DNA of 64,000 nucleotides, from the NCBI RefSeq assembly GCF_023913515.1, contig NZ_CP099391.1:1550001-1614000 (forward strand). Direction: 5' to 3'. A model generated the notes under the pieces. That model searched no databases. It saw nothing but the letters and a program-made list of their open reading frames with translations, and had not been told where the DNA came from. The stretch comes from Natronococcus sp. CG52 (lineage in GTDB: Archaea; Halobacteriota; Halobacteria; Halobacteriales; Natrialbaceae). A program made the position numbers and the translations under genes. Of the stretch, positions 1 to 64,000 are shown in pieces (within the stretch, counting starts at the first letter, position 1; each line of letters opens with the position of its first letter).

Positions 1-1606
1 CGTCGTAAACGGTCGGCGTCGCCCAGAAGAACGTGCGCGAACTGGCGGTGTCGACGACCAGCGACGCCAGCCCGAGCCGGCGCTGGAAGATCGACCGTCG
101 CGTCGTGACGGTCTGGATGCGGTAGTACGGGATCACGGTCGTTCGCCGACGCCAGAATCCGCGTCGAATCACCAGATGGTCCTCCCCGACGTAGTAGCCG
201 AGGTGGGTATACCGCAGGTGCGCCGCCGGCGGGACCGCCACGAAGACGACCGCGGCGAGGTACCAGCGCTCGAGCGGCGTCACCTGGGCGATAACGAACC
301 CCGCGGCGACGATCACGGCCGCGATCAGCGAGTACCGGACGAGATACCGGCGGCGGGCCAGCGGCGGCGGGCTCTCGAACTTCGGCGTCTCGACGCCCGT
401 GAGGGTCTCGGTGAACCGGTGGACGTGCGACGTGCGGGCCAGGGGGACGGCGGACTGGCTTCCGCCGCTGCTGTCCGGACCGTAGCCGGCAGTCTCGACC
501 CACAGGCCGGCGTACTCGATCGCCCGCTGGATCGGGTTGTCGGTGACCGTCACCGACTGGACCTTCTCCACCGGAATCGAGCCGCTGTAGCGCTGGAGGA
601 GTCCGCGCTCGTAGACGAAGTCGTCGCCGACGCGGCCGAGCCGGAAGTCGTAGTACGTGGCGAACGTGTAGGCGACGCTGACCAGGTAGGTGATGACGAT
701 CCCGTTGATCGCCGAGACGACGGTCAACACGCCGTAGCTCCGGGCGTCGCCGGTCGTGAGGTCTTCCGGTCCGCCGAACGGCTGGGAGAGGGCGACGAGC
801 ACCTCGAGGATCGTGTCCGTCGCGAGGAAGAATACGAAGCCGACCGCCGCGACTGCGGCGGGTCGCAGCGTCGTCAGCGAGTAGAGGAGCAGTTCCCTGG
901 ACTCGAGTTCGAACAGTTGCTTTCGCCGGGGTTCGCGCTGGCGACCGGACGAGGGGGCCGGTCGCGGTTCCGCGGACTGACGGTCGGTTTCGATCGGCGA
1001 GGGTCGCTCGTCTTCGTGCGACTCGGCTGGAGCCTTCCGGCTTCTCGTCGCGTCGGCGTCGGCTCCGGGCGCGCTCGACTCCGTCGGCGCTTCCGACTCC
1101 GCGTGCTCCGGCGGTGTGTCCGCTTCCGTCTGCTCCGTCGCGGGCGCATCGGAGCGACCGTTCACCCGGGCCGTCCGGCGCCGGATCTGGTGCTGTAATC
1201 TGTCGGCTTCGGACTTGCTGACGAAATTCAGGGCAGCCTCGCTGCTCCCGCCGCCGGCCGTCTCGACGGTGAGGACGGCGAGGCCGAGCACCCGCTGCAG
1301 GACGCCCTGCCGGACGTCGACGTTCTGGATCCGGCGGTACGGGATCTCCCGGGAGCGACGAGCGAACACGCCGGAGGCGACGTCGAACGTGTCCGGCGTG
1401 ACCGCGTACGCGAACCGGTAGTAGTAGACGACGCCGTAGCCCGCGCCGAGGAGAAACCCGAGCAGCGCGACGAACGGCAACCAGGACATACTGGCGAAAT
1501 CGAAAACGCCCGCGAGTCCGATGACGAGAAAGACCGGGACCCAGAGCCAGAGTAACCCGTACTGGACGGCGTACGTGATCGCGCTGAACGAATGGAGTCG
1601 GTTCAT
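1..1606 (-). CDS. PH-domain membrane protein, YdbT-like (partial, runs off left edge)
   Basis: The frame is open from an ATG at 1606 down to base 2 without a stop, so at least 535 codons are present and the C-terminus is missing. Hydrophobic stretches alternate with bacterial-type PH (bPH2/DUF304) modules; each module shows the hallmark in which an Arg- or Lys-containing 'Q.V' strand (IPYRRIQNV, IPVEKVQSV, IPYYRIQTV) precedes 'LGL..L.V.TA'. Three such modules are visible, as in YdbT. A low-complexity, Glu/Thr/Arg-rich linker lies between modules one and two. The start overlaps the stop of the upstream PH gene by four bases (ATGA), which implies translational coupling. The family is membrane-bound; its biochemical role is unknown. 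Confidence 0.85.
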   Translation of the reverse strand, partial: MNRLHSFSAITYAVQYGLLWLWVPVFLVIGLAGVFDFASMSWLPFVALLGFLLGAGYGVVYYYRFAYAVTPDTFDVASGVFARRSREIPYRRIQNVDVRQGVLQRVLGLAVLTVETAGGGSSEAALNFVSKSEADRLQHQIRRRTARVNGRSDAPATEQTEADTPPEHAESEAPTESSAPGADADATRSRKAPAESHEDERPSPIETDRQSAEPRPAPSSGRQREPRRKQLFELESRELLLYSLTTLRPAAVAAVGFVFFLATDTILEVLVALSQPFGGPEDLTTGDARSYGVLTVVSAINGIVITYLVSVAYTFATYYDFRLGRVGDDFVYERGLLQRYSGSIPVEKVQSVTVTDNPIQRAIEYAGLWVETAGYGPDSSGGSQSAVPLARTSHVHRFTETLTGVETPKFESPPPLARRRYLVRYSLIAAVIVAAGFVIAQVTPLERWYLAAVVFVAVPPAAHLRYTHLGYYVGEDHLVIRRGFWRRRTTVIPYYRIQTVTTRRSIFQRRLGLASLVVDTASSRTFFWATPTVYD

Positions 1607-2064
1607 ACGGCGTCGTCGGCCTCGCTCTCGACGGCCAGTTCGCGGAGCGTATCCTGCAGGTTCCGCGCCCGCGTCGGCGGCAGTCCGGGGATCCGGACGT
1701 CCGCGTTCCGCGAGCCGGCAGTGTAGACGACGACGCTCGAGAGGCCGAGCGCCCGTTCGACGGGGCCAAACTGCGTGTCGACGTGCTGGACGCGGACGAA
1801 CGGGACCGCCGTCTCGACGAACGTGATGACGCCGCGCTCGAGGTAGAGCGCGTCCGACTGGAGTTCGAACTGCCAGACCTGGTAGAGCCGGATCGCGTAG
1901 GCGGCGCCGAGTGCGATCGCGACCGCGACCACGCCCACCAGTCCGGCCGTCGGGACGGACGTGATCCACCGGTCGACGGCGCCGAGAACGGCGCCGAGAA
2001 CGATCGCCATGATCGCCGCCTGGGCGATCCAGAGGATCCTGATACGGGGATGAAGCGACTCCAT
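1603..2064 (-). CDS. PH-domain membrane protein, YdbS-like
   Basis: 153 residues. Two hydrophobic helices (about residues 10-30 and 38-58) are followed by a single bPH2 domain with the signature VPFVRVQHVDTQFGP and then LGLSSVVVYTAGS. Short YdbS-type proteins are usually encoded beside a long multi-PH YdbT-type protein, and that is the arrangement here, with a four-base overlap to the next gene. The pair probably forms one membrane complex; this is inferred from gene order. No function beyond membrane association can be stated. Confidence 0.85.
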   Translation of the reverse strand: MESLHPRIRILWIAQAAIMAIVLGAVLGAVDRWITSVPTAGLVGVVAVAIALGAAYAIRLYQVWQFELQSDALYLERGVITFVETAVPFVRVQHVDTQFGPVERALGLSSVVVYTAGSRNADVRIPGLPPTRARNLQDTLRELAVESEADDAV

Positions 2065-2202
2065 ACGAGTATCCTATCAGGAGTGAAGGATAAACCTGCG
2101 GTTCGAGCCGGTGTTCGCCCGACGGACGGCCCGTGCCGACGCGGTGGGCGAACGCATACCGAGTCGCGACGACGTGTTTCGTCCGGCCGTCGCCGAGCTC
2201 CG

Positions 2203-2454
2203 TTACTCGAGCTCTGCGTACTCCTCGGGCGTGTACGTCGAGAGCTCGAGCGCGTGGATGTCCGTCGTCATGCGATCGCCGAGCGCGTCGTAGACCTGCT
2301 GGTGTTGCTGGACCAGCGGGAGTCCCTCGAAGGAAGGCGAGACGACCGTCGCCGCGAGGTGGTCGTCGTCGTGTTTGTCGCGTGCGTGCGTGACCGTCGC
2401 GTCGGCGTCCTCGAGTTCAGATTCGATGACCGCCTCGACGTCGTCGGGCTTCAT
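2203..2454 (-). CDS. BolA family protein
   Basis: 83 residues from the ATG at 2454; an in-frame start 11 codons earlier (2487) would add a tail that does not look conserved. The BolA fold is recognisable from the helix-strand start (MKPDDVEAVIESELEDA), the central 'H.. D.DHL.A.VVSP.FEG.PLVQQHQ.VYDAL' block and the C-terminal 'DIHALELSTYTPEEY'. BolA proteins partner monothiol glutaredoxins or iron-sulfur trafficking proteins; an IscA-type protein is encoded elsewhere in the window (43490-43864). It is a single gene, 138 bases from the PH pair on the same strand. Confidence 0.85.
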   Translation of the reverse strand: MKPDDVEAVIESELEDADATVTHARDKHDDDHLAATVVSPSFEGLPLVQQHQQVYDALGDRMTTDIHALELSTYTPEEYAELE

Positions 2455-2544
2455 ACGGGATCGATCGGCCGCTCGAGGCAAAAACACCGCGGTCGACGGC
2501 GCGTGATCACGATGCTTATGCCGGCGCAGGAGTGTGTCACGTCT

Positions 2545-3057
2545 ATGTCACTCGCGAGCGAGACGCGCCGCGCCGTCGATGGCCATCCGTTTCTCCTGTC
2601 CGCGTTGCGGGCCGACGTCGTGAACTACACCGCTGCTGCCCGGTACCTCGACGTCGACGGCGAGGTCGACGCGGTGGCGACGGCGATTCGCCGGTACGCC
2701 GAGGAGCTACCGGCGTACGAGACCGACGCACGCGACGCCCGTGTCAGGATGGAAAGCGGAATCACGGCGGTTCCGATCGATGGATCCCATCCGGAAACCG
2801 CGCTGCTCGCCGTCGGCGGAACGTCGTTCAGGACCGACGGCGGCGATCTGACCGCCATCGTCGCGACCGGCGACGTCGATGCAACCGCGCTCGCAGAGGC
2901 GCTGCAACATCTCTCGCACGAGGCTATCGCGCCGGTCGCCGCCGGCGTGAGCGAGGGCGCGATGATGATCATCGTCGAGCGCCTCGAAGGGGCGAACGCG
3001 CTGCGCGCGGTCGAGGACGCGCTCGAGGCAGTTCCCGCGACAGATAGTAACGACTGA
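2545..3057 (+). CDS. Conserved haloarchaeal protein (DUF7523-like), possible ACT-type regulator
   Basis: 170 residues from the ATG at 2545. The N-terminal 70 residues read as helices with 'PFLLSALRADVVNYTAAARYL', which resembles the winged-helix-like start of archaeal predicted regulators of amino-acid metabolism that carry an ACT domain (COG2150). The second half has strand patterns (TALLAVGG, LTAIVATGDVDATALAEALQ, GAMMIIVERLEGANALRAVEDAL) that would fit such a small-molecule-binding fold. The regulator assignment is an inference; DUF7523 is my recollection of the family label. A GC-rich hairpin follows the gene. Confidence 0.7.
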   Translation: MSLASETRRAVDGHPFLLSALRADVVNYTAAARYLDVDGEVDAVATAIRRYAEELPAYETDARDARVRMESGITAVPIDGSHPETALLAVGGTSFRTDGGDLTAIVATGDVDATALAEALQHLSHEAIAPVAAGVSEGAMMIIVERLEGANALRAVEDALEAVPATDSND

Positions 3058-3084
3058 AACGATTTACGCGCCGATCGCACTGTC

Positions 3085-3120
3085 CGCGGTTCTCGCTTGC
3101 GTCGCTCACTCCGAACCGCG
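3085..3120 (+). terminator. Hairpin after the DUF7523-like gene
   Basis: An 8-base inverted repeat (CGCGGTTC at 3085-3092, GAACCGCG at 3113-3120) with a 20-base loop begins 27 bases after the stop codon at 3057. There is no clear T run, so this may be a termination or 3'-end stabilising structure. Nothing else is recognisable in the gap up to 3319 apart from a purine-rich stretch just before the next ATG. Confidence 0.4.
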
Positions 3121-3319
3121 CTCCTGTCGTGCGGTCGGGTGTGCAGTGACGTTCAGCGGCTACTATCGTTCTCGAGAGCGGACTGCCGGAAAGCTACTTG
3201 CGGCCCGCTCACGGAGTGTTATCGATGACAGTCTCGAGAGCCGTACGGCCCCTTCCGGAATCGAACGATCGATCGTGTCCGCGGACGCCCGTCGGTCCCG
3301 AACTCGGGGGGGAGAGCGA

Positions 3320-4297
3320 ATGAACGACGATCGGACGCAGGTGGCGATCGCCTGCCAGGGCGGCGGGAGCCACACCGCTTTCACGGCCGGTGTCCTCCGC
3401 GAATTCCTCTCGCAGTGGCAGACCCGGGAGGAGACGTTCGAACTGGTCGGGATCAGCGGCAGTTCCGGGGGCGCGTTCAACGCGCTCGCGGCCTGGTACG
3501 GATTCGTCACCGGCGACGAGACGAGGGGGATCGCGATCCTCGACGACCTCTGGGACGACATCGCTGCGAGCAACGTCGCAGACCAGCTATTCAACGACTG
3601 GGTGACGAGCTACGCCCGGCTCGCCAGTACCGGTGTCGGGCTCCCACAGGTGAGTCCGTACTACTCACCGGCAGCCAGATGGAGTCAGGGGCAGCTCGCC
3701 GACCTTCTCGAACGCCACATCCCCTTCACGGAGATTCCGGTCCTCTGTGCAGCCGAGGTGCCGAATCTGGTCGTCGGCGCAGTCAACGTCAACGCCGGCG
3801 AGTTCGTGACGTTCGTCAACGAAGACGTTACGGTCGACGCCGTCCTCGCTTCGGCCGCAGTACCGGGGCTGTTCGAGGCCGTCGAGATAGACGGCCACCA
3901 CCACTGGGACGGGCTGCTCTCGCAGAACCCGCCGGTCGGGGACCTGCTCTCCCTTCCCGGCGACCGGACGCCCGACGAACTGTGGATCGTTCAGATCAAC
4001 CCCCAGGCCCGGCCGGAGACGCCGACCTCGCTTTCGGAAATCGGCGATCGACGCAACGAACTCGCGGGCAACATCTCTCTGAACCAGGAGCTTCGCATCG
4101 TCGAGCGGATCAACGAGTGGATCGAGAGCGGTCACTTCGACCACCCGGAGTACACGACGACGGAAGTCAAGCGGATCGAGCTGACGGGCTATCACCAGTC
4201 GACCAAACTCGACCGCGACCAAGACTTTCTCGAGCAACTCGCGGCCGAAGGCGAGGAGCGAGCCGCGGCGTTTCTCGACGACCGGACGTCCGACTGA
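3320..4297 (+). CDS. Patatin-like phospholipase / acyl hydrolase
   Basis: 325 residues from the ATG at 3320, preceded by a strong purine-rich ribosome-binding stretch (gggggggagag); an earlier in-frame start at 3146 adds a poor Arg/Ser-rich extension. The oxyanion motif is QGGGSHTAFTAGV (residues 13-25), the nucleophile elbow is GSSGG (47-51, Ser49) and the catalytic Asp lies in HWDGL (Asp197), so the Ser-Asp dyad of patatins is complete. The third motif is DGL rather than the usual DGG/DGA. It belongs to the RssA/YlbK-like prokaryotic patatins; the likely substrate is a lipid ester, though haloarchaeal ether lipids make the true substrate uncertain. No signal peptide is seen, so it is probably cytoplasmic. 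Confidence 0.88.
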   Translation: MNDDRTQVAIACQGGGSHTAFTAGVLREFLSQWQTREETFELVGISGSSGGAFNALAAWYGFVTGDETRGIAILDDLWDDIAASNVADQLFNDWVTSYARLASTGVGLPQVSPYYSPAARWSQGQLADLLERHIPFTEIPVLCAAEVPNLVVGAVNVNAGEFVTFVNEDVTVDAVLASAAVPGLFEAVEIDGHHHWDGLLSQNPPVGDLLSLPGDRTPDELWIVQINPQARPETPTSLSEIGDRRNELAGNISLNQELRIVERINEWIESGHFDHPEYTTTEVKRIELTGYHQSTKLDRDQDFLEQLAAEGEERAAAFLDDRTSD

Positions 4298-4377
4298 AAA
4301 ACGATCGACTGCGCCGAAAACCGACTCGAGCGGCGGCCACCACACTGCTTAACTGCCGTCCGGAAAAAATCAGGGTA

Positions 4378-5880
4378 ATGACCCTGCACGTGACGAACAC
4401 GTTGACGGGCGAGAAAGAGCCGTTCGAGCCACAGGACCCCGAGAACGTTCTCCTCTACTACTGTGGTCTGACGGTCTCCGACCCGCCCCACCTGGGACAC
4501 GCCCGCTCGTGGGTCCACGTCGACGTCATGCACCGCTGGCTCGAGCACCTCGGCTACGACGTGCGTCACGTCGAGAACTTCACCGACGTCAACGAGAAGA
4601 TCGTCGCCCGCGTCGGCGAGGACGACCTGGGCGAAGACGAGGCCGGCGTCGCGGAAACGTACATCGAACGGACGCTCGCGGACATGCGCTCGCTCAATCT
4701 CTTGCGGGCTGAGGTCTACCCCCGCGTCTCCGAGCACGTCCCCGAAATCGTCGACCTCGTCGAGACCCTGATGGAGAAGGGCTACGCCTACGAGTCCAAC
4801 GGCTCGGTCTACTTCGACGTCACGGAGTTCGACGGATACGGCGCGCTCTCGAACCAGGATCTCGAGGAGATCGAGTCCCAGGGCGACCCCGACGAGCGCT
4901 CGGAGAAGCGCAACCCCGCCGACTTCGCGCTCTGGAAGGCCGACGGCGTCGATCCGGAGGCGATCGAGGAGCACCGCCACGAGGGCGCAGCGCCCGCCGA
5001 GGAGGCCTGCGAGACGGCCCTGACCTGGGACTCGCCGTGGGGCGAGGGCCGGCCCGGCTGGCACATCGAGTGCTCGGCGATGAGCACGACCCACCTGGAT
5101 GACACGCTCGATATGCACGTCGGCGGCCGCGACCTGGTCTTTCCCCACCACGAGAACGAAATTGCCCAGTCCGAAGCCGCGACGGACCAGCAGTTCGCGA
5201 AGTACTGGCTCCACTGCGAACTGTTCCAGATGGACGACGAGAAGATGTCCTCGAGTCTGGGGAACTTCGTCACCGTCGACCAGGCGGTCGAGCAGTGGGG
5301 GACGAACGTCCTTCGAACCTTCCTCACCGCCGGCGCGTACAACAACGCGCAGCTCTACTCGGACGAGACGATCGCCGAGGCCGAAGAGCGATGGGACCGC
5401 CTCGAGCGCGCCTACGAGGCGGCCGTCGACGTCGTCGACTCGCCGGAGATGAACGCGAAAGCCGCGGACGACGACCTCCGCGAAGCCGTCGCCGACGCCC
5501 GCGAGGAGTTCACGGCCGCGATGAACGACGACTTCAACACCCGCGAGGCCCAGTCGGCGCTGCTGTCGGTGGCGACGGCGATCAACCGCCACCTCGAGGA
5601 GACGGCCGAGGACTACGACTACCGCGGACTGCGGCGGGCGATCGAGACCCTCGAGGAACTGGGCGGCGTTCTCGGACTCTCCTTCGAGGGCGACACCGAC
5701 GGAACGGCGAACCTCGCGGGCGACGTCGTCGAACTCGTCCTCGACGTGCGCGAGCACGAACGCGAGTCTGGGGACTACGAGCGGGCCGACGAGTTGCGCG
5801 ACGAACTCGAGGCGCTGGGGATCGAAGTACAGGATACGGACGACGGGCCGACGTATCGGCTCCCGTCGGGCGACGAGTAG
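4378..5880 (+). CDS. cysS: Cysteinyl-tRNA synthetase
   Basis: 500 residues, class I aminoacyl-tRNA synthetase charging tRNA-Cys. The HIGH motif is HLGH at residues 38-41, the zinc site starts at Cys29 (YYCG) and continues with ECSAM and a downstream HHENE, and the KMSKS motif is KMSSS. An Asp/Glu-rich C-terminal domain of the DALR type follows (DDFNTREAQSAL). Length is normal for the family. The long upstream open frame is read-through of the patatin region in another frame; the ATG at 4378 fits both the family start and a TATA-like sequence near 4347-4354, so the transcript is probably leaderless. Confidence 0.97.
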   Translation: MTLHVTNTLTGEKEPFEPQDPENVLLYYCGLTVSDPPHLGHARSWVHVDVMHRWLEHLGYDVRHVENFTDVNEKIVARVGEDDLGEDEAGVAETYIERTLADMRSLNLLRAEVYPRVSEHVPEIVDLVETLMEKGYAYESNGSVYFDVTEFDGYGALSNQDLEEIESQGDPDERSEKRNPADFALWKADGVDPEAIEEHRHEGAAPAEEACETALTWDSPWGEGRPGWHIECSAMSTTHLDDTLDMHVGGRDLVFPHHENEIAQSEAATDQQFAKYWLHCELFQMDDEKMSSSLGNFVTVDQAVEQWGTNVLRTFLTAGAYNNAQLYSDETIAEAEERWDRLERAYEAAVDVVDSPEMNAKAADDDLREAVADAREEFTAAMNDDFNTREAQSALLSVATAINRHLEETAEDYDYRGLRRAIETLEELGGVLGLSFEGDTDGTANLAGDVVELVLDVREHERESGDYERADELRDELEALGIEVQDTDDGPTYRLPSGDE

Positions 5881-6050
5881 CAGTCACTCCCCCGATCCGA
5901 ACAGCCGTCTCGTCTCGGACACCGGTTTTCGATCAGCGAGTAGGCGACCGCTTCGAGAGGATAGGAACCGACTACCTCGCTCGAGTGACTGATACAGCAG
6001 TGAGACCAACCACGTAACTTATGAGTTAGAGTACGGTGAACGAGACTAGT

Positions 6051-6749
6051 ATGAATCGACGACAGTTCGTTGTCACGGCCGCGGTCGGATGCATCGGCGT
6101 CTCGGCCGGCTGTCTCGGCAGCCTCATCGACGACGTGACCTCCTTCTCGGCGTCGCCGGCGGTCGTCAGCGAGAGCGCGGCCGACGAGGCCGGCTACGAG
6201 TATCAGGGGACCGAAGAGACGGTGCGATCCGAGGAGGTCGCCGGCGAGGACGTCGAGGCGACGAACTACATCTCGGAGTACACCCGAACGATCGAAACAC
6301 CGCTCGGCGCGCTCGGCGGCGACGTCGACGCGGGCGTCTTCGCCGCCATCACGACGCCGCAGGTCCGCGTCGCCGGCGAGGACTTCAACCCGGTCGGCGA
6401 CATGAGCAACGAGGAGATCGTCGAGTTGATCCAGAACCAGTACGACGAACTCGAGGTCGAGAACTCCGTCGGCGGGCGCGCGGTCGAGGCGCTCGACGGC
6501 ACGACCGTCTCGCTCGAATCGTACGAGGGGGAGGCGACCTTCCAGGGCCAGCAGGGTGTCGACGTCTTCCTCGACATCGCCACCCCCGACTACGGCGGCG
6601 ACCACTTCGTGATCGTCGCCGTCTATCCGGACGACGGGAACCTTCCGCTCGAACCCGAGCGCGACCGGGTCGACGTGATGATCCGGGGACTCGAGCACGG
6701 CGACGACGTGGACGCGGAAATCGTTGAGGACGACGCCGACGGCGAATAA
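6051..6749 (+). CDS. Tat-exported lipoprotein, DUF6517-like
   Basis: 232 residues from the ATG at 6051 (a GTG five codons earlier is possible). The N-terminus has a twin-arginine motif (NRRQFVV), a hydrophobic segment and a lipobox ending in SAGC, so it should be exported folded and lipid-anchored outside the cell. The mature part starts with a 'ASPAVVSESAADEAGYEYQGTEE' type block and has several beta-strand patterns; this matches my memory of the haloarchaeal DUF6517 family, whose function is unknown. It is a single gene, 170 bases downstream of cysS. Confidence 0.75.
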   Translation: MNRRQFVVTAAVGCIGVSAGCLGSLIDDVTSFSASPAVVSESAADEAGYEYQGTEETVRSEEVAGEDVEATNYISEYTRTIETPLGALGGDVDAGVFAAITTPQVRVAGEDFNPVGDMSNEEIVELIQNQYDELEVENSVGGRAVEALDGTTVSLESYEGEATFQGQQGVDVFLDIATPDYGGDHFVIVAVYPDDGNLPLEPERDRVDVMIRGLEHGDDVDAEIVEDDADGE

Positions 6750-7090
6750 CTGGCGAGAGACGCTGAAAGAATCGCGGATCGGTATCGGCTGGAGCGTTTC
6801 GGCCGGAGAGCGTGTTTTGGAACGGATCCTGTGCCACCAAACAAATATAATCAGTTTCAGCTGAGAAAATTATTTCTGCCGGCGAGAGAACAGGGGACTG
6901 GCCGGGGATCCATCGACAGTCACAAACTCCTATCAGCCAACTCCCCGGTCGTACCCTATCTAACTGTGACGTGAGAGGATCGCTGAATATCTTCTGGCTC
7001 GAGAGAGCTATCGATCCGCTTTCACTCGTCCCTCGATCGGTGAGGCAGACAGCGGTGGGAGATCGTTTGCCGTTCCGAACATCCTCGAGT
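6750..7090. other. Intergenic region without a recognisable gene
   Basis: 341 bases between convergent genes. A short A/T-rich patch at about 6838-6872 includes a TATA-like run and a TCAGCTGA palindrome, but no open frame with protein-like composition follows on either strand. A promoter for a small RNA is possible and unproven. Confidence 0.4.
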
Positions 7091-7129
7091 TCACCCGAGC
7101 GGCGAGAACACTCGCTGCGCTCCGGGTGA
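7091..7129 (-). terminator. Strong stem-loop after the presenilin-type protease gene
   Basis: TCACCC-GAGCG (7091-7101) pairs with CGCTC-c-GGGTGA (7118-7129), with a further GAG/CTC pairing inside. The stem has about 11 outer base pairs with one bulge and begins only 7 bases past the stop codon of the minus-strand gene at 7136. It may mark the 3' end of that transcript or of both convergent transcripts. Confidence 0.5.
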
Positions 7130-7135
7130 GCGAGC

Positions 7136-8149
7136 CTAGAGGCCGAGCGCGCCGAGGAGCGAGAGACCGCTCGCGAGCGCGCCGAGCAGGTAGCCGCCGA
7201 TCGCACCGCCGTTGAGCAGCGGCAGTCCCGCGTGGGGGCGACCCTTGAGCACCATGTGCATGAGTACGAGCAGACCGGCGAGCGTTCCCAGGATGGCACC
7301 GAGTGCGGGGACGTTCAGGGCGACTCCGGGCACCTCGAGCGTTCCGGCGTCGACGAAGTACGCCGCGCTCGCGACGAGGATGGTCGGGATGACGGCGTCG
7401 CCGAGTCCGATGAAGAGCGCGTCGCGCTCGAGGTCGCCGTCCTCGCCGTCGCCCGGTTCCGAACCGCCCGTGGCCGTCTCGTCCTCGGCGGGGAGACTCG
7501 AGCCGCCGTCGGTCTCCTCCTCGAGAACGTCGTCGGTGCTCCCGTCCGCCAGATAGGAGTAGGAAAGCGTCGTCGGGATCACGAGGACGACGGGGATCTT
7601 CAGATCCATCACGCCCTCGGCGAGGTCGAGCATGTGCTCGGTCCGGTAGACGCTGATCGCGTCGTAGACGGCGAGGACGGCGAGCAGCAAGATCGCCGGC
7701 AGCAGTCCGAAGCTGATCCCGAACAGGGCCGCAGCTCCCGCCCCCATCAGGACCCCGGTGAGATCGATCACGTACCACTCGGGGTAGAACAGCAACGCCG
7801 CACCGACGCCGAGCGCGGCGAGGACGGCGAGCACGTTGGTCGAGCCGGCCGTGACGACCGGCGGCACGAGTTCGGTGAAGACGAACCAGGCGAGCATCAC
7901 GCTCACGCCGATGATCATCGCCCTGATGAGCCACTCGAGGTCGTACCGAAAGGTCGCGAGCATGAAACCGGTCGCGACGAGGATGACTGCGAAGTAGACG
8001 AGGCTGTTGGTCGGGTTCTCGGGGTCGTCGACGGCCTGCCGTTCCGAGTCGTGGAACGGCTCGATCAGTGCCAGCGCCCCGAGCTGGACGCCGAGAAACA
8101 GCAGGACCGTCACGCCGACCGCCACGAGGACCCGGGTCCGGTGGTTCAT
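7136..8149 (-). CDS. Presenilin-family intramembrane aspartyl protease (PSH)
   Basis: 337 residues with about nine hydrophobic segments. The two catalytic aspartates are present in the correct motifs: YD at Asp163 (AVYDAISVY) and GLGD at Asp251 (FIGLGDAVIP). The C-terminal PAL-type motif appears as GLPLLNGGA (308-316). An acidic, low-complexity loop (about residues 200-243) joins the helices that carry the two aspartates, as the equivalent loop does in presenilins. Archaeal members cleave single-span membrane proteins or signal peptides; the physiological substrate is unknown. The closest related genes (gar1, srp19) lie upstream on the same strand, 73 bases away. Confidence 0.9.
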   Translation of the reverse strand: MNHRTRVLVAVGVTVLLFLGVQLGALALIEPFHDSERQAVDDPENPTNSLVYFAVILVATGFMLATFRYDLEWLIRAMIIGVSVMLAWFVFTELVPPVVTAGSTNVLAVLAALGVGAALLFYPEWYVIDLTGVLMGAGAAALFGISFGLLPAILLLAVLAVYDAISVYRTEHMLDLAEGVMDLKIPVVLVIPTTLSYSYLADGSTDDVLEEETDGGSSLPAEDETATGGSEPGDGEDGDLERDALFIGLGDAVIPTILVASAAYFVDAGTLEVPGVALNVPALGAILGTLAGLLVLMHMVLKGRPHAGLPLLNGGAIGGYLLGALASGLSLLGALGL

Positions 8150-8222
8150 AGCGCGGCGTTTGCACCCGTTCCTCTTGGGGTTTTTCGTTGGTCCGCGGGC
8201 GACTCGACCGGTCGCCGCCGGC

Positions 8223-8465
8223 TCACCGCGTGTACAGCGTCGAACTGACCAGCGACGGAAGGTGGACGCCGTCGTCCGGCGTCACCGCCAGGTAGGGGCG
8301 GTCGACGGGGCCGAAGACGTCGACGACGCGGCCGACGGTCTCGAGCGAGTCGTCGAGCACCATCGTCCCGATCTCGTCCTGGAGGGTATCGTCGTCGCCG
8401 CCCGTATCCGTTCGTAAGATCGCCAACCCCTGGGCGGTGCGAACGACCTGTCCGACGCGACGCAT
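8223..8465 (-). CDS. gar1: H/ACA RNP protein Gar1
   Basis: 80 residues. A small beta-barrel protein matching archaeal Gar1: [19 protein letters not shown], then 'IGTMVLDDSLETVGRVVDVFGPVDRPYLAV'. Gar1 joins Cbf5, Nop10 and L7Ae in the guide-directed pseudouridine synthase complex, contacting the Cbf5 thumb loop. The start codon overlaps the stop of srp19 by one base (TGATG), so translation is probably coupled; the srp19-gar1 order is common in haloarchaea as I recall. The longer open frame upstream is only a shadow of srp19. Confidence 0.93.
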   Translation of the reverse strand: MRRVGQVVRTAQGLAILRTDTGGDDDTLQDEIGTMVLDDSLETVGRVVDVFGPVDRPYLAVTPDDGVHLPSLVSSTLYTR

Positions 8466-8746
8466 CAGTCTCGCATCGCCGCGACGTACGCCGCGACGGC
8501 CTGAACGAGGTCGTTCTTCGTCGAGTCGTCGGCACCGCGAACGACGACCCGGCCGCGGTCGGCCCAGTGCTCCCGCGAGTAGGATTTGTCCCGCTCGATC
8601 GTGGCGTCGTAGCCGATCTGCTGGACGGCTTTCGCGATCTCGTCGACCGTCGGCTCCTCGACCGCCAGATCCTCGGCGACCCGTCGTCCCTCGGCCCGGG
8701 AGAGGGTCGTATCGAGATAGGCGGGCCAGATGACGTTCTCGACCAT
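8465..8746 (-). CDS. srp19: Signal recognition particle 19 kDa protein
   Basis: 93 residues from the ATG at 8746, chosen because archaeal SRP19 starts '[12 protein letters not shown]'; an ATG two codons earlier (8752) is possible. Typical features are [17 protein letters not shown], '[16 protein letters not shown]' and the basic [18 protein letters not shown] segment that contacts SRP RNA helices 6 and 8. It helps assemble SRP54 on 7S RNA for co-translational targeting. No 7S RNA gene was seen in this window. It is followed directly by gar1 with a one-base overlap. Confidence 0.95.
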
Positions 8747-8832
8747 ACTCACATTTCGGCAGGCCTACGGGTAAACACTTTTCAAAAGTGGTCGGTTCCG
8801 CGCTCGAGTCGGGTCGCGGTCTCGAGAGCGAG

Positions 8833-9930
8833 CTATTGGCGGCGAACGAGTCCGGCGAGCAGGGCGAGAAGCGCCGCGACGGCGGCGGGAACGCCGAAGC
8901 CGGGGATCGTGTCGTCCCCACCGGCCGCGTCGTCGGCGTCTTCGTCGTCGCTCGCGTCATCGTCGGCGTCGTCGCTACCGGCCTCGAGTTCGGCCTCCGC
9001 TTCGGCGTACGCTTCGGCGTGAACCTCCTGGACGATTTCCTCGATCGCGAGCACGACGAGCGGTCCGGGCTGGTTGATGAACTGAGCGTTGACTTCGACG
9101 AACTGCTCGTTCTGGTAGGCGGTCGTCCCCATCGCGGATTCGCTGACCGGCGGCTCCTCGGCGGAGTCCTCGTAGATGATCCACTCGGGGTCCTCCTCGA
9201 TAACGTCCTCTTCGCTAATCTCCTGCCAGCCCTCGAGTCCCACTTCCGCGCCGAGGTTCTCGACGCCGGCAGTCGTCAGGAGTTCGTGCTGGAAGGTGGC
9301 TTCGCCGGGGGTGTAGCTGCCGATCATCGCGTAGTACGCGAGCGGGTGTTCCTCGTCGGCGGTCGCCTCTTCGATGATCTCGAGGCGCTCGTTCATCCAC
9401 TCGACGGATTCGGCGGCGCCCTCGCACTCGCCGACGAGTTCCCCGGTCGTCCGCACGTTCTCGGCGACGTCGTCGAGGGACTCCTCGACCGGGAAGACGT
9501 AGACGGTTAGCCCCGCGTCGCGGAGCTGGTCGACCACGTCGTCGTTCGCGAGGTGGCTCGCCGCGAGGACGACGTCGGGGTCGCGGTCGATGACTTCCTC
9601 GGCGACCGGACTGCCCATATCGTCGCTGATATCGAGTTCCTCCTCGGCCTCGAGGTAGGCGGTGTACTCGTTGACCGGCATGCCGTCGACTTTCGCCTCG
9701 GCGCCGATCTCGAACGCGATCTGGGCGTCGCTCGGTTGCAGCGCGACGACCGAGTCGGGTTCTTCCTCTATCGTCACCTGCTCGCCCGTCGCGTCCTCAC
9801 CCTCGAAGGGGAACTCGCAGCTCGGCTCTTCCTGCGCGACATTCGCCGTCTGTCCCCCTGCGGCGGCGGCAGGAGTGAACGCGGCGAGTGCGGTCAGTAC
9901 GGCGACGAAAACGATCAGTGAGTTTCGCAT
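8833..9930 (-). CDS. btuF: Cobalamin-type ABC transporter substrate-binding protein, PGF-CTERM anchored
   Basis: 365 residues from the ATG at 9930. A Sec-type signal (about residues 1-25, ending near AAAAGG) is followed by a BtuF/FepB-like periplasmic-binding fold: '[29 protein letters not shown]', 'DPDVVLAAS', '[27 protein letters not shown]'. The C-terminus has an Asp/Glu-rich spacer, then PGFG, a hydrophobic helix and RRQ: a PGF-CTERM signal cut by archaeosortase A, which attaches the protein to a membrane lipid at its C-terminus. It faces btuCD across a 60-base gap. The substrate could be a corrinoid, heme or ferric siderophore; corrinoid is favoured by the BtuD type. Confidence 0.88.
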
Positions 9931-9956
9931 TACTCGAACAGTGGACCCCACTCCAA

Positions 9957-9966
9957 CAAATATTTG
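9957..9966. promoter_or_regulatory. Palindromic TATA box shared by btuF and btuCD
   Basis: CAAATATTTG is a perfect palindrome and the only A/T-rich block in the 60 bases between the divergent starts. Its centre is about 31 bases from the btuF ATG (9930) and about 30 bases from the btuC GTG (9991), close to the archaeal TATA-to-start spacing for near-leaderless transcripts in both directions. Confidence 0.6.
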
Positions 9967-9990
9967 CCTACTGCAAGCGAGCTTTCAGCC

Positions 9991-11013
9991 GTGTCTGATC
10001 GAGGTCGCATCGTCTCGTGGTCATTCGGGCTATCGGTACTGCTCGTCTCCGTCGTCGTCGCGAGCGCGGCGCTCGGGCCGGTTCGGATCGATCCGGTGAC
10101 CGTCTCGAAGGCGATGATCAACTTCGCCGGAGTCGGAACGTACGACGTGCCGGCGACACACCAGACGATCGTCGCGGACGTCCGACTCCCCAGAATCCTC
10201 CTGGCGGCGACGGTCGGTTTCGCACTCGCCGCCGCCGGGACGGTCATGCAGGGCTTCTTCCGAAATCCGCTCGCCGATCCGTCGATCATCGGCGTCTCCT
10301 CGGGGGCGGCCGTCGGCGCCGTCGCCGCGATCGCGTTCCCCGCGCTCGTACCGATCGGGAGCATCCACCTGCCCGCGTTCGTCGGCGCGGTCGTAACCGC
10401 GTTTCTGGTCTACGCCATCGCGACCGAGGGCGGTCGAACGCCGGTCGCGACGCTGTTACTCGCCGGCGTCGCCGTCCAGGCGTTTCTCGGCGCGGTGATC
10501 TCCTACATGCTGGTCCACAGCGGCGAGAGCCTTCGGGAGGCGGTCGTCTGGATGATGGGCCACCTCCACCGGAGCAACTGGGGCGACGTCGGCTTCGCGC
10601 TGCCGGTGACGCTCGTCGGCGTCCTCGTGCTGGGTGCGTACACCCGCGAGATGAACGTCCTCCTGCTCGGCGAGGAGGACGCCCGACACCTCGGGGTGAA
10701 CGTCGAGCGGACCAAACTACTGTTGCTCGCGATTGCGAGCATCGTCACCGCCGCCGGGGTCGCCGTCGCCGGGATCATCGGCTTCGTCGGCCTCGTCGTT
10801 CCCCACATGATGCGGCTGGTCGTCGGCCCGGATCACCGCATCCTGCTGCCGACGAGCGCGCTCGCGGGCGCGTCGTTTCTCGTCGTCGCAGATACTGCCG
10901 CTCGAGTCGGCGCGTTCGGGATCCCGATCGTTCCCGTCGGAATCGTCACCGCGGTCGTCGGCGCGCCCTTTTTCCTCTACCTGCTCACCAGCCGGGAGGT
11001 GCACGCCCTGTGA
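9991..11013 (+). CDS. btuC: Cobalamin-type ABC transporter permease
   Basis: 340 residues from a GTG at 9991, chosen because it sits about 30 bases after the TATA box; a TTG at 9964 would overlap that box. A FecCD/BtuC permease with about ten membrane segments; diagnostic stretches are [39 protein letters not shown] and the ATPase-contact region [16 protein letters not shown]. With BtuF and BtuD it imports a chelated cofactor or iron complex. The stop overlaps the GTG of btuD by four bases (GTGA). Confidence 0.93.
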
Positions 11014-12320
11014 CCGGCAACCGAGCGGAATTGCCTGCGGCGAACGGGGCCCGGATCGACGTCAGAGACGTCGACGTGTCGCTCGGCGAGGTGGACGTCC
11101 TCGAGAACATCTCCGTGACCGTCGAACCGGGGGAGTTCGTCGGCCTCGTCGGGCCGAACGGTTCGGGCAAGACGACGCTCCTGCGAACGGTAAGCGGCGC
11201 ACTCTCGCCGACGCGGGGGAGCGTCACCGTCGACGGAACCGACCTCCACGGCCGCTCTTCGAAGGCCGCGAGCAGACTGGTCGCGGTCGTTCCGCAGGAT
11301 ACGAATCTCTCCTTTTCCTTCGACGTCCGGACCGTCGTCGAGATGGGGCGGTACCCGCACCGATCGCGCTTCTCGCCGCCGACAGAGGACGATCGAGCGC
11401 ACGTCGAGTGCGCGCTCGAGCGGACCGAAACCGCCGCGTTCGCCGACCGGCCGGTCGACGAGGTCAGCGGCGGGGAACGCCAGCGGGTCGTCCTCGCGCG
11501 GGCGATCGCACAGGACACGCCCGTCCTGTTGCTGGACGAGCCGACGGCCAGCCTCGACGTCAACCACCAGATCGAGACGCTCGAACTCGTTCGCGACCTC
11601 GTCGAGGACGGCACCACCGTCGTCGCCGCGATTCACGACCTGGATCTCGCCGCGCGCTACTGCGATCGACTCGTCGCGCTCGGAGACGGATCGGTGCTGG
11701 AGGCGGGACCGCCCGAATCGGTGTTGACGGCGAACACGCTCGAGTCGGCGTTCGACGTGACCGCGACGGTGATGGAGAACCCCGCGACGGGAACGCCGGC
11801 GGTGACCGCGCTCCGCGAGGCGGAGACGGGATCGCTCCCGGAGCGAGTCCACGTCGTCGGAACCGGGTCGACCGCCGCGAGCGTCGTCTCCAGACTCGCG
11901 GCCGCCGGCGTCGAGTGTACGGTCGGTCCGGTCTCGAGCGGCGACGTCGCCGCCGAAACCGCGCGTCAGCGCGGAGTCGAGACGCTCGAGGTCGAGCCCT
12001 TCGCGGCGCTCTCCGCCGACGATCGGGCCTCGATCAGACGGGCGCTCGAGGCGGCCGACGTGACGGTCGCGGCGGATCTCGACGTCGGCGCCGGGAACCA
12101 GCTCGTTCTCGAGGATCTGACCGAAACGGCACCCCTCGTCGTCATCGAGCGCCGCCCCTTCGCCGAGCGAAACCACGCCGGCGAACGGGCGCGATCGCTG
12201 TACGAGGGCTGCCGGCAACGCGCGGGCGCCGTCTCGCCTGACGCGGTTCTCGAGGCGATCGTCGAGGCGGGGGGGCGTTCACGGTCACCGTCGTCGACGG
12301 TCGAACCAACGGACGATTGA
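11010..12320 (+). CDS. btuD: Cobalamin-type ABC transporter ATPase with C-terminal extension
   Basis: 436 residues from a GTG that overlaps the btuC stop. Walker A is GPNGSGKTT (residues 48-56), the signature is VSGGE (152-156), Walker B is LLLDEP (173-178) and the switch His is in AAIHD. The ATPase ends near residue 265. About 165 further residues form a second domain starting [12 protein letters not shown] (280-291), which looks like a small Rossmann-type unit with alternating Ala/Val strands. Halobacterial BtuD proteins are known for such an extension; what it binds is unknown. It powers uptake through BtuC. Confidence 0.92.
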
Positions 12321-12488
12321 GCGCTGAACAGTGTTCGACGGCCCCTTCGGTCGTCGACGTCGAGATCGAGCGCTGGACCGCATAATCCGTCACTACGCCC
12401 GAGTTAGCCACAGTTCCGCGCGCCAACCGAACTCTGCGCGTAGAAACGGGGTCTCGGATTTTTGCGCCCCCGAATGGCGGGTCGGACC

Positions 12489-13019
12489 ATGCATCTCGAC
12501 AACAGTCAGACTCGCCGAACGGTGCTCCGAATCGCCGCCGCAGCAGCCGCATCTGCCGGAGTTGCGGGCGTTGCAACGGCGCAGGAGACGGAAGACGAAG
12601 ACGACGAGACCGAACGACTCCCGATCGTTCTCGGCGCCCGGGCGGCGTACTGGTACGGCGTTGCCCCCGAGGAGATCGAGGGCGAAGAGAACCCGACGCT
12701 CGACCTCGAGGACGGCGAGGAGTACGAACTCGTCTGGATCAACCTCGACGACGTCGAACACGAGTTGGTCCTCGAGTCCGAGGACGGCGAGGAGCTCGCG
12801 GTCTCGGAGGAGACGGAGACGGCGGGCGAGGCGGTGTCGATGACCGTCGAGGCGTCGGAGGAGGTCGCCGAGTACTACTGCGAGTACCACCCCGACTCGA
12901 TGCGCGGCGACGTCGAGCTGAACGACGGATTCGATCTCACGGGGGACGGTAATGACGAAGACGAGGACGATCACATGGACGGCGAGGACGAAGACGATAA
13001 CGGGGACGGGGGCTACTGA
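12489..13019 (+). CDS. Secreted cupredoxin-like (halocyanin-type) copper protein
   Basis: 176 residues from the ATG at 12489; in-frame ATGs at 12462 and 12474 are alternatives. A twin-arginine signal (TRRTVLRIAAAAAA) ends near TAQE. The mature domain has a His in VEHEL and the copper loop CEYHPDSMRG (C-x2-H-x3-M), so a type 1 copper site is plausible. The tail after the domain is almost entirely Asp, Glu, Gly and Asn. Related proteins carry electrons outside the membrane. The preceding 168-base gap holds no gene; a TTTTTG run near 12458 may be part of the promoter. Confidence 0.78.
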   Translation: MHLDNSQTRRTVLRIAAAAAASAGVAGVATAQETEDEDDETERLPIVLGARAAYWYGVAPEEIEGEENPTLDLEDGEEYELVWINLDDVEHELVLESEDGEELAVSEETETAGEAVSMTVEASEEVAEYYCEYHPDSMRGDVELNDGFDLTGDGNDEDEDDHMDGEDEDDNGDGGY

Positions 13020-13107
13020 GTCGAATTCGGTTCGAACCTCGTCGACCGTCCAGCCTGGCGGTCCGGACTGAACGGTTTTTTACCCCCGCGCGCCCGAGTG
13101 GCGATCA

Positions 13108-14976
13108 ATGACCGAGTACGACTACGACGAGCTCGGACTCGTCGCCGGACTGGAGATCCACCAGCAACTCGACACGGCGACGAAGCTGTTCTGCCAGTGT
13201 CCGACCGAGATTCGCGAGCCCGAGGAGTCAACGCGGGGGTTCACCCGCTACCTCCACCCGACCCGCAGCGAACTGGGAGAGATCGACGACGCCGCCTTAG
13301 AGGAGAGCAAGGTCGACCGCGAGTTCGAGTACCTCGCGTACGACACGACCTGCCTCGTCGAGGAGGACGAGGAACCGCCGCACGAACTCGACGCGGAGGC
13401 CCTCGAGACGACCCTCGAGGTGGCCCAGCTGATGGAGATGAAGCCGGTCGACCAGGCCCACGTTATGCGCAAGATCGTCGTCGACGGCTCCAACACCTCC
13501 GGCTTCCAGCGCTCGACGCTGATCGCCACCGAGGGCGAGATCGAGACGAGCGATGGAGCCGTCGGGATCGAGGACCTGCTGCTCGAGGAGGAGAGCGCCC
13601 AGCGCGTCGCGGAGACCGACGACGGCGTCCGCTACAGCCTCGATCGACTGGGAATCCCGCTGGTCGAGATCGGGACGAGTCCGGACATCTCGACGCCCGA
13701 ACAGGCGCTCGAGGCCGCCGAGCGGATCGGTATGCTGCTGCGCTCGACGGGGAAGGTCAAACGCGGACTGGGGACGATCCGCCAGGACGTCAACGTCTCC
13801 ATCGCGGCGGGCGCCCGCGTCGAGATCAAGGGCGTTCAGAGCCTCGACGACATCGACGACATCGTCCGCAACGAGGCCGCCCGACAGGTCGAACTCGTCG
13901 AGATCGCCGACGAACTCGCCGAACGCGAGGCGTCGATCGGCGAGTCGCAGGACGCGACCGAGGTCTTCGAGGACACCGACAGCGGCGTTATCGGCAGTGC
14001 ACTGAACTCCGGCGGCTCGGTGATGGCCGTCCCGCTGTACGGCTTCGACGGACTGGTCGGCCGCGAAATCGCCCCCGACCGCCGCCTCGGCACCGAGTTC
14101 TCCGATCACGCGAAGCGCCACGGTGCCGGCGGAATCTTCCACACCGACGAACTCCCCGCCTACGGGGTAACCGAGGACGAGGTCGCGGCGCTTCGAGACG
14201 CGGTCGGTGCCGATCCCGAAGACGCCGTCGCGATCGTCGCCGACGACGACGAGACCGCCGGGTCGGCGATCGAAGCCGTCGCCGAGCGGGCGGGAACCGC
14301 CCTCGAGGGCGTCCCCGAGGAAACCCGCGGGGCGAACGACGACGGGACGACCCGCTACCTGCGCCCGCTTCCCGGCGCGGCGCGGATGTACCCCGAGACG
14401 GACGTCCCGCCCGTCGAGCCCGATCCGAGCGACGTCCCCGAGCCGGAGCTGCTGACCGAGAAGGTCGAGCGCTACCAGGCGGAGTACGATCTGGGATCGG
14501 GGCTGGCCGAGCAGGTCGCCTACGGCAAACGCATGCCGCTCTTCGAGGACGTCGTCGCCGACGGTATCGATCCGACGCTGGCCGCGACGACGCTCGAGTC
14601 GACGCTCACCGAGCTCCGCCGCGGCGACGTCCCGGTTTCGGAACTGAGCCGGGAGCACCTCGAGTCCGTGCTCTCGATGGCCGAGGACGGCGACCTCCCC
14701 AACGAGGGCGTGCCGGACCTGCTCGGAGCACTGGCCGAGGACCCCGAACGAACGGCCGAGGAGGCCGCAGAAGCGGCGGGGCTCGGCGGTGCCGACGAGG
14801 ACGCGGTCCGCGAGACCGTCGCCGAGGTCGTCGAGCGAAACGAGGGACAGGTCGAAGAAGAGGGGATGCAGGCGTTCTCGGGACTCATGGGCGAGTGTAT
14901 GGGCGCGCTTCGCGGAAAGGCCGACGGCGACCTCGTGAGTCAGCTACTGCGCGAGGAGATTCAGAAGCGAGCCTGA
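13108..14976 (+). CDS. gatE: Glu-tRNA(Gln) amidotransferase subunit E
   Basis: 622 residues. The GatB/GatE kinase domain is clear: VAGLEIHQQLDTATKLFC near the N-terminus, MRKIVVDGSNTSGFQRS, and IGTSPDISTPEQA. An AspRS-type insertion (GSALNSGGSVMAVPLYGFDGLVGREI) separates GatE from bacterial GatB, and a C-terminal YqeY-like tail helps bind tRNA. With GatD it converts Glu-tRNA(Gln) to Gln-tRNA(Gln), the archaeal route replacing glutaminyl-tRNA synthetase. gatD is not in the window. A T-rich TATA-like run at 13074-13082 lies about 29 bases before the ATG, so the message is probably leaderless. Confidence 0.97.
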   Translation: MTEYDYDELGLVAGLEIHQQLDTATKLFCQCPTEIREPEESTRGFTRYLHPTRSELGEIDDAALEESKVDREFEYLAYDTTCLVEEDEEPPHELDAEALETTLEVAQLMEMKPVDQAHVMRKIVVDGSNTSGFQRSTLIATEGEIETSDGAVGIEDLLLEEESAQRVAETDDGVRYSLDRLGIPLVEIGTSPDISTPEQALEAAERIGMLLRSTGKVKRGLGTIRQDVNVSIAAGARVEIKGVQSLDDIDDIVRNEAARQVELVEIADELAEREASIGESQDATEVFEDTDSGVIGSALNSGGSVMAVPLYGFDGLVGREIAPDRRLGTEFSDHAKRHGAGGIFHTDELPAYGVTEDEVAALRDAVGADPEDAVAIVADDDETAGSAIEAVAERAGTALEGVPEETRGANDDGTTRYLRPLPGAARMYPETDVPPVEPDPSDVPEPELLTEKVERYQAEYDLGSGLAEQVAYGKRMPLFEDVVADGIDPTLAATTLESTLTELRRGDVPVSELSREHLESVLSMAEDGDLPNEGVPDLLGALAEDPERTAEEAAEAAGLGGADEDAVRETVAEVVERNEGQVEEEGMQAFSGLMGECMGALRGKADGDLVSQLLREEIQKRA

Positions 14977-15148
14977 TCGCGGCTCGAGGGCGACCCAGCG
15001 ATACGTCGACCTGCTTCGGAGGGACGCGCTACTCGATTTCGGCTACCAGTCTCTCTCGCGGATATTGTAGTAATGTCGGAATCTGATGTACGGCAGAAAA
15101 TATGGTAGTTTAGGGGCGCCTGCAAACGGCTGCTGGTGAGAAGGCCCC

Positions 15149-15540
15149 GAAAGCCCCCGGCGCTGAGCGGACGCTTCGCGTCCGCGATGCTCGAGAGAGC
15201 AAAGCTCTCGCCGGGCTCGAATCAGTGCGCTCGCTGTGCGCTTTGCTCCAGTGCTTGCGTCGCGCACCGTCCCTCGCACGGCATCGCGGCCGAGGGCGAG
15301 CACTGCGAGCCCTCGTCCTCAGCGCGCCGAAGTGATGGCCGGGAACGCGGCTCGAACGGTGGTGAGAGCCGCGCGACCCGGGGGAGGGCAGGCCTACTGT
15401 TGTCCTGGCGGACTGAACGGGCGAAGTGGGGTCGCGTGGAAAGGAGTCGCCCCCGACGGCTCTATCGATGCGATGAGCAGTGTTCGACGCGAGGAGCGAC
15501 GATATCCGTCGGAGCGACGGCGAGCCTACTAAGGGCTTTC
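15149..15540. repeat. Structured 392-base element with terminal inverted repeats (possible MITE or ncRNA)
   Basis: The element is bounded by GAAAGCCC (15149-15156) and its exact complement GGGCTTTC (15533-15540). Inside are several short hairpins: GCGGACGC-ttc-GCGTCCGC, GAGAGC-aaa-GCTCTC, GCGGCTC...GAGCCGC and GAGGGC...GCCCTC. No open frame has credible composition. The flanks (14977-15148 and 15541-15647) are clearly more A/T-rich and also lack genes. It sits between gatE and lrp and may be a non-autonomous transposable element or an RNA-encoding repeat. Confidence 0.5.
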
Positions 15541-15647
15541 AATGTCTTCCCGAGACCAGAGATGTATCTAAAACTATCCTTGGTCAATAAAGTAAAGATG
15601 AGATAACCTCATAGCCGGGGTCAAACACGGCGGACCGATGGCCGTAA

Positions 15648-16127
15648 CTAGTCGACGAGTTCCTCGAGCAACGTCTCGAGTTCGTAGCTCTGGAGCGCGT
15701 CCCGTTCCTCGATCGCCGAGATGACGAACGTCGAGTCCGTCCGGTCGACGCCCTCGATCTGCTCGAACTCGGCGATCAATCGTTCGACCATCTCGCTGCC
15801 GCTCAGTCGAGCGATGACGATGAAGTCCGTCTTCCCCATCGTGAAGTAGACGTTCGTCACGCCCTCGACGGTCAGCAGCCGCTCCGCGAACGTCTCGTAG
15901 GAGCCCTGGTAGTCGGCGTGGATTTCGACGATGACCGTAACGCCGAGGCCGAGTTCCTCGAGGTCGACCTCGTAGCGGTCGTTCGCGATGATGCCCTCCT
16001 CCCGGAGATTGTTGAGGCGGTAGTGGATCGTCGAGACCGGAATCCCGGTCGCCTCGTTGAGCCGTTCGGGGCTCCCGGTCTCGAGTTCGGCGATCGCTTT
16101 CAGCAGGCGCACGTCGCGTTCGTCCAT
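15648..16127 (-). CDS. Lrp/AsnC family transcriptional regulator
   Basis: 159 residues. The N-terminal winged helix (residues 1-50: DERDVRLLKAIAELETGSPERLNEATGIPVSTIHYRLNNLREEGII) is followed by a RAM/ACT effector domain (VTVIVEIHADYQGSYETFAERL, VTNVYFTMGKTDFIVIARL). Such proteins assemble as octameric discs that bind amino acids or similar ligands. The gene diverges from an EamA-family exporter, and a 20-base palindrome lies 51-70 bases upstream of its start, so it probably controls itself and the exporter. Confidence 0.93.
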   Translation of the reverse strand: MDERDVRLLKAIAELETGSPERLNEATGIPVSTIHYRLNNLREEGIIANDRYEVDLEELGLGVTVIVEIHADYQGSYETFAERLLTVEGVTNVYFTMGKTDFIVIARLSGSEMVERLIAEFEQIEGVDRTDSTFVISAIEERDALQSYELETLLEELVD

Positions 16128-16177
16128 GGGTCGAATTCGGGCGGGGATGGTTTCTGTGCTTCGAAGAAGTCGCGCCT

Positions 16178-16197
16178 AGTTAGAGATAACTCTAACT
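16178..16197. promoter_or_regulatory. 20-base palindromic operator candidate between lrp and eamA
   Basis: AGTTAGAGATAACTCTAACT has perfect 8-base arms around ATAA. It lies between divergent genes for a DNA-binding Lrp protein and a transporter, which is where an autoregulatory site is expected. Lrp-type sites are typically imperfect palindromes of this size. Confidence 0.6.
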
Positions 16198-16282
16198 TGG
16201 GTCCGCTGTGGCGGACGTGAGTTCGGATACGATTCATATGTGTGGTTCTACATCCGACCTCCGGAGAGTTCTTGTAGAAGGG

Positions 16283-16290
16283 ACTAAATA
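16283..16290 (+). promoter_or_regulatory. TATA box of the EamA transporter gene
   Basis: ACTAAATA is centred about 27 bases before the GTG at 16314, so the transcript should be leaderless. The palindrome at 16178-16197 is about 90 bases upstream. Confidence 0.55.
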
Positions 16291-16313
16291 CGGGCGCAGA
16301 TTTCGAACGGAGC

Positions 16314-17363
16314 GTGAGTCAATTTCGATCTCTCCGTTCTGGCTATCAGGATACGGTGCTGTTCTCGATCCTCGCACTCTGCTGGGGGACCTCGTTCGTC
16401 GCGATCGAGGTCGGCCTCGAGTACGTGCCACCGTTACTGTTCGCCGGACTTCGCTACGCCCTCGCCGGCGCGATCGTCCTCGCGTACGCGGCCGTCGTGA
16501 CCGACCGACTGCGACCGGTCGACCGGGCCGAGTGGCTCGCGGTCGGCGTCGCCGGGGTGTTCGTCATCGCGCTCTATCACGCCCTGCTGTACGTCGGTGA
16601 ACTGTACGTCCCCGGTGCGATCGCGGCGACGATCGCCAGCACGGCCCCGATCCTGACGGCCGCGTTCGCCGGTGCGGTCCTTCCGAAGGAGCGATTCGCT
16701 CCGGCGGGCGTCGTCGGACTCGTCCTCGGACTCCTCGGCGTGATCGCCGTCGTGCAGCCGTCGCCGACGGGACTCGAGAGCGAGATCATTCTCGGGGCCG
16801 GACTCGTGTTCGGCGCCGCGATCGCCTTCGCGATCGGGACCGTGCTCATGCGTCCGATCGACGCCGCACTGCCGGTCGAGACCCTTCAGGCCTGGGCGAT
16901 GCTCGTCGGCGGTGCGGTGCTCCTGGTCGCCGCACCCCTCCGCGGTGAATCGCTGGCCGCGGTCGACGTAACCCCGCCGGCGCTGCTCTCGTTTGCCTAC
17001 CTCACGCTCGTCTCGAGCGTGTTCGCGTTCTTCCTCTACTTCGAACTGCTCGACCGGGCCGGCGCGACGCAGGTCGCTCTCGTAGGGTACGCCGAGCCGG
17101 TGGTCGCGATCGGCGTGAGCTGGCTGGTGATCGGCTACGTCGTCGACTCGCTGACGATCGTCGGACTGCTCACGATCCTCGCCGGCTTCGCCGTCATCAA
17201 GCGGCGGGCGCTCTGGCGAGTCGGACGGTCGACCGTCGAGAAACGGCGACGGTCGACCGGTTCGGCCGTATCTGCCGAGCCACACCCCGAGGCGAGAACC
17301 GACGGCGGCGTCCACTGCGAGGCCGAGGACGTGGATCCAGAACCGCCGGTCGACCGACAGTAG
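16314..17363 (+). CDS. EamA/DMT family transporter
   Basis: 349 residues from a GTG. Ten membrane segments arranged as two EamA repeats; the first has 'WGTSFVAIEVGLEYVPPLLFAGLRYALAG', the second ends 'GYAEPVVAIGVSWLVIGYVVDSLTIVGLLTILAGFAVI'. Members export amino acids or other metabolites across the cytoplasmic membrane. The cytoplasmic C-terminal tail (about 45 residues) is polar and rich in Arg, Ser and Glu. Pairing with a divergent Lrp regulator suggests an amino-acid or related substrate; this is inference. Confidence 0.9.
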   Translation: MSQFRSLRSGYQDTVLFSILALCWGTSFVAIEVGLEYVPPLLFAGLRYALAGAIVLAYAAVVTDRLRPVDRAEWLAVGVAGVFVIALYHALLYVGELYVPGAIAATIASTAPILTAAFAGAVLPKERFAPAGVVGLVLGLLGVIAVVQPSPTGLESEIILGAGLVFGAAIAFAIGTVLMRPIDAALPVETLQAWAMLVGGAVLLVAAPLRGESLAAVDVTPPALLSFAYLTLVSSVFAFFLYFELLDRAGATQVALVGYAEPVVAIGVSWLVIGYVVDSLTIVGLLTILAGFAVIKRRALWRVGRSTVEKRRRSTGSAVSAEPHPEARTDGGVHCEAEDVDPEPPVDRQ

Positions 17364-17567
17364 CTCCGGCGGCGTCGTCGACCAACGGTAGTACGGCAGG
17401 TGGTCGAGGGCGCGGCGACGTGCGGTCGACGGTACTTTCGGCGCCTCGTCCGCGGATCCCCGACCGGGATTTTTGCATTTTTATTCGGGATATATCATCG
17501 TGGTAAACGCTCTCACGAAGTTTTATACGACCCAACGTGGCCGATCACACGAGAGCGGGGTACAACG

Positions 17568-18287
17568 ATGAACACGAAAACAACGACACTTACGGCGGTT
17601 TGCTACGTGCGGGCGCCACTGCTCCTCGAACCGGTCGACAGACAGGTCGAGACCGTACGGGCCTGCGAGTCCGAGGGGACGATCGACGACCTCCTCCTCC
17701 GAAGCTGGCCGAAGGAGGTCACGCTGTCCGACGACAGTCCGTATCAGGAGGCGCTCGAAGCGTACGATCGATTCCGGACGTGGGCCGACCACGTGGGAGT
17801 GGACGTCTGTCCGCCGTTCAGAGAGCGAACGACGACGTCACAGGTGACCGACGAGACGAAGGAGTTGCTCGTGACGCCGCTTCTCTGCCTCGAACTCTAC
17901 GCCGACGACGAGCTGGTCGGCGTGTTCCCTCACTCCGACGGCGACGAAACGATCACGACCGAGGATGCGATCGCCAGTCTCCGGTGTGGCGAACTTCCGA
18001 CGCCGCTCGAGGGCGACGCATCCGACACGGTGCGACGCGCAGACGACGCATCTGTTCCGACGTTACGCACAGGTGGTTCGTCCGGACCTCTCGAGTCCGG
18101 CGAGTCGACGGCCGTGGAGTCGGACGGCTGTCCCGACTGCAACAGCACATTGATCGACGGACAGGGCCTGTTCGCCTGCACCGACTGCGGGTGGACCGGC
18201 GCGATTACTGAGCGGGGTGTGTACGTGTCAGAAACGACGCGGGAACTCGAGACGCGCGAAGTGGTCTCTCCGGTCGACGGGAGCTAG
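17568..18287 (+). CDS. Haloarchaeal HTH-type protein with C-terminal zinc ribbon
   Basis: 239 residues from the ATG at 17568; a TATA-like TTTTATA lies at about 17521-17527. The first 150 residues match a conserved haloarchaeal family starting 'CYVRAPLLLEPVDRQVETVRACE' with 'LLLRSWPKEVTLSD' and 'LLVTPLLCLELYADDELVGVFPH' (annotated, as I recall, as a helix-turn-helix family). The C-terminal part carries CPDC...CTDC, a four-Cys zinc ribbon. The two halves are joined by a Ser/Asp-rich linker. It is likely a DNA- or RNA-binding regulator; the target is unknown. Confidence 0.7.
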   Translation: MNTKTTTLTAVCYVRAPLLLEPVDRQVETVRACESEGTIDDLLLRSWPKEVTLSDDSPYQEALEAYDRFRTWADHVGVDVCPPFRERTTTSQVTDETKELLVTPLLCLELYADDELVGVFPHSDGDETITTEDAIASLRCGELPTPLEGDASDTVRRADDASVPTLRTGGSSGPLESGESTAVESDGCPDCNSTLIDGQGLFACTDCGWTGAITERGVYVSETTRELETREVVSPVDGS

Positions 18288-18355
18288 CGACGACAGGTAC
18301 TCACCGGTCGACGGCAGATAGCGGCGGTAGATCACGACGACGGACGGCGGCGCAG

Positions 18356-19408
18356 TTACTCCTCCTCGACGGCGGTATCGTCGTACGCGGCCTCGATCGC
18401 AACCGCGGTTCCGTCGCGAACGGTCTCGACGTCGTCCGCGTCCGTTCCGAACGACGACTCGAGTCGATCCACGTCGACGCGGTCGTCGTCTCGATAGCTC
18501 ACGACGGCGTTCGCGGTCGCACTGCCACCGTCGAGAGAGAGCTGCTGGTGGATGCCCGCAGCGCCCTCGATGGCGTCGAACTGGAAGCCGAGTTCGTCGG
18601 CTTCCGCGTCAGTCTGGTCGTTCTCCAGGTCGTCCGCCGTGAACGCCTCGTCCGGAGCGTACAGTCCGAGCGAGATCCCGTCGGCCTCGTCGGCGCGGAG
18701 AAGCCCGGCGAACTCGTCGTCGATCTCGTACTTCGGCTTCCGCTCGCCGGCGGCCGTCGCGACGGTTCCCTCGACGGCAGTCGCCGGATCGAACGCGTCG
18801 TTCTCGCTCGGATACGAGTAAGCGAACAGTTCGTCCGTGACGCCGACGGCTTCCCCGCTCTCTCCGTCGACGGAGACCGCATACGCGTCACCGAGCGCCG
18901 CCGGATCGTATCCCGTTTCCTCGAGCGCATCGGTGAGATCGTCGCGTTCGTAGGTTCCCGTGATCGCGTAGACGCCGTCCGCGTAGACGAACGCGCTCGC
19001 GTCGCTCGTCTCGCCGTGCGCGTTGAAGGCCTCTACTGCCGGGGAGTCACCGAGTTGTGCGAGGCCGAACGACGAGAGCTGTGCGAACGCGATCGGATTG
19101 ACGAGCAGCGAATCCGTGGGCTGCTCGTCGTCGCCGAGATCGGCGCGCTGGAAGCTCGCACCGAACGCGATGGCGCCGTAGAACGACGACGACCGATCGG
19201 TCTCCCGAAGTAGCGACGCGTACGACGGGAGGTCACCGTCGTCGAGCAGTTCGTGGTCGGAGTCGGCGACCGACTCCGAGTCATCGCTACCGCTGGAGTC
19301 GCTATCGTCGGTGTCGTCGGTTTCGTCGCTCGTTTCCGAACAGCCGGCGAGAGACGCCATCCCTGCGGCCAGGAGGGAGAGGGAGGTTCGTCGATCGAGA
19401 CGTGTCAT
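18356..19408 (-). CDS. Tat-type lipoprotein of unknown function
   Basis: 350 residues. The N-terminus has LDRRTSLSLLAAGMASLAGC: twin arginines, hydrophobic core and lipobox, so an exported, lipid-anchored protein. A very acidic Asp/Ser/Thr linker follows (about residues 24-50). The remainder alternates predicted strands and helices (GAIAFGASFQRADL, SAFVYADGVYAITGTYERDDLTDALEETGY) without a motif I can name. It ends 68 bases from the HTH gene, converging with it. I do not recognise the family beyond halobacterial lipoproteins. Confidence 0.7.
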   Translation of the reverse strand: MTRLDRRTSLSLLAAGMASLAGCSETSDETDDTDDSDSSGSDDSESVADSDHELLDDGDLPSYASLLRETDRSSSFYGAIAFGASFQRADLGDDEQPTDSLLVNPIAFAQLSSFGLAQLGDSPAVEAFNAHGETSDASAFVYADGVYAITGTYERDDLTDALEETGYDPAALGDAYAVSVDGESGEAVGVTDELFAYSYPSENDAFDPATAVEGTVATAAGERKPKYEIDDEFAGLLRADEADGISLGLYAPDEAFTADDLENDQTDAEADELGFQFDAIEGAAGIHQQLSLDGGSATANAVVSYRDDDRVDVDRLESSFGTDADDVETVRDGTAVAIEAAYDDTAVEEE

Positions 19409-19529
19409 GTAGTGGTGGTCCTCGCCGGACGTTCTTCACTGTACTGGAAAGTATTGAAATAGTGAACGTAGGGGCGTAGAAGAGGGTGCTCCGGTGCGAG
19501 TCGGCTAGCGAACCGGTGGAGATCGGTAC

Positions 19530-20315
19530 TCAATCCTCTGCCGGCCGCTCGGTCGCTCGACGGAGCAGACCGAGCAGCGTGTTCGCCTCCCCCGTCGTCA
19601 GATCGGCACGGCCGAACACCCGGCGAAGCATTCGCATCGTCTTATCGCGTTTCTCGACCGGATGGTTGATCTCGGCGAGCAGCGCACCCCACTGGTCGTA
19701 GAGGCGATCGATCGTCTCCTCGGGGGCACGAGTGCGCTCGAGGTCCGGCAACTGCGTTTCGGCCGGCGAGAGGGTGAGCGTCCGCAGTTCGTACAGCGTC
19801 ACCGTCGCGGCCTGTCCGAGATTCAACACGGGATAGTCGGCGCTCGCGGGGATCGCACAGATTTCGTCGATCCGCGCGAGTTCCTCGTTCGTGAGCCCGA
19901 CCTGTTCGCGGCCGAAGACGAGCGCCGTCGGTCCCTCGACCGTCGGGAGACGTTCGGCGAGATCCGCGGGCGTGGAGTACGGAAACCGGATGTGACTCCG
20001 ATCGTCTTCGTTCGTTACCGCCGTACAGCCGATCGTGTGGTAGCGTTCGACGAGTTCGTCGAACGCGAGTTCGGTCGCGTTCGGGAGGACGTCCTCGCGG
20101 GCGTGTCCGGCGAACCCGTACGCCTCGCCGTCCGGGTCGAGCGTCGGCGGGTCGACGAGCAGGAGGTCCTCGAAGCCGAAGTTCTTCATCGCTCTGGCGA
20201 TGGTGCCGACGTTCCCCGGCGTCTGTGCGTCGACGATGGCGACCGCCGGCGGCGTTCGATCGGTTTCCGACGTCGATTCTTCGCAGGCGGTGTGCGTACT
20301 CGAGTCCTCAGTCAT
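19530..20315 (-). CDS. TrmJ-like RNA 2'-O-methyltransferase (SPOUT)
   Basis: 261 residues from the ATG at 20315; an in-frame ATG 19 codons earlier gives a basic tail that looks spurious. SpoU/TrmH motifs are all present: motif 1 TPGNVGTIARAMKNFG, motif 2 ALVFGREQVGLTNEE, motif 3 YPVLNLGQAATVTLYEL, forming the knotted SAM site. The C-terminal helical part (about 80 residues, ERTRAPEETIDRLYDQW...) is the TrmJ-type extension. TrmJ methylates the ribose of tRNA position 32. The gene faces away from the presumed origin at 20316-21309. Confidence 0.9.
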   Translation of the reverse strand: MTEDSSTHTACEESTSETDRTPPAVAIVDAQTPGNVGTIARAMKNFGFEDLLLVDPPTLDPDGEAYGFAGHAREDVLPNATELAFDELVERYHTIGCTAVTNEDDRSHIRFPYSTPADLAERLPTVEGPTALVFGREQVGLTNEELARIDEICAIPASADYPVLNLGQAATVTLYELRTLTLSPAETQLPDLERTRAPEETIDRLYDQWGALLAEINHPVEKRDKTMRMLRRVFGRADLTTGEANTLLGLLRRATERPAED

Positions 20316-20514
20316 GATTTGGTGTAATGAATCGTGGAAAGCGATTCGTTTCCGTCGACCACTCGAAGGCACCCGTGTCGGGAGAAGATGTCGTTCGGAA
20401 CGGATGCGTCCATCGAACCGTGTTCATACCGCAGGTAACGAGTGCGGGTGCAAAAGTCACCTGATGCCGGGGTGAAAGACCTGGTACAAAAAAGACGTAG
20501 TACGAGAGAACTAG

Positions 20515-20600
20515 TATCCGCACTGGAACTAGCTATTCGCTATTTCTCAATAACTTCCTAATATATCTTACTAGAAACTAGTCTAGTACTCCTCTAGTTG
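20515..20600. other. A/T-rich segment, candidate DNA unwinding element
   Basis: This stretch is far richer in A and T than the surrounding sequence and contains repeated CTAGT/ACTAG and TAATATAT-like words. It lies about 190 bases left of the first origin repeat. A second, weaker A/T-rich candidate (20869-20937) lies between the inverted repeat groups. Confidence 0.4.
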
Positions 20601-20787
20601 TTGGGTAGAATACACTCAATTCGATCGCGTGTTCGTCGCTCTATCTGGATTCGTCGTTCCTGTTCGTCCGTTACCGGTCGGTTGCATCCCTCTCGACGAA
20701 GTTCTTCGCCAGGATCCGTTGACGAATTTGTCCGCTGACTGCCGTCAGAAGCGAAATTCCGGAACAGATCGACCGGATGGGAGAGGG

Positions 20788-20811
20788 ACACACCCCCGTC
20801 GCGTTTGTAAT
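20788..20811 (-). repeat. Origin repeat A (ORB-like)
   Basis: Read on the minus strand it is TTACAAACGCGACGGGGG followed by TGTGT. It matches repeat C at 20 of 24 positions and has the opposite orientation. Confidence 0.7.
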
Positions 20812-20844
20812 GGCGATCAGGTGGGGGGGAGGGTCTGTTCTGCA

Positions 20845-20868
20845 ACACACCAGTGTCGCGCTTGTAAA
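20845..20868 (-). repeat. Origin repeat B (ORB-like)
   Basis: On the minus strand it reads TTTACAAGCGCGACACTGG followed by TGTGT. It shares 19 of 24 positions with repeat A and the same orientation; the differences cluster in the G-run. Confidence 0.65.
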
Positions 20869-20937
20869 ATATCGGGGTAGTGGTCGAGATTTGCGCCAAT
20901 TCGGCTATTTTGATTCAGGCCCGCCCACCTGTTTCCC

Positions 20938-20961
20938 GTTACATCCGCGACGGTGGTGTGT
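20938..20961 (+). repeat. Origin repeat C (ORB-like)
   Basis: GTTACATCCGCGACGGTGG followed by TGTGT on the plus strand, facing orc1. It forms an inverted pair with repeats A and B around the 20869-20937 segment. Confidence 0.7.
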
Positions 20962-21113
20962 GTGCCATCCGTTGCACAGCGTCTCGAGTCTGCGCCCGCA
21001 GCTAGCGTAGTTTTTAGGCTGTGATCCGTGTATTCTATCGCTACCGCCTCGGAACGCCCGACAGTCTTCGTTCCGGCTTCGAGAGTGCAACCGCCGTACG
21101 CACCTTCGAGCCC

Positions 21114-21137
21114 GTTACATCCGCGATGGGGGTGTCC
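21114..21137 (+). repeat. Origin repeat D (ORB-like)
   Basis: GTTACATCCGCGATGGGGG followed by TGTCC; its first 13 bases are identical to repeat C. Confidence 0.7.
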
Positions 21138-21246
21138 GCGCCCCCGCCGCGAGTCGGACGGACGATTAGAAACGCGAGGTCGGCGGTTTCCGGCGCGCAC
21201 TCCAGTGAATCGCTTGAGTCGGGTATGAGGCGCTCACGGGGACTAT

Positions 21247-21258
21247 TTACATCCGCGA
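21247..21258 (+). repeat. Origin half-repeat E next to the orc1 promoter
   Basis: TTACATCCGCGA, identical to the first part of C and D but without the G-rich half. It ends 52 bases before the orc1 ATG and just upstream of a TATA-like CTTTATTT (about 21271-21278), so binding of Orc1 here could repress its own gene. Confidence 0.55.
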
Positions 21259-21309
21259 TCGATCTCCATACCTTTATTTCAGTTCAGTTGGAAGGCACGG
21301 GCTACCGCA

Positions 21310-22539
21310 ATGTCCGCGAACGACGATCGTGATCCACTCTTTCGATACGACGATCCGGTCTTTGCCGACGAGCGATTGCTCGAGATCACGCACCTCCCCG
21401 GCCCGGACCGGATCGTCGGTCGCGACGAGCAGATGCAGCGCGTGGCGGACGCCCTGAATCCCGCAATCTTCGGGAGCGAGCCCAACCACCTGTTCATCTT
21501 CGGCAAGACCGGTACCGGCAAGTCGCTCATCTCCAGATCCGTGACCAAGCGGGTGATATCGGAAGCGAAACGCGACGACATCACGGTGAAGTACGCCTTC
21601 ATCGACTGCGGCGAGCAAAACACCGAGGCGTCGATCGTCAAAACGATCGCCCAACTCGTCAACGAACCCGGAACGAGCGGGGTCTCCGTCCCCGATAGGG
21701 GGCTCGGGACCGGCGACTACTACAAGCGACTCTGGCAGGCCGTCGACCACTGTACGGACGTCACCATCGTCATCTTGGACGAGATCGACATGCTCGAGGA
21801 CGACGAGGTGCTCCGAAAGCTCTCGCGTGCGGGCGAGAACCGACGGATCTCCGACTCCAGCATCGGTATCATCGGCATCTCGAACAAGATCGACTTCCCC
21901 GACCACCTCTCCGAGCGCGTCAAGTCGAGTCTCTCCCGGGACGAACTCGTCTTCTCGCCGTACGACGCCAACCAGCTGGTCGAAATCCTGGAGAAGCGAC
22001 GCGACGCGTTCCACGACGGGGTGCTCTCGGGCGACGTCATCCCCCTGACGGCCGCCCTCGCTGCCCAGGAACACGGTGACGCGCGCAAGGCGATCGACAT
22101 CCTCCGGAACGCGGGTCGGATCGCCAAGAAGCAAAACGCCAGCCGGGTAACTGCCGAGCACGTCCGCGACGCGAAGGAGAAGACCGAGGCCGACCGGTTC
22201 AACGAACTGATCGAGGGCTCGCCACAGCAGGCGAAGGCGATCCTCTACTCGCTGACGCTGCTGACGGAGAACAGCACCGAGAAGGAGTTCCCGACGAAGA
22301 TCATCTACAACCAGTACAAGGAGGTCGCGCGTCGACTCGACTTCGACGTCCTCTCGGAACGACGCGTCCAGGAGATTCTCCAGGAGCAGAACTTCCTCAA
22401 CGTCATTCAGTCCGAGCGCGAGGGTCGGGGACGCGGCCGCGGCGCGCACGCGAAACACCGACTCCTCGAGAACCCCTCGATCGTCAAGAAGGTGTTACTC
22501 CGAGATTCGCGGCTCGCACCCCTCGAGGAGGGCGCGTAG
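21310..22539 (+). CDS. orc1: Orc1/Cdc6 replication initiator
   Basis: 409 residues. AAA+ ATPase: Walker A GKTGTGKS (residues 65-72), Walker B VILDEID (154-160), sensor 1 GIIGISNKID, sensor 2 region HGDARKAIDIL. A winged-helix DNA-binding domain forms the C-terminal 110 residues (SLTLLTENS..., 'FDVLSERRVQEILQEQNFLN') and includes a basic Arg/Gly patch (EGRGRGRGAHAKH). It binds origin recognition boxes and loads MCM; related repeats sit immediately upstream. Halobacteria carry several paralogues, each usually tied to its own origin; which one this is cannot be told from the sequence alone. Confidence 0.95.
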   Translation: MSANDDRDPLFRYDDPVFADERLLEITHLPGPDRIVGRDEQMQRVADALNPAIFGSEPNHLFIFGKTGTGKSLISRSVTKRVISEAKRDDITVKYAFIDCGEQNTEASIVKTIAQLVNEPGTSGVSVPDRGLGTGDYYKRLWQAVDHCTDVTIVILDEIDMLEDDEVLRKLSRAGENRRISDSSIGIIGISNKIDFPDHLSERVKSSLSRDELVFSPYDANQLVEILEKRRDAFHDGVLSGDVIPLTAALAAQEHGDARKAIDILRNAGRIAKKQNASRVTAEHVRDAKEKTEADRFNELIEGSPQQAKAILYSLTLLTENSTEKEFPTKIIYNQYKEVARRLDFDVLSERRVQEILQEQNFLNVIQSEREGRGRGRGAHAKHRLLENPSIVKKVLLRDSRLAPLEEGA

Positions 22540-22601
22540 CGGAACGAGGTCCGGCCCGCCGGGATCGCGGTATCTTTCTGCTTCGCTTTCACAGTACTCG
22601 T

Positions 22602-23795
22602 ATGGACAGCGTCGACGCGGCCGGGCTGGGGATCGGCGACGAGTTTCCGACCCGGATCATGGGGGTGTTGAACGTCAGCGAGGAGTCGCCGTACGATCCG
22701 AGCGTTTACGACGATCCCGACGAGGCGGCCCGGTACGTGGACGAGGAACTGATCGGCGAGGGCGCGGACATTATCGACGTCGGCCTCGAGTCGGCCAACA
22801 AACGGTTCGACGTGCTCCCGGCCGAGGAGGAACTCGATCGGCTCCACGTCGCTTGCGAGACGATCGATCGCGTCTCTGGCGACGCGATCTTCTCCATCGA
22901 AACCCGGTATCACGAGGTGGCCGAGGCGGCGCTCGAGCGGGGGTTCGACATGGTCAACGACATCTGTGGCTTCGCGGACCCCGAAATGCCGACCGTCTGT
23001 GCGGCCCACGACGCCGCCGTCGCGAAGATGGCGAGCCCGCCGGACCTCGAGCGTCCCGGTGCGGTCGAAGAGACCGATTGGGAACGTCGGAGGTCGCCGG
23101 ACTGGGCCGCCGAAGCGGACTACGTCGACCAGGTGTACGAGGCGTTGAAACAGAACGGGCTGACGGACGAGACGATCGTCGATCCCGCCTTCGGCGGCTG
23201 GAGTGAGGCCCAGACCCTCGAGGACGACCGGGAGACCTTCCGTCGGCTCCGAGAGTTCCGCGCCCTCGATCGGCCGATGCTGGTCTCTATCAATCGGAAG
23301 AACTTCCTCGGCGAACTCGCTGGTCGCGGGACCGACGAGCGCCTGCCGGTCAGCCTGGCGGCGACGTCGCTGGCGATCGAGCGCGGAGCCCACGTGATAC
23401 GGACTCACGACGTCGCCGAGACCCGGGATGCGGCCGCGATCGGCGACGCCTTCACGGAGCGTGCGAGCGCACAGACCGACGGCGTCACCGTCGCGGAACT
23501 GGACGTTCGGTCCACTCGCGAGCTTCGACTGCACCTCGAAGAGCGCGGGATCGATCCGTCGATCGCAGACGAGTGGCGGACTCGCGTCTTCGAAATCGAA
23601 GGACTCGAGCGCGACGATCGGGACAGATTGCGGTCGATCGCTAGCGAGTACGACGTATCTGTGCTCGATGTGAACGATGAACGGAGTATTGTTCTCGGAT
23701 CGGAAACGTCGATTTCTGCCCTTTCAGAACGAATACGGAATAATTACAATCACCTCGATCGTATCAGTTCTGATTTCCAACGATTGTTGGAGTAA
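22602..23795 (+). CDS. folP: Dihydropteroate synthase (with C-terminal extension)
   Basis: 397 residues. The pterin-binding TIM barrel (about residues 15-270) has MGVLNVSEESPYDPSVY in place of the bacterial 'MGI.N.TPDSF', then DIIDVGLESANK, NDICGFADPEM and SINRKNFLGEL. It condenses a hydroxymethyl-dihydropterin diphosphate with p-aminobenzoate in folate synthesis. About 110 residues after the barrel (VTVAELDVRSTRELRLHLEE...) form an extra domain not found in bacterial FolP. mptE, for the preceding step, follows on the same strand. Haloarchaea are known to use folates rather than only methanopterin. Confidence 0.88.
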   Translation: MDSVDAAGLGIGDEFPTRIMGVLNVSEESPYDPSVYDDPDEAARYVDEELIGEGADIIDVGLESANKRFDVLPAEEELDRLHVACETIDRVSGDAIFSIETRYHEVAEAALERGFDMVNDICGFADPEMPTVCAAHDAAVAKMASPPDLERPGAVEETDWERRRSPDWAAEADYVDQVYEALKQNGLTDETIVDPAFGGWSEAQTLEDDRETFRRLREFRALDRPMLVSINRKNFLGELAGRGTDERLPVSLAATSLAIERGAHVIRTHDVAETRDAAAIGDAFTERASAQTDGVTVAELDVRSTRELRLHLEERGIDPSIADEWRTRVFEIEGLERDDRDRLRSIASEYDVSVLDVNDERSIVLGSETSISALSERIRNNYNHLDRISSDFQRLLE

Positions 23796-23836
23796 GAGAA
23801 AGCTTATGACGGAGGCTCCGAAAGGAGATGATGGAC

Positions 23837-23881
23837 GCCGGGCGGTCTCCCGGGTAGGGGTACTTGGAGGCGACCCCCGGC
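23837..23881 (+). promoter_or_regulatory. Stem-loop between folP and mptE (leader structure or terminator)
   Basis: GCCGGG and GGTC (from 23837) pair with GACC and CCCGGC (to 23881), giving about ten base pairs with one bulged C and a G-rich loop. A TATA-like GAAAGCTTATG sits at 23798-23808; if used, the hairpin lies in a roughly 145-base leader of mptE. A short start-stop frame (MDAGRSPG, from 23831) covers the hairpin base. It could instead simply end the folP transcript. Confidence 0.4.
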
Positions 23882-23974
23882 CCACAACACGGAATTATTG
23901 TGATGGTACGTCAACCAGTGACGACGCCATCTGGAAATACGCAGACACATAGTCACACGGAGACGAGCACGAGT

Positions 23975-24673
23975 ATGGAGTTCGACGAGTGGGTGCCCGT
24001 CTACGACGCCATCTGCCGCGATTTCGGCTACGGACGAGAGGGCGACGAGCGAGCACGAGACGTCCTCGCATCGCTGACCGGGCCGTTCGACCTCGATCGA
24101 CTCGCGGCCGTCCGCGGCGCGACGGTCGCCGTCGCGGGAGCCGGGCCGTCGCTCGAGACCGACGCCGCGATCGAGCGCGTCCGCGAGGTCGACGTCGTCT
24201 TCGCGGCCTCGACGGCGGCGGATACGCTCGCCGAAGCGGGACTCGACGTCGACTGTATGGTCACCGACCTCGACAAAAATCCCGACACCGTCCGCCGATT
24301 GACCGACCGGGAGACGCCGGTCGCGGTTCACGCTCACGGGGATAACGTGGCGGCGATCCGTACGATCGTCCCCGACTGCGCCGACGAGTACGTGCTCCCG
24401 ACGACGCAGGCCGAACCGCGGGGACCCGTCTCGAACTTCGGTGGGTTCACCGACGGCGACCGGGCGGCCTTCCTCGCCGATCATCTCGGCGCCGCCCACC
24501 TCCGGTTCGTCGGCTGGGATTTCGACGATCCCTCGGTAGATTCGACGAAGGCTCGAAAGCTCGAGTGGGCCGAACGACTGCTGTACTGGCTCGAAGCGCG
24601 GCGCGGCGACCGTTTCGGGGTGCTGGACGGGCGACGGGACGGGATCGAAACGACGGCGCTTCCGATCGACTGA
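23975..24673 (+). CDS. mptE: 6-hydroxymethyl-7,8-dihydropterin pyrophosphokinase MptE
   Basis: 232 residues from the ATG at 23975; the open frame extends upstream to a TTG at 23864 but that part is low-complexity Thr/Ser/His. DUF115-type fold: VAVAGAGPSLE (nucleotide-binding loop), 'FAASTAADTLAEAGLDVDCMVTDLDKNPD', VAVHAHGDN and RFVGWDFDD with acidic metal-binding residues. It makes the pterin diphosphate used by FolP, whose gene is immediately upstream, so the two form a folate module. In methanogens the same enzyme serves methanopterin synthesis. Confidence 0.92.
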   Translation: MEFDEWVPVYDAICRDFGYGREGDERARDVLASLTGPFDLDRLAAVRGATVAVAGAGPSLETDAAIERVREVDVVFAASTAADTLAEAGLDVDCMVTDLDKNPDTVRRLTDRETPVAVHAHGDNVAAIRTIVPDCADEYVLPTTQAEPRGPVSNFGGFTDGDRAAFLADHLGAAHLRFVGWDFDDPSVDSTKARKLEWAERLLYWLEARRGDRFGVLDGRRDGIETTALPID

Positions 24674-24757
24674 CGTCCGCCGTGGGCTGTCCGTCGATAC
24701 CGAGCGATCGTCCGGCTGTCGACGAATCGACGGGGTCGTCGCGGTTAGCGCTGCCGA

Positions 24758-24952
24758 TCACTCGATCCGGTATTCGACGATGTCGTCACACTCACAGACC
24801 GGACAGGGGACGCGGGCGGACTCGACGGTCGTTCCGCAGCGGCGACACTCCTCGATGATCGTCGCGTTACCGTCACGAGACAGCACTGATTCGAGCCTCG
24901 CTCGCACGGTCGACACCGATACCGCTCCGTCGTTTTGCCGTTTGCCGTTCAT
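24758..24952 (-). CDS. Small zinc-ribbon protein
   Basis: 64 residues. Two Cys pairs, CRRC and CPVC, are separated by 13 residues and followed by CECDDIVEYRIE; this is a typical archaeal rubredoxin-like zinc knuckle. The N-terminal 30 residues are helical and polar. Small zinc proteins of this size are frequent in haloarchaea and some regulate biofilm or swarming, but no role can be assigned here. It is convergent with mptE. Confidence 0.6.
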   Translation of the reverse strand: MNGKRQNDGAVSVSTVRARLESVLSRDGNATIIEECRRCGTTVESARVPCPVCECDDIVEYRIE

Positions 24953-25274
24953 GTCCCGACTATCGATCGTATCAGTGTTTGTTATTGTACGATTAACGTG
25001 AACGTCGTTCCTGAAACGGCGACTACAACGTCACACCGTGGATCCTCAGACGTAACCAAATCGACAGTATCGCGGGTGGTCGAGCGTCGGAGAAGGACGA
25101 ACCGCCGCGTTGCAGTCGGAGAACACCCCTGTCGTCTTCCGATTCGAGACCGTCGTGCCGATCCGATTCGGTTGATGAATCGTTGCGATTTTCGGTTCGA
25201 AATACTGTATGTCAATCAATTCTACCATTAGTTCGACAAGAAAGCTTATGCCGGGATGCTCAACTTATGGAATT
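24953..25274. other. Intergenic region with a promoter at its right end
   Basis: 322 bases without a recognisable gene on either strand. The right end carries GAAAGCTTATG (25240-25250), the same promoter-like word found upstream of mptE (23798-23808); it is about 27 bases before the next ATG. Confidence 0.45.
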
Positions 25275-25604
25275 ATGTCACAGGACACTTCGGTGCAGAA
25301 CGAAACTGCTGGGGACGACCCCGATCGTCTTCCGAACCTCGTAACGATCGTCGGTCGTGGAGTCCCGTCGAACTTCGAAATCGCCGTCGACGGCGAGATC
25401 GAGATGATCGCCGACGATCCCGTCGCGGAGGGGACGGTCATCTCCGGCGGCGTCGCGGAGGGTGCGATCGAGGTTGGGGTCCAGCGATTCCGATTCTCCG
25501 GTCAGATGGCGAACGTTCACGTCGTCGACTGGAACGGAACGGAGATAGCCGACTCACCCAGTACGCCGGAAGTTCACGTCGATTACGGCGTCGTCACCCG
25601 CTAA
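25275..25604 (+). CDS. Conserved haloarchaeal protein of unknown function
   Basis: 109 residues from the ATG at 25275, the position expected for a leaderless message from the TATA-like box at 25240-25250. After a polar 20-residue start the protein is mostly predicted beta strands: LVTIVGRGVPSNFEIAVDGEIEM, GTVISGGVAEGAIEVGVQRFRFSG, VHVVDWNGTE, VHVDYGV. This pattern recurs in many short haloarchaeal proteins I have seen, all without assigned function; the shape suggests a small beta-sandwich. There is no signal peptide or membrane segment. Confidence 0.65.
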   Translation: MSQDTSVQNETAGDDPDRLPNLVTIVGRGVPSNFEIAVDGEIEMIADDPVAEGTVISGGVAEGAIEVGVQRFRFSGQMANVHVVDWNGTEIADSPSTPEVHVDYGVVTR

Positions 25605-25797
25605 CTGTTTTCGCGAGTATCGGTTGCGTCCTGAATACGCCCCGCCCCTGCATCGGGTGTCTCTCACCCGGCACGTGGTCGGCTCCGGTACTGACAGTTC
25701 CATCTCGTACGCTATACCGCGTTCGCTGTCCGCTCGCCGGATTGCGGGTCGACTCGTCCCTCGAGTCGATCGGTCACGGACCGACGCGCGATCGCGT

Positions 25798-26802
25798 TCA
25801 TTCGTCCGGCGCGAGTTCCTCGATCGTCGCTTCGATCTCGTCGCTCGAGGCGCCGCGAGGGAAGCCGATCGCGACGTCGTCGACGCCGTCGATGTCCTCG
25901 AACTTCGCTAGCTCCTCGCGGGCGCGCTCCGGCGTCCCGGCGGCGCCGAGATCGTCGAGCAACTCGTCGGAGATACAGTCGAGCGCCTCCTCCGTCTCGC
26001 CGCTCGCCCACGCGGCGGCGATCTCGTTGGCTTCCTCCTCGTAGCCCTGCCGCGAGAGCGATTCCCGGTAGTAGGTCCCCATCGCGCCGACGTAGAACGC
26101 GAGGTGCTGGCGGGTAAGCTCTCGGGCCCGGTCGCCGTCCTCGAGCGCGCACGCGGTCAGCGAGAGCGTCACGCGGACGTCGTCGGGGCGGCGATCGCCG
26201 AGTTCCATCCCGCGACGGAGGTCCTCGAGTCGGTCGGCGAGTCCGTCCGGGGTGAAGACGACCGCGTGCCAGCCGTCGGCGAACCGGCCCGCGAGTTCGA
26301 CGGACTTCGGTCCCATCCCCGCAGCGTCGATGGGGACCGGTTCCGTCGGTGGATCACAGCGAAGCCGAAAGCCGGCCAGTGAGAAGATATCCCCGTCGTA
26401 GTTCACGGTCTCGCCGCTCATTACCGCGCGCATGATCTCGAGGTACTCCCGGGTGCGACGGAGCGGCCGGTCGAACTCGACGCCGTGCCATCCCTCGATG
26501 ACGGCGGGGCCGCTCGAGGCGATCGCCATCCGCAGTCGGCCGTCGGCGACCTCTTGGAGGGTCGTGGCGGTCTGGCCGAGCAGCGCCGGCGACCGCGAGT
26601 AGACGTTGACGATACTCGGCCCGAGCCCGATCTCGTCGGTCTCGCGGGCGATCTCGGTCAGAACGGTGACCGCGTCGCGACCCCAGGTCTCGGGTAACCA
26701 GGCGTAATCGTAGCCGTGGCTCTCGCCGAGGCGCGCGAAATTGACGAGCGAATCGACGGATGGCTGTGCTGCGACCGGAAGGTGAAGGCTTCGTACTGTC
26801 AT
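25798..26802 (-). CDS. Coenzyme F420-dependent LLM-class oxidoreductase
   Basis: 334 residues from the ATG at 26802; the frame extends 55 codons further but that part is Arg/Gly-rich and unlike the family. A luciferase-like monooxygenase barrel: ARLGESHGYDYAWLPETWGRDAVTVLTEIA, IGLGPSIVNVYSRSP, GRLRMAIASSGPAVIEGWHGVEF, 'PIDAAGMGPKSVELAGRFADGWHAVVFTP'. These match the haloarchaeal F420 subfamily related to NP1902A, and the enzyme should use reduced F420 for hydride transfer to an unknown substrate. It stands alone. Confidence 0.88.
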   Translation of the reverse strand: MTVRSLHLPVAAQPSVDSLVNFARLGESHGYDYAWLPETWGRDAVTVLTEIARETDEIGLGPSIVNVYSRSPALLGQTATTLQEVADGRLRMAIASSGPAVIEGWHGVEFDRPLRRTREYLEIMRAVMSGETVNYDGDIFSLAGFRLRCDPPTEPVPIDAAGMGPKSVELAGRFADGWHAVVFTPDGLADRLEDLRRGMELGDRRPDDVRVTLSLTACALEDGDRARELTRQHLAFYVGAMGTYYRESLSRQGYEEEANEIAAAWASGETEEALDCISDELLDDLGAAGTPERAREELAKFEDIDGVDDVAIGFPRGASSDEIEATIEELAPDE

Positions 26803-27003
26803 AGATTGGATTCTACCGGATCGGACGCCGTTCGGTCGGCCCGGTCTCGCACGGCCGGCGACGACCGTTCGCGCCGGTCGGCTCCCACGACCGTGTGAAA
26901 CGTTCCCGTCCGGAAATACACAATCAACTCTCTTAATGTTGACTACTGCTCGCGGCTCTCGGCGCACCGTTCGAAAACTGGAGCGAAACCGGACGACGAC
27001 CGT

Positions 27004-28161
27004 TCAGAATAGCGCGTCGAGTTCGCCGCCCGTGTCCATCAGGGTGGCGAACTCGTCCTGCGCGTTCGCCCGAACCGTTTCGGTGGTTTCCTGGGCTTCG
27101 ATCGCGACCTCCTGGAGTTGCTGGATGCGCGGGACGTCGGTTACCCCCGAGAGGAGGACGATCGCTCCGACCTCCTCCCGGTCCGTCGTCGGGTAGTCGC
27201 CGCCGCGGATCTCCATGCTTCCCGTCTCGTCCTCGAGCCACTGTCGACCGCGCTCGACGCCCTTCCGGTTCAGGTGTTCGGGCGGTCCGGTCGCGACGAC
27301 CAGTCCGCGCTCGGCACTCGAGACGTCACAGGGGAGGGTGAGCCGACCGAGCGTCGCCTTCCGGACCAGGCTCGTCATCCGGTTCGTCGCTTCACCCTCG
27401 TCGAACCCGTCGTCGCTGGTGAACGACGAGAGCAGGCCGCTCGAGGTATCGACGGTCTCGCTCGCGTACCCGATCGTCGAGATGCCGTCCGAGAGCGTGT
27501 TGATTATCTCGGAGGAGTCGACGACGCTCTCGGCGACGTGATCGTCGTGGCCGACCTCGCCGGCGGCGAATAGCAGTCCGAACCGCTCGACGATCTCTCG
27601 GTTGATCCGGTCGTAGCCGCCCTCGACGGACTCGCCGGCGCTTCGCCAGACGTCGTTGTCGAAGACGAGCAGGTTGTCGACCTCGCGGACGAACGTCCGG
27701 AACGAACGGGCCGCGTTGAGCGTGTAGATGCCGCCCTCGTCGGTCCCCGGGAGGACGCCCAGCCCGTAGACCGGTTCGGTGTAGATCCGCTTCAGGTGTT
27801 TCGCGAGGACGGGCGCCCCGCCGGAGCCGGTACCGCCGCCCATGCCGGCGACGATGAGGAAGGCGTCGATCTCGTGTACCGGAACCCGGTCGATCGCCCC
27901 CTGGATCTCGTCGATGTCCTCCTCGGTGACGTGAGCGCCGAGTTCGTTGTCCGCACCGACGCCGTGACCTTTCACGCGGGCCTGCCCGATGAGTACCCGG
28001 TTCTGCTGCGGGACGTGCTCGAGGCCCTGCAGATCCGCGGTCGCCGAGTTGACCGCGATCGCCGATTCCACGAAGCCGCCGTCGATCCTGCTGTCGAACG
28101 CGAGGAACTCGTCGACGACCTTTCCGCCTGCCTGACCGAAGCCGATGAGTGCGAGTTTCAT
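27004..28161 (-). CDS. cetZ: CetZ tubulin-superfamily protein (CetZ1-like)
   Basis: 385 residues from the ATG at 28161. Starts MKLALIGFGQAGGKVVDEFL, with the tubulin signature GMGGGTGSGG (106-115) for GTP binding, and 'RIYTEPVYGLGVLPGTDEGGIYTLNAARSF' and 'NRKGVERGRQWLEDETGSMEIRGGDYP' further on. CetZ proteins control cell shape; CetZ1 of Haloferax is needed for rod formation and motility, and this sequence reads very close to it. It is a single gene. The promoter is not at leaderless spacing: a TATA-like sequence on the minus strand near 28256-28268 would give a leader of about 75 bases. Confidence 0.94.
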   Translation of the reverse strand: MKLALIGFGQAGGKVVDEFLAFDSRIDGGFVESAIAVNSATADLQGLEHVPQQNRVLIGQARVKGHGVGADNELGAHVTEEDIDEIQGAIDRVPVHEIDAFLIVAGMGGGTGSGGAPVLAKHLKRIYTEPVYGLGVLPGTDEGGIYTLNAARSFRTFVREVDNLLVFDNDVWRSAGESVEGGYDRINREIVERFGLLFAAGEVGHDDHVAESVVDSSEIINTLSDGISTIGYASETVDTSSGLLSSFTSDDGFDEGEATNRMTSLVRKATLGRLTLPCDVSSAERGLVVATGPPEHLNRKGVERGRQWLEDETGSMEIRGGDYPTTDREEVGAIVLLSGVTDVPRIQQLQEVAIEAQETTETVRANAQDEFATLMDTGGELDALF

Positions 28162-28504
28162 AGCTGATTCTCGTGGCCGTTTCCCACCCGCCACGGATCG
28201 AACGGATCGACCGGTCGGGAAACGGGTTCCACGTGCGGAGCAATTCCGGAATAGGGTATTGTTATGGCCGATTTACCATCGAGTAAAGAGTGTCTTCTTT
28301 ACGTGAAAGTAAAGAAAAATGACTCTGCTGTAACGATGATAGACAGACACCTCGATCGGAGACGTCGTTCGCGAGTGGTCGCATCGAGCTGAGATCGCCG
28401 GTGTCAGCTGGGATCTCGAGGGAGATGGGGGGCCGAAACGCCGTTTTTCGAGTTGTCGCTTCCAGAGTAAGTCCTATACACGGTGATGGCATAGCTGCTC
28501 GTAT
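28162..28504. other. Divergent intergenic region between cetZ and a solute-binding lipoprotein
   Basis: 343 bases with no gene. It carries the TATA-like region of cetZ (about 28256-28268, minus strand), an A/T-rich inverted repeat (28296-28315) and a TATA-like CCTATACA (28473-28480) about 27 bases before the plus-strand ATG at 28505. Confidence 0.55.
28296..28315. promoter_or_regulatory. Inverted repeat upstream of cetZ
   Basis: TCTTTAC-gtgaaa-GTAAAGA has perfect 7-base arms, and a third GTAAAGA copy lies at 28283-28289. It sits upstream of the presumed cetZ promoter and far (190 bases) from the plus-strand gene, so a cetZ regulator site is the simpler reading. Confidence 0.45.
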
Positions 28505-30250
28505 ATGGACGACGTCGGTGCGTCGACGACGCGTCGGAGGGTACTCGCCGGGGCGACTACCGGGATCGCCGGTGCGCTCGCCGGGTGTGCGGAGAACCTC
28601 TGGTCACGGGCCGAAAACCCCGGCCCGGAGCAGGTTTCTCTCACCATCAAGGCAGTGCCCGCCGACGACGACGTCGTCGGCGCGAAGATCGCGAGTAAAC
28701 TGCGAGAGAACTTTCAGAAGGCCGGAATCGACGCGACGTTCGAGCCGACGGCCAAGGCGGAACTCTACCGGGAGGTCCTCCTCGACGGCGAGTACGACGT
28801 CTTCATCGACAGGTGTGCCGAATTCGACGAGTACGACTGCCTTCGCGGGCTGCTCCACTCGCAGTACGTCAGTGAACGCGGCTGGCAGAACCCGTTTCAC
28901 TTCTCCGACGTAACCGTCGACGAACTGCTCGAGTCACAGCTTACGACCGAGGGAGAAGAGCGCGAGCAGTCGCTCTCCGAACTATTCGATCACCTGACGG
29001 AGACGGTTCCGTACACCGCCGTCGCGTTCCCCCACCGAATCGGCGCCGCACGGAACGAACTCTCCGTCCCCGCACCGCCGCAAGAGCCGCTCGACTACGT
29101 CGAGATCATGTCCCGGGAACCCGACGGAGGCTCCCGGGACGGACCGCTCGAGGTCGGCGTCTTCGGCGAGCAACTCACCGACCGGCTGAATCCGATCGTC
29201 GTCGATCGCAACAGGATCTTCGGGCTGTTGGAACTGGTGTACTCGCCGCTGGTCTACCGAATCGACGACGAAGATATCCTGTGGCTCGCCGACGACATCG
29301 AGTGGGAGTCGGGTAGTCGACTCGGTGCGACGGTCACGTTGCACGATAACGTGACCTGGCACGACGGATCGTCACTCGACGCCGACGACGTCGCCTTCAC
29401 GTACCAGTTCCTCGAGGATACGTCGCTGGGCGAGGCCGAAAGCGGTATCCCCGCACCACAGTACCGGGGCCAGCAGAGTCTCGTCGAGAACGTTGCCGCG
29501 ATCGACGATCGAACGGTCGAGTTCACCTTCGGAACCGTCAACCGGTCTATCGCGAACCGGGCGCTCCGAATCCCGCTGTTGCCAGAACACATCTGGGAGC
29601 CTCGCTCGGCCATCGTCGGAGAGCGCCAGACAGAGGCGCTCGTCGACGACAACGAGGAACCGATCGGCTCGGGCCTGTTCGCAGTCGGTGACATCACCGA
29701 CGATGCCGAGATCGAACTCGAGCCCTTCGACGATCACGTCTTCCGTGACGAGTCGACCGATCGGCCTTCGATCCTCGATGATTTCCCACAGTTCGAGGGG
29801 ATCCGGTTCCAGATCGCGCCGAACGCCGGCACGCTCGTCGACCTCCTCGCCGAGGGAGAGGTCGATCTCACGGGCAGTCCGCTCCCGGCGGACGAAATCA
29901 ACGCGGTCCTCGAGAACCCGGATCTCTCCGCGCTCACCGAACCGACCGACGAGTTCTACATGGTCGGCTACAACGGCCACCACCAGGAACTCGGCAATCC
30001 CAACGTTCGCCGAATCCTCTCCCGGCTGATCGATCGCGAACACGCCGTCGACGAACTGTTTTCCGGCTTTGCGGAGCCGGCGCGAACGCAGGGCTCGCTG
30101 TTCGGGATCAGAGACACCGAACTGGCGGACGACGAGGACACGATGATCACGAACTTCCCCGGTTCGGACGGCGAAGTCGACTCGAGTCGGGCCCGAACTC
30201 TCTTCGAGGAGGAAGGATACGGCTACGAGGACGGCGTCTTGCTCGAGTAG
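28505..30250 (+). CDS. Peptide/oligopeptide-type solute-binding lipoprotein, circularly permuted order
   Basis: 581 residues. A Tat signal (TTRRRVLAG) ends at the lipobox Cys28. The binding-protein family 5 (DppA/OppA) pieces are in unusual order. Residues 44-204 match the usual C-terminal part ('VSLTIKAVP', 'LRENFQKAGIDATFEP', 'LLDGEYDVFIDR', 'HFSDVTVDELLE', 'VPYTAVAFPHRIG'). Residues 214 onward match the usual N-terminal part ('LEVGVFGEQLTDRLNP', 'DNVTWHDGSSLDADDVAFTYQFL', 'GSGLFAVG', 'VRRILSRLIDREHAVDELF'), and the protein ends at 'FEEEGYGYEDGVLLE', exactly where the usual C-terminal part would begin. No permease or ATPase genes are adjacent. It is probably an extracellular, lipid-anchored binding protein or sensor. 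Confidence 0.82.
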   Translation: MDDVGASTTRRRVLAGATTGIAGALAGCAENLWSRAENPGPEQVSLTIKAVPADDDVVGAKIASKLRENFQKAGIDATFEPTAKAELYREVLLDGEYDVFIDRCAEFDEYDCLRGLLHSQYVSERGWQNPFHFSDVTVDELLESQLTTEGEEREQSLSELFDHLTETVPYTAVAFPHRIGAARNELSVPAPPQEPLDYVEIMSREPDGGSRDGPLEVGVFGEQLTDRLNPIVVDRNRIFGLLELVYSPLVYRIDDEDILWLADDIEWESGSRLGATVTLHDNVTWHDGSSLDADDVAFTYQFLEDTSLGEAESGIPAPQYRGQQSLVENVAAIDDRTVEFTFGTVNRSIANRALRIPLLPEHIWEPRSAIVGERQTEALVDDNEEPIGSGLFAVGDITDDAEIELEPFDDHVFRDESTDRPSILDDFPQFEGIRFQIAPNAGTLVDLLAEGEVDLTGSPLPADEINAVLENPDLSALTEPTDEFYMVGYNGHHQELGNPNVRRILSRLIDREHAVDELFSGFAEPARTQGSLFGIRDTELADDEDTMITNFPGSDGEVDSSRARTLFEEEGYGYEDGVLLE

Positions 30251-30366
30251 CCGGCGATAGCGCGCTCTCCGGAGCGGGACGGACGTCGATTCGCGTCTTC
30301 GTAACCGCGACGCGGCGGTGAGTCAACCGGACCGTATTAATGCCTTCCGAGCAGTATGTACCATAT

Positions 30367-31242
30367 ATGACGCTGCTCGACGTCGTCCTCGAGCTCACGA
30401 TCGTCGTGACGGCGATGCTCGTCACGGCGACGCTCGTGCTCGTCGGACCGCAGCGGATCGCGGCTGCACTCCGCGGCTATCGGTGGCGGCTCGAGGCGTG
30501 TCTGCTCTCGATCGCCGCGCTCGGAGTCGTGTTAGCTCTCCGGCTGTCGACGCGAGACGTGGTCCGGCGGCTCGAGTGGCGCGTGGTCGGACACAACATC
30601 ACGAACGACCTCTTCGCGCTGGAACAACAGCTCTTCGGCGAGACACCCGTCGCGATCCTCCAGTCCGCCCAGACCGAGGTGCTCACCTCGTTTTTCGTCT
30701 TCGTCTACATCTACGGCTACGCGTTCTTGCTCCTGTTCCCGATCATCGCCTACTTCGCGCTCGACGAGATGGACGAACTCTCCACGCTGATCCTCGCCTT
30801 TGCGGCCAACTACGGGATCGGACTGCTCTGTTACGTCCTCTTTATCGCCTACGGGCCGCGAAACTTCGATCCGATGCAGTTCGAGGGGCTGCTCTATAAC
30901 GCCTTCCCCCAGGCGCGAAGCCTCACCAACCAGGTCAACCAGAACACGAACGTGTTCCCGTCGCTGCACACGTCGCTGTCGATGACGGTGTTCTTCGCCG
31001 CCTGGCTGACCCGCGATCGGTATCCGCTGTGGGTTCCGCTCTCCGGTTTTCTCGCGATCAGCGTCGCGATCTCGACGATGTACCTCGGCATCCACTGGTT
31101 CTCGGACGTCGTCGCGGGAACCCTGCTCGCGCTGGTTAGCGTCCACATCGGCGCCAGCTACACCGTCGAAGGGTTCGTCGCGACGGGGCGACAGTACCTC
31201 GGCCGGCGATTCGACGGGCTCGGAAAACCGGGTAGCGAGTGA
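30367..31242 (+). CDS. PAP2-family phosphatase (membrane)
   Basis: 291 residues from the ATG at 30367, chosen because a TATA-like GTATTAAT (30333-30340) is about 30 bases upstream; an ATG at 30340 overlaps it. Six or so membrane segments with the phosphatase motifs PSLHTS (198-203) and GIHWFSDVVAG (His243, Asp247). The spacing and the 'NVFPSLHTSL' form resemble the inositol-phosphorylceramide synthase/AUR1 branch, so it may act on a polyprenyl or lipid phosphate at the outer membrane face. The substrate is not deducible. Confidence 0.87.
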   Translation: MTLLDVVLELTIVVTAMLVTATLVLVGPQRIAAALRGYRWRLEACLLSIAALGVVLALRLSTRDVVRRLEWRVVGHNITNDLFALEQQLFGETPVAILQSAQTEVLTSFFVFVYIYGYAFLLLFPIIAYFALDEMDELSTLILAFAANYGIGLLCYVLFIAYGPRNFDPMQFEGLLYNAFPQARSLTNQVNQNTNVFPSLHTSLSMTVFFAAWLTRDRYPLWVPLSGFLAISVAISTMYLGIHWFSDVVAGTLLALVSVHIGASYTVEGFVATGRQYLGRRFDGLGKPGSE

Positions 31243-31430
31243 GGGTGGCGCCGCAACCAGCCGTCGATCCGTCGTGTGACGCGGTTCGTCGGCACGCGGG
31301 AGGTTTCACACACCCCCGCGTTCGACCTCGGTAACCGGCCTCTTCAGCACGTATTCGGCCCGTACCGGCCGTTTGTCACGGTACCACAATGACCACTATC
31401 CTTATCGGTGGCAACCTGTTAGCTACTCGT

Positions 31431-31742
31431 ATGACCTCTCCACACGATACGTCGGCGCCCGGAGGAGAGGAGAAACCGACGCAGTCGATCATCGAGGGAG
31501 TCGCTCGTCACGAGGGCGTCGACGTAACGGAGGTCGAACCACCCGCGTACGAACCGCTTTACACCGTTGTAAATCCCGAAGCGCTCGACACCCTGTTTCG
31601 AACCGCAACCGGTTCCGACACGGCCAACGCGCGCGTTTCGCTCGAGTACGCGGGGTACGATATCACCGTCTACGGCGACGGACGCGTCGACGTCGCGGAT
31701 CCGTCGACCGGGGAGGTCGTTCCCGACCACGTCGAGGAGTAA
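31431..31742 (+). CDS. Stand-alone HalOD1 domain protein
   Basis: 103 residues from the ATG at 31431, at leaderless distance from the TATA-like TCCTTATC (31398-31405); an ATG at 31389 lies upstream of that box. The core 'SIIEGVARHEGVDVTEVEPPAYEPLYTVVNPEALDTLF' followed by 'ARVSLEYAGYDITVYGDGRVDV' is the halobacterial output domain 1, usually fused to sensory modules but here alone. A second copy of the family is at 54381-54638. Presumed role in signal transduction or gene regulation, not proven. Confidence 0.82.
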   Translation: MTSPHDTSAPGGEEKPTQSIIEGVARHEGVDVTEVEPPAYEPLYTVVNPEALDTLFRTATGSDTANARVSLEYAGYDITVYGDGRVDVADPSTGEVVPDHVEE

Positions 31743-31775
31743 TCGGGATCGACCGAAAACGACGCTGCGACTGTT

Positions 31776-32843
31776 TTACTCGGTAATTTCGATCGTTCGA
31801 CCCTCGTCGCTCGAGCGATAGATCGCGTCGATCACCCGCTGGACGGCGAGCGCCTGTTCGACGCTGGCGTCACTGCTCTTGCCGGTCGCGACCGCGTCGA
31901 AGAACGCCCGCTGCTCCGCGCTGTGGGTGTCGTTCTGGTGGGTTTCGATCGACGTATCTTCGAGGTGGTCGGGGCCGACGTTGCTCGCGGAGTGAACGGA
32001 GAGGTTTCCATCGAGGAGGTCGAACAGCGCGGCCGACTCGGTCCCGCGAACGACGAACTCGTTGTTCTCCGGCCGGTTCGTCGCCCAGGCGACCTCGAGC
32101 GAGATCGTTCGGTCGTCGGTCGTCCGAATGAACGCGCTCGCCGAATCGTCGACGTCGAAGCCGGCCGGCCCCGCGTCGTCCCCCCACATATCGAGATACG
32201 CGTACTCCTCTCGGGAGCCGAACTCGCCGCGTGTGACGCCGTTTACCTCCGACACGGAGGGGTAGTCGAGCAAGTAGAGCGCGAGGTCGATGGCGTGAAC
32301 GCCGAGATCGATGAGGGCGCCCCCGCCGGCGATCTTGCGTCGCGTGAACCACGAACCGCGACCCGGAATTCCGCGGCGGCGGACGTAGTTCGCCTCGACG
32401 TGCGAAACGTCTCCGAGATCACCCTGATCGATCCGGTTTTTGACGATCTGGACCGTATTCGCGAACCGGTTGTTGAACCCCACCATACAGTACCCGTCAC
32501 TCTCGGCTGCAGCACTGGCGATCCGCTCGGCGCTCTCGAGGGAGTGTGCCAGCGGTTTCTCGAGGAGAACGTTCAGATTGCGGTCGAAGGCGTCGACGGC
32601 GTACTCTTCGTGGTACTTGTTCGGGGTGGTGATGACGACGGCGTCGACCGTGTCGTACAGTTCCTGGTGGTCGTCGTAGACGTCGACGTCGTACCGGCGG
32701 GCAAAGCGCGTGCGTGCTTCGGCGGCGACGTCCATCCCACCGACGAGCGAGACGTCGAGGTCGCGAAGGCGCTCGGCGTGATACCGGCCGATGTTCCCGA
32801 GCCCAACAATACCGGTTTTGATGTCAGTTCGTGGTGTTGTCAT
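31776..32843 (-). CDS. Gfo/Idh/MocA family oxidoreductase
   Basis: 355 residues. The NAD(P) fold opens with GIVGLGNIGRYHAERL, then VVITTPNKYHEEY and the family's LLEKPLAHS motif; the second domain has 'GGGALIDLGVHAIDLALYLLDYP' with the conserved His/Asp pair. Members oxidise sugars or inositols. It follows the sugar ABC transporter genes on the same strand with a 185-base gap, so it probably handles the imported sugar. The gap includes a CGGCCG-cagaa-CGGCCG hairpin (32958-32974), which may separate it from the transporter transcript. Confidence 0.9.
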   Translation of the reverse strand: MTTPRTDIKTGIVGLGNIGRYHAERLRDLDVSLVGGMDVAAEARTRFARRYDVDVYDDHQELYDTVDAVVITTPNKYHEEYAVDAFDRNLNVLLEKPLAHSLESAERIASAAAESDGYCMVGFNNRFANTVQIVKNRIDQGDLGDVSHVEANYVRRRGIPGRGSWFTRRKIAGGGALIDLGVHAIDLALYLLDYPSVSEVNGVTRGEFGSREEYAYLDMWGDDAGPAGFDVDDSASAFIRTTDDRTISLEVAWATNRPENNEFVVRGTESAALFDLLDGNLSVHSASNVGPDHLEDTSIETHQNDTHSAEQRAFFDAVATGKSSDASVEQALAVQRVIDAIYRSSDEGRTIEITE

Positions 32844-32957
32844 TGGCGTCGTGTTCCGAGGAGTGGTCGTAATTCGGTACGTCGATTCGAGCGCGACGGG
32901 TTCATTCTCGGTTTCGTATTGGACTTCCTTTGCTCCGTCGTTTGTTCACCGCGATCC

Positions 32958-32974
32958 CGGCCGCAGAACGGCCG
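32958..32974 (-). terminator. Hairpin after the sugar ABC ATPase gene
   Basis: CGGCCG (32958-32963) and CGGCCG (32969-32974) with a five-base loop lie 55 bases past the stop of the ATPase gene. It is short, so only weak support for a transcript end. Confidence 0.3.
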
Positions 32975-33028
32975 TTTCACTGGCTAGTCGACGGCTATTT
33001 CGAGCACAAAAGACGGACCGAGATCGGG

Positions 33029-34216
33029 CTAGTCTTCGGCTTCGGTCGGGGTCGTTCCGGGTTCGGATCCCGGGAGATCCACGATCCCGTGAACGAGCGC
33101 GTTTCCGTCCGCCGTATCGAAGAGGTGGATGTTCGACCGGTCGAGCACTACGTCGACCGTTTCTCCCTCACGGATGTCGGTGTCGGGGCTAACGCTCATC
33201 AAGAGCTGATCCGGAGACTCCATCGGATCTTCCTCCATCGTCCGCTCTGCCCCCTCGTCGAGCATGAGATAGACGAAGATCTCGTCGCCCATCGGCTCGA
33301 GGACGTCCGTCGTCACCTCGATGGGACTCGTCGGATGCGTAATCGCGTCGGCCTTCCTCGCGAGATGAATGTCCTCCGGCCGGACCCCGAGCGTGAGGGT
33401 GTCGCCGGTGCCCGCACCGGGAACCGCTGCGTGGTCGAACTCGATGTCGAAGTTCTTCGTCTCGAGTCCGCCGTCGACGACCTCTCCCTGGGCGAAGTTC
33501 ATCGACGGCGACCCGATAAAGCCTGCGACGAACAGGTTGGCGGGCTCGTTGTAGCAGACGAGTGGCGGATCGATCTGCTGGAGTTCGCCGCCGTCGAGGA
33601 CGGCGATCCGATCGGACATGGTCATCGCCTCGGCCTGGTCGTGGGTGACGTAGATGATCGTCGTCCCCAGTTCGCGGTGGAGCCGCTGGAGTTCGGTCCG
33701 CATGTGGACGCGCAGCTTCGCGTCCAGGTTCGCCAGCGGCTCGTCCATCAGGAAGACGTCCGGGTTGCGGACGATCGCGCGGGCGATCGCGACGCGCTGG
33801 CGCTGACCGCCGGACATCTCGTCGGGCATCCGGTCTAACATTCCCTCGAGCTGAACGATGTCGGACGCCTGTTCGACGCGTCGCTCGATCTCCTCGTCGT
33901 CGTACTTGCGCAGTCGGAGACCGAACGAGATGTTGTCGAAGACGTCCATGTGCGGGAACAACGCGATGTTCTGGAAGACCATCGCGACGCCGCGGTCCTT
34001 GGGAGCGAGGTTCGTGACGTCGTCGTCTCCGATGTAAACGTGCCCCTCCGAGGGCTGGGTCAGCCCCGCGATGGTCTCCATCGTCGTCGACTTCCCACAC
34101 CCCGAGGGGCCGACGAGACAGACGAACTCCCCGTCCTCGATCTCGAGGTTCATGTCGTCGACCGCGACGACGTCTTCGTAGCGCTTCGTGACGTGTTCGA
34201 GTTGTACTCGTGCCAT
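33029..34216 (-). CDS. Sugar ABC transporter ATPase (MsmK/UgpC-type)
   Basis: 395 residues. Walker A GPSGCGKST (36-44), Q-loop FQN (81-83), signature SGGQ (135-138) and Walker B FLMDEP (155-160). The C-terminal 150 residues form the TOBE/OB regulatory domain typical of sugar and glycerol-phosphate importers ('GSPSMNFAQGEVVDG', 'LGVRPEDIHLARKADA'). It energises the two permeases encoded immediately upstream on the same strand. Length is at the upper end because of an acidic C-terminal tail. Confidence 0.95.
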   Translation of the reverse strand: MARVQLEHVTKRYEDVVAVDDMNLEIEDGEFVCLVGPSGCGKSTTMETIAGLTQPSEGHVYIGDDDVTNLAPKDRGVAMVFQNIALFPHMDVFDNISFGLRLRKYDDEEIERRVEQASDIVQLEGMLDRMPDEMSGGQRQRVAIARAIVRNPDVFLMDEPLANLDAKLRVHMRTELQRLHRELGTTIIYVTHDQAEAMTMSDRIAVLDGGELQQIDPPLVCYNEPANLFVAGFIGSPSMNFAQGEVVDGGLETKNFDIEFDHAAVPGAGTGDTLTLGVRPEDIHLARKADAITHPTSPIEVTTDVLEPMGDEIFVYLMLDEGAERTMEEDPMESPDQLLMSVSPDTDIREGETVDVVLDRSNIHLFDTADGNALVHGIVDLPGSEPGTTPTEAED

Positions 34217-34267
34217 TGTTGTAGATTGGGTGGATCGGTTTGGATCGGATTGGTGGTTCGTATCGGA

Positions 34268-35353
34268 TTACTCCTTGAGCGCGCCTGCGGTGAGTCCGCT
34301 GACGATCTTTTCCTGGGCCACGATCACGAGGATCGCGACCGGAAGGACACCGATGATGCTCGAGGCAGCCATCAGGTGGAACAGGATCTCGTACTGTCCC
34401 TGGTAGCCGAGGATACCTTCGAGCAGTGGCGCCCAGTTCTCCGGTTGGCCGTCGGTCATCAGAAACGAGAAGAAGAACTCGTTGTAGACCGCGATGAACG
34501 TCAACACGCCGGCAGTCGCGACGCCGGGTGCCGACAGCGGAATGATGACCCGAAACAGCGCGCCCAGGCGGGTCGTTCCCTCGACCCGGGCGGCGTCCTC
34601 GAGGCCGTCGGGAATCTGCGCGTAGAACGTCGTGAGGATGAAGATCGAGAGCGGCATGAAGATCGCCGAGATCGGGATCACCATCGCACCCGGCGTGTTG
34701 TAGAGGGTCCCGTCGCTCATGATGGGTTCGAGCATCGCGACCGGCGTGTTGAACAGGTCGTTTAGCGGGATGAAAAACGCCGCCGGCGGGAAGAACGACA
34801 CGACCAGCACGAGCAGCATCAGCGGCGTCTTCCCGGGGAACTCGAGCCGGCCGAACGCGTAGCCCGCGAGGCTGGCGACGACCAGCACGAGGATCGTGGA
34901 GGCCGTCGCGATGACGAAGCTGTTGAACATGTACCAGTGGAACGGCAGCACCTCGAACACCTCGATGAAGGCGCCGGGGTTGAACCCGTTCGGCGTGAAC
35001 ACGATATCCTGCAGCTGTCCTTCGGGGGTCAACGCGACCATCAGCAGCCAGTAGAACGGGAACAGCGTCGTGAACAGGAAGAATATCGCCGCGACGTAGA
35101 ACATCGCTTTGTAGACGCGCTGGGGGTTCTGAATGGAGCTCTCGACCCATCGCGAGAACGGTCCGCGCTCGAGTTCGGCCTCTTCGGTACCCCCGAGCGT
35201 TGCGCCTCCGTCGGCGACCTTGGTGTGCGGTCGACCGCCGTCCGGAAGACGGCGATTCGAATCCCCGCTGTATCCCTCGGAGCTGGCGTCTTCGCCGGTA
35301 GCTTCGGCGTCGGTGCCTCCGTGCGGAGTCGTGTCGTTATCGTTGGATTTCAT
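34268..35353 (-). CDS. Sugar ABC transporter permease, MalG-type
   Basis: 361 residues from the ATG at 35353. A long polar N-terminal tail (about 75 residues, rich in Gly, Asp, Ser and Glu) precedes six membrane segments. The ATPase-coupling EAA loop reads 'GLEDAARVEGTTRLGALFRVIIPLSAPG'. The C-terminus LTAGALKE is characteristic of MalG-like permeases. The start overlaps the stop of the first permease by one base (TGATG), and the ATPase gene follows after 51 bases. Confidence 0.94.
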   Translation of the reverse strand: MKSNDNDTTPHGGTDAEATGEDASSEGYSGDSNRRLPDGGRPHTKVADGGATLGGTEEAELERGPFSRWVESSIQNPQRVYKAMFYVAAIFFLFTTLFPFYWLLMVALTPEGQLQDIVFTPNGFNPGAFIEVFEVLPFHWYMFNSFVIATASTILVLVVASLAGYAFGRLEFPGKTPLMLLVLVVSFFPPAAFFIPLNDLFNTPVAMLEPIMSDGTLYNTPGAMVIPISAIFMPLSIFILTTFYAQIPDGLEDAARVEGTTRLGALFRVIIPLSAPGVATAGVLTFIAVYNEFFFSFLMTDGQPENWAPLLEGILGYQGQYEILFHLMAASSIIGVLPVAILVIVAQEKIVSGLTAGALKE

Positions 35354-36381
35354 CAGTAGAGACCAGCCTCCCTGTCGCGGAAGAGGACGATGTACACCAT
35401 GATGAACAGGCCGATGACCAGCGCCGTCAGGAACGCCACGGCTGCGGCCGTTCCGAAGATGCGGGTGCCGCCGAACATCGCCTCGACGACCATACACGTC
35501 AGCGACGGGACGGTCGTACAGCCGACGCTCGACTCGATCAGTCCGTACACGCGCATCGCGTCCATCGTACGGAACAGCATCGCAACGAGCAGCGCCGGCA
35601 TGATAAGCGGCAGCGTGATCATCTTGAACCGCTGCCAGGGCGAGGCGCCGGACACTCGAGCCACGTCGTACAGGCTCCGGTCGACGCTCTGGAGCCCGGC
35701 GAGGATCAACAGCGCCATGAACGCCGTCGACTTCCAGATGTCGGCGACGAGGACGATGATGAACGCGTCCTGACTGTCAGCGAGCGGGTTGGGACCGAAG
35801 AGACCGAGCCACTGCATCAGGTCCGTCCCGAAGCCGACCTCCGGCTGGAACATTAGGAAGAAGATCATCCCCTGGATGACGATCGGGACGGCCCAGGGCA
35901 GGATGATCGCGACTCGCACCCAGCGCCGGCCGCGGAACTCCTGATCGAGGATGAGCGCCTGGCCGAAGCCGAAGACCGTCTCGAAGAAGACGCTGATGAT
36001 GGCGAACCCGAGCGTGACGAACAGCGCCTGCTGCAGGAACGGGACGCCGAATTCGACGAACGGGAACGACGTCGATAGCGTCACGTCCATAAACTGCTGG
36101 GCCAGCCTGACGTCGCCCGTGAGTACGTCGACGTAGTTCTCGAGTCCGACAAAGCCGCCGAGCGTCTCGCCGCCGCGTGTCCGGTCTTCCCGAAGCGACA
36201 TGACGAACGTCCTGAGGAGCGGGTAGAACGCGATGAACCCGAGCAACAGGAACGACGGGATCAACAGGAGGTACGCGTAGGCCGCCTCGCTGAGGCTCTC
36301 CATCCAGTTGACGACGGCGTTGCCCGTCCGCTCCTGATCGGGCGTTTCCCCGCCGATTCCGGTGTCGGTATCAGTTGCCAT
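35353..36381 (-). CDS. Sugar ABC transporter permease, MalF-type
   Basis: 342 residues. About seven hydrophobic segments with the EAA loop 'SLYDVARVSGASPWQRFKMITLPLIMPALL'. Partner of the MalG-type permease. Its start lies inside the 3' end of the binding-protein gene, an 11-base overlap, so the operon is tightly packed and probably translationally coupled. Confidence 0.94.
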   Translation of the reverse strand: MATDTDTGIGGETPDQERTGNAVVNWMESLSEAAYAYLLLIPSFLLLGFIAFYPLLRTFVMSLREDRTRGGETLGGFVGLENYVDVLTGDVRLAQQFMDVTLSTSFPFVEFGVPFLQQALFVTLGFAIISVFFETVFGFGQALILDQEFRGRRWVRVAIILPWAVPIVIQGMIFFLMFQPEVGFGTDLMQWLGLFGPNPLADSQDAFIIVLVADIWKSTAFMALLILAGLQSVDRSLYDVARVSGASPWQRFKMITLPLIMPALLVAMLFRTMDAMRVYGLIESSVGCTTVPSLTCMVVEAMFGGTRIFGTAAAVAFLTALVIGLFIMVYIVLFRDREAGLY

Positions 36382-37831
36382 CTTGCTCCCTCACGTCTGC
36401 TTCGCTCAGTTCGAGCCGTTCCTGCAGGTCGTTCATCGCCTCTTCGGGGGACTTCACGCCCCGATAGGCTCTGTTCACTTCCTGGTAGATGTGCGCCGAC
36501 TGCTCCGGCCAGACGTCGGTCACCGGCCGAGGAACGGCGTTTTCGCCGGCGATCTGGATTGTTTCGGCGTAATGTGCGACCGGGCCGCTCTCCTCGGGAT
36601 CGACTTCTTCGAGCAGTTCGACGATCGGCGGTATCCAGCCCTGGATTTCGAAGATCGTGAGCATGACCTCCTCGGTCGCGAACGCGTCCATCACCTGGAT
36701 CGCTTCCTCTTCGTTCTCGGCATCCGGGTTCAGGGTGAAGTGCCAGCCGCCGAGGGCGGATGCGGTGCCCCCGAGTCCGTCGTACTCGGATTCTCCCTCG
36801 TCGACGCCGTACGGCATCGGCATCATCCCGATATCGTCGCCCATCCCTTCCTCGTGAGCGATCGCGATCGAGTACGGCCAGTTTCGGTGCATCACGGTGT
36901 TCCCGTTCGCGAAGGGGCCGCGAGCCTCCTCCTCGGTGTACTGGACGATCGCCGTCGGGGCGATCTGCTCGTAGCCGTCGAGGGCGTACTCGTCCTCGTC
37001 GCCACGGATGAACGTGCGCATCATTCGGATGGCCTCGAGGACGGGTTCCTCGTCGACCGTGACCGGGCGGTCTCCGGCCTCGAACAGGTTGTCAATTCCG
37101 CCGAAGTACGCGCCGCCGAAGGTACTCATCACCTCGTTGAAACTACAGCACGAGAGTCCCTCGTACGCGGCCCCCTGCGTGGTGAAACCGAAGTCAACGC
37201 CGGACTGATCTCGGACGTCGGCCGTGATTTCGGAAAACTCCTGCCAGGAGAGCGGTTCGGTGGCCCAGTCGCCGGTATCGTACCCCGCTTCCTCGGCGAG
37301 GTCCTGCCGGTACTGCATCGTCCCGAAGTCGGGAAACAGCGGTAGCGCGTGTAAATCTCCGGTATCCGGGTGACGTGCGGTCTCGACCGCCGCGTCGAGG
37401 TAGTCGTTGTCGATCATACTGACGGTGTCACTCGAGAGTCGATCCTCGAGGTTGACCGTCTGTTCGCGCAGGATGAACGGGATCGTCCACCCGCTGTCCA
37501 TCATGAACAGGTCCGGCTGGGAGCGCCCTGCTTGCAGCGCGGATTGTGCGGCGGATCTACGCTGCTCGGTTTCGTCCGGTCCGGTGCGAACCTCGACGGT
37601 GATGTCCTCGTCGAGGCCGGCGTCCCAAAGTGCCTGGTGTAACTCTCCGTCAGGGGCCATAAGCCCCTGAAAGTCGGTGTCGCCGTAGGCGACGACCGAT
37701 CCTTCTTCCGCCCCCCTACCGAGACACCCTGCCAGACCGATCGATCCAGCGCCAGCCACCGAGGCCGCAGCGACGAACGACCTCCGAGATACACCGACAC
37801 CAGTCTTCTGTGCTGTCCTATCTCGATCCAT
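36371..37831 (-). CDS. Sugar ABC transporter substrate-binding lipoprotein
   Basis: 486 residues. A Tat-type signal (SRRSFVAAASVAGAGSIGLAGC) with lipobox anchors it outside the membrane. Family 1 extracellular solute-binding fold: 'PDLFMMDSGWTIPFILREQTVNLEDRL', ALPLFPDFGTMQYRQDL, GNTVMHRNWPYSIAIA. First gene of the operon; the nearby TrmB regulator (38207-39274) is on the same strand. A perfect inverted repeat links its transcription start region with codons about 50-55. The exact sugar is unknown. Confidence 0.92.
   Translation of the reverse strand: MDRDRTAQKTGVGVSRRSFVAAASVAGAGSIGLAGCLGRGAEEGSVVAYGDTDFQGLMAPDGELHQALWDAGLDEDITVEVRTGPDETEQRRSAAQSALQAGRSQPDLFMMDSGWTIPFILREQTVNLEDRLSSDTVSMIDNDYLDAAVETARHPDTGDLHALPLFPDFGTMQYRQDLAEEAGYDTGDWATEPLSWQEFSEITADVRDQSGVDFGFTTQGAAYEGLSCCSFNEVMSTFGGAYFGGIDNLFEAGDRPVTVDEEPVLEAIRMMRTFIRGDEDEYALDGYEQIAPTAIVQYTEEEARGPFANGNTVMHRNWPYSIAIAHEEGMGDDIGMMPMPYGVDEGESEYDGLGGTASALGGWHFTLNPDAENEEEAIQVMDAFATEEVMLTIFEIQGWIPPIVELLEEVDPEESGPVAHYAETIQIAGENAVPRPVTDVWPEQSAHIYQEVNRAYRGVKSPEEAMNDLQERLELSEADVREQDGN
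37660..37674. repeat. Inverted repeat half inside the binding-protein gene
   Basis: TAAGCCCCTGAAAGT, the exact complement of 37847-37861. It encodes part of the DFQGLM segment near residue 54 of the binding protein. Confidence 0.6.
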
Positions 37832-37846
37832 CTTTCCTTGCAGAAT

Positions 37847-37861
37847 ACTTTCAGGGGCTTA
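37847..37861. promoter_or_regulatory. Inverted repeat half at the operon's start region
   Basis: ACTTTCAGGGGCTTA, a perfect 15-base complement of 37660-37674, with 172 bases between. It lies just upstream of the ATG at 37831 and about where transcription should begin given the TATA-like box at 37871-37880. It could be an operator pair (DNA looping) or a long-range RNA pairing. Confidence 0.5.
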
Positions 37862-37870
37862 ATTCTTAGC

Positions 37871-37880
37871 CTTTAAATAT
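37871..37880 (-). promoter_or_regulatory. TATA box of the sugar transporter operon
   Basis: On the minus strand this reads ATATTTAAAG, the strongest A/T-rich box upstream of the operon. Transcription would begin near 37850, giving a short leader. The rest of the gap up to 38206 shows no gene; another A/T-rich stretch lies at about 37910-37965. Confidence 0.5.
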
Positions 37881-38206
37881 CATAATAACGGGAATGTGTT
37901 GACAAACGATCCATATAATCCGGGAATACTTGCTTATCTACCCAAACGATTGTAATATCCGCTGTTAGGTAGGAGTACGCTGATCCGGGGCTGGCGAGTG
38001 GTCTATAGACGAGCGCTAGCGTGCCGCCCGGACCGGGCCAGGATTTCGTCGTCACTGGCTATCTCAGAGACCAATCGACGCGTACCGACCCACAGACGGC
38101 CCGCGACACGAGTCTCGGGTGCGAACTTCCGCGGGACGCGTTCCCCGAATCGACCGTTGGCGACTACGATGTGGGTTGGACGCGATCCAGTAGCATCACG
38201 CTTCAC

Positions 38207-39274
38207 TCATCGATCTTCGAGGACCGGCGACCTGTGACGACCGATGTGAATCTCGTGGGCCTCGACGTCCTCGAGTGCGGCAACCCGACCGCCGACGGTA
38301 ACCTCCGTTTCCTCTTCCGTCTCGAGGGTGATCGCGGCAACCTCCTCGCTCACCTCGAAGGAGACGTCGATGATGCGCCCGCGAACGACCCGTTGTCCAC
38401 CGACGGCGACGTCTCGTCCGACGATCGTCGCGTAGAACTCGCCGCCCTCTTCGATGATATCCTTCACGCAGCGGCGGATCGACGCGTACTTTCGGGGATA
38501 GTTTCGGGGATCGCTGTCTTCGCCGAGCGTTCGCTCGGCGGTCGTCCAGAGGACGGTCCCGAAGAACCCGGAGACCAGAAAGCCGAGCGCCGATCGGTTG
38601 AAAATGACGCCGTACCGATCTTTGTCGTCCCGGAGCGCGTCCTGGGTCGCGTAGACGGAGTAGTTCCCGTCGGCGACGGCGACTACCGGGGTCGTGATTC
38701 CGCGTCGCGCACGCGTCGTCGTCGCGACCGACGTGTAATCGAAGTCGTCGGGTTCCGGCGCCTCGCCCGCCGGCGTAACGATCAGGTCGATGCTCACGCC
38801 GCTGTCGAGTGCGGCCGCGAGTTCGTCCTCGAATCGGGTGAGCAGGTCCGGCGTCAGCGAGAGGGAGAGTTCGTACTCGGCGTCGTTGATAATCTCCTCG
38901 AGGTAGCGCAGAATCGTCGATCGGGACTTGACGAGCGAGACGGCCTCCGTCTCCCGGGCCGGCGCCGTGTACCGAGCCTCGAGTTCGTCGATCATCTCCT
39001 CGAGCGAGTGCTGGACCTCGTCGAAGGCGTCGGCGGGATCGATCGCGACCACCTTCATCGGCCGGGATTCGCGGAGTTCGACCAGACCGCGATCGCTGAG
39101 ACTGCGGACGGTGTCGTAGACTCGCGGCTGCGGAATATCGGTCCGGTCCGCGATCTCGCTCGCGGTCAGTTGTCCCTGCTCGAGGACGGTCAGATAGGCG
39201 TCGATCTCGTACTCGCCGAGGTTGAACCGGTCCCCGACGTGCTCGACCGTCGAGCGAAGTTCGTCTGGTGCCAT
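38207..39274 (-). CDS. TrmB family sugar-responsive transcriptional regulator
   Basis: 355 residues. The N-terminal winged helix (about 1-75: '[51 protein letters not shown]') is followed by a coiled segment and the TrmB effector domain ('[21 protein letters not shown]', '[18 protein letters not shown]'). TrmB proteins bind sugars and control sugar transport and gluconeogenesis; here the gene sits just upstream of a sugar ABC operon on the same strand, with a 375-base gap. It most likely regulates that operon. Confidence 0.92.
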
Positions 39275-39405
39275 ACCTGTTCGCAGTATTCCAACGGGTA
39301 AATGATTTATTCTGACTCGAGTAGCATCCTGTTTCGAAACAGGGTTATCGCTCGGGGAGCGAGACGGTCAGAACCCTTAACCACGACGGCCATGAGTGTG
39401 TTGCC

Positions 39406-40389
39406 ATGCTGCAGGTGACGGAGGAAACGGAGATCGAGGGCACTATCGATATTCTTCCGAGCCTCGATTCCGAGTTCGCGGTCCAACTCGTTCTCGCCGC
39501 GCTCGTCCTCGTAATCGGCTGGTACCTCTCGAAACTCGTCGTTCGCATCACCGGTCGGACGATCGCGCGTCGAATCGAACGACCGAGCGTCACGCGGACG
39601 GCCCTGCGCGGCGTCAGAGCGTCCGTACTGGTGCTGACGCTCGTGGTCGTCGCCCGAATCCTCGGCGTCGGTGACACGCAGATTCTCCTCTCGGTGACCG
39701 TCATCTCCGCCGTGATCGCGGTCGTCCTCGCGCCGCTGGTCGGGAGTTTCATCAACGGACTGTTCGTCCTCGCCGACCGACCGTACGAGATCGGCGACAT
39801 GATCGAGGTCACGGACGAGGGTCACAAGGGATTCGTCGAGGACATCACGATCCGATACACCAAGATCTTCACCCTCCACAACACGTTCATCGTCATCCCG
39901 AACTCCGAGATCCAGCAGCGAGACGTGATCAACTACTCCGCCGAGGACGAACGCACGCGAATCTCCCTGGAGTTCGAAGTTACCTACGAGAGCGACCTCG
40001 AGTCGGCTCGAAGCCTGGCCGAGCGCGCGGCCCGGTCCGTCGACGTCGTCATCACGGGCGGCCCCGATATTCGGATCGGAAGCGCTCGGTACGGGGCCGC
40101 ACCGGCCTGTATCATTCAGGAGTACGGCGATAACGGCGTCATGCTGGAACTGTTCTTCTGGGTCCAGCATCCGTACAAGCAGGCCGTTGCCCGCTCGGCC
40201 GTGCAGACGGCTATCTGGGAGCGGTTCGCGGACGCCGACGTCGAGTTCGCCTATCCGCACCGTCACCACGTCTTCAACGAACACAGCGGCATCGCACAGA
40301 TGGCGTTCGACGAGCCCCGTCCGGATCGGTCGAGCGTTGACTCGTCGGTCGATCCGGTCGAGGGTCCCACCGATCGCGGCGATCAGTAG
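39406..40389 (+). CDS. MscS-type mechanosensitive channel
   Basis: 327 residues. Three to four hydrophobic helices; the pore-lining helix is in 'VTVISAVIAVVLAPLVGSFINGLFVLADRPYEIGD', followed by the beta domain 'KGFVEDITIRYTKIFTLHNTFIVIPNSEIQQRDVINYS'. The C-terminal alpha/beta vestibule domain is complete. Relieves osmotic down-shock by releasing solutes. A polar tail ends the protein. It is divergent from trmB and convergent with the Usp gene, 38 bases away. Confidence 0.93.
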   Translation: MLQVTEETEIEGTIDILPSLDSEFAVQLVLAALVLVIGWYLSKLVVRITGRTIARRIERPSVTRTALRGVRASVLVLTLVVVARILGVGDTQILLSVTVISAVIAVVLAPLVGSFINGLFVLADRPYEIGDMIEVTDEGHKGFVEDITIRYTKIFTLHNTFIVIPNSEIQQRDVINYSAEDERTRISLEFEVTYESDLESARSLAERAARSVDVVITGGPDIRIGSARYGAAPACIIQEYGDNGVMLELFFWVQHPYKQAVARSAVQTAIWERFADADVEFAYPHRHHVFNEHSGIAQMAFDEPRPDRSSVDSSVDPVEGPTDRGDQ

Positions 40390-40427
40390 TGAACGCGGAG
40401 GAGAACGGAGTGGAGTGAGAACGGAGA

Positions 40428-40841
40428 TTACGTCGCGCGCGCGCTCTCGACGGTGATGACCTCACAGTCGAGGTGAGTGCGCAGGTAGCGGTCGATGTCC
40501 GGATTGTCGGTGAACCGGCGGAAGAGCCGACGCAGCCGGCTCGCCTGCTGGCTTCCGATGACCACGGCGTCGGCTTCCTCGGCGGCGACCTCGTCGAGAA
40601 TGCTCTCCTCGACGAGAAAGCCCGTTCGAACGACGTAGCGCGCGTTCTCGAGTCGCCCGAACGTCGATTCGACGGCGTTTTTGAGGTCGATTCGCGTCAC
40701 TTTGTTCCCATTTTGGTAGAGGTCGACGTGAAGGACGGTCAGAGCCGCGTCCCGTTCGCGCGCGACCTCGATTGCCCGCTCGAGCGTCCGGCGCGAGTGT
40801 TTCGACAGGGGATACCGAACGGGAACCACGAGCAGCGTCAT
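40428..40841 (-). CDS. Universal stress protein family
   Basis: 137 residues. The UspA fold starts TLLVVPVRYPLSKHSRRTLERAIEVARERDAALTVLHVDLY and ends with the phosphate-loop region 'AVVIGSQQASRLRRLFRRF', a variant of the ATP-binding G-x2-G-x9-G(S/T). The loop glycines are replaced by Gln, Arg and Leu residues, so ATP binding is doubtful. A single gene; function beyond stress association is unknown. Confidence 0.85.
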   Translation of the reverse strand: MTLLVVPVRYPLSKHSRRTLERAIEVARERDAALTVLHVDLYQNGNKVTRIDLKNAVESTFGRLENARYVVRTGFLVEESILDEVAAEEADAVVIGSQQASRLRRLFRRFTDNPDIDRYLRTHLDCEVITVESARAT

Positions 40842-40978
40842 CAGACAATCGAACGATACCCGGCCGGGTAAACCTTTCAGTTAGGACAGTCCGGGACGTG
40901 AACGTATCGCACGTGAGGGTTCGTGACAGTCGCTCTCGGAGAGACAGCCATTTACTGCGAGCGCTGGTACGAAGCGAC

Positions 40979-41218
40979 ATGGAAACGAGGTCGACCGATG
41001 ACGGTGATACCGTCTACGTCTCGACAACGGACGGCGACAGAGGCTCCAAGGGCCCGTTTCTCGTCGCGTACGAGACGGGCGATGCGGAGCGACGATACGG
41101 CTGGTACTGTACCAACTGCGAGAGCTTCGACAACGCGATGGATTCGATGGGTCGGATCCAGTGCAATCAGTGTGGGAACTTCCGGAAACCGACCGAGTGG
41201 GACGCTGCACACGAGTAG
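40979..41218 (+). CDS. Small zinc-ribbon protein (DUF5816-like)
   Basis: 79 residues from the ATG at 40979. Conserved block 'RRYGWYCTNCESFDNAMDSMGRIQCNQCGNFRKPTEWDAAHE' provides two CxxC pairs for a zinc ribbon. This matches the haloarchaeal family I recall as DUF5816, function unknown. Preceded by a divergent Usp gene and followed by a clear hairpin. Confidence 0.82.
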   Translation: METRSTDDGDTVYVSTTDGDRGSKGPFLVAYETGDAERRYGWYCTNCESFDNAMDSMGRIQCNQCGNFRKPTEWDAAHE

Positions 41219-41254
41219 GCGCGGAGGTACGATTGCGGGACGGGACGGAATTGA

Positions 41255-41276
41255 CCGGCGGGCTCTGTCCCGCCGG
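41255..41276 (+). terminator. Stem-loop after the DUF5816-like gene
   Basis: CCGGCGGG-ctctgt-CCCGCCGG has a perfect 8-base stem and a 6-base loop, 36 bases after the stop codon. No T run follows. It is probably a transcript 3' end or RNA-stabilising element. Confidence 0.5.
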
Positions 41277-41432
41277 CTTCGACGATAATCCCTACTTACT
41301 GTCCACCGATCGCGGACCGTCGTTTGCATCTGTCGTCCAAAAACCGAATATTTCGTTTCATCACCCCTCCTTCGAGCGAACGAGTGTGCAGGACCAACGT
41401 TTATGGGGTATGCTATCGTAAGTGGATATTGA

Positions 41433-41753
41433 ATGGGTCCTGTTAACATGCGACTCGTCGAGCAGGCCAGATCGATTTTCGCCGACATGGGTTACACCGT
41501 CGAAGGCAACGGCCCCGAGTTCCGTGCTGAACGCAAGTGGAAGGTCGTTCACGTCAGTACAGTCCTCGAACTCGACGAACTTCCGCCAGCCACCGGCCAG
41601 TTCCACTGCTTCGTCGCCCAACCCGAGGATGCGGATACCCTCGAAGCAAAACTCGAGCGGATGAATCCGAGCTACGAGTGGGCAATCATCGTCGTCGACG
41701 GCGACGACTATCAGGTCGAACGCGCGCCGCCCGGACCGCACGTCTCCGCCTGA
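41433..41753 (+). CDS. DUF7116-like conserved haloarchaeal protein
   Basis: 106 residues from the ATG at 41433, about 29 bases after a TATA-like TTTATGG (41400-41406), so probably leaderless; an internal ATG five codons later is possible. The sequence runs 'VEQARSIFADMGYTVEGNGPEFRAERKWKVVHVSTV', 'FHCFVAQPEDADTLEAKLERMNPSYEWAIIVVDGDDYQVERAPPG', which matches the family I recall as DUF7116. A compact alpha/beta cytoplasmic protein; no motif gives a function. Confidence 0.75.
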   Translation: MGPVNMRLVEQARSIFADMGYTVEGNGPEFRAERKWKVVHVSTVLELDELPPATGQFHCFVAQPEDADTLEAKLERMNPSYEWAIIVVDGDDYQVERAPPGPHVSA

Positions 41754-41808
41754 GCCGTCTCCCGGATCACCGTTTTTGGAAAAACAGTCGCGTAGAGCGA
41801 CCGGACCG

Positions 41809-43011
41809 TTACTCCAGTGCCCCGCGCGTCGCCGTCACGCCCGCACCGGGATCGACGTCCGCTCCCATCGACTCGAGGACGTCACCCAGCGCCGTCACCA
41901 CGTAGATCGCGTTCTGGGGCTGGGCCGAGTGACCCATGCAGCCGATCCGGAAGATCTCGCCGTCCAGGTCGCCGAGTCCGCTGGCAATCTCGAGATCGTA
42001 GCGCTCGAGCAACTCGCCGCAGACCTCGCCGTCGTCGACGCCCTCGGGAACGCGGACGGCGTTCAGGCTCGGTAGCCAGTACTCGTCGGGCGCGTTCATC
42101 TCGAGGCCCATTCCCTCCATGCCGGCTTTCAGCGCGCCGGCCAATCGTTCGTGGCGCGCCCACCGCTTTTCGATTCCCTCCTCGGCGACGAGTCGCAGGG
42201 CCTCCCGGATCGCGTAGACGTTCGTGATCGGCGCGGTGTGGTGGTAGGATCGCTCGTCGCCCCAGTAGCCCTCGAGCAGGGAGAGATCGAGGTACCACGA
42301 ACGGGGCTCTTCCTCGCGCGTGAGGACCTTGTCCATGGCCTCCTCCGAGAGGGTGAGCGGACTGGCACCCGGCGGACAGGAGAGACACTTCTGGGGGCCC
42401 GCGTAGGCGACGTCGATATTCCACTCGTCGACGCGGAGTTCGACGCCGCCGATCGAGGTGACGGTGTCGGCGATCACGAGGGCGTCGTGGTCGTGAGCCG
42501 CGGCGGTGAGTTCCGGCACGTTCGGTTGCAGGACGCCCGTACTGGTCTCGGCGTGGACGAACCCAAAGACGTCGGGATCGTACTCGGCCAGGGCGTCGGA
42601 AACCTGGGCGGGATCGAGCGGTTCGCCCCACGGCGCGTCGACCTCGACGACCTCGCCGCCGGCACGGCGGGCCATCGACGCCATTCGGCCGCCGAAGTAG
42701 CCGTTCGTCGGCACCAACATCGTATCGCCCGGCTCGACCACGTTCCCGATCGCGGCCTCCATCGCGGCCGATCCGGTCCCCGAGACGGGGATCGTCCACC
42801 GGTTGTCCGTCCGGAACGTGTATCGCAGTAGCTCCTGGACTTCGTCCATGATCTCGACGAACGACGGGTCGAGATGGCCCACGAGTGGCGTGCTCATCGC
42901 CCGGAGCACGCGGGGGTGGACGTCGCTCGGCCCCGGTCCCATCAGGGTTCGATTCGGTGGCGTCAGTTCGTCGATCTCGGATACGTCGATCGAATCGTCA
43001 GCACCTGCCAT
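41809..43011 (-). CDS. Class V aminotransferase (alanine-glyoxylate / serine-pyruvate type)
   Basis: 400 residues from the ATG at 43011; nine codons further upstream are open but not conserved. PLP fold type I: 'NRTLMGPGPSDVHPRVLRAMSTPLVGHLDPSF' opens, GTGSAAMEAAIGN binds the cofactor phosphate, VIADTVTSIGGVELRVDEWNIDVAY precedes the lysine in GPQKCLSCPPG. Members transfer amino groups between alanine or serine and glyoxylate or pyruvate. It stands alone, convergent with the DUF7116 gene, 55 bases away. Confidence 0.92.
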   Translation of the reverse strand: MAGADDSIDVSEIDELTPPNRTLMGPGPSDVHPRVLRAMSTPLVGHLDPSFVEIMDEVQELLRYTFRTDNRWTIPVSGTGSAAMEAAIGNVVEPGDTMLVPTNGYFGGRMASMARRAGGEVVEVDAPWGEPLDPAQVSDALAEYDPDVFGFVHAETSTGVLQPNVPELTAAAHDHDALVIADTVTSIGGVELRVDEWNIDVAYAGPQKCLSCPPGASPLTLSEEAMDKVLTREEEPRSWYLDLSLLEGYWGDERSYHHTAPITNVYAIREALRLVAEEGIEKRWARHERLAGALKAGMEGMGLEMNAPDEYWLPSLNAVRVPEGVDDGEVCGELLERYDLEIASGLGDLDGEIFRIGCMGHSAQPQNAIYVVTALGDVLESMGADVDPGAGVTATRGALE

Positions 43012-43179
43012 GCCGCGTAGTGGGACGGGCACCCTCAAAAACGTTCACCGACCGGCGAACGATACCACTACCGGACTCGAGCGATCGTGCGTTCCGGACC
43101 GTCATCGGCCGCGACCCGGTCGCGTCTTGCTATCACTAGCCGTACTTTGAATACCCGTCGCGGCGTACCGTAGCCAGCA

Positions 43180-43380
43180 ATGGTATTCAAGAAGATCACA
43201 CTGATCGGAACGAGTACGGAAAGCTTCGACGCCGCCGCCGACGACGCGATCGACCGGGCCGAAGACACGCTCCAGAACGTCCATTGGGTCGAAGTCGACG
43301 AACTCGGTGTCGAAGTCGCAAGCGCCGACGACCGCGAGTACCAGGCGGAGGTCACCGTCGCCTTCGAACTCGAGGACTAA
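43180..43380 (+). CDS. Dodecin (flavin-storage protein)
   Basis: 66 residues, the normal size. '[47 protein letters not shown]' matches haloarchaeal dodecin, including the Trp whose side chain stacks on flavin and the Gln in the last strand ([13 protein letters not shown]). Twelve copies form a hollow sphere that binds riboflavin. A TATA-like TTTGAATA (43147-43154) about 29 bases upstream fits a leaderless message. Confidence 0.95.
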
Positions 43381-43489
43381 CGTTCTCTCGAGCGTCCCTC
43401 GCCGCCGGCTACGAGACGATCGGGACGAGCGTTTCTCGAGAAGACGGGCCTGGGAACGGACTGCTCGCGGCGACGAGTTCGGAACCGGA

Positions 43490-43864
43490 CTACGTTCGGA
43501 ACGACTCACCACAGCCGCACTCGCTGACGACGTTCGGGTTCTCGACGTGGAATCCCTCGGCCTGCAGGCCCTCTTCGTAGTCCAGGATACTTCCTTCGAT
43601 ATACTTCAGGCTCGCCGGATCGACGAACACGCGCAGCTCGTGGTGTTCGTAGATCGTGTCGTCCTCGTCCGGGGCGTCGTCGAACCGCATCCCGTAGGAG
43701 AGACCGGCGCAGCCACCCTGCTGGACGAAGAGTCGAAGTCCCGCCTCGCCAGCGTCGAGATCCTCGCTCTCGAGCAGCGAGAGCGCCTGTTCGGCCGCTA
43801 TTTCCGTCACCTCGATCTCGGGACGTGCGTCCGCGGTCCCACTGTCCACGCTATCCGTGCTCAT
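43490..43864 (-). CDS. A-type iron-sulfur carrier (HesB/IscA/ErpA)
   Basis: 124 residues from the ATG at 43864; the upstream 42-codon extension overlaps a TATA-like GGTTAAC and is not conserved. The three cluster-binding cysteines are present: GGCAGLSYG and ECGCG near the C-terminus. The fold signature 'AGLRLFVQQGGCAGLSY' and 'VFVDPASLKYIEGSILDYEE' is typical. It delivers iron-sulfur clusters; a BolA-type partner is at 2203-2454. Confidence 0.93.
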   Translation of the reverse strand: MSTDSVDSGTADARPEIEVTEIAAEQALSLLESEDLDAGEAGLRLFVQQGGCAGLSYGMRFDDAPDEDDTIYEHHELRVFVDPASLKYIEGSILDYEEGLQAEGFHVENPNVVSECGCGESFRT

Positions 43865-44048
43865 ATGGTATCCTTCCGGCGCGACAGTGTTAACCTTGAC
43901 GCCGCGAGAACAGGTTACCGACAGCGCCAGCGCTGGCCGTATCAGTCCGGGTACGACGACCTGCCGGCGGAACGATTCCCGCCGTTCCACACGGCCTCTC
44001 GAGTCTCGCCACCGACGTCGATTCCCGCTGTTGTCGCTCGGACTCGCC

Positions 44049-44264
44049 CTACACTCGCGATCGCTGCTGGACAGACCGATAGTACGTCCCGAACAGCCGT
44101 TCGTCGTTTGCCGAGAGTTCGACGTTGTTTTCGGCTAGCAACTCGATCATTCGTTCGATCTCGCACTCGTACCACATCGAGAGGAGTCGAACGTTTTTTT
44201 GTGCGTAATCGTAGTTACGTTCGAGGACGCGTGCATCGGTCGGGTCGACCTCACACGGTTCCAT
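44049..44264 (-). CDS. Small haloarchaeal protein of unknown function
   Basis: 71 residues, mostly helical, with 'LERNYDYAQKNVRLLSMWYECEIERMIELLAENNVELSANDERLF'. The two Cys residues (positions 4 and 34) do not form a zinc motif. Composition and acidic helices look like a real haloarchaeal gene, and an overlapping plus-strand frame does not. A run of T at 44206-44212 lies inside the coding strand. I do not recognise the family. It lies between iscA-type and hisD genes on the same strand. Confidence 0.55.
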   Translation of the reverse strand: MEPCEVDPTDARVLERNYDYAQKNVRLLSMWYECEIERMIELLAENNVELSANDERLFGTYYRSVQQRSRV

Positions 44265-44352
44265 CTCTCCTGGTACTCTGTTATGCAGGTACGTAAAACC
44301 AATCGCAGATTAGTGACGTGTGTCGTGACCTCTACGTTCGCGTAGGATCGGG

Positions 44353-45651
44353 CTACGAGTCGTCGACGGGATCGGCTCCGAGTCGTAGCCGGACGCTCTC
44401 GGCGTGCGCCTCGAGTCCCTCCGCCTCGGCGAGGCTCGTAATCGTCCCGCCGAGCTCCTCGAGTCCCTCGGTCGAGAGCCGCTGGACGGTCGTCGACCGA
44501 AGGAACGTTTCGACCGAAAGCCCGCCGGTCACGCGCGCACCGCCGTTCGTCGGGAGCACGTGGTTGGTCCCACTGGCGTAGTCGCCCGCCGCGACCGGCG
44601 TGTCCGGGCCGAGAAAGACGCTGCCGGCGCTGTCGATCCGCTCGAGGATCGATTCGTCATCGTCGGCGAGGATCGAGAGGTGTTCGGGGGCGTAGGACTC
44701 GGTAAAGAGGATCGCCTCGCTCATCGAGCGGGCGAGCAGGACGCCGCTGGCGTCGTTCGAGAGGGTTTCGCGGATCACGTCCTCGCGCTCGCGCTCGCTC
44801 GCCTGTTCGTCGACGGCGGCGACGATGGCGTCGGCGGTCTCCCGGTCGTCCGTGACGGCCACGACCGACGCGTTCGGATCGTGCTCGGCCTGAGCGACGA
44901 GTTCGGCCGCGACGAGTTCGGGTGCTGCGGTTTCGTCGGCGACCACGACGATCTCGCTCGGGCCCGCGAGGAAGTCGATCTCGACGTCGCCGCGAACTTC
45001 GGCTTTGGCCGCGGTGACCCACCGGTTTCCGGGACCGACGATCTTTTGGACGCGGGTGATCGTCTCCGTCCCGTACGCCAGCCCCGCAATGGCCTGTGCG
45101 CCGCCGACGCTGAAGACCGCGTCCGCGCCGGCGACGTGAATTGCCGCCAGCGTCACCGGGTTGAGTTCCTCCGCCGGCGGCGTGACGACCGTCACGTGGT
45201 CGACGCCCGCGACGACCGCCGGGACGACGCCCATGATCGCACTCGAGGGGTACGCCGCCGAGCCGCCGGGGACGTAGACGCCGACGCGCTCGAGCGGCCG
45301 GAAGCGGCGACCGAGTTCTCGCCCGTCGTCGAATTCCTCGCGCCAGTCCGCTGGAAGCTGAGCCTCGTGGAATTCCCTGACGTTTTCGGCGGCCGTCTCG
45401 ATCGCTTCCAGCAGGTCGTCGTCCAGTTTCTCGGCGGCCCGTTCGCAGTCGTCGGTGATCTCGAGATTCCCGACCTGGACGTCGTCGAACTCGTCGGTAA
45501 ACTCGCGGACGGCGACGTCACCCTCCTCGCGGACCCGGTCGACGATCTCCCGAACGTCTCCCCTGACCGCCTCGATCCCGGCGTCGCGCTCGAAGAAGGC
45601 GACGCGGTCGTCCGGCCCGAGGTCGGCGATCTCCCGCACATCGACTGTCAT
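44353..45651 (-). CDS. hisD: Histidinol dehydrogenase
   Basis: 432 residues from the ATG at 45651. The last two steps of histidine synthesis (histidinol to histidine, NAD-dependent, zinc enzyme). Motifs: '[26 protein letters not shown]', [15 protein letters not shown], the zinc/catalytic site AQAEHDPNA, and catalytic Glu-His in SYAPEHLSI, plus GTNHVLPT. Length is normal. No other his genes are nearby, as usual for dispersed haloarchaeal his genes. A small membrane protein gene precedes it by 38 bases on the same strand. Confidence 0.97.
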
Positions 45652-45689
45652 ACCCTCGCCTTCGCGTGGCGATCGAAAAACCGTTTTCA

Positions 45690-45911
45690 TCACGACTCCG
45701 GATCCTCGATCCGCCAGATTCCCGTCGCGTCGAGCGTCGCTCTGACGAAGAGATAGATCAGGAGCGCGAACCCGACGACGGCAAACGGCGCCTGAAACAG
45801 CTCCGCGACGCTTCGACCGAACGCGAGCTGGCTGAACCCCCGAACGAAGAAGCTCAGGATAACGAGTCCGAACGCGACGACGGCGAGTTTGACGAACCCG
45901 GATCGATCCAT
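45690..45911 (-). CDS. Small two-helix membrane protein
   Basis: 73 residues from the ATG at 45911. 'MDRSGFVKLAVVAFGLVILSFFVRGFS' and 'APFAVVGFALLIYLFVRATLDATGIW' give two membrane helices with short polar ends. The family is not recognised beyond small haloarchaeal membrane proteins. It precedes hisD by 38 bases and may be co-transcribed with it. Upstream is the decayed ABC transporter, 46 bases away. Confidence 0.65.
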   Translation of the reverse strand: MDRSGFVKLAVVAFGLVILSFFVRGFSQLAFGRSVAELFQAPFAVVGFALLIYLFVRATLDATGIWRIEDPES

Positions 45912-45957
45912 ACGTCGACGTACGTGCAGGACCGCTAAATCGTACCGGTTGTGTCCC

Positions 45958-46851
45958 TCACCGGACGTCCGCGCTCGCGACACGACCGACCGCGTAAATA
46001 GCGCCAGTCCCGAAGATGGTCGCCAGGTCGAGCAGTACCGCAAGCGCCGGAACCAGCGTGTCCTCCACCCCGACGAAAGCCGTCACTTCGAGGACGGTCA
46101 TGGTATCCTCGCCGAGCATCACGCGCGTACGGCGTCGACGCCTACGTAACCGGGGTGAACGCCACGAGGGTCTGGATCCAGTCGGGCAGGTCGACAGCGG
46201 AAGGAAGGCACTCGAGACGAACAGCAAGGGCAACTGCAGCGAGGTTGCGCCGATGATCGTCGACTCCTCGTCGCGGGTCGACACCGCCAGCACGTCGATT
46301 CCCGCGTCCAGAAGTGCGACAAATCGAATCTGTTTCGCGCGTGTGCGCGTGAAAGGTGAGATTGTAATCCCTGTCGCCGTCGACTCGACCGTCGCATCCC
46401 CTTCGAACAGGTCTGCCTCACGAGCGATGGCGAGGGCTCGCTCTCGCCGCGCCGGATCGGCCAGTTCGGCCTCGAGAACGTCCCCGCCGTCGCGGCGTTC
46501 CAGCGCTACCGGCGTCTCCTCCGCGACGACGGCTCCGTCCTGAACGACCGAGAGGCGATCGCAGAGCCGATCGGCCTCGTCGAGGTACCGCGTCGTCAGG
46601 AAGACGCTCGTCCCCTCGTCGTCGATCCGCCGGAAGTACTCCCCTCCCCGGTTCCGCGCGGCGGGGTCGAGTCCGGTCGTCGGCTCGTCCAGGAAGACCA
46701 GCGGCGGTCGGTGGACCAGCGCCGTCGCGGCGTCGAGACCCTTTTTCATCCCGCCGGAGAAGTCGTCGTCGGCCCCCAACGCGACGTCGTCACGATTAGT
46801 CTCGGGCGTCGGCGCAGATACACGCTCGCGCGTTCTCCGTTCATCTCGCAT
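45958..46851 (-). pseudogene. Remnant of a DrrA/DrrB-type ABC exporter
   Basis: The 297-codon frame joins pieces of two genes. Its N-terminal half has the ATPase signature (FSGGMKKGLDAATAL) and Walker B (LVFLDEPTTGLDP) but lacks Walker A and the preceding 100 residues. Around residue 180 it jumps into the C-terminal part of an ABC-2 permease ('ATSLQLPLLFVSSAFLPLS', 'MLGEDTMTVLEVTAF'). Between them the frame is broken: the expected 'LPDWIQTLVAFTPVT' and 'GYVGVDAVRA' lie in the other two frames, so at least two frameshifts and a deletion occurred. It cannot make a working transporter. Confidence 0.8.
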
Positions 46852-47127
46852 TGACTCCCTCTACGCGTCTCCGCGTGGAAGGACGGATCCGACGGTCGGT
46901 TCGGAGGGTCGCACTCCCGCCGTCTCGAGCGGGATGGGATCTCCGTGATCCGTGTGAACCCGCGCGAGTGGTTTCAGCGGTACGCAATCGTTACTCCACT
47001 GTCGGCCGTTCTCTGGCCCGTCGAACCGTTCTTCCTGCCCGCGAGACCTATCTACCGCGGATCTCGGTGGTCCCCGAACACCCACAACGCCAGCATAACT
47101 ATCCCGTCCCCGCCGCATCACCGACGT
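46852..47127. other. Intergenic region before a membrane hydrolase gene
   Basis: 276 bases. The plus-strand frame of the following gene runs back to 46945, but this part is poorly protein-like and a TATA-like CATAACTATC (47093-47102) lies inside it, about 30 bases before the chosen ATG at 47128. Nothing else is recognisable. Confidence 0.5.
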
Positions 47128-47754
47128 ATGTGGCCCTGGGAGCACGCAATCGTCGGCTACCTCGCGTACTCGGTGTTCTGTCACGCCGTCTACCGGGAGT
47201 CTCCCGGCGGACTCGAGGCGTTCGCAGTCGTTTTCGCCTCGGTACTGCCGGATCTCATCGACAAGCCGCTCGCGTGGGAGTACGGCGTCTTCCCGTCGGG
47301 ATACGCGCTCGGCCACTCGATTTTCTTCGCCGCGCCGCTCTCGATCGTCATCGGGCTCCTCGCACATCGAGTAAGTCGACCTCGAGCAGGTCTCGCCTTC
47401 GGAGTCGGCTACCTGCTGCACCTCCCGTCGGACGTCCTCGACGCCTACGTCCGTGAGGGTGTCGTGCAGTTCGAATTGATGCTCTGGCCCGTCGAAACGA
47501 GCCAAGGCTCGAGCCGCGGGCAGGGGTTCATGACGTACTTCATGCAACTGTTCGAGGGATACCAGGGAGATCTCCTCGCGGGAGAGCTCTCGACGTACCT
47601 CTGGCTCCAGCTCGGTCTGGGACTGTTCGCGTTCACGTTGTGGCTCTACGACGGCGCGCCGGTCCTCCGCGAGTGTCTGCTGGGAGCAAGGCGACTCCTC
47701 GTCGATCTGTGCGAACGAGCCTCCGGGTCGCTCGAGGATTCTCCGGAGCGCTAA
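47128..47754 (+). CDS. Membrane-bound metal-dependent hydrolase (YdjM/DUF457-like)
   Basis: 208 residues from the ATG at 47128. 'MWPWEHAIVGYLAYSVF' is a typical YdjM-like start, with the early His, followed by 'FASVLPDLIDKPLAWEYG' and 'GYALGHSIFFAAPLSI' and 'GVGYLLHLPSDVLDAY': His and Asp residues that form the presumed metal site lie on membrane helices. Six segments are predicted. Substrates are unknown. It is the last protein gene before the rRNA operon. Confidence 0.82.
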   Translation: MWPWEHAIVGYLAYSVFCHAVYRESPGGLEAFAVVFASVLPDLIDKPLAWEYGVFPSGYALGHSIFFAAPLSIVIGLLAHRVSRPRAGLAFGVGYLLHLPSDVLDAYVREGVVQFELMLWPVETSQGSSRGQGFMTYFMQLFEGYQGDLLAGELSTYLWLQLGLGLFAFTLWLYDGAPVLRECLLGARRLLVDLCERASGSLEDSPER

Positions 47755-47915
47755 CGGCCGGGTTCGGGGCAACTACTGTCGCCACTCCGTTTGCGTTGTC
47801 AGAATAGGATAGTTGGAACGTCCACCGGGGCTATCACTCTTCTTTCGGTCATGCTCACGGGCGAGTGTGATTCCATCTCTCGATAATGATCAACGTGGGG
47901 CAGTCAACGTCCGAG

Positions 47916-47931
47916 ACGACGGCCTTATGTA
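47916..47931 (+). promoter_or_regulatory. rRNA promoter P1 core
   Basis: ACGACGGCCTTATGTA: BRE-like GGCC then TATA-like CTTATGTA. The 13 bases ACGACGGCCTTAT are repeated exactly in P2, and CGGCCTTATGTA recurs before the gene at 53829. Confidence 0.65.
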
Positions 47932-48060
47932 TTACCCGGGCACTCGATACTAATGCGAACGACGTGGCGCACGCCGCCGCGTTCCCTCCGGCCGTTCTCC
48001 GGCACGGAGGTAGGTTACACATCCGACCCTCGTCTTCGACGCCGTTCTCGGCGTCGCGGT

Positions 48061-48076
48061 ACGACGGCCTTATAAG
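48061..48076 (+). promoter_or_regulatory. rRNA promoter P2 core
   Basis: ACGACGGCCTTATAAG, sharing 13 bases with P1, 145 bases downstream of it. Confidence 0.65.
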
Positions 48077-48148
48077 GATAGGTCGCGTACTCTGGAACAC
48101 GTGCATCACCCCGCCGGATGCGGTTTTCGGCGCGGGAGCGATCCGTTG

Positions 48149-48161
48149 CCCTTAAGTGCAT
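48149..48161 (+). promoter_or_regulatory. rRNA promoter P3 core
   Basis: CCCTTAAGTGCAT; the ten bases CCCTTAAGTG occur again in the spacer between tRNA-Ala and 23S (50175-50184). Confidence 0.55.
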
Positions 48162-48242
48162 ACGGGGATTCGGATGCAATGTAAGACGTGATCGACGGAG
48201 CGTTCAACTCGCTCCGTCATCTCGGGCTGACGTGGCTTCGAA

Positions 48243-48257
48243 GGGGTTAAGTACTCC
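48243..48257 (+). promoter_or_regulatory. rRNA promoter P4 core
   Basis: GGGGTTAAGTACTCC. TTAAGTA fits the TATA consensus and it is the closest core to the 16S processing stem. Confidence 0.5.
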
Positions 48258-48328
48258 TCGGCGCTTACGAATACGTCCGAAGGAAATGAGGATCCTACCC
48301 CTGCGGTCCGCCGTACAGATGGGATCTG

Positions 48329-48347
48329 ATGTTAGCCTTGGTAGTTC
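48329..48347 (+). other. 16S processing stem, 5' half
   Basis: This 19-base stretch (ATGTTAGCCTTGGTAGTTC) is the exact complement of 50018-50036. It closes the 16S precursor into a long helix, the substrate of the bulge-helix-bulge endonuclease in archaea. Confidence 0.8.
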
Positions 48348-48459
48348 GGTGACGCCCGATCGGTCCGCGATCGTGGTCGATCCGAACGTGGACCATAGCA
48401 AGTGAGTGTGTATTCATTACATACTCCGCCAAACCCCCCGGCTCTGCCGGGGATAGAGC

Positions 48460-49931
<1,472 letters not shown>

Positions 49932-50017
49932 ACAGATCGGGACTGGGGCGTCGCCCCAGCCCACCTAACAGCGGTTCCACGTTCGGTCGACCCATTACGG
50001 GCCGACTGGGCACCTTT

Positions 50018-50036
50018 GAACTACCAAGGCTAACAT
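50018..50036 (+). other. 16S processing stem, 3' half
   Basis: Exact 19-base complement of 48329-48347, between the 16S gene and tRNA-Ala. Confidence 0.8.
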
Positions 50037-50072
50037 TACGCTCCCGTCCGCCTCGATCGAGGCGGACGGGGT

Positions 50073-50144
50073 GGGCCCATAGCTCAGCGGTAGAGTGCCT
50101 CCTTTGCAAGGAGGATGCCCAGGGTTCGAATCCCTGTGGGTCCA
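50073..50144 (+). tRNA. tRNA-Ala (anticodon TGC)
   Basis: 72 bases, no intron, no encoded CCA. Acceptor GGGCCCA pairs with TGGGTCC, the anticodon arm CCTCC-TTTGCAA-GGAGG carries TGC, and the T arm has GGTTCGAATCC. Its place in the 16S-23S spacer is the classic haloarchaeal arrangement. Confidence 0.97.
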
Positions 50145-50174
50145 TGTCTCGGTGCGATTCGAAGCAAACCACTC

Positions 50175-50184
50175 CCCTTAAGTG
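50175..50184 (+). promoter_or_regulatory. Internal promoter candidate before 23S
   Basis: CCCTTAAGTG is identical to the core of rRNA promoter P3 (48149-48158). An internal spacer promoter is known in halobacterial rRNA operons. It also lies in a short hairpin (CCACT...AGTGG). Confidence 0.45.
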
Positions 50185-50287
50185 GGAGAGGGCGCTACGA
50201 ATCAATCCGAACGAACCGATGCACCAGCCGCGCAAGTGTGGCTGGGAAGGGTTAATGCAGGCTTGCCGTCTACAAGCGTGCAAATGA

Positions 50288-50310
50288 GACCGTGTGTACG
50301 TGTAGTCCAG
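50288..50310 (+). other. 23S processing stem, 5' half
   Basis: These 23 bases match the complement of 53347-53369 except for one position (a C facing A), giving the long helix that frames the 23S precursor. Confidence 0.8.
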
Positions 50311-50380
50311 GCGTCCACTGGACCCGTTCCCGGGTCACTCTACGGTTGCAACGCCGCGTTGCAACCCCGATCCGACGAAC

Positions 50381-53297
<2,917 letters not shown>

Positions 53298-53346
53298 CAT
53301 AACCGCATTCGGATCAACAGTACCCGCGAACGGGTCCGGACGCAAA

Positions 53347-53369
53347 CTGGACTACACATACACACGGTC
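53347..53369 (+). other. 23S processing stem, 3' half
   Basis: Near-perfect complement of 50288-50310, located between 23S and 5S. Confidence 0.8.
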
Positions 53370-53418
53370 ACAAGCCACCGATATTGGCATGATCACGGTT
53401 CGATTCCGTGAATCGGCG

Positions 53419-53540
53419 TTACGGCGGCCACAGCGGCGGGGTTCCTCCCGTACCCATCCCGAACACGGAAGATAAGCCCGCCTGCGTTACGGTCAGTACT
53501 GGAGTGCGCGAGCCTCTGGGAAATCCGTTTCGCCGCCTCC
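53419..53540 (+). rRNA. rrf: 5S ribosomal RNA
   Basis: 122 bases. The ends TTACGGCGGCC and CGCCGCC pair, and the core CCCGTACCCATCCCGAACACG with GGAAGATAAGCCC and TACTGGAGTGCGCGA matches haloarchaeal 5S. A tRNA-Cys, which often follows 5S in haloarchaea, is not present here. Confidence 0.95.
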
Positions 53541-53589
53541 ACTCATACTTTCGTTCATTCCGCGCCCGATCAGCGGTCGCGCCCTCCGT

Positions 53590-53648
53590 GGGGTGGCCCT
53601 GCCACTTCCACGTTTCAACGCCCGCACGGAGCACCAGCTTCGTGCGGG
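53590..53648 (+). terminator. Hairpins after the 5S gene
   Basis: Two stem-loops follow 5S: GTGGC-cct-GCCAC at about 53592-53604 and CCCGCACG...CGTGCGGG (53621-53628 with 53641-53648). They probably mark the end of the rRNA transcript. No protein gene is recognisable between 53541 and 53828. Confidence 0.4.
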
Positions 53649-53793
53649 TTCCTGTATTTCGTCCGTCACCCGGTGACAACGCCGCATTACCACTGTTTTC
53701 GTTTCGAAATAGAGACGGTGACTCGCGCGACATGCATTTTAGATAACAGTTCAAATACAGCAACGGCCCTCTGTCTCCAAATATATTTGGACT

Positions 53794-53805
53794 CGGCCTT
53801 ATGTA
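53794..53805 (+). promoter_or_regulatory. Promoter of the DUF7344-like gene, identical to rRNA P1 core
   Basis: CGGCCTTATGTA matches 47920-47931 of rRNA promoter P1 exactly. Its centre is about 27-30 bases before the ATG at 53829, fitting a leaderless start. Confidence 0.6.
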
Positions 53806-53828
53806 GGTGTAGTAACAACAGATTGTAT

Positions 53829-54251
53829 ATGCCAGAACCGAAGCACACCGATCTCGACACCGTTTTTGAACTTCTGTCTCGGTCCCGCTGTCGGTACGCT
53901 ATGTACTATCTTCTGGAAAACCAACATACCAACGTCGATAAACTTAGTAAACAGATAACCGCATGGGAAACAGAAACGTCCGTCCAATCAGTGGCTGAAG
54001 AGAAGAAACGGACAGTTGCGGCATCACTGATCCACAACCATCTGCCGCGACTCGCAGAGCAGGACGTCATCGAATTCGACCACCGCAGCGGAGACCTGAC
54101 CGTCGCTGATGGATTCGAATCGGTTCGTGACTCTGTCGAACGGGCGCGAGTCCTCGACGATGGCCCGGTTGCCGACAGCGAGCCGGTCGATTCGGTTCTT
54201 TACAGCGACCCGCTCACAGAGACGTCCACAAGCCCGTCTTCGAGCGAATAG
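53829..54251 (+). CDS. Winged-helix protein, DUF7344-like
   Basis: 140 residues from the ATG at 53829. 'LDTVFELLSRSRCRYAMYYLLENQ..NVDKLSKQI' followed by 'KKRTVAASLIHNHLPRLAEQDVIEFDHRSGDLTV' is the haloarchaeal winged-helix domain I recall as DUF7344, common in regulators of unknown target. An acidic Ser/Pro-rich tail ends the protein. The gene follows the rRNA operon directly and has an rRNA-like promoter. Confidence 0.82.
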   Translation: MPEPKHTDLDTVFELLSRSRCRYAMYYLLENQHTNVDKLSKQITAWETETSVQSVAEEKKRTVAASLIHNHLPRLAEQDVIEFDHRSGDLTVADGFESVRDSVERARVLDDGPVADSEPVDSVLYSDPLTETSTSPSSSE

Positions 54252-54380
54252 GGCAACGACCGGTCGAGATCGACGCTTCGCTTCTTGTTTCGAGCATTTG
54301 ATAGCTGTCTGACGCCTGGCAGACGCGCGTCCGATCACGGTCCCCGGAATTTATGTATCAGACCGATGGCTCGACAAGCT

Positions 54381-54638
54381 ATGGCGCACGCAGACGAACT
54401 CCCGCTTGTGATCGCAGAACGGATCGCGGAACGCGAAGGCCTCACACCGATCAACCTGCAGCCCCCGCTCTACGAATCGGTCGATACGGATGCCCTCGAA
54501 GCGCTCCTCGACTCGAGTAACGACGCGATTTCAGTATCGTTCACCTACCGGGGATACACGGTCCACGTCGACGGGACTGGCTCTGTTCGGATCTCGGACC
54601 CGCCTAGTGGCGAACCGCGGACGAAAGCGGAGGTGTAA
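54381..54638 (+). CDS. Stand-alone HalOD1 domain protein (second copy)
   Basis: 85 residues from the ATG at 54381, about 27 bases after a TATA-like AATTTATG (54350-54357); an ATG at 54366 is the alternative. 'LPLVIAERIAEREGLTPINLQPPLYESVDTDALEALLDSSNDAISVSFTYRGYTVHVDGTGSVRI' is the same HalOD1 fold as 31431-31742. Shorter than that copy and without an N-terminal extension. Confidence 0.82.
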   Translation: MAHADELPLVIAERIAEREGLTPINLQPPLYESVDTDALEALLDSSNDAISVSFTYRGYTVHVDGTGSVRISDPPSGEPRTKAEV

Positions 54639-54896
54639 CGTCGTACTGTTTGAACGGGCCGTCCGATCGTAGACAGGAGTGAAACGATTGACGACCGGTT
54701 TCGGCTGCGTTCCGCAAACCCAGTACCGTCGATCGAACTCCACCAGTCGACCACGAAAGTCGGGTGGTCAGCACCGTTTTGTGAGTCCGTAGCCATCGCC
54801 AGCACTACTCCCTCGAGACGACGCTATGGGAGCGTTGCAACTCGCGGACTGGCGTCGGAGCGCAGAAATATCGCCCGGAACACTAACGTCCAGCGT
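54639..54896. other. Intergenic region without a recognisable gene
   Basis: 258 bases. I looked here for a TnpB reading frame or its C-terminal 'ADTNGAANI' remnant because of the RNA-like element that follows, and found none on either strand. Confidence 0.5.
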
Positions 54897-55030
54897 CATC
54901 CCGTGGCGGCGTGCCGCGTCGGCTGGCTAACCCTCGTGCCGGGCGAGGGACAGGGACACGTCCCTGGGTGTGACGGCAGTAGCCGTCGAATTCGATTCCG
55001 GTTGGAATCTCGTATGTTACGTGCCTGGGT
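54897..55030 (+). ncRNA. Orphan omega-RNA / sotRNA-like hairpin cluster (relic of a TnpB-type IS right end)
   Basis: A tight series of hairpins: GCGGC-gt-GCCGC (about 54906), CCCTCG-tgccggg-CGAGGG (54931-54949), AGGGAC-ac-GTCCCT (54952-54965), GACGGC-agta-GCCGTC (54972-54987) and GATTCC-ggtt-GGAATC (54994-55009), then ACGTGCCTGGGT. From memory, this order and the words GGGACACGTCCCTG, GACGGC..GCCGTCG and TACGTGC.TGGGT resemble the structured RNA at the 3' end of haloarchaeal IS1341-type tnpB genes. No tnpB is present. It lies between HalOD1 and the 3' end of coxB. Confidence 0.5.
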
Positions 55031-55123
55031 TCGCCGTACTGTCATCGCACCCGAATGGGTTTGCTCGGACGGGGACTAATGGCACGCAGTCGAACTAGGG
55101 AGGTGAGCGGTTTAAGTCTTCGT

Positions 55124-55900
55124 TCAGGGAGCGTCCGGTGCCGTCGCCTGCTCTCCTTCGTTCTCCTCGAGCCACTCGTCGTAGCTCTCACGGTCGACGA
55201 CGGTCACCTCCGCAGTCATCCGCGAGTGGCCGGCTCCGCAGAACTCGGTACAGGCTGCGTCATACTGGCCGGTCTCGTACGCGACGGTCCGAAGTCGCGT
55301 GTACTCTCCGGGGAACGCGTCTTGTTTGGCGCCGAGATCAGAGATGAAAAGCGAGTGGATGACTTCCTCGGCGGTCAACCACATCGTGACGTCTTCGTCG
55401 GCGGGTATCACGATCTCGTCTTGCGTCGTGACGTTGGCATCCGGATAGGTGACCTCCCAGCCCCACTGGTAGCCGTGGACGATCAACTCTTCGTCGTCAG
55501 TCTCGGGAAGGTCCTCCACCGACGCGTATTCTTCGTTGGCGCCGTCGCCGGCGAGCTCGGCCGGTTGCGCCGGTGAGACGTACGGACTGACGAGCACGCT
55601 GTAACCGGAGATGCCGACGAACAGCAGAATAATCGCGGTCGCCGCGGTCCAGGTGATCTCGAGCGCGGGATCTTCCGCGGTCGGCTGTGGATCGTCGTTG
55701 TCGTGAAACTTGACGGTCGCGTATATGAGGATCATCAGAACGAACAGCGAGAGCGGGAGTGCAACGTAGAGCAACTGGTAGTTGAGTCCGTCGATGAGCT
55801 CTCGGTTTTCCGACTGTGCCGCGGCCGTTCCCGTTAGCGTGAGCAGTCCCGCAATCACTCCGACGACGAGTGCGGATATCGTCGACCTGCGGCCGTTCAT
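55124..55900 (-). CDS. coxB: Cytochrome c oxidase subunit II
   Basis: 258 residues. A signal peptide (to about residue 28), two membrane helices (about 42-62 and 82-105) and an external cupredoxin domain. The CuA ligands are present: His182 (IHSLFI) and CTEFCGAGHSRM with Cys217, Cys221, His225 and Met228; the acidic CuA glutamate position is in TEF. It accepts electrons for the oxidase whose subunit I diverges 160 bases away. No heme-c motif is fused to it. Confidence 0.95.
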   Translation of the reverse strand: MNGRRSTISALVVGVIAGLLTLTGTAAAQSENRELIDGLNYQLLYVALPLSLFVLMILIYATVKFHDNDDPQPTAEDPALEITWTAATAIILLFVGISGYSVLVSPYVSPAQPAELAGDGANEEYASVEDLPETDDEELIVHGYQWGWEVTYPDANVTTQDEIVIPADEDVTMWLTAEEVIHSLFISDLGAKQDAFPGEYTRLRTVAYETGQYDAACTEFCGAGHSRMTAEVTVVDRESYDEWLEENEGEQATAPDAP

Positions 55901-56028
55901 TGCCGGTGGTTCGATGACTAGGTTGTTATAATCCCGTTATTGATTATTTGAAATACATTCCATTTTGAGTTACCTGATATCTGAGGTGTGAAGCCGACAT
56001 CCTGACGACGGCGGGCGATCGATGTTTA

Positions 56029-56037
56029 CTTTTATTG
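56029..56037 (+). promoter_or_regulatory. TATA box of coxA transcript
   Basis: CTTTTATT-type A/T-rich box at about 56029-56037. Its centre is 27 bases before the ATG of the 19-codon frame at 56061, so transcription should start at that ATG. Confidence 0.55.
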
Positions 56038-56060
56038 GGGCCGATGGTGAGTGGACGGCT

Positions 56061-56120
56061 ATGTATGCCGGCGAGCGGGACGACCACCGCAACGCCCTCG
56101 GACGAGAGGTGAAGCGATGA
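56061..56120 (+). CDS. 19-codon leaderless frame overlapping coxA (possible leader peptide)
   Basis: ATG at 56061, stop TGA at 56118-56120, overlapping the coxA ATG (56117) by four bases (ATGA). The peptide is MYAGERDDHRNALGREVKR. It starts at the predicted transcription start and ends with a purine-rich GAGGTGAAG that could bind ribosomes for coxA. Translational coupling through this mini-frame is plausible; the peptide itself may have no function. Confidence 0.45.
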   Translation: MYAGERDDHRNALGREVKR

Positions 56121-58399
56121 GCCGAGCGGTAATACAGGTATCGCTGTTCGTCGCTATCCTGACTGGGTGTTTTCTGACAATCTATTTTGCGCGCCAGCTA
56201 CGAGCCGATCCGTCGCCCGACGGCGGCTACGCAGCCATCGGTGAGCACGGGCTCACCTGGAGCGAAGCGAAAGCGGCCGCGATTCGCTGGACGACGACGA
56301 CGAATCACCGAGAGATCGGCTTGCTCTACATCGCGTTCGGCACGGTCGCAGCGCTCTGGGGCGGGGTCGACGCGATGATGATTCGGACGCACCTGTTGAC
56401 TCCCGCTGCGGATATCTGGACGGAGCAGACTTACAACGAACTGTTCACGATGCACGGGCTGACGATGCTCATCTTCTTCGTCGCCCCGGTCTTCTTTGGT
56501 ATCGGGAACTACTTCCTGCCGCTGCTGATCGGCGCCGACGACATGGCGTTTCCCCGGCTGAACGCCGTCGGCTTCTGGATGCTGCCGCCTGCACTCCTGC
56601 TCTCCCGTCTCGGGATCATCGCCGAGGTGACGGGAACATCGCTCGCGCTGGTCGTTCCCGAGGAGTGGCTCTCCATTCTGTTCGCGCTGCGCGAGCCAGC
56701 GATCGGCTGGACCATGTACGCACCGCTTTCTTCGACGACGCCGGACCCGCAGATCAACTTTCTCCTGCTTGGCCTCCACCTGAGCGGCATCGCGACGACG
56801 ATCGCCGCGATCAACTTCGTGACGACCGTCGTCTACGAGCGCGCCGATGGAGTCGGCTGGGCGAACCTCGACATCTTCTCGTGGAACATGCTCGTTACGA
56901 GCGGTATCGCCCTCTTTGCGTTCCCGCTGCTCGGGACTGCCCTCCTCATGTTGCTGTTCGACCGGAACTTCGGAACGACCTTCTTCGCTACCGAGGGTGG
57001 CGGTGCCATCCTCTGGCAGCATCTCTTCTGGTTCTGGGGCCACCCCGAGGTGTATATCGTCTTCCTCCCTGCAACGGGACTGATGAGTCTCATCTTACCG
57101 AAATTCGTCGGCCGCAAACTGTTCGGCTTCAAGTTCATCGTCTATTCGACGATCGCGATCGGCGTCCTCTCCTTTGGCGTCTGGGCCCATCATATGTTCA
57201 CGACGGGGGTCGATCCGCGTATCCGAGCGAGTTTTATGGCAACCTCGATCGCGATCGCCGTACCGAGCGCGATCAAGATCTTCAACTGGATCACGACGAT
57301 CTGGAACGGAAACGTCAAACTCGCGGCCCCGCTCGTGCTCTGTGTCGGCGGCATCGCCACGTTCATCTACGGCGGCATCACCGGCGTCTTCCTCGCGGTG
57401 ATACCCATCGACATCATCTACCACGACACCTACTACGTCGTGGGTCACTTCCATCTCATCATCATGGGTATTATCCCGCTCATGATGTTCGCCGCGAGCT
57501 ACTACTGGTATCCGATCATCACGGGCAGACTGTACGACCGCCGGCTGGCACTCTTTCAGTCGATTCTGCTGGTCATCGGGGTTGCCCTGACGTTCGGGAC
57601 GCTCATGATCATCGGCTTCCTCGAGCTCCCACGCCGGTACGCGACCTACCCCGCCGAGTTCCAGACGCTGCAGATTGTCGCAACGGTCGGTTCGTACATC
57701 ATCGGACTCAGCGTCATGCTGTGGTTATACAACGTGCTCTGGTCGTACTTCCAGGGTGAACCGGTCGAGACGGCCGACCCGTGGGATCTCAAGTCGACGA
57801 ACCAGTTCAGCCGCGAGTGGCAGTGGTTCGAGGAGAAACTCGAGCGCGAGCGCGGGATCCCCCCGAGCGAACCCGCGGAGGTCCGTCGAACCTACATGCC
57901 GGCCCAGGAGGAGGAGCCACCGTCGCTCTACGGCCGGATCGTTCCGGTCGCCCGAACCGTCGTCAACGACGCCGGCACGGGTGCGATCGGTGGCTTCGTC
58001 GGAACGGTGCTCATGACCGGCGTGCTGGCCGTCGCCGTACTGCTCGGCGTGTTCGACCTCGAGTCGTTCGCCGATCTGGCCACGCTTGTCGGGCTACCCG
58101 CAAACACCACGTTCGGATACGTGGTCTTCCTCGCCGGCGGGATGACGACCTGGCCGCTGCTGTTCCTGGCGCTCGGCGAATACCTGCCGGGTGAGCTCTC
58201 GCTGGTCACCGGCCTCTGGTACTCGACGGTCATCGCCTCCGGGTTCGCCATCGGGTTCTTCACCGGCCAGACGGGTCTCGAACTGGTCACGTATCTGCTG
58301 TTCGTGTTGCTCTCCCACTGGGTCTACGGACTCGGGCTCGCCGGGACAGTCGAGTACCTCGGTAGCCGACACCCGTCGCCACCGGAGGACCAGGGATGA
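56117..58399 (+). CDS. coxA: Cytochrome c oxidase subunit I with C-terminal extra domain
   Basis: 760 residues from the ATG at 56117; a GTG at 56051 extends the frame upstream of the predicted transcription start. Twelve core helices with heme/Cu ligands: His113 (TMHGL), WGHPEVY (307-313, the CuB His309 and Tyr313 cross-link pair), HH at 358-359, and HDTYYVVGHFH with His444 and His446. GHPEVYI marks the type A heme-copper oxidase rather than cbb3. After about residue 625 an extra part of four hydrophobic segments ('GAIGGFVGTVLMTGVLAVAVLLG', 'FGYVVFLAGGMTTWPLLFLALG') resembles the DUF6789 family, fused at the C-terminus. Confidence 0.95.
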   Translation: MSRAVIQVSLFVAILTGCFLTIYFARQLRADPSPDGGYAAIGEHGLTWSEAKAAAIRWTTTTNHREIGLLYIAFGTVAALWGGVDAMMIRTHLLTPAADIWTEQTYNELFTMHGLTMLIFFVAPVFFGIGNYFLPLLIGADDMAFPRLNAVGFWMLPPALLLSRLGIIAEVTGTSLALVVPEEWLSILFALREPAIGWTMYAPLSSTTPDPQINFLLLGLHLSGIATTIAAINFVTTVVYERADGVGWANLDIFSWNMLVTSGIALFAFPLLGTALLMLLFDRNFGTTFFATEGGGAILWQHLFWFWGHPEVYIVFLPATGLMSLILPKFVGRKLFGFKFIVYSTIAIGVLSFGVWAHHMFTTGVDPRIRASFMATSIAIAVPSAIKIFNWITTIWNGNVKLAAPLVLCVGGIATFIYGGITGVFLAVIPIDIIYHDTYYVVGHFHLIIMGIIPLMMFAASYYWYPIITGRLYDRRLALFQSILLVIGVALTFGTLMIIGFLELPRRYATYPAEFQTLQIVATVGSYIIGLSVMLWLYNVLWSYFQGEPVETADPWDLKSTNQFSREWQWFEEKLERERGIPPSEPAEVRRTYMPAQEEEPPSLYGRIVPVARTVVNDAGTGAIGGFVGTVLMTGVLAVAVLLGVFDLESFADLATLVGLPANTTFGYVVFLAGGMTTWPLLFLALGEYLPGELSLVTGLWYSTVIASGFAIGFFTGQTGLELVTYLLFVLLSHWVYGLGLAGTVEYLGSRHPSPPEDQG

Positions 58400-58962
58400 G
58401 TCCGGACGACGCACCCGAGCGAGACGGCCCCGCCGAGGACGACATCGAAATCGAGGGCGAGCCGACCGAATCCGAGGAGTCGCTGTTCCTCACGTACGTG
58501 GCGCCGTTTCTCGGCGTCCTCCTGATCGCCGTGGGGATTCCGCTCGCGATCCTCGGCGGCTACGTCGTCATGCAGGACACGCTCGGACTCTGCGGCGATC
58601 CGGATCTCGAGATCCGCGCGCTCGAGGATGACGAGCGGCCGTCGACGACTGTCGGGGATCTCGAGTACGAGGAACTCTCGGACGCCGAGCAGCGCGCGCT
58701 CGAGGAAGCCATCGACAGTCCGCTCGAGGAAGCCGCGGTCGAAGGCGAGATGGCGAACGAGGACGTCCTGCTCGAGGGTGCCATCGTCGAGGTCGACGAC
58801 GACCGGTACTACGTCCGCATCGCGTCCCTGAACTCCTGTCTCGAGACCGAGCCGCTGTTGTTCCCGATCGGTGTCATCGGGATCCTTCTGGGAGTGGCGG
58901 GCGTGTTGACGCCGCCGATCTACCGGAAGATGGCCGGATTCGAGGAACGCATCCAGCGGTGA
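58396..58962 (+). CDS. Membrane protein of the oxidase locus, function unknown
   Basis: 188 residues; the ATG overlaps the coxA stop by four bases, so it is co-translated. An acidic cytoplasmic start, a helix at about residues 34-58, an external segment of about 100 residues ('DLEYEELSDAEQRALEEAIDSP', 'VLLEGAIVEVDDDRYYVRI') and a second helix (LFPIGVIGILLGVAGVL). Such two-helix proteins are found beside haloarchaeal coxA genes; they may be an assembly factor or small subunit. The role is inferred from coupling only. Confidence 0.75.
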   Translation: MSPDDAPERDGPAEDDIEIEGEPTESEESLFLTYVAPFLGVLLIAVGIPLAILGGYVVMQDTLGLCGDPDLEIRALEDDERPSTTVGDLEYEELSDAEQRALEEAIDSPLEEAAVEGEMANEDVLLEGAIVEVDDDRYYVRIASLNSCLETEPLLFPIGVIGILLGVAGVLTPPIYRKMAGFEERIQR

Positions 58963-58993
58963 CGACTCGCGGAGTCGACGGGTCGGAGCGCCG

Positions 58994-59812
58994 TTACTCC
59001 TCTTCCGGAGTATTGTACGTGCTCGGATCCGGCTCCGGCGGGATTCCGTCGCCGTCGCCCGGCTGTTCGGCGAGGTAGGAGAACTCGCCCTTGCCGTCCG
59101 GGGCGTCCCCCTGGGTCCAGGGCGCTTCCGGATCCGGCTGCGGCTCCCGGCGGGTCGACACGAACGCGTAGTTGACCTCCTGGTTCTCCTCCTCCTGCGG
59201 GAAGCTCGCCGGAACCGGGACCGGATCGTCCAGGGACTCGAGCGCCTCGAGCCACTGGTTCTGGTGCATCGTGTCGCGGGCGATGAGATACGAGAGCATG
59301 TCCTTCATTCCGGGATCGTCGGTGTACTCCCAGAGCCGAGTCGCGAGGGTGCGGCCGGTCGCTTCGGCCATCACGTTCGCGTAGAGGTCGCCCGCGAGGT
59401 TTCCCGAGGCGGCGACGTATCCGCCGGTGAAGGGCACGCCGTTACTGTCGACGGGCATCGCCGAGAGGCCCGATGAGAGGAACTGACGCGGGTTCTGTCC
59501 GGTCATCGCCGCGGCGGCGGCCGCGGTCTCTTCGGTTTCCTCGCGCATCTGCTTCGGTGATCTCCGAAGGTTCTTCGTGACCGCCGTCGCGAGCATCTCG
59601 ATGTGGCCGAGTTCCTCGACTGCGGTCTCCATCAGTAGGTTTCGATACCCTTCGTACTCCTCGGGAAGCGCCCAGGCCTGGAACATGTACTGGAGCGCGA
59701 CGCGCATCTCGCCTTCCTGTCCGCCGATCGCTTGCTGGAGGAGCTTCGCGAAGTGCGGATCCGGTTCTTCGACGGTAACCTCGTACTGTAACTCTGGTTC
59801 GTGAAAGAACAT
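58994..59812 (-). CDS. Manganese catalase family protein
   Basis: 272 residues. A four-helix ferritin-like bundle with di-manganese ligands: 'GGQEGEMRVALQYMFQAW', 'METAVEELGHIEMLAT', 'NVMAEATGRTLATRLWEYTDDPGMKDMLSYLIARDTMHQNQW'. Glu and His residues occur at the expected positions. The C-terminal 70 residues are Pro/Glu-rich and resemble the tail seen in other Mn catalases. It would remove hydrogen peroxide in the cytoplasm. It is convergent with the oxidase subunit genes and interrupts them. Confidence 0.9.
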   Translation of the reverse strand: MFFHEPELQYEVTVEEPDPHFAKLLQQAIGGQEGEMRVALQYMFQAWALPEEYEGYRNLLMETAVEELGHIEMLATAVTKNLRRSPKQMREETEETAAAAAAMTGQNPRQFLSSGLSAMPVDSNGVPFTGGYVAASGNLAGDLYANVMAEATGRTLATRLWEYTDDPGMKDMLSYLIARDTMHQNQWLEALESLDDPVPVPASFPQEEENQEVNYAFVSTRREPQPDPEAPWTQGDAPDGKGEFSYLAEQPGDGDGIPPEPDPSTYNTPEEE

Positions 59813-60000
59813 CCACCGTCACCGGCCATCGCCAACGGTATAAACGACAGTTGCGGCCGCCGCTGAAAGTACTCGAAAGGAGCCGTTATCGAGCGCGGAG
59901 GAGTAAGTGGGAGAGAACAGTCACCGATAGCGCGAGATCGACGTCTCAGCATGGCAAACGACTATGCTACCCTCGATGGTCGAACAGGGCGTGAGAATCG

Positions 60001-60453
60001 ATGGATCGAAACAGCTTCCGACCGGTATCGCGACGAACGTTCGCCAAGTACGGCCTGCTCACGGCGGGAACGGTTTCCGGTGTCTCGGGTGCGACTGCGA
60101 GCGACGGCCACGCGTCGAACGAGGTGCCTCGTGAAGGCGGCTCCAACGAGAGCACGGCGATCGCCGAACGCGGAGTGATGCTTCCGTACCAGTTCGTGCC
60201 GGATAGCCGGTTCGCGGTCGTCGAGCGCGACCTGGCCTGGCAGCCGGCGAGCCTCGAGTCGACCTCTCGGACGCACGTAATCCGATACGAACACTCCCCC
60301 TCGTTTCGAGCGTTTCTCTTCACCGGGACGCCCCTTCGATCGGGGCGATCGTTCGCACTCGGGGAGGCACTGGAATTCCCGACGGACACGGACCGTCACC
60401 TCGTTTCCGTCGGCGTCGAGGGTCTCGAATCGACCGGCTCCGACGCGCAGTGA
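60001..60453 (+). CDS. Tat-exported protein of unknown function
   Basis: 150 residues. A twin-arginine signal (SRRTFAKYGLLTAGTVSGVSGATAS) ends near residue 34, with no lipobox. The mature part is mostly polar, with 'FVPDSRFAVVERDLAWQPASLES', 'RTHVIRYEHSPSFRAFLFT' and a predicted strand-rich centre. I do not recognise the family. It lies between the Mn catalase and coxC, both on the other strand. Confidence 0.65.
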   Translation: MDRNSFRPVSRRTFAKYGLLTAGTVSGVSGATASDGHASNEVPREGGSNESTAIAERGVMLPYQFVPDSRFAVVERDLAWQPASLESTSRTHVIRYEHSPSFRAFLFTGTPLRSGRSFALGEALEFPTDTDRHLVSVGVEGLESTGSDAQ

Positions 60454-60534
60454 GCGGTCCGCTTCTCAGACGGGGTCCGTGAATGAGCACTGTGGCTTTT
60501 TTCTACTGGACCTCGTACGAGATTCCCTCCCGAG

Positions 60535-60726
60535 GTGAATTCGGTGGATGACAACGACGAGAAACAACGAGCCGCGGCGAGATGTGAACAGTGTGGCGCG
60601 ATCGGAATCGTCAAGCGGCAGTCCGACGGCACGCTCAAACCGCTCGGACAGCCGACGCTCTGTGACTGTCCCGACGGTACGCTTCGCGTCCTCGAGACCG
60701 ATCCCGATACCGACGACCTTCCCTGA
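60535..60726 (+). CDS. Small zinc-ribbon protein
   Basis: 63 residues from a GTG at 60535; a GTG three codons later is also possible. CEQC and CDCPDG with 'GAIGIVKRQSDGTLKPLGQPTLC' between form a compact metal-binding knuckle. Short proteins like this are common in haloarchaea. A GTG start and weak upstream signal make the start uncertain. Confidence 0.5.
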   Translation: MNSVDDNDEKQRAAARCEQCGAIGIVKRQSDGTLKPLGQPTLCDCPDGTLRVLETDPDTDDLP

Positions 60727-60762
60727 CGGCGATTCGAGACGCGGAGTTCGACGGCGGCGCGA

Positions 60763-61635
60763 TCAGAGCGCGCCGCCGACGTAGAGGACGATCACGAGGA
60801 GGACCCAGACGACGTCGACGAAGTGCCAGTACAGCGAGACGGTCGCGACGGAGACGTCCCGGTCGGGACCGTAGTGACCCCGGAGGGCGCGCCAGAAGAC
60901 CGCGCCGATGCCGCCGATGCCCAGCGCGACGTGAATACCGTGCAGTCCGGTCAGCCCGAAGAAGGCGCTCCCGAAGATCCCCGTCGAGAGCGCGAATCCC
61001 TCGTGGACGACGAACTCGTAATACTCGATGACCTGGCCGCCGAGGAAGACGACTCCGAGAAGGAGTGTCGTCCCGAGCAGTCCGAGAAACCGCCGTCGGT
61101 TGTCGTCGTGCAACGCCTCGTGTGCGTAGTGGAACGTGACGCTGCTCGCGAGCAGGATCAGCGTGTTGACCAGGACCAGCGACGTCAACAGCGGCGGCAA
61201 CTCCTGGGGCGGCCAGCTACCGATCCGCACGAAGAAGTAGTAGATGAACAGCGCACCGAACGTCGAAACGTCCGTCGCGAGAAAGAGCAGCGTCGTCGAG
61301 ACGTACGACTGCCGGGAGTTCCCGTGCTCGTCTCGCGTCCCGAGAAACGCCTGGTCGACCCAGCCGGCGACGCCGGCCAGCAGGACGATCGTTCCGAGGA
61401 CGGCGAGAACGACGCCGACGACTGGAGGGAGGACGCCGGCCGCGGCTCCGAGCAGGGCGATCGCGACTCCGCTGTAGAGCCCGCCGGCACCGAGTGCGGC
61501 GACGAGCGGCCACTTGCTCTCGTGTTCGTGGTCGTCGTGATCGCCGTGTGATTCCGGCGGCGGATTGTGCGGCCCGTATCCGGCGCTGTCGGCTTGCAGC
61601 TCCCGGGACGAGTCGGGACCGGTCCCTGTTCCCAT
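60763..61635 (-). CDS. coxC: Cytochrome c oxidase subunit III
   Basis: 290 residues. A His/Asp/Glu-rich cytoplasmic start (about 40 residues) precedes seven membrane helices. Family signatures are TLLFLATDVSTFGALFIYYFFVR, LTGLHGIHVALGI and SLYWHFVDVVWVLLVIVLYV. It stabilises subunit I. Separated from coxA by the catalase, Tat and zinc-ribbon genes, and on the opposite strand to coxA. Confidence 0.93.
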   Translation of the reverse strand: MGTGTGPDSSRELQADSAGYGPHNPPPESHGDHDDHEHESKWPLVAALGAGGLYSGVAIALLGAAAGVLPPVVGVVLAVLGTIVLLAGVAGWVDQAFLGTRDEHGNSRQSYVSTTLLFLATDVSTFGALFIYYFFVRIGSWPPQELPPLLTSLVLVNTLILLASSVTFHYAHEALHDDNRRRFLGLLGTTLLLGVVFLGGQVIEYYEFVVHEGFALSTGIFGSAFFGLTGLHGIHVALGIGGIGAVFWRALRGHYGPDRDVSVATVSLYWHFVDVVWVLLVIVLYVGGAL

Positions 61636-61674
61636 ACCCCCGATACGACGTCGACTCCGAAAAAGTACCGCCGA

Positions 61675-63054
61675 TCAGTAGAAGTAGTCGTCTTCGGTGA
61701 GCTGGACGTAGCGGCCGTCGCGGTACGAGAACTTTCGTTTCTTGTATGCCGCGAGGAGCTTCGTTGCGGAGATGCCGGCGGCGTACCCCCGTTCGATAAT
61801 TGCCCCGCTCTTCTCGGTACCCTGCATCCCGTCGATGGTATCGAACGCTCGGTCCCAGTCGTCGGGGCCGTACTCCGCGACGATATCGGCGAAGGCGACG
61901 TTACGCAGGATTTCGTCGCCGATCGCGCGCTTCCAGACCTCGTTGTAGCTCTCGAGCGAGTCGGTCGCGGCGAGGCGACCGGCGATCTTGCCGGTTCGAA
62001 CCGCAACGTGGTAGCCGCCCTCGTGGAACGCCGAGGTGGTCCCCATCGCCCCGCCGGCGACGGCGATGTTCGCACCGACGGGCGACTCGATCGGCCGCGT
62101 CGAGGATATCGGATACGTCTCCGTCCCCTTCGATTTCCCGCGGTCCTCGACGATCGGAATGTCCGTCTCGATATCGTACTCGTCGCCGTACTCCTGCTCG
62201 AGGAGGCGCCTGATGTACTCCGAACCCGAGGGGATCTGCTCGTCGGTCGGTTCCAAAAGCGCGTAGGAATCGGGGTTCGAGACGTCCGCGAGATCCATGC
62301 CGATGGGCATCGTCAGACCGACGCGGGCGACCGTCCCGTCGTTGGGGAACACCCACGGATAGGCGGTCTCGCCCGGCATGTACCCCCACCAGAACTTGAG
62401 GCGATCCTCCTCGAACAGCTCCGGCGGGAACTCCCGGTACTCCTGGTAGGCGATGTGGTTCGCCTCCGGTGGCGAGAGGTACTCTGAAACGCTCCGACCG
62501 GGGGCGGTGAACTGGTCCAGTGCCTCGAGCGTGATCCGCCGCTGTGGACCGTCTGCGAGGACGACGTACTGAGCCTCGATCCGGTCGCCGTTCGAGAGCG
62601 TCAGCGTGTGGGTCGGTCCGCCCTGCGCCCGCAGGTCGGTCTCGAGTGATTTCACGCCCGTCCCGACCCGGAGGTCGGCACCCGCGTCGCTCGCCCGTTC
62701 GTGGAGCCAGTCGTCCATGCGGGCGCGGTGGAACGTGTAGCCGAAGTGCGGATACTCGGCGTCCATTCCGGTGGTCGTCAGTTCGACCCGACTCTCGGGG
62801 CCGATGAACTCGGTGGACTCGAGTTCCTGCAGGATGATCTCGTCGGGAATTTCCCGATAGTCGAAGCCCATGATGTCGATCCAGTAGTCGAGCATGCCCG
62901 CGGCGTCGGTCGAGTCGGGCCCGAGTTCCGCCCGATCTTCCCGTGGCACACCCTGTTCGAAGAGGACCGTCTCGGCGCCGTGGGCGGCGGCCCGCTCCGC
63001 AGCAGCGGTGCCAGCGGGCCCACCGCCGACGATCGCGACGTCAACGCGTTCCAT
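61675..63054 (-). CDS. FAD-dependent oxidoreductase, geranylgeranyl reductase-like
   Basis: 459 residues. An FAD-binding GGGPAG at residues 10-15 (VDVAIVGGGPAGTAAAERAA), a second flavin motif 'GANIAVAGGAMGTTSAFHEGGYHVAVRTGKIAGR', and the substrate region with 'FWWGYMPGETAYPWVFPNDGTVARVGLTMP', as in geranylgeranyl and digeranylgeranylglycerophospholipid reductases. Such enzymes saturate isoprenoid chains of archaeal lipids or menaquinone side chains. The preceding oxidase locus could be a hint to quinones, but this is speculation. Confidence 0.88.
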   Translation of the reverse strand: MERVDVAIVGGGPAGTAAAERAAAHGAETVLFEQGVPREDRAELGPDSTDAAGMLDYWIDIMGFDYREIPDEIILQELESTEFIGPESRVELTTTGMDAEYPHFGYTFHRARMDDWLHERASDAGADLRVGTGVKSLETDLRAQGGPTHTLTLSNGDRIEAQYVVLADGPQRRITLEALDQFTAPGRSVSEYLSPPEANHIAYQEYREFPPELFEEDRLKFWWGYMPGETAYPWVFPNDGTVARVGLTMPIGMDLADVSNPDSYALLEPTDEQIPSGSEYIRRLLEQEYGDEYDIETDIPIVEDRGKSKGTETYPISSTRPIESPVGANIAVAGGAMGTTSAFHEGGYHVAVRTGKIAGRLAATDSLESYNEVWKRAIGDEILRNVAFADIVAEYGPDDWDRAFDTIDGMQGTEKSGAIIERGYAAGISATKLLAAYKKRKFSYRDGRYVQLTEDDYFY

Positions 63055-63177
63055 ACTCCGTTGGGTCTCAGCGGGTCATATTAAACTGCCTGAAACTCGT
63101 ATCGAAAAACCGTCGTGTTCTCGGCGACGGAGACCGTGAACTGAACGCTTTTCACGACACCGGTCGACGCCTCTGAT

Positions 63178-64000
63178 ATGACTGCTGTCGACGAGACGCC
63201 GTCACCCGGTGGAACCGACGATCCGGACCTGCTCGTCCTCCGAAAGGGAACTCACGGAATTCCGATCGAACAGTACGCCGCGGCGCTCCGGGAGCGACTC
63301 CCCGACCGAACCGTCGAACTCGCCCGCACCCCCGCAGCAGAGCGCGAGGCGATCGTGGACGCCCGCTTCGTCACCGGGATGGTCCTCGACGAGGAGTTGC
63401 TCGAGACCGCCGCAAATCTGGAGGTGTTCGCCTGCGCGTACGCCGGCACCGGTCACCTGCCGCTCGAGGGCCTCGAGGAGCGCGGCGTCGCGGTGACGAA
63501 CGCCTCGGGCGTCCACGGGCCGAACATCGGCGAACACGTCCTGGGCTCGATCCTGTACTTCACCCGTCGGTTCAACGTCGCCGAGCGCAGGCAGTGTCGA
63601 CGGGAGTGGCGCCACTACCGGGCCCACGAACTCCAGGGATCGACCGTCACGGTCGTCGGCCTCGGTGCGATCGGGCGGGCGGTCTGCGACCGACTCGAGC
63701 CGTTCGGCGTCGACACGATCGGCGTCCGCTACTCGCCCGAGAAGGGCGGTCCGACGGACGAGGTCGTCGGATTCGAGGAGGAACCGTTTCACGACGCGCT
63801 CGCCCGGACGGACTACCTCGTCCTCGCGTGCCCGCTCACGGACGTCACGCGCGGGCTGGTCGACGAGGACGCCATGATCACGATCGATCCCGAGGCCGTG
63901 ATCGTCAACATCGCCCGCGGACCGGTGATCGACACCGACGCGCTCGTCGACGCGCTGCGGTCGAACTGGATCCGCGGCGCCGCCCTCGACGTCACCGATC
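63178..64000 (+). CDS. D-isomer specific 2-hydroxyacid dehydrogenase (partial, runs off right edge)
   Basis: At least 274 codons from the ATG at 63178, without a stop before the window end. The NAD-binding fold has VVGLGAIGRAVCDRLEPFGV and the family signature VIVNIARGPVIDTDALVDAL, including the catalytic Arg in 'NIARGP'. The substrate domain starts DPDLLVLRKGTHGIP. C-terminal His/Glu partners lie beyond the window. Candidates are phosphoglycerate, glyoxylate or hydroxypyruvate reductases; the exact substrate is not clear. Confidence 0.9.
   Translation, partial: MTAVDETPSPGGTDDPDLLVLRKGTHGIPIEQYAAALRERLPDRTVELARTPAAEREAIVDARFVTGMVLDEELLETAANLEVFACAYAGTGHLPLEGLEERGVAVTNASGVHGPNIGEHVLGSILYFTRRFNVAERRQCRREWRHYRAHELQGSTVTVVGLGAIGRAVCDRLEPFGVDTIGVRYSPEKGGPTDEVVGFEEEPFHDALARTDYLVLACPLTDVTRGLVDEDAMITIDPEAVIVNIARGPVIDTDALVDALRSNWIRGAALDVTD

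Follow-up and report, generated by a model that had tools for sequence, protein, structure and literature searches.

A transporter-free, circularly permuted family-5 solute-binding protein of Natronococcus paired with a PAP2-type membrane protein, and repeated change of block order among its relatives

A circularly permuted solute-binding protein (SBP) is already known for a fold different from that described here, namely TpMglB-2 (Tp0684) of Treponema pallidum, a permuted glucose-binding lipoprotein of 'Type Ic / cluster Bc' (PMC4990184). In the open-access papers searched on permuted solute- or oligopeptide-binding proteins and on PAP2 proteins in connection with SBPs or haloarchaea, TpMglB-2 was the only relevant system, and we found no account of permuted family-5 SBPs, of SBP operons in which permutation recurs, or of a module made up of SBP and PAP2. 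The gene analyzed in this study lies in a stretch of 64,000 nt (hereafter, the window) from Natronococcus sp. CG52 (GCF_023913515.1, NZ_CP099391.1, positions 1,550,001-1,614,000 of the forward strand). It occupies positions 28505-30250 of the plus strand and encodes a 581-aa putative lipoprotein of the family-5 (DppA/OppA-type) SBPs, which scored 136 bits against SBP_bac_5 (PF00496; cut-off, 32.4 bits) in the Pfam profile search. A CetZ tubulin-like gene (27004-28194, minus strand) is its divergent neighbour.

Reading of the sequence points to a twin-arginine-like signal followed by a lipobox (MDDVGASTTRRRVLAG...LAGC, Cys28; 28505..28588, plus strand). The RRR motif and the LAGC lipobox are visible at the start of the protein, and RR and GC are kept in the alignment of its relatives; the Tat model TIGR01409 of NCBIfam gave a match below its cut-off only. 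Behind this signal, all on the plus strand, come the C-terminal-type SBP block (residues 44-204; 28634..29116), located by hhalign, by an HMM made from SBPs of the same genome and weakly by Pfam, then a new linker between the blocks (residues 205-213; 29117..29143), which connects the old C-terminus to the old N-terminus and is variable in the alignment, and last the N-terminal-type block (residues 214-581; 29144..30247), supported by Pfam, hhalign and the AF2 model.

As judged from profile comparison, the family-5 SBP of the window has undergone natural circular permutation and, though homologous to the members of canonical order, is not one of them. The preliminary description had proposed this permutation, and its block boundaries agree well with our results. 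Two matches in swapped order were obtained with SBP_bac_5, residues 260-577 corresponding to profile positions 5-283 and residues 54-102 to positions 296-344, the latter weakly (E 0.021), and when the protein was re-joined in normal order a single Pfam stretch covered positions 5-344 with 148.7 bits, against 136 bits for the natural order. The HMM of the window's genome, for which five SBP5 proteins of normal order were used, also gave two matches, with profile positions 354-492 ahead of 47-339. Upon rotation of the mature chain by about 190 residues the best single-match score against this HMM increased from 113 to 131 bits for the window protein and from 120 to 165 bits for a paralog, with little or no gain for two normal-order controls. 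By hhalign, residues 42-208 were aligned with columns 507-653 of the 675 columns of normal SBPs (E 2e-8), and the N-terminal-type block (residues about 200-577) with columns up to 499 (E 3e-40). The PDB match 5isu_A was likewise swapped, query residues 208-527 falling on 12-303 and, weakly, 62-177 on 356-465. Both blocks meet at one loop. In the AF2 model, which is of middling confidence (pLDDT 66, pTM 0.63), residues from about 205 to 580 superpose on the first 345 or so residues of DppA, NikZ and AppA with Z of about 20-22 (1dpe, 4oet, 1xoc), the match of 213..577 to 1..345 of DppA (1dpe) giving Z 20.2. The alignment by sequential structure aligners spans residues 205-578 and leaves the first block uncovered; the fold matches were all family-5 proteins among the matches listed.

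The weakness of the first block when taken alone in Pfam, together with the poor model obtained when it was folded in isolation (pLDDT 48), might be taken to mean that an unrelated domain, residues 44-204, was fused to the front of a truncated SBP, or that the match in swapped order arose by chance or artefact. Such a reading is, however, extremely improbable, given that the profile-profile comparison assigns these residues to exactly the missing part of the SBP, that rotation or re-joining lifts the profile scores, and that orthologs in a sister family are 72% identical with their blocks swapped. Fusion of an unrelated domain is ruled out by the profile-profile comparison and by these swapped orthologs. 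The whole swapped order is kept in homologs of 33-85% identity from many genomes, and the permutation is therefore not an artefact of assembly or reading frame.

Full-length homologs in the same order were identified in most of the related genomes sampled, and Halobacteria commonly carry permuted family-5 proteins. Among the SBP5 proteins counted in the fetched loci, 111 were permuted and 42 had the normal order; because permuted queries had been used to collect most of these loci, the ratio is not to be read as a frequency. Of the 11 SBP5 proteins of the window's genome, 4 are permuted. Many of the permuted SBPs outside the clade of the window protein are encoded inside complete DppB-DppC-DppD-DppF operons, so that permutation alone does not imply a role other than transport. 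A tie between the permutation and the absence of a transporter fails in the face of these operons, and permutation as a mark of lost transport is ruled out. Permuted SBP5 genes are also carried by alphaproteobacterial plasmids of Ketogulonicigenium, Nitratireductor and Roseomonas, with permease and ATPase genes adjoining. Two bacterial operons with permuted SBPs (L163 and L165) adjoin M28/M20 peptidase and hydantoinase/oxoprolinase genes, which suggests the uptake of peptides or cyclic derivatives.

The swapped order appears to have arisen several times among the related archaeal and bacterial proteins. The DppBCDF-linked SBP at C1:818397-820349 of the window's genome has orthologs in both orders. 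A normal-order protein (L110) and a permuted one (L091) share 72% identity over both blocks, which are exchanged behind the same signal peptide, and their neighbourhoods are syntenic, with permeases of 86-90% and ATPases of 71-86% identity and conserved flanking genes. The evidence for circular permutation in nature often comes from distant homologs, whereas here 72% identical orthologs from the same operon exist in both orders; together with the repeated change at the same loop, they make the mechanism of permutation and its effects on folding and docking testable with matched natural pairs. In the tree of de-permuted sequences for the family of C1:818397-820349, 4 changes of order were counted, at least 2 of them on starred branches. 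The overall tree, in which neither the root nor the direction of the individual changes is settled and some joins, such as that of L011 with L145, lie on long branches, gave 7 changes, at least 4 of them on well-supported (starred) branches. These trees argue against the permuted order having arisen only once.

The loci L169 (in G142, 7117-9120) and L170 (in G128, 7547-9553) are orthologous and syntenic DppBCDF operons, in which one SBP is normal and the other permuted, with blocks 72% identical. The permuted SBP5 of L152 (in G102, 8209-10101, minus strand) lies in a DppBCDF operon and groups on a long branch with normal-order proteins, being perhaps another independent permutation. In the window protein, the cut lies in the loop ahead of the strand '(S)LTIK', a short linker connects the old ends, and the export signal has kept its place in front. 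The permutation may have taken place through tandem duplication. In another haloarchaeon, two family-5 SBPs are fused in one frame of 1582 codons in the arrangement N-C-N-C (L168 in G063, 5114-9859, minus strand), possibly the kind of intermediate expected from tandem duplication.

No gene for a DppBC permease or a DppDF ATPase was detected beside the window gene or the clade members checked. The earlier remark that the gene has no neighbouring permease or ATPase is thus right for the adjacent genes, the nearest ABC genes being located at about 33.0-37.8 kb on the opposite strand. In the trees, the window's clade groups with ABC-linked permuted SBPs, its exact sister group not being firmly resolved; from this grouping, the permutation probably preceded the loss of the transporter in this clade.

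The conserved partner of the SBP gene is instead a PAP2_3 phosphatase/phosphotransferase-like membrane gene (30340..31242, with the start at 30340 or 30367; plus strand), which lies immediately downstream and had been overlooked in the preliminary description; it was recognized by PF14378, by homologs and by adjacency, its match to PAP2_3 (PF14378) having E 1.5e-18 and 67.8 bits (cut-off, 27). With residues counted from the ATG at 30367, the catalytic residues H201, H243 and D247 are present in 100%, and the catalytic R165 in 99%, of 73 homologs. Downstream of this gene lies that of a small HalOD1 / DdfA-like protein (31389-31742). For the 76 SBP genes of the window's clade with enough flanking sequence, the PAP2 gene follows directly on the same strand in 72, whereas it does so in 0 of 76 other SBP5 genes; exceptions to the pairing do exist, 4 genes of the clade being without an adjacent PAP2 gene. 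The distance matrices of SBP and PAP2 are correlated with r = 0.94, a value that partly reflects shared species history (shuffles, at most 0.11), and where SBP-PAP2-SBP-PAP2 cassettes occur in tandem, 8 of 9 comparisons showed agreement between the partner classes. The window's genome carries three SBPs of this clade and three PAP2 homologs, each SBP with its own PAP2. By comparison by hand, the SBP clade and PAP2 are present or absent together in 60 of the 61 genomes, and the one deviating genome is an incomplete draft. The pair co-duplicates and co-occurs; adjacency and co-evolution are no proof of contact.

Taking these results together, we consider permutation plus a functional partnership with PAP2 to be probable. 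The window's clade has lost the DppBCDF transporter, and its partner is now almost always a PAP2_3 membrane enzyme. As the most likely mechanism, the lipid-anchored Venus-flytrap would capture its ligand on the outer face of the membrane, and the SBP would dock, by physical contact as we infer, on the PAP2 enzyme, which would either receive the ligand, possibly a phosphorylated or lipid-linked one, from it or be switched by it. The active site of known PAP2 enzymes faces the outside, where a lipoprotein would also sit. As to the exact step, delivery of the ligand to PAP2 or gating of PAP2 by the SBP is put forward tentatively, at rather less than an even chance.

Alternatively, the protein might be an orphan transport SBP that feeds a DppBC permease encoded elsewhere, with PAP2 pre-processing a phosphorylated substrate for scavenging; the window's genome does contain both normal-order and permuted DppBCDF operons, which could be shared, and the grouping of the clade with ABC-linked permuted SBPs points the same way. 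We regard this as unlikely, because the next gene is PAP2 at the 72 paired loci, neither a Dpp permease nor a Dpp ATPase was seen adjoining those of them that were checked, and each of the three SBP copies in the window's genome is accompanied by a PAP2 of its own. Less likely still is a sensor, as the preliminary description had suggested, in which the ligand-bound SBP would signal through a membrane receptor with PAP2 as one signalling output. SBPs serve as sensors in some known systems, and the lack of an adjacent transporter would fit, but the idea gained no specific support: no receptor, transducer or kinase gene was recognized directly beside the window SBP, and its conserved neighbour is an enzyme, PAP2_3 (72/76).

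The favoured reading, a partnership of SBP and PAP2, suggests that a binding protein may work for an enzyme instead of a transporter, a role so far overlooked in genes whose only annotation at present is 'ABC transporter substrate-binding protein'. The full proposal combines a haloarchaeal two-gene module, in which a transporter-free permuted SBP loads or gates an outward-facing PAP2, a use not described before, with a permutation hot spot of family 5 at one loop, where the order would flip repeatedly while the operon stays; for this combination as a whole we see close to an even chance.

When compared with the known systems, the partner gene keeps the PSxH, the second His and the Asp of the PAP2_3 enzymes, and its match to solved PAP2 structures is weak at best (5jki, E 0.013). 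To our knowledge, no PAP2 has been described as acting together with a solute-binding protein, and the SBP-PAP2 pair is possibly a new module. With the family-5/cluster C SBPs such as DppA, OppA, AppA and NikA, the window SBP has in common the homologous blocks and a putative lipoprotein-type export signal, but it differs from them in the swap of the blocks at one loop and in having a PAP2 gene in place of adjoining DppBCDF. TpMglB-2 resembles it in being a natural circular permutation of a tethered SBP, in that case one that keeps ligand binding, and differs in its type I/cluster B sugar-binding fold and in being thought to serve an ABC transporter (PMC4990184). The permutation of TpMglB-2 is a separate event, in a family unrelated to family 5.
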